Shown here: positions 1-40,441 of the stretch, piece by piece | How the letters are laid out: every line of letters starts with the position of its first letter | Numbering within the stretch: the first letter of the stretch is position 1 | Origin: Vulcanimicrobiota bacterium | Lineage (GTDB): Bacteria > Vulcanimicrobiota > JAJTBE01 | Direction of reading: 5' to 3' | NCBI GenBank assembly: GCA_021107945.1 | Contig: JAIORV010000108.1 | Span: forward strand, 1 to 40,441 | Length of the DNA stretch: 40,441 nt | Notes under the pieces: model-generated | Databases searched by the model: none | Told to the model about the DNA's origin: nothing | Seen by the model: only the letters and a program-made list of their open reading frames with translations | Made by a program: the position numbers and the translations under genes

Positions 1-247
1 GTCAATGCACTCTAAATATCACATCCATTTCCATGTAAATGTATATAAAGATTAGAACTGAAGTTGGGGGTTAATCTCATGAATAATACATCGACAGAAG
101 AAGGCCTCAGTTGAAACCACTTCACACATCTCTTTATGATACTACTCATATCATTTTGCTTTCAAACTTACCATATGGGCGAAAATTCCTGCGACCCCGC
201 CGAAGAAAATGTGAAGAGTAGTTTTGAAGTCGAATTGGTATAGGATA

Positions 248-934
248 TCAATCATCCAATTTCACATCATCCACATTCAGATCATTATCATCATCATCAT
301 CATCGTCATCGTCGTCATCTGTTTTCTTCTTTTTATCGGTTTTTGGTTTTTCAACAGGTTTGACGCCCTTTATGTCGGACTTGATATCCGATTTAATATT
401 AGGTTTTATCTTTGAGTCGCTCTTTTTCTTTTTTGTTTTGGTTCCTTGCATTATATACCCCTCGATCTGTTTTTGCATAAACGACTTCTTCTTTTTAGGA
501 GTAAGATGCTTTGTGGAAATCGAGACAACTCTTGTGGGCGGATGCCAATTGACACTGCAACCGACGGACTCACTTAAAAACCGAAGCGGGACATAAGTCC
601 TGTTGTTCCTGACGAAAGGCGGAAACAAAAGTCTTTGATTAACCCCATTCACTTTCGCCTTATTTGCTCCAAGCTTGAGTACAACGGCGGTTTTGCCCCT
701 GTGCGCCACAATTTTTCCCTGATCTTTGTAAAACATGACCTTGGCGTTCATTCTTTCAAATATTCCTCTAAGCGGCACAAAAACAAGGCCTTTTCTCACA
801 ATAGGAGCGGTATCAAGCTTTATGAATTGACCGTTTAGCTTGATCCTCACCTCACCGGCAAAAACCGGGGCTGAAATAATAAATAGCGCAAGAATAATAA
901 TCAGAAATATGGATATACTTCTTTTCAAACTCAT
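248..934 (-). CDS. Secreted copper-amine-oxidase-N (stalk) domain protein with poly-Asp tail
   Basis: Predicted exported or surface protein of 228 residues. The N-terminus is a signal peptide (a basic MSLKR start, a hydrophobic core, then a likely cut after PVFA). Two stretches of the type KGLVFVPLRGIFE and NRTYVPLRFLSE are the hallmark of the copper amine oxidase N-terminal-like domain (PF07833), which binds no copper but serves as an extracellular stalk or adhesion module, mainly in Firmicutes-like bacteria. A Lys-rich linker follows, then a run of about 12 Asp and an acidic end. An upstream in-frame GTG at 952 is possible, but AGGAGA sits 8 bases before the ATG at 934, so I use that start. 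It lies 40 bases downstream of the propeller-like protein on the same strand and is probably cotranscribed with it. The substrate or partner is unknown. Confidence 0.8.
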   Translation of the reverse strand: MSLKRSISIFLIIILALFIISAPVFAGEVRIKLNGQFIKLDTAPIVRKGLVFVPLRGIFERMNAKVMFYKDQGKIVAHRGKTAVVLKLGANKAKVNGVNQRLLFPPFVRNNRTYVPLRFLSESVGCSVNWHPPTRVVSISTKHLTPKKKKSFMQKQIEGYIMQGTKTKKKKSDSKIKPNIKSDIKSDIKGVKPVEKPKTDKKKKTDDDDDDDDDDDNDLNVDDVKLDD

Positions 935-973
935 TTCATCTCTCCTTTTCACGATTTCAATACTCTCGTGAAT

Positions 974-3163
974 TTATTTTATCATCTGCTGAAAATAACA
1001 TGCCGTGCTATCAAGGATATTGTGAAACGCGAATCTCAACAAACTATCCGGCGATTTACCCAGGGATATATGCCCTACCCTGTCTCCCTGTAATTTTACC
1101 ATACTAATTTCCCATCTGTCATCCTTCAGCATAGCTGTTTTGATTTTTGATTCTTTCCTTGTCTTCCCGGTGATATATACAATTTTGAGGCTGCCATCCC
1201 TCTGGAACTTTGTGGATGTGGAATTCCTGCATATTTCCTCGAATCGGTCGCAAAACCATTGGCCGTCCTTGAAATACAATACCTGTAATTTTCCTTCCCG
1301 ATCAAGGAATGAAATTGCAATTCCCCCCGCATCATTTATGTCGGCGGAGAGCGCGCTTCCTGAAATATTTACCGCAAAAGGACCTGCAAGCTCATGAATT
1401 TCCCACTTCTTCTTCCCATGTCGGGTGGCAATTCTCACCGATGTTCTTACGGGAGACTCACCGGGAGATACTTTTTTCGCCTTATGGCCGTCAACATATA
1501 CTATTACAGGTCTCCCGTCGGGTTTTGTAAGAATCACCGATTTTTCGGCATATTCGCCAAGCTTTACAACTCTTTCCCGCCTCCATTTTTTTCCAATTTT
1601 CACAGCGTACTTGAGGTATCTTGAATTCTTATTAATATACGAAATATGAGGGTGGTTATATTTGCCGATTGTCATGGAACAATTTAATCCCGTGTCACCG
1701 TTGACGTCAACTCTTTCCCACTTCCAGAAATCGCCGTTTTTCCAGGCAAACTTTAAGTCTCCTCTCATTGCGTCATAATATGCTATGAAAGGGGAGCCGT
1801 CGGTTCCAAGGGCAAGACTTGAGAATTTCCCTACATCGCCGGTGCTGTCAACGACATATCTTAGCCATTTGTTTCCTTCCCTCGCGGCATAATGCAGCTC
1901 TTTTTTTGTTTCATCATAATAACAGGCGGCAGGTTTACCCTTCTTGTCAATGGCAAGATTTATGTTGCTCCCGACGCGGCTCTTGCCGTCTATTCTGCCG
2001 ACTCCCCATCCGTTTCCTCGCTGGAGGAAATAAATCAACGAATTTTCATCAAAAAGAATAATAAGATCTCTGTCATTCTTATCTTTTGCACCCTGACATT
2101 GCATAAAGCTATAATTCTTCTTTGCCGTGGCAACAAGCTTGACTCCCCATTTTGTGCCGTCGTACCTTGCAACTTTTAGCTCCTTGCGATCCCGGGTTAT
2201 GTAGCTTACTGAGGGAAATCCGCTTTTTTTTAATGTCAACGACAATTGAAGACATTTATTGGTTCCCACCTGCTCTTCTTTCCATACCGCCGAGCCCGGG
2301 ATAGTCTCTCTATATAGCTTGATCTTATCACCCCGGGCATAAGTGATTACGGGAGAATCTTTTATATCAAGCGCGGCGTCGAAATCTATACAGCCTGATG
2401 AATCCGCTATTGAAGAAATTAACCATTTTGAAGAAATTTTCTCTGCGCTTTTCAATATCCATTCAGTTTTGCCCGGAGATTTCTTTTTATCGATTCCTTT
2501 TTCAGGCTTATTCTTCTTTTCCTTGTTTCTGGTTTCCGTTCCCTTCACACCAATATAATATACACAGAAATTGCCTGATTTATTCTTAAATATTATAGTC
2601 TTTCTTCCCGCATCATCAATTTTCTCTTTTTTCCATGATCCGGCAATTTTAACGGCGAACATTGTCCCCTCTTTTGACTGGTAACTTATAACGGGGTCTC
2701 CGCCCGAAGTGATAAACAAATCGCAATACAGACCCGATCCGTTTGCATTATCAACGTCCTGAACATACCATTTCTTTACTTTTTTCATGGCTATTTTCAA
2801 TTTATTGTCAGGTCCGACAAAAGCGATATAAGGGTTGTTGGCGGGGTCAAAAGCAAGGGATGAATACAGGTTCTCCCTTATCAGGGATGATGCGGCCACT
2901 GTTTCCATAGTCCAGCGTCCTTTTTCCACCCTTGCATATTTCAGTACATTTTGATTTCTATCATAGAAAGATGTACAGGGTGTTCCTTTTTTATCGAATT
3001 TAAAACAAAATCCGTCTCCTATGCCGAACAGGCTTCCCTCGATAAGCTCTATATCGCCCCTTGTTTCAGCGGCGGCGTTTGCGAAAAATGGGGGAAGTCC
3101 CATACACAGTGAGATAACAAGTGTCAAGATTATAATTATCAGGTTTTTTCTCAATACAATCAT
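974..3163 (-). CDS. Secreted repeat protein, probable beta-propeller
   Basis: Exported protein of 729 residues with a signal peptide (MIVLRKN then a long hydrophobic run, cut near FANAAA). The mature part is about ten degenerate repeats of roughly 45-60 residues built on the pattern 'G-P-I/V-A/S-Y-x-D ... LKYA ... W', for example SPFIAYYDAMRGDLKFAWK and HPHISYINKNSRYLKYAVK. Such repeats occur in bacterial secreted proteins and are expected to form beta-propeller blades like those of sialidase/BNR proteins. No catalytic residues are evident, so a binding or structural role is likely. AGGAAAG precedes the ATG at short spacing. It is first in a two-gene minus-strand unit with the stalk-domain protein. 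The exact family is uncertain. Confidence 0.7.
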   Translation of the reverse strand: MIVLRKNLIIIILTLVISLCMGLPPFFANAAAETRGDIELIEGSLFGIGDGFCFKFDKKGTPCTSFYDRNQNVLKYARVEKGRWTMETVAASSLIRENLYSSLAFDPANNPYIAFVGPDNKLKIAMKKVKKWYVQDVDNANGSGLYCDLFITSGGDPVISYQSKEGTMFAVKIAGSWKKEKIDDAGRKTIIFKNKSGNFCVYYIGVKGTETRNKEKKNKPEKGIDKKKSPGKTEWILKSAEKISSKWLISSIADSSGCIDFDAALDIKDSPVITYARGDKIKLYRETIPGSAVWKEEQVGTNKCLQLSLTLKKSGFPSVSYITRDRKELKVARYDGTKWGVKLVATAKKNYSFMQCQGAKDKNDRDLIILFDENSLIYFLQRGNGWGVGRIDGKSRVGSNINLAIDKKGKPAACYYDETKKELHYAAREGNKWLRYVVDSTGDVGKFSSLALGTDGSPFIAYYDAMRGDLKFAWKNGDFWKWERVDVNGDTGLNCSMTIGKYNHPHISYINKNSRYLKYAVKIGKKWRRERVVKLGEYAEKSVILTKPDGRPVIVYVDGHKAKKVSPGESPVRTSVRIATRHGKKKWEIHELAGPFAVNISGSALSADINDAGGIAISFLDREGKLQVLYFKDGQWFCDRFEEICRNSTSTKFQRDGSLKIVYITGKTRKESKIKTAMLKDDRWEISMVKLQGDRVGHISLGKSPDSLLRFAFHNILDSTACYFQQMIK

Positions 3164-3203
3164 TCTTTCCTATTTTTTAATTTATTACAGGACTCACGCG
3201 ATT

Positions 3204-3302
3204 GTCATTCTGAGCGATAAAAGAAAGGATTACTTTACTCCAATTACTTTCTCAAAGACGGGATTATATTTATGTTCGTGATTCACATAGCGAAGAATCT
3301 CC
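3204..3302. repeat. Interrupted GTCATTCTGAGC...GCGAAGAATCTCC dispersed repeat
   Basis: The two halves GTCATTCTGAGCG (3204) and AGCGAAGAATCTCC (to 3302) are, in my experience, normally contiguous in a short repeat common in many bacterial genomes. Here about 70 bases separate them. The 3164-3744 gap holds no convincing gene on either strand; besides this repeat it contains only the element at 3567-3699. Confidence 0.45.
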
Positions 3303-3566
3303 TTATACCCTGGATTGGTTTGACGAGATCCTTCGCCGTGGAAGACATCGCAGGACAGTTTTAAACATTTCTTTATTGGAAATGCGTAAGTCCTATTATT
3401 ACTTTCCCGGGCTTAGTTTTCCTTCAAAAAGGCTAAAATGATTCCAGACTCCCGGGAAAACAATCGCCATCATCCGGTCAGCTATCTGTTAAAATCAAAG
3501 AATTTAATTTTTCTAAAGCTAATATAACTTCAAGAAGGAAAAGCAGGTGGAGTGGGTAGAATCTAA

Positions 3567-3699
3567 AGATATACTCAGCCCCCCATAAAAGGCAGGATTT
3601 ATGGTTATTCCGAACTTGTGTAGGAATCTAAAAAACTAATTATACAACCAAGATCCTGAAAAGATTTCAGGATGACTTGGCAGGGGTCTGAATAGTTAT
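3567..3699. mobile_element. MITE-like element 1 (GTAnnTATTCAGACC family)
   Basis: The left end AGATATACTCAGCCC and the inverted right end ATAACTATTCAGACC match the family consensus. The flanking 8-mers GAATCTAA (3559-3566) and AACTCTAA (3700-3707) agree at 6 of 8 positions, as expected of an old target duplication. The interior has the hairpin ATCCTGAAAAGATTTCAGGAT. It lies 45 bases upstream of the HD-GYP gene. Confidence 0.6.
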
Positions 3700-3744
3700 A
3701 ACTCTAAAAAACAAGTGTTATGATAAAAACGGGGTAGAAAAATA

Positions 3745-5895
3745 ATGTATTTCGTTAAAAACAATGAGAACAACATATTTAATATATTTTTAAATTCCAG
3801 GATAATCAAGGATCTTCTTAAGGATATAAAGAAAACATCTGGTCTTGATGTTACGCTTGTGGATACAAAGGGCAATCTAATTGCTCATCCGGTCAAATTT
3901 GTCAGGAAAGATTATTATGAGATAATTGAACACCCCATCAAATTCATTAGAAACGGGATCTCGAGTCAACGGTCAAACAAAGATACAGTTTTATTCAAGA
4001 GTGAGACTGCCGACTGTTGTTTTTTTATTTCATCCGTAATGTCCCTTGAGCAAAAGCGGACTCTTTTTTATTTAATAGGAGGCCCGTTCATCTCCGGTTC
4101 ATCCGACAAAACAAAGGAGCGTCAGGTGGATTCTCCGGAAGATGCAATAATCAAGCCGGGTTCATTACCCATTTCCATCCTGGAGCCCATGATACAAGAA
4201 ATATCCGCTAAATTGATAGAATCATATTCCAAGATTATTGCAAATCTATATGAAGAAAAAATCCGCTCGGCAAAGAGTCTGGAAAGATTGAGCGGTATTT
4301 ACCAGATTAACTTCTCTCTCACCCGGAACTTTGCTCTTCAAAACCTACTCCAGATGGTTCTTGACAAGGCAATAGAGCTTCTTGACGCTCGCAAAGGCTC
4401 AATTCTACTTCTTGATTCGAACAAAGAATATTTAAAGATTTTCGTGGCAAACGGACTCTCCGAGGAAATTATCCAGATTACAAGGATTAAAACAGGAGAG
4501 GGAATTACAGGCTGGGTAGCAGATGAGGGCAAATCCCGCTTGCTTAAAAATGGAGTCAAAGATAAAATCTCAAGTTCACATAAATCGTCGGATAAATTGG
4601 TTTCAGCCATATCCGTACCACTTATTTCTTTTGATGAAGTCCTGGGCGTTTTAAACATCAGCAGTAAAATAAGAGGGGGAGATTTTAACGAAGATGAGAT
4701 GGAGCTTCTCGAAGTTTTTGCCGCAAATGCCGCCAATGCCATCAGAAACGCAAGGCTATATGACAAGGTGCAGAGAAAAGTGGATGAGCTTTCCGCCCTT
4801 TTCAGTATCGGCTCCACGATTGTCTCATCCCTTGACAGAAAGATTGTACTACAACAGATCACGGACAATGCTATCAAATTGCTCACCGCAAAAGCAGGTT
4901 CATTGATGATATATAACGAGGAAAACAGCAGGCTGGAAATAGAGGTGGCTGTAGGACTTCCCGAAAAAGTCATCCAGGAGACAAAGATCAAACTTGGCGA
5001 GGGGATTGCAGGCAAAGTGGCGTTGGAAAGGAAGTCCAGGCTTCTGAAAGCTGGAATAAAGGACAGGGAATCTAAAAGCGACGAGCAGGCTGAAGAATTA
5101 CCCTCGGCATTATGCGTCCCCATGGTATCGAAGAACAAGATGATTGGTGTTCTCAATGTTAAGGAGAAAACAGGAGGGGGAAATTTTGACCGGTTTGACA
5201 CGGAGCTTCTCTCTATGCTAGCAGGACAGGCCGCCATAGCAATAGAAAATGCGGAGCTTCACAAGAGTCTTCGAAACCTTTTTATTAATTCGATCAAAGC
5301 TCTTGCAAATGCCATCGAAGCGAGAGATCCATATACCGCCGGACATTCGGAGAGGGTAACGGAATATTCGGTGAAAATTGCACGCCGAATGAGTCTTCCC
5401 GATGATGAAATCGAAAAAATAAGATATGCCGCGCTGCTTCATGACATTGGGAAAATCAATATCAAGGAAGAAATCCTTAATAAGCCGGGCAAACTGACTC
5501 CCGATGAATACAGGGTGATCCAGGAACATCCGTCCATCGGTGCAAAAATCATGGAGCCGGTGAAGGAATTCAAAGAGATTCTTCCATATATGTATCATCA
5601 TCACGAATGGTTTAATGCAATGGGATATCCCGGGGGGGTCCAGGGAGATAAGATCCCATTGGCGGCAAGGATAATCACAGTATCGGATGCATTTGACGCC
5701 ATGACCACCGACAGACCTTACAGAAAAGCCATATCGGTAGAAATTGCCATTAACGAGATATCCAGGAATTCCGGCACACAGTTTGATCCCAGGGTTGTGG
5801 TTGTTTTTATCAATTTGTACAATGAAGAAAAAGACTGGCTTGATAAGTTGGTAGATTCCGCAAAGAAAGACCTGACAGAAGCTTTGAATGACTAA
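3745..5895 (+). CDS. PocR-like / GAF / GAF / HD-GYP sensor protein
   Basis: Cytosolic sensor, 716 residues. Residues about 15-120 resemble a PocR-type ligand-binding domain (SGLDVTLVDTKGNLIAHP ... YLIGGPFISG), but its usual Cys pattern is reduced to CC at 91-92. Two GAF domains follow (about 190-340 and 345-505; each has a GEGI.G.VA motif). HD-GYP is at about 515-700: H566-D567 in LLHDIGKI and GYP at 627-629. HD-GYP domains hydrolyse cyclic di-GMP or related dinucleotides. The segment before GYP reads HHHEWFNAMGYP where the family usually has HHE.(F/Y/W)DGSGYP, so Asp-Gly is replaced by Asn-Ala. That may affect activity; the HD pair and GYP are intact. No membrane segment is seen. The SD is weak (GGGTAG). 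Its stop codon overlaps that of the convergent L,D-transpeptidase gene by 4 bases. Confidence 0.88.
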   Translation: MYFVKNNENNIFNIFLNSRIIKDLLKDIKKTSGLDVTLVDTKGNLIAHPVKFVRKDYYEIIEHPIKFIRNGISSQRSNKDTVLFKSETADCCFFISSVMSLEQKRTLFYLIGGPFISGSSDKTKERQVDSPEDAIIKPGSLPISILEPMIQEISAKLIESYSKIIANLYEEKIRSAKSLERLSGIYQINFSLTRNFALQNLLQMVLDKAIELLDARKGSILLLDSNKEYLKIFVANGLSEEIIQITRIKTGEGITGWVADEGKSRLLKNGVKDKISSSHKSSDKLVSAISVPLISFDEVLGVLNISSKIRGGDFNEDEMELLEVFAANAANAIRNARLYDKVQRKVDELSALFSIGSTIVSSLDRKIVLQQITDNAIKLLTAKAGSLMIYNEENSRLEIEVAVGLPEKVIQETKIKLGEGIAGKVALERKSRLLKAGIKDRESKSDEQAEELPSALCVPMVSKNKMIGVLNVKEKTGGGNFDRFDTELLSMLAGQAAIAIENAELHKSLRNLFINSIKALANAIEARDPYTAGHSERVTEYSVKIARRMSLPDDEIEKIRYAALLHDIGKINIKEEILNKPGKLTPDEYRVIQEHPSIGAKIMEPVKEFKEILPYMYHHHEWFNAMGYPGGVQGDKIPLAARIITVSDAFDAMTTDRPYRKAISVEIAINEISRNSGTQFDPRVVVVFINLYNEEKDWLDKLVDSAKKDLTEALND

Positions 5896-7553
5896 TTATA
5901 ATCGGCTCCCGTATTAATTTCTCCTCTTATTCTACCTGTTCCGTCAATTGCTGATTGCTTTTCTTTTTCTATACTTTTTTCCGGGGAAGGGCTTGAGAGG
6001 AATTTTTTATGCTCATCAGGACGAGATGGGTAAATAGTAACCGGTGTTCCGATATTGACCATTTCGAAAAGTTCCTCGACATCGCTGATATACATCCTGA
6101 TACATCCATGAGAAGATGCACTGCCGATTGACCAGGACGATGGCGTGCCATGAATCCCCACGATGTTGGCATTCAAACCTATCCAGCGAGTGCCTAATGG
6201 ATTACCGGGACCCGGAGGAACAGGCTTTGCTCCTTTTGCCCAGGGAGAGTTCGGAGGATACCAGGCGGGATAATAGACTTTTTCCCTGACAAAGTATTCG
6301 CCAGAAGGGGTGGGATAATAAGGACTTCCACAGGCTATGGGATATGTTTTCATGATTTTCCCATCGGGAGAGATGAGAGCCAGGCTGAATTCATTGAGAT
6401 ATACAAATATTTTCTCCGACATGGCAAGAAAAGTTTCCCTGTCGAGTATTCCCGTAATAGAGAGATTTCTCAGCTTCTGCATCTCTTTTATCGCCCTGGT
6501 TGTGTGTTCATCATATTTCCCGCTAACATGCTTTTTACCCAGAAAACCCAGATGTATAAGTTTTTTCTGGATAACTTCTACATCCTTGCCGATGGCTCCG
6601 GGTCTCACCCTGTTAGATCCAAGTTCTTCAACGGAATCCACGATGAATTTTTGCTCTTTTTCCGATTTCCATCCCGCTTTGTCTTTTGCCACAACCTTTA
6701 CCACATATTCGCCTTCGTCGAGGTTTTCGAGATTGAGTGTAATCTCCCCCGTATCCCCGTTATATGTCCCTATAAAAAGCTCATCCTCAATTTCAAAATA
6801 GCAATCCCTGATGCCGGATCCTGTATCGGTAATCCGGGCTGAGATTTTTAAATCATTGGCTTTCAGGATTCCATCACCGGAGATTTCTTCCACAGCAATC
6901 TCAGGAGGGGTTTCATCGAGAATCAAAACCTTGAAAATCTTCCCCTTATTTCCGGCCCTGTCCATGGCAATAATTCCAAGATTGTTAAGTTCTCGATCCG
7001 TACGAATTTTGTGGTAAAAATTTCCCATAGAATCGGATTTTATTGAATGTCTCTTTCCATTAATAGAAATAGAGCAATTTATAAGTGGCTCGGTTTTTCC
7101 CGATACATAAAGCTCCTTTTCACGGATTAACTTTCCACGGGGAGATTCAAGTGTTATTGTCGGAGATATATTGTCTATCTCAAACCTGACACATCTGTTT
7201 GGCAGTTCAAATTGAACCGGGTGGAGGCCTCTCCTTAAATCCACCTGAAAATAATGTTGACCGGGAGCAAGCCCGGAAAGCTTAACTCGGACGGTGCCGT
7301 TTTTAAATTCTATCCTATCTTTTATATCTTTTCCATCCAGGTGAAATGAAAGAAATCTATAAAAAATCGGACAATACATAGATAATTCAATATCGGTTCT
7401 ATTAAAGGCCTCTCCGTTTTTTATATTAATTGTATCCATGCATTGATTTATCATTAGATTAGAATAACCGATAATGACGGCCGAGAAAATTAGAATTGCA
7501 ACCAGATAGACCGCAATACGTTTCTTTACTCTCTCCCAGCTGTTTCTGTTCAT
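5892..7553 (-). CDS. L,D-transpeptidase (YkuD) with Ig-like and peptidoglycan-binding domains
   Basis: Membrane-anchored cell-wall enzyme, 553 residues. One N-terminal transmembrane segment (about 12-31) is followed by Ig-like/beta-sandwich regions (about 50-305; repeated DxxPP/SPxI and DKAGW elements), a type 1 peptidoglycan-binding repeat (about 317-377, 'GKDVEVIQKKLIHLGFLG') and a YkuD domain (about 389-508). The catalytic signature is complete: H468 in GIHGT and SHGCIRM at 481-487 with nucleophile C484 and R486. YkuD enzymes form 3-3 or lipoprotein crosslinks in peptidoglycan. Start ATG has GAGGT 7 bases upstream. The stop TAG overlaps the stop of the HD-GYP gene. Acceptor specificity cannot be read from the sequence. 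Confidence 0.93.
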   Translation of the reverse strand: MNRNSWERVKKRIAVYLVAILIFSAVIIGYSNLMINQCMDTINIKNGEAFNRTDIELSMYCPIFYRFLSFHLDGKDIKDRIEFKNGTVRVKLSGLAPGQHYFQVDLRRGLHPVQFELPNRCVRFEIDNISPTITLESPRGKLIREKELYVSGKTEPLINCSISINGKRHSIKSDSMGNFYHKIRTDRELNNLGIIAMDRAGNKGKIFKVLILDETPPEIAVEEISGDGILKANDLKISARITDTGSGIRDCYFEIEDELFIGTYNGDTGEITLNLENLDEGEYVVKVVAKDKAGWKSEKEQKFIVDSVEELGSNRVRPGAIGKDVEVIQKKLIHLGFLGKKHVSGKYDEHTTRAIKEMQKLRNLSITGILDRETFLAMSEKIFVYLNEFSLALISPDGKIMKTYPIACGSPYYPTPSGEYFVREKVYYPAWYPPNSPWAKGAKPVPPGPGNPLGTRWIGLNANIVGIHGTPSSWSIGSASSHGCIRMYISDVEELFEMVNIGTPVTIYPSRPDEHKKFLSSPSPEKSIEKEKQSAIDGTGRIRGEINTGADYN

Positions 7554-7647
7554 CTTGATACCTCAGAAGTTACTTTATCATGGTTTTATCATGGAAACTT
7601 AACTTTTATCTATATTATCATAAATCCTTCCATGAAATTTTTGTTTC

Positions 7648-7739
7648 GTAATTATTCACCGGAAAGGACGCAGAGAACATTGAATTAGCGGGTTTAAAAA
7701 CCCGCGCTACGTCCGTTTTTGCTTCGGCGGGACGCCTCC
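7648..7739. repeat. Repeat block with one MITE-like end and hairpins
   Basis: Begins GTAATTATTCACCGG, the CACC variant of the family end, then GGACGCAGAG of the 9-bp array type, the hairpin GCGGGTTTAAAAACCCGC (7688-7705) followed by GCTAC, and GGCGGGACGCCTCC. No second end is found. The 7554-8290 stretch holds only this block, the nested elements at 7821-8209 and the terminator at 8222-8260. Confidence 0.5.
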
Positions 7740-7820
7740 AAATAACAAGACATTATTTTGTGAAAATAGCTAAGATGATTTCATTAATAATCTATAAAAC
7801 CCCAGAGTTTCACCCAAAAA

Positions 7821-8209
7821 GTATCTATTCACCGCAAAGACCACAGAGTTTAGAATTTATAAAAAATCCACTTGATACCCTTTTAAGATTTTTAATATTA
7901 AAATTGATAATTTGTAAGCATTCAGTCCTCCCTTTTAGGAGTGGCATCTTGCCACGAAAAATTAGGCTGGAAGCCTCTCCTACAGTGACAGGTCTGAAAA
8001 AATACGATAATTTATCCCGATTTTGATCTCGACAATTTCAGAAAAGTCAGAAATTGTGCCTCGTAAATTGGTAAAATTTTGTCAAAGCCTTTAACATAAA
8101 AAATCATAAGATTCTCAACTATATTTTTCTTTGCGTTCTTTGCTTCTTTGCGGTTTTTTAAAATTCCTAATTATAGAATGACAAGTATTAAGGGAGGCTG
8201 AACAGTTAC
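7821..8209. mobile_element. MITE-like element 2 (outer, interrupted by element 3)
   Basis: Left end GTATCTATTCACCGC; inverted right end GTAACTGTTCAGCCT. The flanking 8-mers CCCAAAAA (7813-7820) and CCCAAGAA (8210-8217) match 7/8. Without the nested insertion and its duplication it would be about 289 bp. Its two ends carry 9-bp-period arrays in opposite orientation (CCGCAAAGACCACAGAG on the left; TTCTTTGCG/TTCTTTGCT/TCTTTGCGG at about 8128-8156), so it could form a long hairpin. Confidence 0.7.
7914..8005. mobile_element. MITE-like element 3, nested in element 2
   Basis: 92 bp. Left end GTAAGCATTCAGTCC, inverted right end GTATTTTTTCAGACC. Perfect 8-bp direct repeats GATAATTT lie at 7906-7913 and 8006-8013. 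The interior has the module AGGAGTGGCATCTTGCCACG and GGCTGGAAGCCTCTCCTAC. The perfect duplication suggests a younger insertion than the outer element. Confidence 0.8.
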
Positions 8210-8221
8210 CCCAAGAAAACC

Positions 8222-8260
8222 AAAAAATCCACGTGGAAAAAACTAACAAAAACCACGGGG
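8222..8260 (-). terminator. Rho-independent terminator of the YqzL-like gene
   Basis: Read on the minus strand: stem CCCCGTGG / CCACGTGG (7 of 8 paired; 8253-8260 with 8229-8236), a 16-base T-rich loop, then ATTTTTTGG. It lies about 30 bases after the stop codon of the small gene. Confidence 0.6.
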
Positions 8261-8290
8261 ATTAAATTTCACGAAACATATCTTCTCAGA

Positions 8291-8380
8291 CTACGACGAT
8301 TTCAACTTCTTATACATAAGATAAGCAGAAATTGAACCCGTAGCTTTGAACAGTTCCCATAACACCTCAGGAGTCAACAT
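8291..8380 (-). CDS. YqzL-like small protein (29 aa)
   Basis: A 29-codon gene whose product begins MLTPEVLWELFKATGS and continues ISAYLMYKKLKSS. The pattern W..F..TG.I.AYL.YK.L is that of the YqzL family, small proteins of unknown function best known in Bacillus and other Firmicutes, where they are somewhat longer. All expression signals are present: AAAGGAG 9 bases before the ATG, a TTGTCA-17-TATACT promoter about 45-75 bases upstream and a hairpin/T-run terminator downstream. It stands alone as its own transcription unit between repeats and pilin operon A. Family assignment is from memory of the motif; function is unknown. Confidence 0.75.
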   Translation of the reverse strand: MLTPEVLWELFKATGSISAYLMYKKLKSS

Positions 8381-8425
8381 TGGGGGTTGCTCCTTTCATA
8401 CGTTAAATAGCTCCCAACCGAGTTT

Positions 8426-8454
8426 AGTATAACATATTTTGAATTATTTGACAA
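8426..8454 (-). promoter_or_regulatory. Sigma-A/70 type promoter of the YqzL-like gene
   Basis: On the minus strand: -35 TTGTCA (8449-8454), 17-base spacer, -10 TATACT (8426-8431) preceded by TGT (extended -10). Predicted start near 8419, giving a leader of about 39 bases with the SD AAAGGAG. Confidence 0.75.
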
Positions 8455-8508
8455 CACACCCGGCTCACAATTTGGACTATGGAATCTATGAAGAATCGGT
8501 CTGATATG

Positions 8509-8539
8509 AAATGCGGAGGGCAACCGCTCTCCGCATTTT
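8509..8539 (-). terminator. Hairpin terminator after pilin operon A
   Basis: AAATGCGGAG and CTCCGCATTT (10-bp stem, 10-base loop, T residues on both sides) lie about 45 bases after the PilX-like stop codon. Being symmetric it could also act on plus-strand transcripts. Confidence 0.55.
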
Positions 8540-8582
8540 CAGTGTTCTAAGTTTCCTTTATGGTGATTAATTACAATATTTC

Positions 8583-10688
8583 TCAATAAGTCGCCCAGTA
8601 CAATTTTTCTACCTTTGAACTACTCAACGACTGTAATATTGAAAGGTATTTCGTGTCATAAGTGAATTTGGCTTCCCTGGCATTAATTGTAATATTGCCG
8701 GTTCCTTCGGTCAATGCGCCTCCGGGAATTCCGCCGTATGCCACCAGTCCTCCGACGAGCGTGAATTTATCATCAGGAATATTTACCAGGAAATTCTTGC
8801 ATGCAAATATCAATCCCTTGAATATTGAATCCTTGGGTTTGACTTCTTCACCCTCCGCGTCCACCATTTCCGGCGTTATGAATTTAATGTCACTAATCAC
8901 TGCTACTTGTACCTCATTATTATTCTTCTGAAATTCCCTGTATCCATCTCCAGGAAGTGTTGTGGCAAGTCCCACCTGCTCAAGCAGTTCCCATTTTTCA
9001 TCGGTGATAACTCCCAATGTCCATGAAGCCGGAGGCCCCGATAATTCATTAAAGGTTATTGTTTGTTCATCTGGATAGTTATCTTCAAGCCAATTCTGAA
9101 TACTTGTTAAAAATGCTATTTCGCCTGCGGTTAGTGGTTGTTCCGTTCCGACATCCTTTGGAACGTGCTCGATTGCATTGATATTAATGTCACCCATGGC
9201 GTAAAGGCTGATGCCGGTCTCTTCCGAGGCCGTGAATTTACTCTCGGCCATCATATACAGGTTTCCCTTTACAATCACGGTGCCGGTGCCCGACATACTG
9301 CCTTCTATTGCCACATTTCCATCCTCAATATTATTGACGAAATATACAGTATTCACCTCACCACTCTTATTGTCATAAGTGGAATTGAGCTCCACTTTCA
9401 GGTGTTCATCATCGGGACCTGTTATTAAAAGGTTTTTAAGAGGATCATGTTTAGGAATGAGTCCGTCAATATCTATAGATTCATTAATGGTTAATTTATT
9501 GGTCTTTTCATCCCACTTAACCTTTCCACTTTGAACAAGCGTCGTGAGGGAATCCGAGCCGTCATCAACAGCGGTGACTGTCCCGCTTTCCACATCCAAC
9601 TTACTATCTGAGGGATAATAAGTAACTTTTGGTAAATCCTTTTTTTCCCCGGGCTCAACCTTGTAATATCCCGCTTTTAATTCCCCGAAGGTCGATGTAT
9701 CAGGTACAATATGATCCCAGGTAAGCGCAGGGAATGCATTATCCTGTATCGTCTGATCACCCAGGAATGTGTCTTTATTTTTTTTAGGAGTGTTGTCAAA
9801 TGTAATTGAACCTGCCGCTCTTCCTCCTCCGTCGTCCTTTATATCCAGATAATCGGCAGATGAATGTCTCGTGTTTCCCAGAAAAATATTCTGATTGGCT
9901 CGAATAATGGGTGGCTTGCTTTTTTGGGCTGAATCAAGTTTGATTTTGCCTTTGATTTTATCTTTTTTGCCTTTGTCTCCGTTCACAGTTATGCTGACGT
10001 TTCCCCTTCCTATGGCCACGGAGTTGAGGTCCGCTCCGGCTCCCATTCGAACACAAACCTCAACGGTTCGATGCTGGCCGCCCATAGTTCCCCGGCAGAC
10101 CAGGAGTATCGAGTTATCAGGAACCGGTTTATAATTGGAGTCGTCGGAATACTTCGCCCAGGTTGAATAATCATCTTCCGCCAAGCCGGCGGGTGTAAAC
10201 TGGTTGTTCCGATTATTGCAAATGGCAATATTAGAAGGAACGGGCATCTTTGACAATTCCTGCTCCGTACCAAAAAAGGACATCTTCCCGGCTGCCGCAG
10301 CATCAGAGGGCTTCACAAAATATAACTCGAAGTAACCATTATTACCATCATTAATTTTACCTTCAATAGCACCCATGTTCCCGTTTATCTGGTGCTCAAG
10401 AACTTCAAGTTTCTTTCCGCTGTCAAGTGATAATGAATATGCACTTCCTATGCCGATATCAGGATCCCTTGTGCATCCGGTCCAGTATGGATCCTGGTTG
10501 AGTCTCATCATGGCATAATTAATCCCCGCCTCGGCGGCGGATGCGGCGGACTCCCTGTAATAGAAGTTCCCGGAGACCAGAGATTGCCGCCTTGTGGAAA
10601 CAATCATTGCTGCTGCAAGCATGACAAGGAAGCCTACAATCATGAGTGTTGTGACAAGAACAATTCCCCGACGTTTTGTTTTTGACAT
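8583..10688 (-). CDS. PilX-like type IV pilus minor pilin/assembly protein, large form
   Basis: 701-residue protein with one N-terminal membrane helix (RRGIVLVTTLMIVGFLVMLA) and the following ESAASAAEAGINYAM segment typical of the PilX N-terminal domain (PF14341). The prepilin Glu5 is absent, as is usual for PilX. The remainder is a long secreted region rich in Gly/Asn/Thr, probably beta-structured; I recognise no enzyme in it. An ATG at 10694 directly abuts the SD; GGAGG is 7 bases before the ATG at 10688, so I use the latter. Last gene of operon A (pilV-pilW-pilX order), with a hairpin terminator behind it and an extended -10 (TGTTATAAT, 10724-10729) just before it that may give separate transcription. 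Confidence 0.72.
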   Translation of the reverse strand: MSKTKRRGIVLVTTLMIVGFLVMLAAAMIVSTRRQSLVSGNFYYRESAASAAEAGINYAMMRLNQDPYWTGCTRDPDIGIGSAYSLSLDSGKKLEVLEHQINGNMGAIEGKINDGNNGYFELYFVKPSDAAAAGKMSFFGTEQELSKMPVPSNIAICNNRNNQFTPAGLAEDDYSTWAKYSDDSNYKPVPDNSILLVCRGTMGGQHRTVEVCVRMGAGADLNSVAIGRGNVSITVNGDKGKKDKIKGKIKLDSAQKSKPPIIRANQNIFLGNTRHSSADYLDIKDDGGGRAAGSITFDNTPKKNKDTFLGDQTIQDNAFPALTWDHIVPDTSTFGELKAGYYKVEPGEKKDLPKVTYYPSDSKLDVESGTVTAVDDGSDSLTTLVQSGKVKWDEKTNKLTINESIDIDGLIPKHDPLKNLLITGPDDEHLKVELNSTYDNKSGEVNTVYFVNNIEDGNVAIEGSMSGTGTVIVKGNLYMMAESKFTASEETGISLYAMGDININAIEHVPKDVGTEQPLTAGEIAFLTSIQNWLEDNYPDEQTITFNELSGPPASWTLGVITDEKWELLEQVGLATTLPGDGYREFQKNNNEVQVAVISDIKFITPEMVDAEGEEVKPKDSIFKGLIFACKNFLVNIPDDKFTLVGGLVAYGGIPGGALTEGTGNITINAREAKFTYDTKYLSILQSLSSSKVEKLYWATY

Positions 10689-10723
10689 ATTCATCCCTCC
10701 AGAAGAAACTATTTATCATCGTA

Positions 10724-10729
10724 ATTATA
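10724..10729 (-). promoter_or_regulatory. Candidate extended -10 upstream of the large PilX-like gene
   Basis: Minus strand TGT-TATAAT 36 bases before the ATG at 10688. No good -35 is visible (T-rich). The same TGn-TATAAT form occurs at the promoters at 8426, 29403 and 29754. Confidence 0.35.
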
Positions 10730-10779
10730 ACACAAAAAACAAAAATGAAAAAAAATATTAAAGAGATTTAATATTTACA

Positions 10780-11598
10780 TCATGGATTCTGAGGAATAAT
10801 CCTGTTGTCCACCTGGATTGTAAATTGACTTGCATCAAGATCATCACTCCCGACCTTGAGGAACTGGGTGGCTTCAAGCTCCTTTAAACACTTGATGTCA
10901 ACCAGAATCTCGGGATTGTCCGGTGGTGCCATTTTCGAAACATTGAAACTCAGAAGATTCTTCCCTACAATATAAACATTCTGTACATATTTTGAATCCG
11001 CGCCTTGGGCGCTCACGGCGGCGATATATTGATCCCTGGATACGGATTTTCCACTGAGACTTGCATGGGGAGGTATATACTCTTCTATTTCCACATCAGA
11101 AGGAATATCATCAGGCGGCAGACCGGGCCAGGGATCCCAGGAGCTAGCCCCGTCTGTTGTTCTTGTAAGATCCACTCGTAATAAAAATTTATGTGGACAT
11201 TTGTTATCAGTACCCAATATTGCAGAATGCGTACAGAGATCTTCAGTTGCCATGGGTCTTAAAAGAATATAAAGAATGTATCCATGAGTCAGGGGATTTC
11301 CCGTCGCATCGGTGTCGAACTTTCCCGTTATTGGATTTGTGAATGATTTAAAGCCCAGTGTATGCCTGTAATCATCGGTCCAGGTTACAACCGAAGCGTA
11401 TGAGGTTTTTTTTAACTCCCCGGAGAGGTTCGTTTCAATATTTCTGATTTCCGATTGAATAGAAGCCCGATCTTCAACACTTCGCCAGTTTTTTGTGGCA
11501 TATCTGATAATCGCAAAAAGACATATGACAAGAATGCTGAAAACAGCGCTTGCAATGAGAAGTTCGATTAAAGTTGTTCCTTTTTTTCTTTTATTCAT
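10780..11598 (-). CDS. PilW-like minor pilin (operon A)
   Basis: 272-residue prepilin-like protein. The leader MNKRKKG is followed by TTLIELLIASAVFSILVI: a type IV prepilin cleavage site (after Gly7), Glu at +5 and a hydrophobic N-terminal helix, as in PilW/GspJ-type minor pilins that prime pilus assembly. The C-terminal part is a variable periplasmic/extracellular domain. No Shine-Dalgarno precedes the ATG: the 81-bp mobile element at 11601-11681 ends 3 bases upstream, and the ATG itself lies in one copy of the target duplication. The stop of a 30-codon minicistron overlaps this ATG as ATGA, so translation may be coupled. Confidence 0.75.
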   Translation of the reverse strand: MNKRKKGTTLIELLIASAVFSILVICLFAIIRYATKNWRSVEDRASIQSEIRNIETNLSGELKKTSYASVVTWTDDYRHTLGFKSFTNPITGKFDTDATGNPLTHGYILYILLRPMATEDLCTHSAILGTDNKCPHKFLLRVDLTRTTDGASSWDPWPGLPPDDIPSDVEIEEYIPPHASLSGKSVSRDQYIAAVSAQGADSKYVQNVYIVGKNLLSFNVSKMAPPDNPEILVDIKCLKELEATQFLKVGSDDLDASQFTIQVDNRIIPQNP

Positions 11599-11687
11599 TT
11601 GTATCTATTCATCGTAAAAGCCACAGAATGATGGTTAATCCCAATTTCAAAACCGACAATTTCAGAGGACTGAACAATTGCATTCAT
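11595..11687 (-). other. 30-codon minicistron created by element insertion
   Basis: Starts at the ATG in the upstream copy of the target duplication (complement of ATTCATCT, 11682-11689), 8 bases after the pilV stop, crosses the whole element and ends with TGA overlapping the pilW ATG (ATGA). The peptide (MNAIVQSSEIVG...) is encoded by repeat DNA and is unlikely to have a function of its own; its likely role is to carry ribosomes to pilW. The upstream ATG would have been the pilW start before insertion. Confidence 0.5.
11601..11681. mobile_element. MITE-like element 4 between pilV and pilW
   Basis: 81 bp. Left end GTATCTATTCATCGT, inverted right end GCAATTGTTCAGTCC. The flanking 8-mers ATTCATTT (11593-11600) and ATTCATCT (11682-11689) match 7/8. 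The interior has the 9-bp array module TAAAAGCCACAGAA and CGACAATTTCAGAGG. Confidence 0.75.
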
Positions 11688-11695
11688 CTTTCCGA

Positions 11696-12160
11696 TCAAT
11701 TTGACGGAATTATGTTCATCGTATTTTGTGAATAAATTAACCTTGATATACTGACATTCAATTTTCCGTATCCTGACTTGAACTCCTTTTTCAGTGCCGT
11801 ATCCTGCCACCACCATACAACCACATCAATTTTTTTTAGGTTTCCGGTTCCCACATCCTGACAAGTTATTTCATATGTAAAAATGGTTTTATTAAGAGTT
11901 GTAGTTCCAGTAATTGGAGAGCCTACATTATCTACAAGATTTGTGGAAAGTCCACCGGACATCTCCTGCCTGTCATAAAGATACTCCGAGAGAGCCGACT
12001 CGGCGACAACGATTCCCGCCGTGAGATCGACACCTTTCTGAGAAGACTTGAACATGGAGAAGAAAACTCCTATAAAGAGAAGTAAAGCTGTTGCGATTAT
12101 TGATACGGCAATCATCAACTCAACAAGGGAAAATCCTTTTTCTTCAGGGGGTTTTTTCAC
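11696..12160 (-). CDS. PilV-like minor pilin (operon A)
   Basis: 154-residue prepilin-like protein. The leader MKKPPEEKG is followed by FSLVELMIAVSIIATALLLF: cleavage after Gly9, Phe+1 and Glu+5, the canonical class III signal for the prepilin peptidase PilD. The end (VVVWWWQD ... KLNVSISRLIYSQN) fits PilV/GspI-like pseudopilins. An in-frame TTG at 12178 exists but has no SD and would leave only a 15-base leader; the GTG at 12160 gives the usual short leader and has GGAG 12 bases before it. First gene of operon A, with its own promoter at 12200-12228 just after pdp. Confidence 0.75.
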   Translation of the reverse strand: MKKPPEEKGFSLVELMIAVSIIATALLLFIGVFFSMFKSSQKGVDLTAGIVVAESALSEYLYDRQEMSGGLSTNLVDNVGSPITGTTTLNKTIFTYEITCQDVGTGNLKKIDVVVWWWQDTALKKEFKSGYGKLNVSISRLIYSQNTMNIIPSN

Positions 12161-12199
12161 TTCGAATAATGACTCCAAATCTTTTTTTTACTTTCATTT

Positions 12200-12228
12200 A
12201 TTATATAAGAAAATAAGTTGTAGTGCAA
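12200..12228 (-). promoter_or_regulatory. Promoter of pilin operon A
   Basis: Minus strand: -35 TTGCAC (12223-12228), 17-base spacer, -10 TATAAT (12200-12205). It starts 10 bases after the pdp stop codon, so the pilin genes need not depend on read-through from the nucleoside genes. Confidence 0.65.
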
Positions 12229-12237
12229 ATATATCAA

Positions 12238-13569
12238 CTATAATCTCATGATCAACTTATCCTGCTTCACCGTGCCTATTATGAGGGGAGGAATATCAGG
12301 TTCTTCATTCTTGATTTCAATAGCTTCAAGGAACATCTCCGTGGCAAGTTTTATCTTGCCTGTATCATTTCCATAAATTGTTGCAAGGGGTTCTCCCCTT
12401 TCAACCTCGTCCCCGATCCGCTTTTTCACAACCATGCCGACCGCCGGATCGATCTTGTCGCCCTTCTTCGCCCTGCCTGCTCCGAGTATAAGCGAAGCCA
12501 TTCCTATCTTATGGGTGTCAAATGAAGTTACGAAGCCTGCTTTTCTGGAGAGAATCTCAACTTCTTGTCTGGCCTGGGGAAGCAGCGAAGTATCATCAAC
12601 AACCTCCGGGTTCCCTCCCTGTGCCTCGATCAACTGCCTGAATTTCTCCTTCCCCTTGCCCTCCTGCAACAACTTTTCCAGCAACTGCCTTCCCTCTTCA
12701 TAACTCGATGCCGCTTCTCCCATAAATACAAGATAGCCTCCCAGGGTGAGAGATACCTCGTAAAGGGGCGAGCCTACATGCTCACCTCGAAGAATCTCTA
12801 TGGCCTCTTTGACCTCAAGCGTATTTCCGATATGTGATCCCAGGGGCTGATCCATATTTGTGAGAACCGCCATAACCTTGCGATCGACCAGTGAGCCTAT
12901 GTTGACCATCAATCTGGCAAGCTCCCTTGCATCCTCTTCATTCTTCATAAACGCACCATTGCCCATCTTGACGTCCAGGAGTATAGCGTCACTTCCGGCC
13001 GCTATTTTCTTACTCATTATTGAAGTGGCTATAAGGGGAATACTGTCAATGGTCCCCGTTACATCCCTCAGAGCGTATAACTTCTTGTCGGCCGGCGCAA
13101 GCTTACCCGTCTGACCTATGACGGCAATGCCGATTTCCCTGACTTGCCGGATAAACTCTTCCTGCGTGAGATCAACCCTGACCCCGGGTATCGATTCCAG
13201 TTTATCCAGGGTCCCTCCGGTATGTCCCAGGCCTCTCCCCGACATCTTTGCCACGGGAAGTCCGGCGGCGGCAACAAGGGGAGCAAGCACAAGTGTAGTC
13301 GTATCTCCGACTCCACCGGTACTGTGTTTGTCAACCTTGATACCCTCTATGGCAGACAGGTCAACCCTGTCTCCGGAATTGACCATTGTCATGGTAAGGT
13401 CTGCCGTTTCTTCATCGGTCATACCCCTGAAAAATATTGCCATCAGGAGAGCGGCGGCCTGATAATCGAGAATACTGCCATTCACGTAACCGTCTATAAA
13501 AAACTCTATCTCTTCGGAATCAAGTACTTTTCCATTTCGCTTGTTCAAAATGACTTCGACAGGAAGCAT
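12238..13569 (-). CDS. pdp: Pyrimidine-nucleoside (thymidine) phosphorylase
   Basis: 443 residues, the normal length of the family. It splits thymidine/uridine with phosphate to free base and (deoxy)ribose-1-phosphate. Family signatures are clear: DKHSTGGVGDTTTLVLAPL (about 80-98) for phosphate binding and the glycosyltransferase family 3 signature MSGRGLGHTGGTLDKLES (109-126). The C-terminal domain 'GRAKKGDKIDPAVGMVVKKRIGDEVERGEPLATIYGND' region is typical of Pdp/DeoA. It follows the purine nucleoside phosphorylase by 21 bases (SD GAGGGGG) and completes a salvage set with deoB. Whether it prefers thymidine only or both pyrimidines cannot be told. Confidence 0.96.
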   Translation of the reverse strand: MLPVEVILNKRNGKVLDSEEIEFFIDGYVNGSILDYQAAALLMAIFFRGMTDEETADLTMTMVNSGDRVDLSAIEGIKVDKHSTGGVGDTTTLVLAPLVAAAGLPVAKMSGRGLGHTGGTLDKLESIPGVRVDLTQEEFIRQVREIGIAVIGQTGKLAPADKKLYALRDVTGTIDSIPLIATSIMSKKIAAGSDAILLDVKMGNGAFMKNEEDARELARLMVNIGSLVDRKVMAVLTNMDQPLGSHIGNTLEVKEAIEILRGEHVGSPLYEVSLTLGGYLVFMGEAASSYEEGRQLLEKLLQEGKGKEKFRQLIEAQGGNPEVVDDTSLLPQARQEVEILSRKAGFVTSFDTHKIGMASLILGAGRAKKGDKIDPAVGMVVKKRIGDEVERGEPLATIYGNDTGKIKLATEMFLEAIEIKNEEPDIPPLIIGTVKQDKLIMRL

Positions 13570-13590
13570 CTTGCTGTCCCCCTCTTAATA

Positions 13591-14442
13591 TCAACTTATT
13601 ACTTCAAATTTGCTTTTAACGGGAATTCTTGAAACTATTTTCTTCATAAGTTTTAAAAATATGGGTCTGTTCTCGTTTGCAACCTGAAGAACTTCCTCAT
13701 GAGTAACCTGTGTGCCGGGTTCATGAAGAACATCCGTGACACAGGAGATCCCCAGGGTTCTGATCCCGGCATGAGCCGCTGTGATAACCTCGGGAACGGT
13801 TGACATTCCGATTGTATCTGTTCCGATGATGCGAAGATGTTGAACCTCGGCATAGGTTTCGTAGTTCGGCCCTGTGACTGCGCTATAAACGCATAGTTTG
13901 GGGATCATACCAATGTCTTCATATGCTTTTGAAGCAATTACCTTCAGATCCCGGTCGTAGGAGTTTGACATATCGGGAAATCTCGGTCCCAGGTCGGGAT
14001 CATTTGTTCCTATAAGGGGATTATCTCCCATCATATTAATATGATCATCAATTATCACAAGGTCACCTGTTTTTAAATCTTCACGAATGCCGCCACAGGC
14101 ATTTGTTATAACCATAAATGAAACTCCCATCGCCTGCATCAACCTTACCGGAAAAGTTATGTCTTTCATGGAATAACCCTCATAATAATGGATCCTTCCC
14201 TTGAACGCCATAACTTTCTTGCCTGCAAGCTTACCCAGGAAAAGCGATCCTGCATGCCCCTTTACAGTGGATATTTTCATCCCTGGAATTTCTTCATAGG
14301 GAATCTCATATGCATCTTCAATTTCATCTGCAAGAACACCGAGACCGGAACCCAATATAAGACCTATATCAGGCTTGAAATCATTCGATTTCTTCCGAAT
14401 TACCCCGGCGGCTTCATTCATCTGCTTTCTTAATTCCTTCAT
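13591..14442 (-). CDS. punA: Purine nucleoside phosphorylase (trimeric type)
   Basis: 283 residues. Phosphorolysis of purine nucleosides to base plus pentose-1-phosphate. Features of the trimeric NP-II family: LGSGLGVLADEI (30-41), KGHAGS with H63, GRIHYYEGYS (82-91), NACGGI (114-119), GPNYETYAE (191-199) and MSTVPE (213-218). At the purine-recognition position, where 6-oxopurine-specific enzymes have Asn (SCVTN), this protein has Asp237 (SCVTD). SD AAAGGAG before the ATG. The gene lies between deoB and pdp, but a 320-base repeat block separates it from deoB. The symbol is by family; pupG or deoD are used in other organisms. Confidence 0.94.
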   Translation of the reverse strand: MKELRKQMNEAAGVIRKKSNDFKPDIGLILGSGLGVLADEIEDAYEIPYEEIPGMKISTVKGHAGSLFLGKLAGKKVMAFKGRIHYYEGYSMKDITFPVRLMQAMGVSFMVITNACGGIREDLKTGDLVIIDDHINMMGDNPLIGTNDPDLGPRFPDMSNSYDRDLKVIASKAYEDIGMIPKLCVYSAVTGPNYETYAEVQHLRIIGTDTIGMSTVPEVITAAHAGIRTLGISCVTDVLHEPGTQVTHEEVLQVANENRPIFLKLMKKIVSRIPVKSKFEVIS

Positions 14443-14764
14443 TTGGGACTCCTTTCATTATTGGGAGGTGGGAATTGGGAAACGGGAGATGGGAGACGGG
14501 AAACGGGAAACGGCTCCTACACATCCATCCTCCGGCCTCCGCCAACCACATCTGTTTTCCTTATCGGGAAGACGCTGAAGCGTCTGGAGTAGTAAAGAGT
14601 ATGTGTATTCCTTTCTTTCCCCCGGATGAATCCGGGGTTAATCTCATGAGAGGTTTAAAAACCTCCGGCCTCCGGCATCCGTTCTCATTTTATCGGGACG
14701 GGGACGTCCCTCCTACAGATCCGACCTCTGACCTCCGTAATCCATTTTCCATTTTCCATTTTCC
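14443..14764. repeat. Repeat mosaic inside the nucleoside operon
   Basis: 322 bases with no gene. From right to left: CCATTTT heptamers (14742-14764) running up to the deoB stop; hairpins GGGACG/CGTCCC (14695-14710) followed by TCCTAC, GAGGTTTAAAAACCTC (14650-14665), CCCCGGATGAATCCGGGG (14620-14637) and AGACGCTGAAGCGTCT (14570-14585); then seven tandem GGGARRY-type heptamers (14463-14511). No family terminal repeat is seen here. Confidence 0.7.
14463..14513 (+). repeat. Seven tandem G-rich heptamers, potential G-quadruplex
   Basis: GGGAGGT, GGGAATT, GGGAAAC, GGGAGAT, GGGAGAC, GGGAAAC, GGGAAAC, then GG: seven runs of three G at exact 7-base spacing. It ends 20 bases from the purine nucleoside phosphorylase start, on the strand opposite to the mRNA. 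Confidence 0.75.
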
Positions 14765-15925
14765 CTATATTGGGAAGCTCTCTCCCACTTTGATCTTACC
14801 AAGTCCAAAAATATTATCAATCGTCCTGGCCACATCGGCAAAAGTCTTTCTGATACCCAGATTAACACCGCCTTTTATCGACTTGGAATAGGCAAGAATC
14901 GGCACATATTCCCTGGAATGATCAGTCGAGGCCGTGGTCGGATCACATCCGTGGTCGGCTGTGAGAAACAATATGTCGGTGGGTTTCATCGCATCAAGAA
15001 TCTGTGGCATGAATGCATCCATTTCCTCAAGAGCATTCGCGTAACCCTGAGGGTTGTTTCTGTGTCCGAATTTCATATCAAAATCAACAAGGTTAGTAAA
15101 TATCAATCCCCGGTTGTCTTCTCCGATAAGATCCCTGGTAACTTTCATTCCATCGATATTACCTTCCATCTTGTGTGATTCAGTAACCCCGGAGCCGTTG
15201 AAGATATCCTTGATCTTACCAACGCCGATCACATCATACCCGGCTTCCTTCAAATAATTCAAAAGCGTCTTCTTGGGTGGGGATACGGAGAAATCGTGCC
15301 GCCTTGGCGTCCTCGTAAAATTGCCGGGCTCCCCGGTGAAAGGCCTCGCTATGACCCTGGCCACAGTATGATTTCCCACCAGTATCTTCCTGGCTATCTC
15401 ACACATTTCATACAGTCTTGGCACGGGAATGACTTCCTCATGTGCCGCTATTTGAAAAACCGAGTCCGCCGATGTATAAACAATGGGATACCCGGTTTTC
15501 ATATGTTCTTCTCCAAGATCTTTTATAATAACCGTTCCCGATGCAGGATAGTTGCCCAGGGTTTTTGTTCCAATCTTCTCTTCGAATGCCTTAATCACCT
15601 CATCGGGAAATCCGTCAGGATACGTCGGGAAAGGTTGTTTCGTTATGAGTCCCGCAATCTCCCAGTGACCTATCGTTGTATCCTTGCCGTTTGAAGCTTC
15701 CGACATCTTGCCGTACATCGCTGTCGGGGATTTAACCGGCGGCACTCCCTCAATCTCATGAAGATTGCCCAGCCCCATGCTCTCGAGAACCGGCATCTTG
15801 AGACCTCCGACTTTTCTGGATACATTACCCAGTGTATCACTACCGACATCACCATATTTATCGGCATCAGGCAGTTCGCCCGCGCCGACGCTATCCATAA
15901 CAATGATAATCACACGTTCGATCAC
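14765..15925 (-). CDS. deoB: Phosphopentomutase
   Basis: 386 residues, the usual size. Interconverts (deoxy)ribose-1-phosphate and -5-phosphate, the step after both nucleoside phosphorylases encoded downstream. Alkaline-phosphatase-superfamily metal motifs: [17 protein letters not shown] at the N-terminus (metal-binding Asp10), GSDTLGN, and LTADHGCDP...[10 protein letters not shown] near the C-terminus. The start is a GTG at 15925 with AAAAGGAG 7 bases upstream; the overlapping ATG one base earlier is out of frame and closed at once. It lies 80 bases after an unknown gene and probably belongs to the same long minus-strand unit. Confidence 0.96.
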
Positions 15926-16005
15926 ATGTTTGCTCCTTTTAGAATATTTATTAAAACATTAAAAATCAAGCAGAGAGATACTGAACCACCTTATAATTTA
16001 CCATG

Positions 16006-16548
16006 TTATTTGAAAAAATCCTTCAAAAAATAAATAGGCCTGTTTTGAAAACCGAATTCAGTTTTCTCCCGCACGATAAAATCCCTCGCATGAAAGACAA
16101 TCTCGGCCTCTATTCCTGCTCTCTTGCACTTCTCATACTCCAACAGGGCAAGGGCGAATCCCGCAGAAATCTCTTCTCTCCTGTCCTCGCCGTAAAATCC
16201 GTATTCTCCACGATAATATATCTTCACCTTGGGATCTCTGACATCAAGGTAATATATATAGTCAAAATGTGAGGTGTGAGAAAATCCCATAAGCCAAAAG
16301 AAAGGGCACTCGTCGAAAACCGACCGGAGAGGATCTTTTGTTGCAGGAAACAGTCCATGACTGCTCCAGGTCTTGCCCATGCAGGAAACCGTGACATTAT
16401 CGGTATCTTCATGAACTGGAGGATCCCTCTGAATAAACACACATTGGAACCCGGGATGAAAATCGACGGGAAAATCGGGGATGCTATCCCTGTCAAAGCC
16501 CAGGACATCCAGGGCGTTTTTTATTATTTCAGCGGACATATTATTCAT
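16006..16548 (-). CDS. Hypothetical protein (180 aa)
   Basis: I do not recognise this family. No signal peptide or membrane helix; composition is that of a soluble globular protein rich in aromatic residues (FWLMGFSHTSHFDYIYYLDV) with a mid-protein Cys (VSCMGKTW) and a C-terminal charged part. It starts 9 bases after the stop of the lipoprotein gene with only AGGT as a possible SD, so translational coupling is likely; an ATG three codons later (16539) is an alternative. It sits between the lipoprotein and deoB. Confidence 0.6.
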   Translation of the reverse strand: MNNMSAEIIKNALDVLGFDRDSIPDFPVDFHPGFQCVFIQRDPPVHEDTDNVTVSCMGKTWSSHGLFPATKDPLRSVFDECPFFWLMGFSHTSHFDYIYYLDVRDPKVKIYYRGEYGFYGEDRREEISAGFALALLEYEKCKRAGIEAEIVFHARDFIVREKTEFGFQNRPIYFLKDFFK

Positions 16549-16557
16549 TTAAAATTA

Positions 16558-17331
16558 TTACCTGAATTCCTTCAACTCGGGAAGTTTTTTGTAATCCGTA
16601 TATTTCCTTTTTTCATTCTTCTTATCAGACTTCTTTTCATGCTTGGGGATATTAATTGTAAATAAAGATCCTTTTCCCGTTTTCTTATCCTTTAAAAGAA
16701 CATTATACTTTCCAGCCTTGAAAGGTTTTTCTCCGCTGGAGAATACAAATTTCAACTCTTTTGTCATTGCTTCGTCGGTTTTGAATTTCTTTGAGTCGAT
16801 CCTGTCTTTTTCGGTTCTCCCGAACAATATAACTTCGACTTCCCTACCCTTGAGGAGGTCGGAGTTCTTAAGCGTCTGGAAAACTATTGCCCTCGTGCCG
16901 TATGGGAAATCAACAGCAAAAACATTCTTACCCTCAAAAACCACAAGCGCCGCCTTTCCGCGCTTGAAATCCGCCGATTCTTCAGGCTTGTTCTTCTCAG
17001 AGTACATTAGCGCTACAGCAAGGGGATAATCGAGATTCTCAGGAGGAGATATCTCCCCAGGCACCGGTTTTGCCTCAGCCTCAGGCTTTGCAGACGGCTT
17101 TTTCGGTTCCGCCTTACCCTCCGGGGATTCACCGGGTTTATCAGCTTTTTCTCCCTCAAATTTTGTATCGTCTAAATCTTTCCCGGCAGTTAAAGGCGTA
17201 CCTTTATCGCCGCCGCCAATCGCCGGTTTTTGGGGAGTGGGAGCTTGCGGCGCCTGCCTTGAGCAACCCGTAACAAATGCAAATGAAATAAATAAAATCA
17301 ATATGATCATAGTGAAAAAGAGTCTTTTCAT
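16558..17331 (-). CDS. Lipoprotein of unknown function
   Basis: 257 residues. The N-terminus MKRLFFTMIILILFISFAFVTGC is a lipoprotein signal peptide with lipobox VTGC (lipidated Cys23). A Pro/Lys/Glu-rich linker (about 25-100) leads to a C-terminal globular domain (about 105-230) with alternating beta-type segments (ALVVFEGKNVFAVDFPYGTRAIVF, EVEVILFGRTEKDR) and a Lys-rich tail. Clear SD GGGAGGA 6 bases before the ATG. First gene of the unit leading into the unknown protein and deoB. No known domain recognised. Confidence 0.7.
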   Translation of the reverse strand: MKRLFFTMIILILFISFAFVTGCSRQAPQAPTPQKPAIGGGDKGTPLTAGKDLDDTKFEGEKADKPGESPEGKAEPKKPSAKPEAEAKPVPGEISPPENLDYPLAVALMYSEKNKPEESADFKRGKAALVVFEGKNVFAVDFPYGTRAIVFQTLKNSDLLKGREVEVILFGRTEKDRIDSKKFKTDEAMTKELKFVFSSGEKPFKAGKYNVLLKDKKTGKGSLFTINIPKHEKKSDKKNEKRKYTDYKKLPELKEFR

Positions 17332-17482
17332 GGTAAATCCTCCCTGGGTTCCATTCGAGTTTGCTATTCTACCCGAAAAAAATCAAAGAATCCATTATCT
17401 CATTTATTAATACATCATAGACGGTTAAATCTCCTTTTCTGTCAAGCACCGCAAAGTTTTTTTATTAATGGAGAGGAAAAAT

Positions 17483-17869
17483 ATGGACAAAAACCGGGTT
17501 AGATATTATAATCTTAATATGAAAAAAGGATCATTCAAAAACAATCCCGGGATCAGGATAGTAATAGATAAATGCAGTGAGATTGCCGGCAAGTATTTTG
17601 ATTCATTCAAGATTATTCTCTATGGATCCAGGGCAAGAGGAGACTTCCTGGCGGAATCCGACTGGGACATAATTGTGTTATCTTCAAATCAACCTGATAA
17701 AAAGACACTTGATGAGTTTTACAATGATGTTTATTTCGAAGTTGAGCTTGATATGAATTCTGTGATTACAGCTTTCGTTTATAGTTACGAATACTGGAAT
17801 AAACCCCTGTTCCGGGCAACGCCTTTTCACAAGAGTGTTGAAAAAGAAGGTATAATATATGAGTATTAA
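17483..17869 (+). CDS. MNT-type nucleotidyltransferase (antitoxin-like)
   Basis: 128-residue minimal nucleotidyltransferase of the pol-beta fold. Core motif GSRARGDFLAESDWDIIVL, i.e. the GS..RG and DxD-like residues that hold metal and NTP. In HEPN/MNT pairs this protein neutralises the HEPN RNase, in studied cases by AMPylating it. Its 3' end overlaps the HEPN gene by 11 bases, the standard arrangement. An ATG at 17468 is possible, but GAGAGG is well placed before the ATG at 17483. Confidence 0.85.
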   Translation: MDKNRVRYYNLNMKKGSFKNNPGIRIVIDKCSEIAGKYFDSFKIILYGSRARGDFLAESDWDIIVLSSNQPDKKTLDEFYNDVYFEVELDMNSVITAFVYSYEYWNKPLFRATPFHKSVEKEGIIYEY

Positions 17870-18263
17870 TGTTAATGAGATAATCAATATAAGATTGGAA
17901 AAAGCGGAAGAAACGCTTAATGCAGCTATGGAATTGAGTAATAAAGGGCATACGACAAGTGTGATTAATAGAGTATATTATGCCTGTTTTTATGCTGTGA
18001 ATGCACTCATTCTAACCGGTGGTTATTCTTCGAGCAAACATTCCGGTGTGAGATCTCTGTTTAACCAACACTTTGTCAGAACAGGACTTGTTGATGGGAA
18101 ATGGGGAAGATTTTATTCAGATCTTTATACTAAAAGGCAAAAGGGGGATTATGAAGACCTTGTAAAATTTACCACAAGGGAAGAAGATGAAATACTGGAA
18201 AAAGCCAAAATTTTTATCGCTGAAATAAAGAAAATAACACTCAATCACATAGGAAAAATATGA
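17859..18263 (+). CDS. HEPN domain protein (toxin-like)
   Basis: 134-residue all-alpha HEPN protein (PF05168 type). Diagnostic features: NRVYYACFYAVNALIL, SKHSGVRSLFNQHFVRTG and LYTKRQKGDYEDLVKFT. Partner of the overlapping MNT gene. The strict RX4-6H RNase motif of HepT-like toxins is not seen; this subfamily often lacks it, so RNase activity is not assured. Possible roles are toxin-antitoxin stress control or phage defence. Confidence 0.85.
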   Translation: MSINVNEIINIRLEKAEETLNAAMELSNKGHTTSVINRVYYACFYAVNALILTGGYSSSKHSGVRSLFNQHFVRTGLVDGKWGRFYSDLYTKRQKGDYEDLVKFTTREEDEILEKAKIFIAEIKKITLNHIGKI

Positions 18264-18285
18264 TTGTGATATAAATAGGCATAAA

Positions 18286-18894
18286 ATGACCTCACCTGAT
18301 AAAAGAAATAATAAAACAGACAAATCGGCATCAGATAAAAAAGCCGGGAATCCTGCTCGGAAGAGTCCGGGAGGCTATGGAAATGAAGGAAGCAAAGGAA
18401 ACGAATTTGATCCTTCTCCCTGGGCGACGAGCGGATCCACAAAAATCAAGGAAGGTGAAAAAATCCTTCTTGAGATAACTCAGCATCCTTTTAAAAGGAA
18501 ATGGTATATCTCGGTTCTTGTTATTCTTCTCATCCTTATACTGAGCGCACTTTCATATACAATCATCCCCAACCCCCTCATGCCCGTCTTTGTCTTGATC
18601 TTTTTCATCGTCTCGATGACGTCGTTTTTCCTTCCCTCGCTATATACATTCACAGAGGAAAAAATTGTTATTAACAGAATTATATATTGCAAAGCCTACC
18701 CTTGGACACGGTTCAGATCGTATCGGACGGATAAGAACGGGGTTTACCTTAGCCCAATTTCCGATTCGGAACGGTTTGACAGGTTTCGCGGGATTTTTAT
18801 GGTTATGGACAAGGATTCCAGGAAAAAGGCATTACCTATTCTTGAGGAATATATAGGGGAAATCCCGGGTGAGAAAGAAAAGGTAAACCGTTAA
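18286..18894 (+). CDS. Two-helix membrane protein, bPH-like
   Basis: 202 residues. A hydrophilic N-terminal tail (about 1-50, Lys/Ser/Gly-rich), then ILLEITQHPFKRKWYISV leading into two adjacent membrane helices (about 74-93 and 97-117), then SLYTFTEEKIVINRIIYCKAYPWTRFRSYR. The order 'helix pair followed by YTFTEEKIVI' resembles the membrane-anchored bacterial PH (DUF304/YdbS-like) proteins, but the similarity is weak. It starts 22 bases after the HEPN stop with a poor SD (AGG), so it may be read in the same message. Function unknown. Confidence 0.6.
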   Translation: MTSPDKRNNKTDKSASDKKAGNPARKSPGGYGNEGSKGNEFDPSPWATSGSTKIKEGEKILLEITQHPFKRKWYISVLVILLILILSALSYTIIPNPLMPVFVLIFFIVSMTSFFLPSLYTFTEEKIVINRIIYCKAYPWTRFRSYRTDKNGVYLSPISDSERFDRFRGIFMVMDKDSRKKALPILEEYIGEIPGEKEKVNR

Positions 18895-18929
18895 AACGGT
18901 TAAGCACCAATGTCTGGGGAATCGTCCTG

Positions 18930-19080
18930 CCACCCGATTAAAATCGGGTGTTGTCTTAAAAAATGTCATTATAATTATCACTGTAGGTGAGGCAGTTAAC
19001 CCTGGTTTTCGTGGCAGGATGCCACTCCTGCGGGGATTTGTGGTAGAATGCACTTTTTCGTGGCAGGATGCCACTCCTAC
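18930..19080. repeat. Hairpin repeats including two tandem CGTGGCAGGATGCCACTCCT units
   Basis: Contains CACCCGATTAAAATCGGGTG (about 18932-18951) and two nearly identical 21-base units CGTGGCAGGATGCCACTCCT(G/A) at 19010-19030 and 19059-19080. The second unit ends directly before AAGGTGG, the SD of the next gene, so folding could affect its translation. The same hairpin type occurs inside the mobile elements at 7914, 29777 and 40183. Confidence 0.7.
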
Positions 19081-19096
19081 AAGGTGGAAATGCAAA

Positions 19097-19417
19097 ATGG
19101 AATATACTGAACTCAATAATAAGGAAATCGACGAATTCATCAGCAAGTTGGCCGTTGAAATAGTTGAACGAAGGCTGGCCGCGCCGGCAATAGTTTTGCT
19201 GGAATCCACGAAGCCTCTCTCTTTCGTGGGAAGTCAGACTCTTGTTTTTTTTGACCCCATAGTCAAGATGTTTGTTGCGGTCAAAGACTACGAGAAATAC
19301 ATCTCGCTTCTGGAGAATCGGGAGTATATTGAGAAGCTGATAGTGGCCGTCGAGGAATACGAGAACGAAACACTTCACAGTAAAAAGGGGAATAAAGATG
19401 CAAAAAGAGGAGATTAA
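19097..19417 (+). CDS. Small conserved-looking protein, first gene of the MutL-like operon
   Basis: 106 residues, soluble, mixed alpha/beta (ELNNKEIDEFISKLAVEIVERR, then LVFFDPIVKMFVAVKDYEKYI). I do not recognise the family. The frame is open upstream to 19019, but that part is hairpin repeat DNA; AAGGTGG lies 9 bases before the ATG at 19097. Its last 20 bases overlap the start of the MutL-like gene, so the two are translationally linked and probably work together. Confidence 0.65.
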   Translation: MEYTELNNKEIDEFISKLAVEIVERRLAAPAIVLLESTKPLSFVGSQTLVFFDPIVKMFVAVKDYEKYISLLENREYIEKLIVAVEEYENETLHSKKGNKDAKRGD

Positions 19418-21218
19418 ATCAATCCTTGCCACCGACTGTGGCAGTACAACAACAAAAGCAATATTGATTGAAAAGCGCGATAACGAGTACCGCCTTATTG
19501 TCCGTGGCGAAGCTCCCACAACGGTGGAAGCACCCGTTGAAGATGTAACCCGTGGAGTAATCAACGCCTCCACTGAGGTTCAGGAGCTTGCGGGCAGGCA
19601 AATCCTGACAGACGACGGCGAGCATATCCTGAAACCCATGAAAGACGGCAAGGGAGTTGACATTTACCTTTCCACTTCCTCTGCCGGCGGGGGACTCCAG
19701 ATGATGGTAGCGGGACTGGTAAAACAGATGACCGCTGAGTCCGCCCAGCGTGCCGCCCTTGGAGCGGGGGCTATTGTCATGGATGCCCTTGCTACAAATG
19801 ACGGGAGAAAGGATCATGAAAAAATCGCCAGGATCCGTACTCTTCGTCCCGATATGGTTCTCCTTGCAGGTGGAACGGATGGCGGAGACAAGAAAAAAGT
19901 CGTTTCGCTTGCAGAGATCATTGCGGCGGCGGATCCCAAGCCAAGACTGGGAGAAGATTACCAGCTTCCTATCATATATGCCGGCAATAAGGATGTGCGT
20001 GAGGAGATTAAGGAAATCCTGGACAAGAAAACGGCGCTTGATATAACCGATAACCTTCGCCCCACAATGGAGCGGGAAAACCTGATGCCTTCCCGTCAAA
20101 AAATCCAGAAGCTTTTCCTCGAGCATGTCATGTCGCAGGCGCCGGGATATCCCCGGTTGATGAGTATGGTTGACGAGGAGATCATGCCGACTCCCGCAGC
20201 GGTAGGAGTTATCATGCAGAGAATTGCGAAACAGGAAAGCATCCAGGTTGTGGGTGTGGATATCGGCGGGGCAACTACAGATGTGTTCTCCGTATTCCAG
20301 GGTATATTCAACAGGTCGGTGTCGGCAAACTACGGCATGAGTTATTCCATTTCGAATGTATTCGCGGACGCCGGGCTTGAAAGAATCCTTCGCTGGGTTC
20401 CCTTTACAATAGATGAGAAAAACCTTCGAAACAGCATCAAGAATAAGATGATCCGCCCCACGACAATTCCCCATCTTTTAGAGGCGCTTATTATAGAGCA
20501 AGCGGCGGCAAGAGAGGCGCTCACACTCTCGTTCGAGCAGCACAAATCCCTTGCCACCGGACTAAAGGGCGTACAAAGAGAACGCTCCATTGCTGATGCA
20601 TTCAGCCAGGTGGGAGGAGCGCAAAGCCTTGTTAATGTGATGACTCTTGATATGCTCATCGGCTCGGGCGGTGTATTGTCTCACGCTCCGAGAAGACAGC
20701 AATCGGCGATGATGCTCATGGACGCATTCCTGCCCGAGGGCGTTACGATACTGACAGTTGACTCCATCTTTATGATGCCTCAGCTTGGAGTGCTGTCCAA
20801 GGTTCACCCGGAAGCCGCCACACAGGTGTTTGAAAAAGACTGTATTATTTATCTCGGGACATGTATCGCCCCTGCAGGTACGGCAAAAGAAGGGCAGAAG
20901 GTGATTGAAGGAACGATTGAGATGCTCAACGGAAGTCATGTCGATTTCGAGGTAAACTTCGGAGAAATAAAGGTGATTCCCCTAGGTGTCGGAGAGAAAG
21001 CAAAAATGAAGGCGAAGCCGCACCGGGGAATGAACCTGGGAATGGGTAAAAACAAGGAAATTGAGGCCGATGTCCATGGCGGTGTCGTGGGTATTGTTAT
21101 AGACTGCCGCGGGAGACCTCTGGTAATCCCGGAAGATCGTCACAAGAGGGTTGAAAAACTGGTCGAATGGTACACGGCCATGGATCTATATCCTCTTAAA
21201 GAATTAAAAGTACAATAA
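19398..21218 (+). CDS. MutL-like ASKHA-fold ATPase (glutamate mutase L family)
   Basis: 606 residues. ASKHA ATPase motifs: phosphate-1 DCGSTTTKAILI (13-24), LLAGGTDGG (155-163), phosphate-2 GVDIGGATTDVFSV (286-299) and the adenosine loop LIGSGGVLSHAP (420-431). This is the MutL family (PF13941), named for a gene beside the B12-dependent glutamate mutase in clostridia and thought to be a reactivating chaperone. The protein is longer than the clostridial one, with an extra C-terminal domain (about 500-606). No glutamate mutase MutS/MutE gene or other B12 enzyme is nearby, so the partner enzyme is unknown. SD AAAGGGGA. The gene overlaps the small upstream gene and is 42 bases from the next. Confidence 0.85.
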   Translation: MQKEEIKSILATDCGSTTTKAILIEKRDNEYRLIVRGEAPTTVEAPVEDVTRGVINASTEVQELAGRQILTDDGEHILKPMKDGKGVDIYLSTSSAGGGLQMMVAGLVKQMTAESAQRAALGAGAIVMDALATNDGRKDHEKIARIRTLRPDMVLLAGGTDGGDKKKVVSLAEIIAAADPKPRLGEDYQLPIIYAGNKDVREEIKEILDKKTALDITDNLRPTMERENLMPSRQKIQKLFLEHVMSQAPGYPRLMSMVDEEIMPTPAAVGVIMQRIAKQESIQVVGVDIGGATTDVFSVFQGIFNRSVSANYGMSYSISNVFADAGLERILRWVPFTIDEKNLRNSIKNKMIRPTTIPHLLEALIIEQAAAREALTLSFEQHKSLATGLKGVQRERSIADAFSQVGGAQSLVNVMTLDMLIGSGGVLSHAPRRQQSAMMLMDAFLPEGVTILTVDSIFMMPQLGVLSKVHPEAATQVFEKDCIIYLGTCIAPAGTAKEGQKVIEGTIEMLNGSHVDFEVNFGEIKVIPLGVGEKAKMKAKPHRGMNLGMGKNKEIEADVHGGVVGIVIDCRGRPLVIPEDRHKRVEKLVEWYTAMDLYPLKELKVQ

Positions 21219-21260
21219 AATTTTGAAATCCAGACAGGAGCAATAAAAAGGAGGAAAACT

Positions 21261-22394
21261 ATGGCTCACGCATATACTCCCGGTTTGCTGGTAGTTGATC
21301 GAATGGTTTTGGAAGAAGAAAGAAGACTTCCCCTTAAAGGGCAGGTTCTTGTAAACCTTGGAGATAAGGTTAACAGTGGCGATATAGTGGCCAGGACGGA
21401 ATTGCCTGGAAATCCCGAGCTTGTTAATGTGGCAAACAAGTTGGGTGTCGAACCTGCCGAGGTTCCCGGGACCGTTAAAGCGGCCAAGAAAAAGGACGGA
21501 GATTTCGTAAAAAAAGACGAGCTTCTTGCCATATCAAAGAGCTTTTTTGGACTGTTTACAAACACCTGTAATTCACCGATTAACGGCACTGTCGAGCATA
21601 TATCCAATACAACGGGGAAGGTTCTTGTCCGTGCTCCGGCAATTCCGGTTGAAGTTAAAGCATATATAGATGGTGAAATCGTCAAAGTAATACCCGATGA
21701 AGGTGTGCTTGTAAAGTCATTCGGCACATTCATCCAGGGCATATTCGGAGTCGGAGGAGAGACCGTGGGTGAGATTTTTTCCCTGACCGATGATCCCACG
21801 GCGGTGATCGAGCCGTCCGACATCAAGGAAGAGCATAAGGACAAGGTTCTCGTGGGTGGCGCGCTTCTACCGTATGATACAATTCAGGCATGCATCAAGG
21901 TGGGAGTGAAAGGATTCATTACCGGGGGCTTCGATGATGCCGATTTGAAAAAATTTATCGGATTCGACCTGGGAGTCGCCATCACAGGCTCGGAAAACCT
22001 GGGATTAACCCTTATCGTAACCGAGGGATTCGGCAAAATCCGCATGGCTGACAAGACATTCAACCTCCTTAGAAAAAACGTGGGCAGAAAAGCTTCAATC
22101 AACGGAGCGACACAGATCAGGGCTGGAGTTATCAGACCTGAAGTTATTATCTCATTGCCCGAGACAGATGACCAGACCATCAGTGAAGAGAAAGAACATA
22201 CCGGCATGAAAATAGGTTCAATCATCCGTGTCATCCGTGAACCGCGGTTTGGCGAACTTGCAAAGGTCATTTCCCTGCCGGTTCAGTTACAACAGGTTCA
22301 ATCGGAGACAAAGGTGAGAGTTGTTGAAGTGCAAATGAGAGATGAAACCAAATGGACACTTCCAAGAGCAAATGTCGAGATTGTTGAGGAATAA
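21261..22394 (+). CDS. Conserved hypothetical protein paired with MutL-like ATPase
   Basis: 377 residues, no signal peptide. The N-terminal part (about 20-180) has repeated barrel-sandwich/lipoyl-like phrases: KGQVLVNLGDKVNSGDIVARTELPG, EVPGTVKAAKKKDGDFVKKDELL and NSPINGTVEHIS, a pattern seen in RnfC-type or biotinyl-like hybrid folds. A middle alpha/beta region (about 190-300; KVLVGGALLPYDTIQACIKVGVKGFITGGFDD) follows. The end (about 315-375, MKIGSIIRVIREPRFGELAKVISL) looks like a KOW/SH3-like barrel. SD AAAAGGAGG. As the last gene of the three-gene unit it likely acts with the ATPase. No enzymatic motif is recognised. Confidence 0.7.
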   Translation: MAHAYTPGLLVVDRMVLEEERRLPLKGQVLVNLGDKVNSGDIVARTELPGNPELVNVANKLGVEPAEVPGTVKAAKKKDGDFVKKDELLAISKSFFGLFTNTCNSPINGTVEHISNTTGKVLVRAPAIPVEVKAYIDGEIVKVIPDEGVLVKSFGTFIQGIFGVGGETVGEIFSLTDDPTAVIEPSDIKEEHKDKVLVGGALLPYDTIQACIKVGVKGFITGGFDDADLKKFIGFDLGVAITGSENLGLTLIVTEGFGKIRMADKTFNLLRKNVGRKASINGATQIRAGVIRPEVIISLPETDDQTISEEKEHTGMKIGSIIRVIREPRFGELAKVISLPVQLQQVQSETKVRVVEVQMRDETKWTLPRANVEIVEE

Positions 22395-22426
22395 GAAACG
22401 AAAGATGAATTGCGCAGTCCGAATCT

Positions 22427-22450
22427 GTAGGAGGGGTTTCCTAACCCCGA
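22427..22450. repeat. GTAGGAGGGGTTTCCTAACCCCGAT hairpin repeat
   Basis: Stem GGGGTT / AACCCC. The same unit recurs within the composite element at 23618-23958 (near 23711 and 23871). Confidence 0.65.
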
Positions 22451-22480
22451 TAAACGGATAATAGATAACGCAGATCAGAT

Positions 22481-22555
22481 TTGTTTATTCACTACAAAGA
22501 TTACAAAGGACACTGAACTTGTTTCAGTGTCCTTTACGTTTAATTGAATATTCCG
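22481..22555. mobile_element. MITE-like element 5
   Basis: 75 bp with TATTCA-type ends (left TTGTTTATTCACTAC; inverted right CGGAATATTCAATTA) but no flanking 8-bp duplication. The interior is the 9-bp array TACAAAGAT/TACAAAG and the strong hairpin at 22505-22535. Confidence 0.45.
22505..22535. terminator. 13-bp perfect hairpin between convergent genes
   Basis: AAAGGACACTGAA and TTCAGTGTCCTTT with a 5-base loop, between the MutL-like operon and uppP, which converge. There is no long T run, so termination is plausible but not certain; the same CACTG..CAGTG hairpin recurs at 36606-36628. Confidence 0.45.
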
Positions 22556-22576
22556 GGAAACAAATCCCGCCTCAAT

Positions 22577-23401
22577 TTAACCCACAAAGCCCATAAGCCC
22601 CAGGATTATAAGGAGAAGTCCTATTGCAAAGCGGTATATCGCAAACCCCAGGAAAGTCCCCTTTTTCAGGTAATCAAGCAGAAATTTGATGCAGAAGAAG
22701 CCGCTTACTGCAGCGGTTACAAGTCCCACAGCATATATGAGTATTGCTCCTCCGTCGGGATTATCCCCGATAATTTTTATCACTCCGTAAGCCGACACAC
22801 CGGCGATGAGGGGAATTGATACAAGAAAAGAAAACCGTGCTGAAACCTCCCTGGTGAAGCCCAGGAATAAAGCTGTCGTCATACATACACCCGAGCGCGA
22901 GACACCGGGGAATAATGCAAGTGCCTGCATCAGTCCCACGAATACTGCATCTTTCCATGTTAGTTGCTCCATGCTTTTCTCTTTTTTGCCGACTCTGTCC
23001 GATACAAGAAGAAGGATTCCGAACACTATGAGAAGCACGCTTATGAGATAGACATTTTTTAATTCCTCAAGTTTATCTTTAAATATAAACCCGAACAGTC
23101 CACCCGGTATTGTGCTTATAATGAGGAACCAGAAAAGGTTCACATTTTTATCCCCATAGAATTTCCCTTTCTTTGCGGATTTTATGAAACTTTTTACAAT
23201 CCCTGTGAGATCATTCCAAAAATAAATAACAAGGGCAATAAGTGTGCCCATGTGAAGGATAACATCGAAAACCTTGCCGGGATCCGGGAAATGAAACACC
23301 TCCCTGACAAGAATCAGGTGTCCTGATGAGGATATGGGTAAAAATTCGGTCAGTCCCTGGATAATCCCCAGGATGATGGTTTGAATGATGCTAAGTTTCA
23401 T
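22577..23401 (-). CDS. uppP: Undecaprenyl-diphosphatase UppP/BacA
   Basis: 274-residue polytopic membrane enzyme that dephosphorylates undecaprenyl pyrophosphate to recycle the lipid carrier of cell-wall synthesis; overexpression gives bacitracin resistance in other bacteria. Both family signatures are present: QGLTEFLPISSSGHLILV near the N-terminus (catalytic Glu and PISSSGH) and LFPGVSRSGVCMTTAL in the middle. About eight hydrophobic segments. SD AGGAGAAG before the ATG. Convergent with the MutL-like operon; separated from pilin operon B by repeats. Confidence 0.97.
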   Translation of the reverse strand: MKLSIIQTIILGIIQGLTEFLPISSSGHLILVREVFHFPDPGKVFDVILHMGTLIALVIYFWNDLTGIVKSFIKSAKKGKFYGDKNVNLFWFLIISTIPGGLFGFIFKDKLEELKNVYLISVLLIVFGILLLVSDRVGKKEKSMEQLTWKDAVFVGLMQALALFPGVSRSGVCMTTALFLGFTREVSARFSFLVSIPLIAGVSAYGVIKIIGDNPDGGAILIYAVGLVTAAVSGFFCIKFLLDYLKKGTFLGFAIYRFAIGLLLIILGLMGFVG

Positions 23402-23494
23402 TGCTTCTCCTGTTTTATAAAAAAAAATCTCGACAATTTCCGGGTTTACTTTTCAATTGCAGTCTTATATACTCCTTTTAATCCCGGATAATGC

Positions 23495-23610
23495 TTTTAA
23501 ATACAACGCAGAGATCGCAGAGGTCGTAGAAGTCGTAGAGAACTTATTGCAGAAGTTCTCCTCTTCTTCTTCTCTCCACGATCTCTGCGATCTCTACGGT
23601 TAATAGATAC
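23495..23610. mobile_element. MITE-like element 6 with inverted 9-bp arrays
   Basis: The right end (inverted) is GTATCTATTAACCGT; the left end is eroded (AAATACAACGCAGAG). Left arm ACGCAGAGATCGCAGAGGTC (23504 on) and right arm ATCTCTGCGATCTCTACGG (23581 on) are inverse copies with a 9-base period, allowing a long hairpin. No duplication is found. Confidence 0.5.
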
Positions 23611-23617
23611 TATTTTC

Positions 23618-23958
23618 ATCTGTATTCAGACCCATCCTGTAGGAGCAATACTCATAAATTAACGAATTTAACAAGTGTGTGATGCAGGTGTCAGCGTCGG
23701 GTTGTAATTGTAGGAGGGGTTTCCTAACCCCGATTTACGATGGTTTCCTGATTCCGATAACATCGTTCACCGTTGACCGCCGTTGTTCACCATGGTTTAA
23801 TATCGTTTAATATCGCCTTTAGGAAAAGGCTCCTACTCCTGACCTTAATTCAGTGGTATTACCTGTAGGAGGGGTTTCCCAACCCCGATTTCATGCCATT
23901 TACAGGCTGGTCGGGAGACCAGCCTCTACCCAAATAGTGGGGTGGTCTGAATAAATAC
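23618..23958. mobile_element. MITE-like element 7, composite with several hairpin modules
   Basis: Left end ATCTGTATTCAGACC, inverted right end GTATTTATTCAGACC. The flanking 8-mers CTATTTTC (23610-23617) and CTATTTTT (23959-23966) match 7/8; the second contains the stop codon of the next gene. The interior strings together GTAGGAGGGGTTTCCTAACCCCGAT twice, GCCTTTAGGAAAAGGCTCCTAC and GGCTGGTCGGGAGACCAGCC. With element 6 it fills the 23402-23958 gap, which has no gene. Confidence 0.75.
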
Positions 23959-24519
23959 CTATTTTTTAAATATCAAGTTGTCTTTATCTAATATGACCGG
24001 ATCACCAATAAATTTTTTCCTGGGACCATAAGGTGTTTGTGGAATATTTTTCAATTCCAATTTCATGCCCTGAAAAGGTCTTAACTTGCTTTTGGTCGGT
24101 TTTTTTGGCCAACTTTTTGGGACAGGCTTCTTTGCAACATCAAGTTTCCCCCGATATGCCTTATAATTCGATGTCTTCTTATGACTATTTTTCTTTTTCC
24201 GATTAATATTTTGCTGATTTCCCTCTACTTTCAGATACCTTTCAACTTCAATGTTGCTGTTTATTATTGAGGCAACAGATGCAGTTATCGCAATTACACA
24301 AATGAATATGACCACATAGGCCAGAAGCCGACTTTTTTTTACAATTGTCCAGAATGAAGGCGCGTGAACATAACCCAGCTTACTTTTATCTTCTTTTTCA
24401 TCTTCTGTAATCCGGGCTGATTTTAGTATTTCATATCTCTTGTTTGATAGCTCGGACTGACTTCTGATAAGCGTGTCTATCTCTTCATAAAATTCTTCGC
24501 TGTATCTTCTCCTGGGCAT
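23959..24519 (-). CDS. Single-pass membrane protein of pilin operon B
   Basis: 186 residues. A cytoplasmic basic/acidic N-terminal region with coiled-coil character (EEFYEEIDTLIRSQSELSNKRYEILK in two parts), one membrane helix (about 65-87), then a Lys/Pro-rich outer region ending in KDNLIFKK. No known family. A GTG at 24528 is also in frame; GGTGA is well placed before the ATG at 24519. It follows the PilX-like gene by about 18 bases and is last in operon B, so it may help anchor or assemble the pilus complex. Its stop codon lies in the target duplication of the element at 23618-23958. Confidence 0.6.
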   Translation of the reverse strand: MPRRRYSEEFYEEIDTLIRSQSELSNKRYEILKSARITEDEKEDKSKLGYVHAPSFWTIVKKSRLLAYVVIFICVIAITASVASIINSNIEVERYLKVEGNQQNINRKKKNSHKKTSNYKAYRGKLDVAKKPVPKSWPKKPTKSKLRPFQGMKLELKNIPQTPYGPRKKFIGDPVILDKDNLIFKK

Positions 24520-24537
24520 ATTGTTCACCGATTTTCT

Positions 24538-25893
24538 TCAATTAATATATAATGGAGCGACATTATCTCTCCAGGCTTTAATACGAATTCTTCCTGTTAC
24601 GGGTATATTGTCAGGAGGTCTTGAAAGAAAGCGAGGATCTAAAACAAAATTTTTCGAATAACCATGTTCCAGTTCGCCGGTCCAGGTATCGCATTTACCT
24701 ATGCCCCCTTGATTTTTTTGAAAAACTCCACCATAGAGGTATAAAACTCCCCGGGGTGCCCCTTCATAGAATCTGTTAACAGAGAAATTACCGTTCAAGG
24801 AGTATAACATTGCATTAATTTCAATATCCCTTATATCTTCCGGCTCGGTATAGAGCATGATATTTCCCTCTGCAACAATTGCAAGAACATCCAATGTCTT
24901 ATCGCTATAGACAAGGTTGTCAGTAATGTAAACTTCATCACTACACGCCAGTGTTACCTCTCCATTCACCGTTCCCGAAACTTGAACCGTTCCATTGATG
25001 TATAAAGTCACTTTATCTGTCGAGTATATCTGGGTGCCGCTTTCAGTAACCACTTCCACTCCCCCGGCGTCCAGGAATGTTACTGTTGCATTGCCGGCAA
25101 TAATATAAGTGGCGTTTGCTTCCTGTGAAGTCGTATTGGTGGACAGGTACTTTTCCGGTTGTCCCCCCGCGAAATAGAAATTATTGCTGCCTGTGGATGC
25201 TATTGGTTCGTCGTAACTATATCCAAAAACATAATGATAGAAGAGAGAAGGGTCATAAGTTACATATTCATCCTGCGTATATTTCCTTTTCTCACTATTA
25301 TAATAAGAATCATCCTTATTACTACTTGTAAGTGGTGAGTCGAATTCCGGTTTTCCCCAGAATCCGAAGTATTTATTGGTATGTATAGGTCCGTTATATG
25401 AGTCCGACGTTTCACTTCTCCCCCATAACCACATAGCAGAATCCGTAAACATTACATACTTCGTAAGTGCTTCGGATTCTATAATCGCCCTGACAGTTCT
25501 ATTGGAATTTCCTAATGACGCAGATGAAGTAACTTCCCATACCTTGTATGTATTATTGGAATTCCCTGCGGCGGGTGTAACTGTTATCGAGTAGCTTGCA
25601 GTCTGTCCGCCGAATGGCAGTGTACCGACATATGGGGATGTTGACGGCCAACTTGAATCCCTGGCCAACTCCGATAATGCCCGCGTCATACCGGCCCTTG
25701 CAACATAAAGAAGCTTGGTCGAATCATAATAATCGCGGGATATTTTTGATTGCGTCATTGAGATACCCGCCAATCCCATGGTGATTACGCTTAACATGGC
25801 AATACAAAGAAGTGTATATAGAAGTGCTGAACCTGATTTATTCAGAGCTTTAATTCTTTTTGTTGTACTCATTTTTACGCTCTCTTTATTCAT
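24538..25893 (-). CDS. PilX-like membrane protein (operon B)
   Basis: 451 residues. N-terminal helix GSALLYTLLCIAMLSVITMGLAG followed by SRDYYDSTKLLYVARAGMTRALSELA, the PilX-like arrangement of one membrane helix and a long helix. The outer part includes a segment (MFTDSAMWLWGR ... GPIHTNKYFGFWGKPEFDSPL) resembling DUF4900-type domains found in pilus-related proteins, then beta-rich sequence. No strong SD; the ATG at 25872 (MSTTKR) is an alternative start. Operon B order is pilV, pilW, pilX, membrane protein, parallel to operon A. Confidence 0.7.
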   Translation of the reverse strand: MNKESVKMSTTKRIKALNKSGSALLYTLLCIAMLSVITMGLAGISMTQSKISRDYYDSTKLLYVARAGMTRALSELARDSSWPSTSPYVGTLPFGGQTASYSITVTPAAGNSNNTYKVWEVTSSASLGNSNRTVRAIIESEALTKYVMFTDSAMWLWGRSETSDSYNGPIHTNKYFGFWGKPEFDSPLTSSNKDDSYYNSEKRKYTQDEYVTYDPSLFYHYVFGYSYDEPIASTGSNNFYFAGGQPEKYLSTNTTSQEANATYIIAGNATVTFLDAGGVEVVTESGTQIYSTDKVTLYINGTVQVSGTVNGEVTLACSDEVYITDNLVYSDKTLDVLAIVAEGNIMLYTEPEDIRDIEINAMLYSLNGNFSVNRFYEGAPRGVLYLYGGVFQKNQGGIGKCDTWTGELEHGYSKNFVLDPRFLSRPPDNIPVTGRIRIKAWRDNVAPLYIN

Positions 25894-25923
25894 TCCATAA
25901 TATAATATCAGAGAAAACCAAAT

Positions 25924-26577
25924 TTAATAATCTCCTCCCGGAATCCTGCAATTGGCGGAGAGGGAGAAGGTCTTTTCTTCCTCGGAAACAATTACGCGTA
26001 CACGATAAAACGGATTCATATCGTCTGAATATTGCATTGAACATATAAGTTGAATCGAGCCCTCTTCAACAATCGCCTGGCTGTCCTGGTGTGTTGATGC
26101 AACAGAGCCGTCGGAGTTAAAGAGAGTGACTTCACGAATAATCTCATTATCATTTTGCACAAAATACCTGATTTTCCTGAAATTCCGCGGATCAAGGGGC
26201 ACCCAGGAGGCAAGGGTTGGATTATAGTAGCTGTAGTCAGGTTTATTGAAAATAATATAGTTAGTGCTGGCCTCGTTAACATTCGGATATAGAACCCCTG
26301 TGGGAGAAATTGACGGGGTGATACTTTTATAACCTGTGGCGGGATTGCCAAAGAGCCCGGGGGCATCGTCGGGTACCGCCTGCCGGACGTCGTTACTTAT
26401 GGCTTCAATCGTATCTCGAACTGATTTCTGGAAATCAACATCTACATCACTTGCCTGATAACACCGCATACCAATCATAAGAGTACCTGCGAGTGAAGAT
26501 GTGAGAATCAGAAACAGACCGAGAGATACTATGAACTCAGCCAGACTGAAACCATTATTTAAGCGACGCTCTATCAA
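25924..26577 (-). CDS. PilW-like minor pilin (operon B)
   Basis: 217-residue prepilin: leader MIERRLNNG, then FSLAEFIVSLGLFLILTSSL with Phe+1 and Glu+5. The mature part carries QKSVRDTIEAISNDVRQAVPDDA, typical of PilW/GspJ-like proteins, and a beta-rich C-terminus. The start is TTG with GGGAG 6 bases before it. The intergenic spacings to neighbours are about 30 bases, consistent with one message. Little similarity to the operon A PilW beyond the N-terminal helix. Confidence 0.75.
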   Translation of the reverse strand: MIERRLNNGFSLAEFIVSLGLFLILTSSLAGTLMIGMRCYQASDVDVDFQKSVRDTIEAISNDVRQAVPDDAPGLFGNPATGYKSITPSISPTGVLYPNVNEASTNYIIFNKPDYSYYNPTLASWVPLDPRNFRKIRYFVQNDNEIIREVTLFNSDGSVASTHQDSQAIVEEGSIQLICSMQYSDDMNPFYRVRVIVSEEEKTFSLSANCRIPGGDY

Positions 26578-26606
26578 AATTCTCTCCCTGTTTATAAAAG
26601 CGGATG

Positions 26607-27041
26607 TCAGTAATAAAATAAACTGCCAAGCGTTACAGATTTTTGCAGACTCCCTTCCTGCCAGAGAACTCTTACGTGAATCACCTGAAGATCCTGAGGA
26701 GTCGGGGGATCCGGAGGTTGTTCACCCCACCACATCCTTGTGCATTCAGATAGATTGGCAGGGTTATCCTGTTGTCCTTCGCTTAGGGTTTGAGTTTTTA
26801 ATTCATCATCAGTCAGGTCTCCTACAACTCCTATAGACCAATCAAGGTAGCGATCCCCTGCCAGTATTTCCTCCATTTTTTCCTGGGCGAGTTGAGTGGC
26901 GACCGATTGATTCCAGGCTTGCTTGTTCAACCTGGTAATCGCCGGGAACACGCCAATCAAGGCTAAAATAGCCAATTCAAGAATTGCAAATGCAAAAACC
27001 ACTTCCAATAATGAAAAGCCTTTTCGAATAGATTGTTTCAT
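26607..27041 (-). CDS. PilV-like minor pilin (operon B)
   Basis: 144-residue prepilin: leader MKQSIRKG, then FSLLEVVFAFAILELAILAL with Glu+5, followed by the ATQLAQEKMEEILAG segment characteristic of PilV/GspI pseudopilins. First gene of operon B; a poor SD (GGGG). The leader upstream is about 140 bases and contains a small perfect hairpin (27087-27106). Confidence 0.78.
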   Translation of the reverse strand: MKQSIRKGFSLLEVVFAFAILELAILALIGVFPAITRLNKQAWNQSVATQLAQEKMEEILAGDRYLDWSIGVVGDLTDDELKTQTLSEGQQDNPANLSECTRMWWGEQPPDPPTPQDLQVIHVRVLWQEGSLQKSVTLGSLFYY

Positions 27042-27086
27042 TAATTTGACCCCAGGAAATAAATTGTAATTAATTCTGAGTTCCTC

Positions 27087-27106
27087 TTAACCTGGAAAGG
27101 TTAAGT
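27087..27106 (-). promoter_or_regulatory. Leader hairpin upstream of pilin operon B
   Basis: CTTAACCT / AGGTTAAG, 8-bp perfect stem with a 4-base loop, in the transcribed leader of operon B. Possible operator or RNA structure; no T run, so not a standard attenuator. Confidence 0.35.
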
Positions 27107-27189
27107 TTCTTTAATAAAATATAACATTCCTCCCAAACATGTTAAAGTTAAAAAAAGTCAGATCAAATTTGGAACAAAAACCCTGACAG

Positions 27190-27219
27190 ATTATTAGGTC
27201 CTCTAAAATCTTTTGTCAA
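27190..27219 (-). promoter_or_regulatory. Promoter of pilin operon B
   Basis: Minus strand: -35 TTGACA (27214-27219), 18-base spacer, -10 AATAAT (27190-27195). A second extended -10 TGT-TATAAT is at 27225-27230 without a -35. Apart from these sites and the hairpin, the 27042-27407 gap has no gene. Confidence 0.55.
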
Positions 27220-27407
27220 TTAATATTATAACACAATATGAAAGTGTGAACTATAATTCCATTGCTCTAAATTATTTTATTGCCGGATCGGATGGATTAG
27301 TTCATGTGGTGAATAGATAATTTAAAACATAATAGTTATGCTTGAACAGGAAATTATCAAGCTGATTATAAAATAGATTATCAACACATACGTATGGAGC
27401 AATTTAT

Positions 27408-28988
27408 ATGAAAAATGAGAATAATAAATGGAAAGGCCCGGATTATGAAAGTATTAACTTGAAAATGAAATCCGGCAATAAAGATATTAGAAAAATGGCG
27501 CAAAAGCATTATAATGAGGGCAAGAAACATTACAGGGCAAACCGCAGGTTCGAAGCGTTGACCTCTTTCCAGAAAGTGTTGGAATATGATCCTGATTTTA
27601 TAAAAACTCATAAAAAGCTTGTAAAGATGTACCTGGAAGTAAATGACAGACATTCAGCGATGGTGCAATACAAAGAAATCGTCAGGCTGGACAGGAAAAA
27701 CAAGGAAGCTTTGAATTTCCTGTTTGACTATTACCTTGAAAAAGAGAGACCCATAGATGCCGCAGACATACTAAAAATCAAATGTGAGCTTGTTAAGAAC
27801 AAGAAAAACAAAAGAGAAATGATGATGCAGGCGGGCGATCTCTACTTTCTTGGAGGAGAGATTGAAAAGGCAAAACAGGAGTATCTATCCTTATTGAGAG
27901 AAGATGAGTATAACCCTGAAATTATCAAAAAACTCCAGAATATCTATCACAGGCTTGAGGATCATGGAAGATGGAAAATTTGCGAACAAATTTTAATACT
28001 CAATAAATCCATAATCCCAAAAAAGAGCACTAAAACAATCGAGATATTCCGCGCTCCAGGGCCTGTAACTTCCGAGGTCTATAAGAGAATATCACACCCG
28101 GGAGGTTTGACATTTAAAAAATTCTTCGGCTGGCTTGCCCCTGTGTTTAAAATTATGGAGGCAAATACACCGCCTGACATCCTCAGGTTATCAGAATCAG
28201 TCGATCAGGATAGCCGCAATTATCAACTATTCAAGGAATGCTGTCATTACCTGAGTATGGAGATTCCACCTTTAAGGCATTATAACGGACCCGCCGAATT
28301 TAAATTTATCGTAGATCCCCTTGAGGGTAAGGGTGAATATGCCCTCTTATACAATGATCAGTTTCTTGCGGAATTGAGCGATGTTGAAAAAGTATTTCTT
28401 TTCTCTAATTATCTCTCTATAATAAAGAGTGAATTTGTCCCTTTGCTTTATTTGAGCGTATCGGATATCGCCAGGATAATATTTGAAATCGCCACCATGA
28501 TATTATCTTTCCTTACAGTCTTCAAAAGCATTCCCCTTGGGAAAGCATCCAATGTAGTCAAAAAATCTTCAAAAGCAAGCTCGTTCTTAAGTTATCTCCA
28601 AAAAATGCAAATGAAACTCATATCATTCAAATTGATAGGGAAATCCACTGAAGAAATGGAATTAATGATGAAAAAAAGCGCGGATATGCTTCCGGAAAAG
28701 GTTGAAGGAAAGGGCGCCGTCAGCTATAAGTCGTTATTAAACATCAAGCTTCTCGAGTCAAGTCTGAGAGGATTTTATCATACCGCAGACCGGGTATCTT
28801 TCTATCTTACCAGGGATTTAGTGGAATCCACACGCGCCCTTGTCCACCTTCTATCGGGAGAAGATGCAATAGAGCGAATCCGCAAATTTGGTTTGCAACC
28901 ATATATTTCGGAAACAAAAAACAAGGCATTAAAACAGAGACTTGGAGACCTTTACTTTTTTGTCCTTGAGTCGGGTATGGAAGGTTGA
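27408..28988 (+). CDS. TPR protein with degenerate M48-peptidase-like region
   Basis: 526 residues, no signal peptide. TPR-type helices at about 30-195 (AQKHYNEGKKHYRANRRFEA, SLLREDEYNPEIIKKLQNIY). The C-terminal half reads like a M48-family metallopeptidase that has lost its zinc site: HYNGPAEFKFIVD, then LSDVEKVFLFSNYLSIIKSE where LGHELGHI would be expected (SNYLS at 333-337 instead of HExxH), and late TADRVSFYLTRDLVESTRALVHLLSGE matching the 'SADRAGL...' segment. It would then be a non-catalytic binding protein. SD GGAG 8 bases before the ATG. The M48 likeness is my reading, not a search result. Confidence 0.65.
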   Translation: MKNENNKWKGPDYESINLKMKSGNKDIRKMAQKHYNEGKKHYRANRRFEALTSFQKVLEYDPDFIKTHKKLVKMYLEVNDRHSAMVQYKEIVRLDRKNKEALNFLFDYYLEKERPIDAADILKIKCELVKNKKNKREMMMQAGDLYFLGGEIEKAKQEYLSLLREDEYNPEIIKKLQNIYHRLEDHGRWKICEQILILNKSIIPKKSTKTIEIFRAPGPVTSEVYKRISHPGGLTFKKFFGWLAPVFKIMEANTPPDILRLSESVDQDSRNYQLFKECCHYLSMEIPPLRHYNGPAEFKFIVDPLEGKGEYALLYNDQFLAELSDVEKVFLFSNYLSIIKSEFVPLLYLSVSDIARIIFEIATMILSFLTVFKSIPLGKASNVVKKSSKASSFLSYLQKMQMKLISFKLIGKSTEEMELMMKKSADMLPEKVEGKGAVSYKSLLNIKLLESSLRGFYHTADRVSFYLTRDLVESTRALVHLLSGEDAIERIRKFGLQPYISETKNKALKQRLGDLYFFVLESGMEG

Positions 28989-28995
28989 AATATTA

Positions 28996-29349
28996 TCATT
29001 TTGCAATATTCCAGCCCTGATGCGCATCGGCTGGCTTTGTATTGCCTGGTTTTGTCTCTTCCGCCTTCTCTAACATAAGACCGATGAATCCGCCCTGTTT
29101 ACCTACTTCCACAGCTTTCTTGAAGAAGCCTTTGCCCTTGTTCTCCTTGCTGATTCTATCGAGGTTGGTACTGAAGTTTTCACGGGTTTCAGCTACGGAG
29201 ATGGAAACTCTATCTGTAACATTCTGGGTGGTCTGCCGTGATTTTTCCATCACTCTGTTTATTGTTTTCTTGGCTTCACTGCCCCTCCAGGATTTTTGGG
29301 CACCTTCGATCTTCCTGTCCATCCAGGAACCGATTGAAGCAAATTTCAT
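28996..29349 (-). CDS. Small orphan protein with consensus promoter
   Basis: 117 residues, hydrophilic, mostly helical and basic (MDRKIEGAQKSWRGSEAKKT, RISKENKGKGFFKKAVEVGK), with a Gly-Gly-Phe segment and a Pro/Thr/Lys-rich tail. No signal peptide, no known family. Strong expression signals: GGGAGGGG about 9 bases before the ATG and a perfect TTGACA-16-TGC-TATAAT promoter 50-80 bases upstream, suggesting an abundant product. It converges with the TPR gene with 7 bases between stops. Confidence 0.72.
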   Translation of the reverse strand: MKFASIGSWMDRKIEGAQKSWRGSEAKKTINRVMEKSRQTTQNVTDRVSISVAETRENFSTNLDRISKENKGKGFFKKAVEVGKQGGFIGLMLEKAEETKPGNTKPADAHQGWNIAK

Positions 29350-29402
29350 TTGAAAAACCCCTCCCGGATTGCCGATAATGACGGCATTTCTATTACGAAA
29401 AT

Positions 29403-29430
29403 ATTATAGCATAGAATGTTGAAATGTCAA
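29403..29430 (-). promoter_or_regulatory. Perfect-consensus promoter of the 117-aa gene
   Basis: Minus strand: TTGACA (29425-29430), 16-base spacer, TATAAT (29403-29408) with TGC before it (extended -10). Predicted start near 29396; the leader can form TGCCG/CGGCA. Confidence 0.8.
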
Positions 29431-29453
29431 AGCATATTTACCCACTGAGAAGA

Positions 29454-29597
29454 TTAACTATTCACCGCAGAGGACGCAGAGTTTTAAATGAATTTAACGC
29501 TTTAGACAATTGGGTAGAGGATGGTCTCCCGACCAGCCTAAAACGGCGTGAAATCAAGGCTTGCAATTCCTCTTATAAAAGGGGGCTGAATAGATAC
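29454..29597. mobile_element. MITE-like element 8
   Basis: Left end TTAACTATTCACCGC, inverted right end GTATCTATTCAGCCC. Flanking TGAGAAGA (29446-29453) and TGAGATGA (29598-29605) match 7/8. The interior has GCAGAGGACGCAGAG and the hairpin GGTCTCCCGACC. Bases 29606-29730 show no further structure. Confidence 0.7.
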
Positions 29598-29730
29598 TGA
29601 GATGATTAAAAATGAAAAATTGTTAAATTTGGAAAAGGCCATAATTCGATACAGGTCAGGAAATGTTTTATATTGTGGAAGTATCCCAATCCCGTCTATA
29701 TTGCTATAAACATAGGCTTTATTAACTATC

Positions 29731-29759
29731 TTGTCACCATAAACAACTTGTGTTATAAT
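29731..29759 (+). promoter_or_regulatory. Promoter of the methyltransferase gene
   Basis: TTGTCA (29731-29736), 17-base spacer, TATAAT (29754-29759) with TGT before it. The transcript start near 29766 puts element 9 in the leader. Confidence 0.72.
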
Positions 29760-29776
29760 ATGCTTTCAAACTAATT

Positions 29777-29868
29777 ACAAATGTTCAATTCCCCTTTATA
29801 GGAGTGGCATCTTGCCACGATAATCGAGCCTGGAAGGCTCTCTTGTAGTGAGGAGTCTGAATACTTAC
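29777..29868. mobile_element. MITE-like element 9
   Basis: 92 bp. Left end ACAAATGTTCAATTC, inverted right end GTAAGTATTCAGACT. Perfect 8-bp direct repeats AACTAATT at 29769-29776 and 29869-29876. The interior AGGAGTGGCATCTTGCCACG is the same module as in element 3. Confidence 0.82.
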
Positions 29869-29921
29869 AACTAATTGACCTGAATTTATTGAAACTGATC
29901 TTAAAAAAGAGGTAATACATA

Positions 29922-30680
29922 ATGATCCAGACCCTGAAAAATTTAATCCCACAGATGATAGAGGAATGGGAGGATATGCAAAATGCCTATTATCCCGATC
30001 GCAAGGGACAGTTCGGATTTCTCGTTTCAATTGTCTCGCAGATGGAAGAAGTAGAAAGAATTCTGGAGATTGGAGCAGGGACAGGAAAATTGAGTAAGAT
30101 GCTAATGGACAGGAACCCGGGGGCAAGCGTTACGCTCGTCGATTTCGATGATATAATGCTCGAAATGGCAAAATATAATCTCAGGGAATTCGACAAGAAT
30201 GCAAAATTCTCGAAAAGAGACTTGAAGAATTCGGAATGGGTAGAGGGGATCCCAAAAAATCTCAGTGCAGTGGTTTCCACATATACTTTTCATGTTTTAC
30301 CTGATAAAAGAAGACCGGAAGTCTATTCGGAGATATATAGCATGCTAAAAAAGGGTGGCTTGTTTATATGTGTTGATGAAGTGGATAGTAATTTTCAAGG
30401 ATTTAATACGATATGTCAGAAAGCCCTCGAAAAAGTAAGAGATAACGAAAGGGTCAGGGAATTATCAGGAGACTGGAAAGATTTCTGGAGCCGGGTCGGA
30501 AAAAGAATGGGAAAAGAGAATTATGCAGCCGACATGCTGCAGCATACATACCCCGACGGAACAACAAACCTGGGAACATTGGACAGTCAATTCAAAATGT
30601 TAAAAGAAGCGGGATTTGACAAGGTAGAATGTTTTTACAGGGATCTCTCGATTGTCATGTATGGGGGAATGAAGGAATAG
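29922..30680 (+). CDS. Class I SAM-dependent methyltransferase
   Basis: 252 residues, cytosolic. Rossmann-fold motifs in order: motif I ILEIGAGTGKLSKML (about 47-61), the acidic ribose-binding residue in VTLVDFDDIML, the region SAVVSTYTFHVLPD (motif IV like) and LKKGGLFICVDEVD. Substrate unknown; the type is close to small-molecule or ubiquinone/menaquinone-like methyltransferases. SD AGAGGT 8 bases before the ATG. A good promoter lies about 160 bases upstream with element 9 between, so the leader RNA carries the GTGGC hairpin. Confidence 0.88.
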   Translation: MIQTLKNLIPQMIEEWEDMQNAYYPDRKGQFGFLVSIVSQMEEVERILEIGAGTGKLSKMLMDRNPGASVTLVDFDDIMLEMAKYNLREFDKNAKFSKRDLKNSEWVEGIPKNLSAVVSTYTFHVLPDKRRPEVYSEIYSMLKKGGLFICVDEVDSNFQGFNTICQKALEKVRDNERVRELSGDWKDFWSRVGKRMGKENYAADMLQHTYPDGTTNLGTLDSQFKMLKEAGFDKVECFYRDLSIVMYGGMKE

Positions 30681-30690
30681 GCTTTCAGGG

Positions 30691-30794
30691 AAGCTATTAA
30701 TTCACCACGAAGACACGAAGAACACGAAGAAAAAAAAATCCGTGTCCTCCGTTCTCCATTTTCCTGATTTCCTCAATTTCCTGCATTCCTTATT
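30691..30794. repeat. CACGAAGA array and pyrimidine-rich repeat
   Basis: Begins CTATTAATTCACCACG, a variant family end, then CACGAAGA units of 8-9 bases and TCCGTTCTCCATTTTCCTGA-type tracts running up to the stop of the binding-protein gene. The same CCATTTTCC motif occurs at 14742-14764. Confidence 0.5.
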
Positions 30795-32078
30795 TTAACT
30801 TCTATCCAGCACCTCATCCCATCTCTTTACCGCCTCATTCAGTGCTTCTTCAGGCGTTTTCCTTCCATAGAACGAGGATTCAAGTGCCTCTTTTATCGCC
30901 CTGTTTAAGTCGGATTGGTGCTTAAGTCCCAGGCTCAGATCTCTTGCCTTGAACAACTGTTTTATAGAGATTTTTCTGGCCTCATCCTGTATTGGCTTTC
31001 CCGTGTCTTCATTAAAAAATTCGTCTTCCGCCGCCTTTTTTGTGCTGGGCAAAAGTGGCACAAGCTTGCAAAACTGGAGTTGATGTTTGTCATTTGTCAC
31101 AAAAAGGGCGAATTCAACCGCCAATTTTCTTTTCTTTGATGATATAGGCACAGCAAGGTTCATCGTCGCCGCCGGGATAACATTGCCCTTACCCATGGGC
31201 ATTGGAGCGACCCATGTCTTTTTATATACTCCCGGTGAGTCCTTCTGGATCCTCTTCAAAAGCGTCGGTCCTGCGATTATCATTGCAAGCGTTCCCGACT
31301 GGTAACGGTTGACAGCCCCCTGGTATCCCTCGGTGAGGGTTTCCGCCGGGATTATCTCGTCTTTATACATATTTGTGTACCATCTGAGGAGTTTCACCGC
31401 CTCCAGTGAGTTGAAGAGCGCTTTCGTTCGTTTTTCATTTACAACGGGAATCCCGCGAATCTCAAGATCCTCGATAAATTTTATAGCGGGCATATAACCG
31501 TATATACCTGTTTTTTTCTTGATAATCCTTGCATACTCGCCCACCTCGTCCCAGGTCGAAGGAGGTTTGTCCGGATCGAGTCCCGCCTTTTTGAATATTT
31601 CCCGGTTATATATGACTACTCTTGTTGTTACATACCAGGGAATAGCGTAATTTTTTCCCTCGAACCGGGCAGCGTTCCATAATCCCTCGAAATATAACTC
31701 CCGATCCTTCTTCGAAACCGCCGAGTCCATATTCACAATAGCGTAATTTTGGGCAAGAACCTGCGCAAACTCGGAGTTAAGGTTAACAACATCGGGCGGC
31801 ACCCCACCGGCAATGGAGGCAAGAAGCTTCTGCTTCATTGCGTTCATCGGAATATCAACCCATTCCACCACAACATCGGGATGCTTTTCCTCAAATTCCG
31901 AGATTATCCCGTTGATGTAATTGTTATATGCGGGCTGAAGTGAAATTGTCCAGAACTCGATTTTGGTTTTGGACGGGTCAATCTTCTTTTGAGGAGCGCA
32001 GGAAGATAAGATCGACAGAAAAATTATAAGCATAAATAAACAAATTAATAAACCGGGGAATTTGCTTAGTCTCTTCAA
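30795..32078 (-). CDS. Sugar ABC transporter substrate-binding lipoprotein
   Basis: 427 residues. Lipoprotein signal with lipobox LSSC (Cys27), then a family 1 extracellular solute-binding protein: KIEFWTISLQPAYNNYINGI, FEEKHPDVVVEWVDIP, GGVPPDVVNLNSEFA, IPWYVTTRVVIYNREIFKKAGLD and GTLAMIIAGPTLL are all typical of maltose/glycerol-3-phosphate type binding proteins. No permease or ATPase gene is nearby in this window, so it is an orphan or its partners lie elsewhere. The start is TTG at 32078 with AAAGGAAG 7 bases before it. An inverted repeat about 95 bases upstream may be an operator. Confidence 0.9.
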   Translation of the reverse strand: MKRLSKFPGLLICLFMLIIFLSILSSCAPQKKIDPSKTKIEFWTISLQPAYNNYINGIISEFEEKHPDVVVEWVDIPMNAMKQKLLASIAGGVPPDVVNLNSEFAQVLAQNYAIVNMDSAVSKKDRELYFEGLWNAARFEGKNYAIPWYVTTRVVIYNREIFKKAGLDPDKPPSTWDEVGEYARIIKKKTGIYGYMPAIKFIEDLEIRGIPVVNEKRTKALFNSLEAVKLLRWYTNMYKDEIIPAETLTEGYQGAVNRYQSGTLAMIIAGPTLLKRIQKDSPGVYKKTWVAPMPMGKGNVIPAATMNLAVPISSKKRKLAVEFALFVTNDKHQLQFCKLVPLLPSTKKAAEDEFFNEDTGKPIQDEARKISIKQLFKARDLSLGLKHQSDLNRAIKEALESSFYGRKTPEEALNEAVKRWDEVLDRS

Positions 32079-32170
32079 GTTATCGCTTCCTTTCTTCTTG
32101 CTATTCTCATCGTATTTATGTGTCGAGTTTGGATTTTGTCAGCTGAGTTGTTAATTAACTTTGCAGACTC

Positions 32171-32195
32171 AATTTATGTCTGACATACAAATTGA
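32171..32195. promoter_or_regulatory. Inverted repeat upstream of the binding-protein gene
   Basis: CAATTTATGTC-T-GACATACAAATTG: near-perfect dyad of about 24 bases between the STAND gene stop and the binding-protein gene. Could be an operator for a sugar regulator or a weak terminator of the STAND gene. Confidence 0.4.
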
Positions 32196-32231
32196 TGCTT
32201 CCCTTCCATTGATGATATACATAATAAATAG

Positions 32232-34484
32232 TTATGAATGATCAACCAATGACTGGAATAGAGAGTCAATCTCAAACTTAATATTAGCTCGTGATTCACC
32301 TTGGTGATCATAATCCCAATCATCCTCATCTTCAGGTTCGAAATTTTCCTCTTCCAAAGAACGGATTCTTTCGTTGAGGGAATCAATTTCACTTGAGATA
32401 TCAATATCAAAACCTGATGCAACAGACTCCACTGAATAAACATAAGATTCAATCTCTTCCGGATCACAACAATCGTTTTGATGCCAGTCTAAATCACCCT
32501 CATTTTCCTCAGTAAATATATCACGTGCTTCCTCAAATTTCCTTTTGTCTATAATGAGTGGGAAACTCTGATGAAAATCAAGAAATTCCTCAAAAAAATT
32601 TAAATAATATAACTCATGAATATTATCCAATTTATTTAATATATATTTCTTTGATTCCAATAAAATCTCATTTCCTGAGACCCCACAGTCCAAACAATGC
32701 TTTTCAAAGAGTTTGATTGAAGATGCAAATCCATCAAATAAATCACATTTTATGGAAAGATAATTTAATAATAAAGGATGTATTCTACCTAATATGTCTT
32801 TTCTAAACTCTATTCTGACATTCCCCTGATCCAATACCTGAAGTATAAACCTGAATCTATGCCAAATAAAAATGTAAGAACCATTTGAGCTTCTACAAAG
32901 CATATTATTCAAAAGACAATAAAGAAATTCATCCGGCAAGTTGGGGCAAATTATTTTCCAAATTTGGGTATATTGATCAAAAAAAATGGATCCTTTTGAC
33001 AGATTAATTATTTCCGCCGGGTTATTTCTTATATAATTATCCAGAAAATCCCTAATTGATGGGTTGTGAAATTTAACTTCATCTCCCTTGGGACTTCGTT
33101 GTGTGATTATGAAGTTTCCAAACAATTCCGAAATCGGATATTTTAAGTCTTGAGGATCAAATGTAATGGAAAGGTGCTCGGACTTTATCCTGCAATAGGA
33201 TTGAAATGCGGCACTGAGATGTTCCATGTGGATCGGGCTTGGCAAAGTGGAAAGCACTATCAACAAGAATCTGGAAGAATCAGAGATCTGGTGTTTAAAA
33301 GCAATCTCCCAGATCTTTGATGGATTATCAAGGTTTTGCAGGAAGGTCTCCACATAATGGCCTTTACCAAACCCTTCTTCATTGAATAGAAGTGTCATCC
33401 ATTCAACGATTCTTGGACTATAATTTTTGTGATTGATAATCTTTCGGTAACTCTGATCGGCACATAATTCAAACTTGCAACCTTCTGGAAGATCAGAAAA
33501 GTAAACATGATTATAGAGAATTTTAGCCTTATCAAATTTTGTATAATTACTCAAATTGATAACACATTCTTGGAATCTATATCTGGAGAAGGGTTCATAA
33601 GTATATCTGGCACGATTTAAGATATACTCCCTTGTTGTAAGAATAAACCTCTTCGTCTTAGAATTCTGAATTTTCTCGATAAAATTTATTATTCTTCTAT
33701 CCTCATTTTTGCCCAGTTTGTCGCAAAGGCTAGTTTGGCCAAGAAAATCGTCATAGTAGAATACCTGCTTTTTTTGGGGGCAAAACATTTGATAAGCTTC
33801 TGAAATATCGCTTGTCACAACAATGGGTTCATAGTTGTGGCTTGCATAATCATATATGAGCATTTCCGCCAGTGTTGTTTTTCCTATCCCTGGAGTCCCT
33901 GCGATAATGCAATAATAATTCTCATCAAGCATCTCTCTAGCTTCCAGGAAGCTATTGTTTTGGACATATATCCTAATTTTGTTCTTTATCTTTTCTAATT
34001 CAAACTCAGTCTGATTGCAAATTGCACTGTTTAGCAATTTTGATAATACTGCTGTGCTTGACAACCAGAGCTTAAAATTCTTTGTTTCAATTTTGGGAAA
34101 CTTTCCGAGGAGATTGTTAAGATCTTCTTTTCCATATATGTCGTTTGGTAATTTTATATATGGGTGAAAGAGTTGAAGAATTTTGTCCTTATTGCTGGGT
34201 GTTAAGCCCACCGACGTTGCCAACAAATATTTTGAGGGACCTAGCTCCTTGACCTTTGCCAATTCAGTTTTCTCTAAATTTCTATAAAGTGGAGAAAATC
34301 CTGAAACAGCGTAATGCTTGCATTGAATAATCATTCGACTTCTTTTTTTTCTTGAATATCTAAGATCAATACCCTTATCGCGTCCAGATTTGAAGCTCTC
34401 CAGAGTTATTCCTTTTTCTTTCTGAAGAAGATCTCTAACCAGAATTTCAAAGTCATAGCTTGAAAGCGATGTAAAATCATACAT
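32232..34484 (-). CDS. Mrr-type nuclease / STAND NTPase defence protein
   Basis: 750 residues. N-terminal Mrr-like restriction endonuclease domain (about 1-110): SSYDFEILVRDLLQKE, GRDKGIDLRYS (catalytic Asp40) and MIIQCKHYA (Gln54-x-Lys56). Then a STAND NTPase of the nSTAND3 type: Walker A GTPGIGKTTLAEML (196-209), Walker B QVFYYDDFLGQ (240-250), and the sensor-like RFILTTREYILN. The C-terminal half is helical, without recognised domains, and ends with a very acidic tail (EEENFEPEDEDDWDYD). Homologous domain pairs are associated with anti-phage or abortive-infection systems. Homologues begin MYDF..LS, so I use the ATG at 34484, not the TTG at 34496; the SD is weak. The gene is AT-rich compared with its neighbours, a sign of transfer. 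Confidence 0.85.
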   Translation of the reverse strand: MYDFTSLSSYDFEILVRDLLQKEKGITLESFKSGRDKGIDLRYSRKKRSRMIIQCKHYAVSGFSPLYRNLEKTELAKVKELGPSKYLLATSVGLTPSNKDKILQLFHPYIKLPNDIYGKEDLNNLLGKFPKIETKNFKLWLSSTAVLSKLLNSAICNQTEFELEKIKNKIRIYVQNNSFLEAREMLDENYYCIIAGTPGIGKTTLAEMLIYDYASHNYEPIVVTSDISEAYQMFCPQKKQVFYYDDFLGQTSLCDKLGKNEDRRIINFIEKIQNSKTKRFILTTREYILNRARYTYEPFSRYRFQECVINLSNYTKFDKAKILYNHVYFSDLPEGCKFELCADQSYRKIINHKNYSPRIVEWMTLLFNEEGFGKGHYVETFLQNLDNPSKIWEIAFKHQISDSSRFLLIVLSTLPSPIHMEHLSAAFQSYCRIKSEHLSITFDPQDLKYPISELFGNFIITQRSPKGDEVKFHNPSIRDFLDNYIRNNPAEIINLSKGSIFFDQYTQIWKIICPNLPDEFLYCLLNNMLCRSSNGSYIFIWHRFRFILQVLDQGNVRIEFRKDILGRIHPLLLNYLSIKCDLFDGFASSIKLFEKHCLDCGVSGNEILLESKKYILNKLDNIHELYYLNFFEEFLDFHQSFPLIIDKRKFEEARDIFTEENEGDLDWHQNDCCDPEEIESYVYSVESVASGFDIDISSEIDSLNERIRSLEEENFEPEDEDDWDYDHQGESRANIKFEIDSLFQSLVDHS

Positions 34485-34851
34485 ATTGACAACCAAATCT
34501 TTTTATTGTTTTTTTCATATTATACCTGAACTGAGTATTTAAATAATTTCCATGGTTTGGTATATCGTAAAGATCAATAAGAAATTCCACACAATCTCTC
34601 GTTGCCCTCCTTATTGAAACAAAGAAGACTATAATTTCCCCTTTGTGGTCTTTGCGGTAAAAATAATGTCATAATAGATAAGGGCTTGAGCCGGGAGATT
34701 GGAATGATTTTGAAGACCCTTCTCAAAAAGTCAACCACTTCAATAGTTTTCTCATTTTTATTCAAAGTTACCATTGTCAGGTTCGAATACATATATTACT
34801 TGAAAGCTGATAAAGGATTATCCATAATCAAAATGAAGTATCAACTTTTGG
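34485..34851. other. Intergenic stretch without a supported gene
   Basis: Contains a 9-bp array fragment CTTTGTGGTCTTTGCGGTAA (about 34641-34660). A 73-codon frame from 34704 (SD GGGAG) runs into element 10 and is probably not real. Confidence 0.4.
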
Positions 34852-34973
34852 GATACCATTCAGACCTCTCTCCTCTCTCGTGGAAAAGACTCTTCAATCT
34901 CGATTTCATGCAATCTTATAGATGATCGGGAGAGCAGCCACCGTCCAAATCGTGGGATAGTCTGAATAATTAC
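34852..34973. mobile_element. MITE-like element 10, upstream of the restriction-modification genes
   Basis: Left end GATACCATTCAGACC, inverted right end GTAATTATTCAGACT. No clear flanking duplication. It ends 48 bases before the restriction gene; TATAATATAAT follows at 34978-34988 and could be that gene's -10. Confidence 0.6.
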
Positions 34974-35021
34974 ATTTTATAATATAATGTGGCACATCAA
35001 AATAGTATGGAGGGATTATAA

Positions 35022-35654
35022 GTGTCAAACAACATAAAAATGATGTTTGAAGATGACAAGCTTACAGAAAAAATAAAAAGCCATCTTCCCCACCTATTTC
35101 AGCTTGCAGAACTAGAAAGCTCAAGAGCGGGGAAGATCGGAATGGAGGTGGGTTCCCTCCGTGAGAGAATAATAATCGCCTTACTCATCTATAAGTTTGG
35201 TGAAGCAAATGTTGAAACTCAAATACCCATTACAGAGCCGGAAGTTGATGTCAAGGTATTTGGGCAACCTATTTCTATTAAGACGATTACAGGAAGAAGA
35301 TTCGGAGGAGTCAAGCTCATTTGGACAGTTGATGCTCAAAAGGCAAAGGAGTTTCGTGAAACTTATTATCCACATTGTGATATTTTACTCGTAAAGATCA
35401 ATTGGGATAATGTTGGAGGGTTCTATTACATACCCCTGGAAGCCCAGAAGAAACTTTTCGATATAGTGGGGAGGGAGAAATATATAAAACTTCCAAAACA
35501 GGGAACAAATCCCAGGGGAGTAGAATTCGCTAAAGATGCACTATCAAGTCTTGTGGAAGATGATTTGTCTAAAGTAGTAGAAATTTATTGGCATCGATCC
35601 AAAATAGATTATAATCCATATAAAAAATGGGTAGATTATTGGAGGAAAGATTAA
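35022..35654 (+). CDS. Type II restriction endonuclease, ThaI-like
   Basis: 210 residues. Resembles the ThaI family (PF15514; the Thermoplasma enzyme cuts CGCG). A PD-(D/E)xK-like core is visible: Glu47 in LRERIIIALL, then TEPEVDVKVFGQPISIKTITG with Asp76 and Lys87. Also INWDNVGGFYYIPLEAQKK and QGTNPRGVEFAKDAL, which I associate with the family. The start is GTG with GGAGGG 7 bases before it. One base separates its stop from the methyltransferase start, confirming an R-M pair. The family call is from memory; the recognition sequence is not proven. Confidence 0.7.
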   Translation: MSNNIKMMFEDDKLTEKIKSHLPHLFQLAELESSRAGKIGMEVGSLRERIIIALLIYKFGEANVETQIPITEPEVDVKVFGQPISIKTITGRRFGGVKLIWTVDAQKAKEFRETYYPHCDILLVKINWDNVGGFYYIPLEAQKKLFDIVGREKYIKLPKQGTNPRGVEFAKDALSSLVEDDLSKVVEIYWHRSKIDYNPYKKWVDYWRKD

Positions 35655-35655
35655 T

Positions 35656-36585
35656 ATGAAAACAAAAATGAAAACAAGAAAGAGAACAAAAACAAGCGCA
35701 TTTGGCTCTCCCGGTAGAACCGGGCACGATTCAAGACCTTTTTACAATAGCAAATTATACGAAAACCTGCCCAATGAAAAGACAATCAAATATGTTGAAA
35801 ATCCGATACCTTCCGGTTGTCTGGATAAAATCTTCCTCAAATCTTCCGAAACAATGGACGAACTGCCCGATAACAGCGTTCACCTGATGGTTACATCGCC
35901 GCCCTACAACGTCGGCAAGGAATATGACAGGGATTTTACACTTGAGGAATACCTGCAGTTTCTGAAAAGGGTATGGAAGGAAGTCTATAGAGTGTTGGTC
36001 CCCGGAGGCAGGGCATGTATTAATATAGCGAACCTGGGAAGGAAGCCATACATCCCGCTTCATGCTTATATAATAAGGGATATGCTTGATCTCAAATTCC
36101 TGATGAGGGGTGAGGTTATTTGGAATAAAGCTTCCAGCGCAGGCACATCAACCGCCTGGGGAAGCTGGCTTTCAGCATCCAACCCGACCTTGCGGGATGT
36201 TCATGAATATATTTTGATCTTTTCCAAAGATACATTTTCGAGAAAAAACATTAGCAAAAGAGAAAATACAATTGTGAAAGATGAGTTCCTTGAATATACA
36301 AAAAGTGTCTGGAGCTTCCCCTCCGAATCCGCCAGAAAAGTGGGACACCCCGCGCCTTTCCCGGTGGAATTGCCATACAGGTTAATCCAATTTTACACAT
36401 ACAAGGGAGAGGTCATATTGGATCCATTCATGGGAAGCGGCCAAACCGCAATCGCCGCCGTGAAAACATGCAGGCGTTATGTGGGGTATGATGTAGATGA
36501 GGAATATACAAAACTGGCAGAGAGGCGAATTGAGGGATTTTTCATAAAGCATAACTCTCCGGGTTTGTTTGACTACAAGAAATAA
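35656..36585 (+). CDS. DNA methyltransferase of the R-M pair (beta class, SPPY)
   Basis: 309 residues. Catalytic motif IV TSPPYNVG (80-87) lies before the SAM-binding motif I DPFMGSGQT (256-264), the order of beta-class amino-methyltransferases; SPPY suggests N4-cytosine methylation, though some N6-adenine enzymes share it. Motifs WSFPSESARKVGHPAPFP and YVGYDVDEEYTKLAERRI complete the picture. A basic N-terminal extension (KTKMKTRKRTKT) precedes the fold. GGAGG lies 11 bases before the ATG, inside the end of the restriction gene. The stop TAA lies at the beginning of element 11. Confidence 0.93.
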   Translation: MKTKMKTRKRTKTSAFGSPGRTGHDSRPFYNSKLYENLPNEKTIKYVENPIPSGCLDKIFLKSSETMDELPDNSVHLMVTSPPYNVGKEYDRDFTLEEYLQFLKRVWKEVYRVLVPGGRACINIANLGRKPYIPLHAYIIRDMLDLKFLMRGEVIWNKASSAGTSTAWGSWLSASNPTLRDVHEYILIFSKDTFSRKNISKRENTIVKDEFLEYTKSVWSFPSESARKVGHPAPFPVELPYRLIQFYTYKGEVILDPFMGSGQTAIAAVKTCRRYVGYDVDEEYTKLAERRIEGFFIKHNSPGLFDYKK

Positions 36586-36693
36586 TTCACAGAGGAGTTC
36601 GCAGAGGACACTGGAACAAGTTCAGTGCAGGCGCAGAATTTTTAATAAATTTAACACTTTAGACAATTATATAGGACAGGTCTGAATACATAC
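36579..36693. mobile_element. MITE-like element 11, at the methyltransferase stop
   Basis: Left end GAAATAATTCACAGA (includes the methyltransferase TAA), inverted right end GTATGTATTCAGACC. Interior TTCGCAGAGG and the hairpin CACTGGAACAAGTTCAGTG. No clear duplication. Confidence 0.55.
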
Positions 36694-36715
36694 TATTAAA
36701 GCAAGGGAGAATAAA

Positions 36716-37216
36716 ATGGAGAAAATAAAGTACGAATATTTTCGTTGTATCATGGAAGACAACTCCCAGGAGGAATATGACCTCCAGCGGGAACATTCAA
36801 GTGTAATATTCGATCAATTCAGAGCTTATCTCAAAGCAAAAGGCGTGAAAGAGAAAAAAGCTGAAGAATTGGAGAATCGGGCATTTTTCTTTATAATGGA
36901 CTACCTTTTCACCTACAGCGACACCACAAATATTATTGCCGTTAACAAGAATATTATCAGGGTTTATATGGGTAACTGGTACATCAGGAAATTCATGAAT
37001 CCTACCATGAAAGAAATTAATGCAAGCCTAAGGGCTGTTTCCAGTTTTTATACTTTTTTGCATGAAGAAGGTTTTGTTTCAAAGGATACTCTTGAAGAAA
37101 TCAATAGCGTTTGCAAGGATAAAAAATGGTTCGAAATGAGGTTGAAGACTTATCATAAAGCCGGTAGAGAAAACTTTTACGATTGGATACAAGAATATAA
37201 TTACGATGAATATTAG
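36716..37216 (+). CDS. Orphan integrase-N-like (core-binding, SAM-like) protein
   Basis: 166 residues, all helical. The middle (FDQFRAYLKAKGVKEKKAEE ... VYMGNWYIRKFMNPTMKEINA ... SLRAVSSFYTFLHEEGFV) looks like the N-terminal core-binding domain of tyrosine recombinases, where such helices clamp DNA. The catalytic domain (R..HxxR..Y) is absent and the reading frame ends normally, so it is either a stand-alone DNA-binding protein or a convergent fold. SD AAGGGAG 6 bases before the ATG. Follows the R-M pair after element 11. Confidence 0.6.
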   Translation: MEKIKYEYFRCIMEDNSQEEYDLQREHSSVIFDQFRAYLKAKGVKEKKAEELENRAFFFIMDYLFTYSDTTNIIAVNKNIIRVYMGNWYIRKFMNPTMKEINASLRAVSSFYTFLHEEGFVSKDTLEEINSVCKDKKWFEMRLKTYHKAGRENFYDWIQEYNYDEY

Positions 37217-37270
37217 AAAATGAGGGAAGTTATTTGGGAAGGAAAAAGATATAAGGAGGAATATAAAACA

Positions 37271-37379
37271 AACCGCAAAGAAGCAATAAATAGAAGTGGG
37301 AAACGTGAAATGAGAAACGGGAGCCGTTCTCCATCCCCTGACCTCTGTGGTCTTTGTGGTCTTTGCGGTGAATAGATAC
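37271..37379. repeat. 9-bp array repeat with one MITE-like end
   Basis: Left ACCGCAAAGAAGC, middle GGGAAACGTGAAATGAGAAA heptamer-like tract, right CTCTGTGGT/CTTTGTGGT/CTTTGCGGT then GAATAGATAC (inverted end GTATCTATTCACCGC). It ends 15 bases before the next gene's ATG. Confidence 0.6.
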
Positions 37380-37394
37380 GACAAAACAAGAAAT

Positions 37395-38510
37395 ATGAAG
37401 AAGAAAAACACGGATATTTCCGGTGAAGAAAAAGAGAAAACGGACAATGTTTCCGTCAGAGATAACAACGCGAAAAAAAGAAAAAACATTCTCTCATATC
37501 TTTTTCGCCTTATCTTGAGCTTTGTCCTGATTATTATCATTATAAGGGCTGTAGATATGCAGGAGGTGCTAAATCTCCTGCGGGGGATTGATCCTTGGAC
37601 ACTTTTTCTTGCATACCTGACAGTTCTGTTGGGCGCAATTCCCAGCGCGTATGCCTGGAAGATGCTGATAAGGATTCAGAAGCTCGACATCCCTTTTCTG
37701 CGGGTTGTTTATATGAACCTGGTGGGTTTCTTCTTCAACTCATACCTGCCCACAGGCGTCGGTGGAGATATATGGCGAGGATTCACGCTGTCGAGGGTGA
37801 GCGAAAAGGCCGGCGGAAGTATCGCATCCGTCATAATGGAAAGGCTTGTTGCTTTTGGCTCCATTGTCCTTCTGGGTCTTGTCTCATTTTTCCTGAATAT
37901 TGAGAGATTCAGGAAAGCCGGGATCCTGGGGGGAGTTTCCCTGTTTTTCGGGATTATGACGGCCGTTTTCCTGGGAGCGATTTTTCTCGGCCCATACGTG
38001 CTGAAATTGCTAAAGGATAAAATGTCCGGAAGCAAGGTGGATGGCAATGATGACTCAGCCCCCCGGAGCAATTCGTTTTTGAGGCGGACAACGATATTCA
38101 TCCTGGGCAAAATGGGAATCTCCGGCGCCGACATATCAAGCCTTGGCGACGGACTTATCTTGTACTGGAAAAAGCCCTTGAAAGTCCTGGGGGCGCTTTT
38201 GATGACCTCCATTTCTCCTCTGCTGGAATGTGTAACATACATCCTGATTATTAACTCTCTGAACCTGGATGTCTCTTACCTCCCCGTGTTCATGCTCGTC
38301 CCTCTCCTCCGGTTTGTCAACCATATCCCCGTGTCCGTCAGTTCAATAGGTATTCAGGATCTAACTCTCCTGCTCTTCCTGAAACCCCTGGGACTGTCAG
38401 CCGAGCAGGCGCTTTCCATCTCAATACTAATGCACTTCCTCCGCCTCCTGGTGGGAGCAACGGGAGGATTGTTGTATGTGGTTGTTCCGTATAAGAGGGA
38501 GGGAGAGTAG
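37395..38510 (+). CDS. LPG-synthase transmembrane-domain (UPF0104/AglD2) protein
   Basis: 371 residues, about eight membrane helices. Belongs to the lysylphosphatidylglycerol synthase TM region family (PF03706): GVGGDIWRGFTLSR (from about 121), the preceding NLVGFFFNSYLPTG, and HIPVSVSSIGIQDL with a final membrane segment. The cytosolic aminoacyl-transferase domain of MprF is missing, so this is the stand-alone flippase-like part, often linked to lipid or glycan export. The frame is open upstream to 37347, but that is repeat DNA; I start at the ATG at 37395, which has only a weak SD (AAGAAA). Confidence 0.88.
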   Translation: MKKKNTDISGEEKEKTDNVSVRDNNAKKRKNILSYLFRLILSFVLIIIIIRAVDMQEVLNLLRGIDPWTLFLAYLTVLLGAIPSAYAWKMLIRIQKLDIPFLRVVYMNLVGFFFNSYLPTGVGGDIWRGFTLSRVSEKAGGSIASVIMERLVAFGSIVLLGLVSFFLNIERFRKAGILGGVSLFFGIMTAVFLGAIFLGPYVLKLLKDKMSGSKVDGNDDSAPRSNSFLRRTTIFILGKMGISGADISSLGDGLILYWKKPLKVLGALLMTSISPLLECVTYILIINSLNLDVSYLPVFMLVPLLRFVNHIPVSVSSIGIQDLTLLLFLKPLGLSAEQALSISILMHFLRLLVGATGGLLYVVVPYKREGE

Positions 38511-38516
38511 GTAGAG

Positions 38517-38584
38517 GTACTTATTCAGGCCACTCCAAGAACAGCATGAAACCGGAGTTAGAATACCCCGATCTGAATACATAT
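38517..38584. mobile_element. MITE-like element 13 (shortest, 68 bp)
   Basis: Left end GTACTTATTCAGGCC, inverted right end ATATGTATTCAGATC. It begins 6 bases after the membrane-protein stop. No clear duplication. The interior is a remnant without an obvious hairpin. Confidence 0.55.
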
Positions 38585-38620
38585 AAAATTGGAAAGAATC
38601 AATATTCAAGCAACCGAAGA

Positions 38621-39079
38621 TTACTCAAACTTGATCGTCACATCCGCCATTTCGTTGTCGAAATCGATAAATATTCGCTCATCGCTTACATCGATTTTCT
38701 TCAGGTTTGTGCATACCCAACCCCAGAGAATCTTGGCACAGCCTCTTATCGTGTAGTCATGCTCGAATGACAGCCTGAATCTGTTGGAAAGGCATTCGTA
38801 TTTCCCTTTCATCTGTGGAGGGATAATCACCTTCAGGTGCTTTCCAGCCACATCGAACTTGATGTCCTTCTCGTCTCCGGTGTTCTCCAGGTTACCCCCG
38901 CTAAAATCAATATCTCCCCTGTCGCCAATCTGATCTGCAATATCAGAAGGAATACCAGGGAAGAGACCGAGGATATCGCTCAATGGGATACTCCCGCTCC
39001 CAGTTTCGCATATTCCGTGTACGCGTGAGATCATCTTCTCTGCAACAGGCTTAAGCTCGGGCTTTGTATATTCCGGCAT
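38621..39079 (-). CDS. Hypothetical protein (152 aa)
   Basis: Soluble acidic protein without signal peptide or membrane helix; the second half is beta-rich (HLKVIIPPQMKGKYECLSNR, IFIDFDNEMADVTIKFE). No family recognised. An ATG at 39088 is in frame, but AAAGG is correctly spaced only for the ATG at 39079. It is transcribed opposite to its neighbours and is a single gene. Confidence 0.62.
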   Translation of the reverse strand: MPEYTKPELKPVAEKMISRVHGICETGSGSIPLSDILGLFPGIPSDIADQIGDRGDIDFSGGNLENTGDEKDIKFDVAGKHLKVIIPPQMKGKYECLSNRFRLSFEHDYTIRGCAKILWGWVCTNLKKIDVSDERIFIDFDNEMADVTIKFE

Positions 39080-39197
39080 ATTACACATCCTTTCTGTCTA
39101 ATGCCTCAATATGCTTATTACATATGCTTCAACACAAAAATATTTCCTTCTAATGTAATTTCCAGCATAAAGGGAATAAGTCTTGACAAGAAGAAAG

Positions 39198-39295
39198 GCC
39201 ACTGTTCAGACCGACCCATCATTTGGGTAGAGGCTGGTCTCCTGACCAGCCTGGAAACGGCATGAAATCGAAATTGGAGGGGTCTGAATAACTAC
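39198..39295. mobile_element. MITE-like element 14, upstream of aroE
   Basis: Left end GCCACTGTTCAGACC, inverted right end GTAGTTATTCAGACC. Interior GGCTGGTCTCCTGACCAGCC hairpin. It ends 25 bases before the aroE ATG. No clear duplication. Confidence 0.6.
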
Positions 39296-39320
39296 AATAG
39301 ATATTCACGAGGAAAACAAA

Positions 39321-40175
39321 ATGGAACAAGAATTACTGGGATTATTGGGATACCCCCTGGGGCACACGGTCTCTCCGATTTTGCACCGGGTTGCAGGCGA
39401 AAGCTTTGGTATGGATATTGTCTATCTGCCGTTTGAGGTAAAAGGGCATTGTCTGGGAGATGCTCTGAAGGGGTTGCAGGTTCTTGGATTCACGGGGTGT
39501 AATGTGACAATCCCATACAAAGAAGAGATATTGCGTTTTGTGGATGAGAAAAGCGATGTGGTTGAACTCCTTGGAGCTGCAAACACCCTGTCTTTCAGGG
39601 GTGGGCGTGTAATTGCCGACAATACGGACTGGGAGGGTTTTCTTTCTGCCTGGAGAGATGCAGGCTTGTGTGAAATAGAGGGTAAATCGGCGGTTGTGCT
39701 GGGCGCGGGAGGGGCGGCGGACGCCGTTGTATATGCGCTCGTGGAATCAGGAGTAAAATCGGTCATGGTTTTCAACAGAAATCGTGATAGAGCGTTGGAA
39801 TTGATAGAGAAGTTTAAAGATAAATATCCCCATATAGAAGGAAACGCATACTCCCTTAATAATCATCCCAAATTCGCCAACCTCCTGAAATCAACCGACA
39901 TATTGATCAACACAATCCCGGTGGGGATGTTTCCCGATACCGACAGGATGCCAGTAAAAATCCCCAAAAAAATAAACCCCAATCTCAACTTCTTCGACCT
40001 CATATATAACCCGGGGGAGACAATGTTGATGAGCCAGCTTAAAGCCAGGGGAATAAAAGTCTCCGGTGGACTGGGCATGCTTGTTCACCAGGCCGCCTTC
40101 GCATTCAAAAAATGGTTCGGATTACTCCCGGACGCAGGCAAAATGCATGAAGCGGCATGCAAACAATTAGAGTAA
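39321..40175 (+). CDS. aroE: Shikimate dehydrogenase
   Basis: 284 residues, the usual size. NADPH-dependent reduction of 3-dehydroshikimate to shikimate in aromatic amino acid synthesis. Substrate-site motifs: GYPLGHTVSPILH (10-22), NVTIPYKE with catalytic Lys67 and ADNTDWEGF with Asp103; the nucleotide loop is VVLGAGGAADAVVYAL (125-140), and NRNRDRA agrees with NADP(H) use. The end GGLGMLVHQAAFAFKKWFG is the family C-terminal signature. SD GAGGAAAA. No other shikimate gene is adjacent; the gene is bracketed by elements 14 and 15. Confidence 0.96.
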   Translation: MEQELLGLLGYPLGHTVSPILHRVAGESFGMDIVYLPFEVKGHCLGDALKGLQVLGFTGCNVTIPYKEEILRFVDEKSDVVELLGAANTLSFRGGRVIADNTDWEGFLSAWRDAGLCEIEGKSAVVLGAGGAADAVVYALVESGVKSVMVFNRNRDRALELIEKFKDKYPHIEGNAYSLNNHPKFANLLKSTDILINTIPVGMFPDTDRMPVKIPKKINPNLNFFDLIYNPGETMLMSQLKARGIKVSGGLGMLVHQAAFAFKKWFGLLPDAGKMHEAACKQLE

Positions 40176-40182
40176 CTCTTCG

Positions 40183-40261
40183 GTATTTATTCAGACCCAT
40201 CACTGTAGCCTCGATTGTCGTGGCAAGATGCCACCCCTGCAAGGGAGGACTGAATGCTTAC
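40183..40261. mobile_element. MITE-like element 15, downstream of aroE
   Basis: 79 bp. Left end GTATTTATTCAGACC, inverted right end GTAAGCATTCAGTCC. Flanking ACTCTTCG (40175-40182) and ACACTTCG (40262-40269) match 7/8. Interior CGTGGCAAGATGCCACCCCT. A further family end GCAACTATTCAGACC begins at 40269. Confidence 0.78.
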
Positions 40262-40295
40262 ACACTTCGCAACTATTCAGACCCATGGTTTTGTT

Positions 40296-40441
40296 TTAAG
40301 CCGGGAGGGTGACTTTTGTCATTCGGTTGTGGCAGTTCCATTCGTATGATGTGGTTTCGCCGGTTGTGTTGTTTGTTGATTGGGTCAGGTTGCCGTTGTT
40401 GTCGTAAGTCAGGGTTTCGGTTGAGGAGTCGGGATGAGTTA
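40296..40441 (-). CDS. RHS/YD-repeat protein, C-terminal end (partial)
   Basis: The last 48 codons of a gene running off the window edge. The translation includes TETLTYDNNGNLTQST, TTGETTSYEWNCHNRMTK and VTLPA then stop, a textbook RHS/YD repeat (YDxxGNL...YEWxxxNRL). RHS proteins are large secreted or surface shells that often carry toxin domains at the C-terminus. Here the frame stops inside a repeat, without the hyperconserved core or toxin tip, 12 bases from a MITE-like end, so the gene is probably truncated or a cassette remnant. Confidence 0.8.
   Translation of the reverse strand, partial: THPDSSTETLTYDNNGNLTQSTNNTTGETTSYEWNCHNRMTKVTLPA

Follow-up and report, generated by a model that had tools for sequence, protein, structure and literature searches.

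In the genome of a Vulcanimicrobiota bacterium, a short terminal-inverted-repeat element has inserted where two minor-pilin genes, pilV and pilW, adjoin, and the 8-bp duplication arising from the insertion took in the pilW start ATGAAT. With its start duplicated in this way, pilW has kept its whole coding sequence, though 89 bp away from the old position. The explanation that we consider best, and to which we give about even confidence, is the insertion of a MITE with duplication of the start codon, pilW now being served by a relay ORF that crosses the element. Features of the window, i.e. the whole stretch of DNA analysed (40,441 nucleotides, contig JAIORV010000108.1), are listed in Table 1.

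Table 1. Features at and around the pilV-pilW junction (positions in the window)
Feature	Position	Strand	Basis or remark
pilV/GspI-like minor pilin or pseudopilin gene	11696..12178	-	PF07963; relatives; start uncertain
Target-site duplication, upstream copy	11682..11689	-	minus strand AGATGAAT; carries presumed original pilW start codon
30-codon ORF, presumed old start through element	11595..11687	-	TGA overlaps pilW ATG (ATGA, -4 nt)
81-bp insertion, probable internally deleted IS66/ISBst12-type MITE	11601..11681	.	ends and 8-bp duplication match genome-wide family; alignment to longer copies
Right terminal inverted repeat	11668..11681	-	minus strand GCAATTGTTCAGTC; family GTAACTATTCAGCC; 4 transitions
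Relic of 3' part of GxxExxY (PF13366/TIGR04256) gene	11629..11665	-	alignment; 89% to C91:13884-13920, 86% to C165:403-437, both within PF13366 matches
Left terminal inverted repeat GTATCTATTCATCG	11601..11614	+	family GTATCTATTCACCG
Target-site duplication, downstream copy	11593..11600	-	minus strand AAATGAAT; carries present pilW start codon
pilW/GspJ-like minor pilin or pseudopilin gene, intact	10780..11598	-	PF07963
Next gene, weakly GspK-like	8583..10694	-	NF037980, E 6e-5, under curated cut-off

The pilV-pilW junction

The pilV-like and pilW-like genes and the gene after them resemble, at best weakly, the minor pseudopilins GspI, GspJ and GspK, and "pilV" and "pilW" are used here as labels of convenience. 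On the minus strand the pilV-like gene stops with TGA at 11698-11696, followed by 8 bases (TCGGAAAG) and then by the upstream 8-mer (ATGAATGC), exactly where the earlier note had placed it, and the pilW-like ORF begins in the downstream 8-mer with ATGAATAAAAG. Since the frame before this ATG is closed a few codons back by TAG and no other start codon lies ahead of the prepilin G-x-x-x-x-E motif, the present ATG is the only sensible start of pilW. The claims that the downstream copy starts pilW without a Shine-Dalgarno (SD) sequence and that the pilin gene was kept intact were borne out: the SD is absent from the 25 bases TGGCTTTTACGATGAATAGATACAA before the ATG, and the gene has retained both an unbroken frame of 272 codons and the prepilin motif. 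Most other gene starts in the window carry an SD, and the genome plainly uses such sequences. That the insertion "replaced" the SD of pilW, as the earlier note also held, is overstated, because the reconstructed old start had just GGAAAG abutting the ATG, a poor and badly spaced SD.

The gap between pilV and pilW is 97 nt here, and shrinks to 8 nt if the element and one of the 8-mers are left out of the count. The gene order pilV-pilW is a conserved feature of the phylum. At about 15 junctions of relatives, with the pilW starts inferred from the prepilin motif, the start of pilW either overlaps the pilV stop or lies 4, 4, 4, 4, 9, 11, 13, 14 or 19 nt downstream of it, a range that includes the reconstructed spacing; one relative (L098) showed no recognisable pilW-like gene beside the match. 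The tight junctions of the relatives, compared with the gap here with and without the element, thus support the reading of the upstream ATG as the old pilW start, and pilW was probably itself coupled to pilV before the insertion, as in the relatives. An empty site was not found among 58 genomes of the phylum and one genome per species of 84,980 species, the nearest pilV-like protein being about 50% identical.

The insertion and its repeat family

The 81-bp insertion is flanked by ATTCATTT and ATTCATCT, identical at seven of eight positions, and ATGAAT is present on the minus strand in both 8-mers. Every sequence statement of the first description proved correct. The insertion belongs to a repeat family sampled from about 120 stretches of the genome, the consensus ends of which are GTAWCTATTCA...TGAAYAGWTAC with 8-bp target duplications. 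For the left-end repeat, 181 matches were found in the 5.56-Mb genome by allowing up to 3 mismatches in 20 bases, against none in the control. Exact flanking duplications were obtained only at length 8 when lengths from 3 to 12 were tested; the 8-bp duplication, with at most one mismatch, was present in 14 of the 26 candidates (some elements being counted on both strands), compared with 0.9 expected. The length of the elements, as estimated by end pairing in the genome stretches, ranges from about 70 to 590 bp, and the family is multicopy, non-coding and short, as MITEs are. The 81-bp copy was found unprompted by the search for ends plus duplication, and agrees with the family at 13 of 14 bases of the left end and 10 of 14 of the right. 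The chance that a right end this good, together with a duplication of at least 7/8, lies 60-700 bp from a given left end is about 0.002.

Because of the family ends, the exact 8-bp duplication throughout the family and the syntenic junctions of the relatives, which overlap or are at most 19 nt apart, the insertion and the duplication of the start codon, as originally proposed, are well supported. The exact deletion form of the 81-bp copy is single-copy in the genome. The element is old, as judged from changes at 4 of 14 end bases, at 1 of 8 duplication bases and in about 11% of the core. A scan for promoters within 11601-11681 gave no site above threshold.

IS66-family transposons generate 8-bp duplications and have ends beginning with GTAA. 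In the phylum relative G040, an IS66 transposase gene (NF033517) is bordered by GTAACCGTTCAGCCCA on one side and the inverse of it on the other, the duplication being 7/8, and the family end GTAACTATTCAGCC resembles GTAACCGTTCAGCC of this IS66 element (L130). The ends of ISDge4, a member of the ISBst12 group, are GTGACTACTCAGCA/GTAACTGCTCAGCA with an 8-bp repeat (PMC12898284). The 81-bp insertion is therefore best read as a MITE of the IS66/ISBst12 type. The genome itself, 98.6% complete, gave no PF03050 match and, in the homology search with the L130 transposase, nothing better than E 0.19, so the family elements look like stranded MITEs; the source of transposase may have been lost or may lie within the unassembled part of the genome. 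Stranded MITEs outlive their source, and a transposase in the same genome is usual, not essential.

In a wider sample the candidate end pairs with duplications numbered 47, some of which pair the ends of one element in different ways, and within this sample only the 81-bp copy has a plausible start codon in the duplication; the duplication of L032 holds TTG, probably not a real start. The remaining elements with duplications sit upstream of a gene start, many of them leaving the SD in between. This count led to rejection of the idea of ATGA relays as a habitual product of the family. Given that the family counts some 200 copies or more, a single duplication over a start codon would be unsurprising, the estimate being of the order of one per genome.

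Family elements were often observed just upstream of genes (L034, L045, L053, L187, L190, L217 and others), with the duplication ending before an intact SD. Such positions would reflect a preference of the elements for A/T-rich leaders as targets, or else a survival bias. A second abundant subfamily consists of hairpin elements of about 90-92 bp (GTATTTATTCAGAC...GACTGAATGCTTAC, core GTGGCAAGATGCCAC); their 8-bp duplications are perfect, and a transposase of the same kind presumably mobilised them. The window also contains TGTAGGAGGGGTTTCCTAACCCCGAT, a further hairpin repeat of the genome, at 22417-22453, 23700-23736 and 23855-23891.

A GxxExxY gene relic within the element

The centre of the element matches other repeats of the genome (E 5e-7); it agrees at 86-89% with the 3' portion of GxxExxY genes and relics, one of these being the C165 gene, which was assigned to TIGR04256. 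A collinear alignment, interrupted by internal deletions, joins the 81-bp copy with the 3' end of that gene and with a 389-bp element of the same family at 7821-8209 in the window. The match of the centre and the collinear alignment mark the 81-bp copy as derived, by internal deletion, from an element that carried GxxExxY. The 389-bp element is bordered by the 8-bp duplication CCCAAAAA/CCCAAGAA and contains a GxxExxY gene relic (7994-8122, minus strand). Nested in it is a 92-bp hairpin of another subfamily (ends GTAAGCATTCAG...CTGAAAAAATAC, duplication GATAATTT), that is, an insertion within an insertion.

GxxExxY (PF13366/TIGR04256) genes or relics were found beside or within IS66-type end repeats at L110 (the C165 gene), at L113 and at 7994-8122 of the window, and an IS66-type end follows directly after the intact C165 gene. 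IS66-type elements may carry such genes along as cargo. At L111 and in the relatives L155 and L156, GxxExxY is flanked by repeats of other types, CACAGAG/CGCAGAG, and among GxxExxY genes of other members of the phylum several have short flanking repeats of their own, not the GTAACTATTCA ends. A literature search on the mobility of GxxExxY genes gave nothing relevant.

The 30-codon ORF

From the upstream ATG, a frame of 30 codons (MNAIVQSSEIVGFEIGINHHSVAFTMNRYK) crosses the element and ends in TGA overlapping the pilW ATG, just as the earlier note had described it. The ATGA ending is automatic: since pilW itself begins with ATGA, any frame that arrives in this phase is bound to terminate at that point, and only the phase and the openness are contingent. 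With the phase given, 19% of dinucleotide-shuffled elements were open, and 30% of all frames were open end to end in 22 real short elements of the family. As the phase is met in 1 of 3 cases, phase and openness together are expected by chance in about 6-10% of insertions. The open relay frame is not beyond chance, and therefore needs no explanation based on selection. The idea that the relay ORF is a remnant of the GxxExxY frame was rejected, the two frames being different.

Translation of pilW after the insertion

Since the spacing in the phylum relatives is tight, pilW before the insertion, located 8 nt past the pilV stop, would have been translated largely by ribosomes terminating on pilV, and the insertion would have broken this link. 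In E. coli, reinitiation or coupling is decreased by 80-100% at a distance of +38 nt; the overlaps seen most often, by a wide margin, are those of 4 and 1 nt (PMC10666635). Given this steep fall with distance, ribosomes would not be expected to pass directly from pilV to pilW across 97 nt. A relay with spacings of +8 nt and -4 nt would satisfy the distance rule: termination on pilV would be followed by initiation 8 nt further along, at the old ATG, by translation of the 30-codon ORF, and finally by ATGA coupling on the pilW start. Because pilW is without an SD, such coupling is plausible. We predict from the sequence, with the balance close to even, that the relay ORF is in use for pilW translation. 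Its start is predicted by the structure model to lie in a stem, and has only the poorly spaced GGAAAG, both of which count against the relay. If used, the relay would be a lucky by-product and no evolved device, the ATGA having existed beforehand and phase and openness being given by chance.

A possible but less probable explanation is that the insertion took place as described and the minicistron is idle, pilW being initiated directly, without an SD, on an A/U-rich leader. The leader and the first codons are indeed A-rich, the mean unpaired probability around the pilW ATG is 0.54, near the top of the range for nine other starts (0.34-0.58), and the open frame is of the kind that chance provides; against it, the genome makes plain use of SD sequences and the model shows partial pairing of the pilW ATG. 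It is unlikely that the insertion damaged pilW expression and that the gene is on its way out: the lack of an SD, the long gap and the uncoupling from pilV would fit such decay, yet the frame and the prepilin motif have stayed intact beside an old element. That the 8-mers are no target duplication and resemble each other by chance, or through the end itself, in which a third ATTCATC is found (11608-11614 region; family consensus ATTCACC), is very improbable in view of their exact abutment on independently defined family ends, at the duplication length of the family itself, and of a chance of about 0.001-0.002.

The relay reading in its full form, that an IS66-type MITE made a three-cistron relay from a coupled pilin pair, with a host-started, element-encoded 30-codon ORF, and reached a MIRU-like outcome independently via duplication of the start codon, is proposed tentatively, at a little under even confidence.

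Implications and comparison with known systems

The junction is a clean example of how the target duplication of a transposon can spare a gene struck exactly at its first codon, and of a selection-free origin of a new small ORF between the genes of an operon. ATGA junctions need not be adaptive, as any gene starting with ATGA gives one if the insertion is open and in phase. Since its members often sit closely upstream of genes, the repeat family provides a ready-made set of cases in which insertions at translation start sites can be studied.

The likeness to the IS66 family, ISBst12 group (ISDge4, and L130 in G040), lies in the GTAACTRYTCAGC-like ends and the 8-bp target duplications, 7/8 in the 81-bp copy; the difference is that the 81-bp copy is without transposase, and none was detected in its genome either. 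With the GxxExxY/PDDEXK_3 genes (PF13366, TIGR04256), of which the genome has intact copies, the element shares a core that is a relic of their 3' part, whereas only about 37 bp of them are left and the relay ORF uses another frame.

The mycobacterial MIRUs are mobile repeats that insert at start codons and thereby bring an ORF of their own into coupling with the gene, at a spacing of -4 nt, which has been proposed to spare expression (2025 review, PMC12548453). A short mobile repeat at a start codon, with an ORF running through it to an ATGA at -4 nt, is likewise found here, as a likeness in working only and in the 81-bp copy only. The element family is different from the MIRUs, as judged by the ends and the core, both of which another family explains; among the candidate end pairs the event stands alone, with no habit of the family; and the ORF begins at a duplicated host start, which the 8-bp duplication by IS66-type ends explains. 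Coupling of pilW through the relay is a reasonable proposal with a known precedent, and the finding is tidy but modest.
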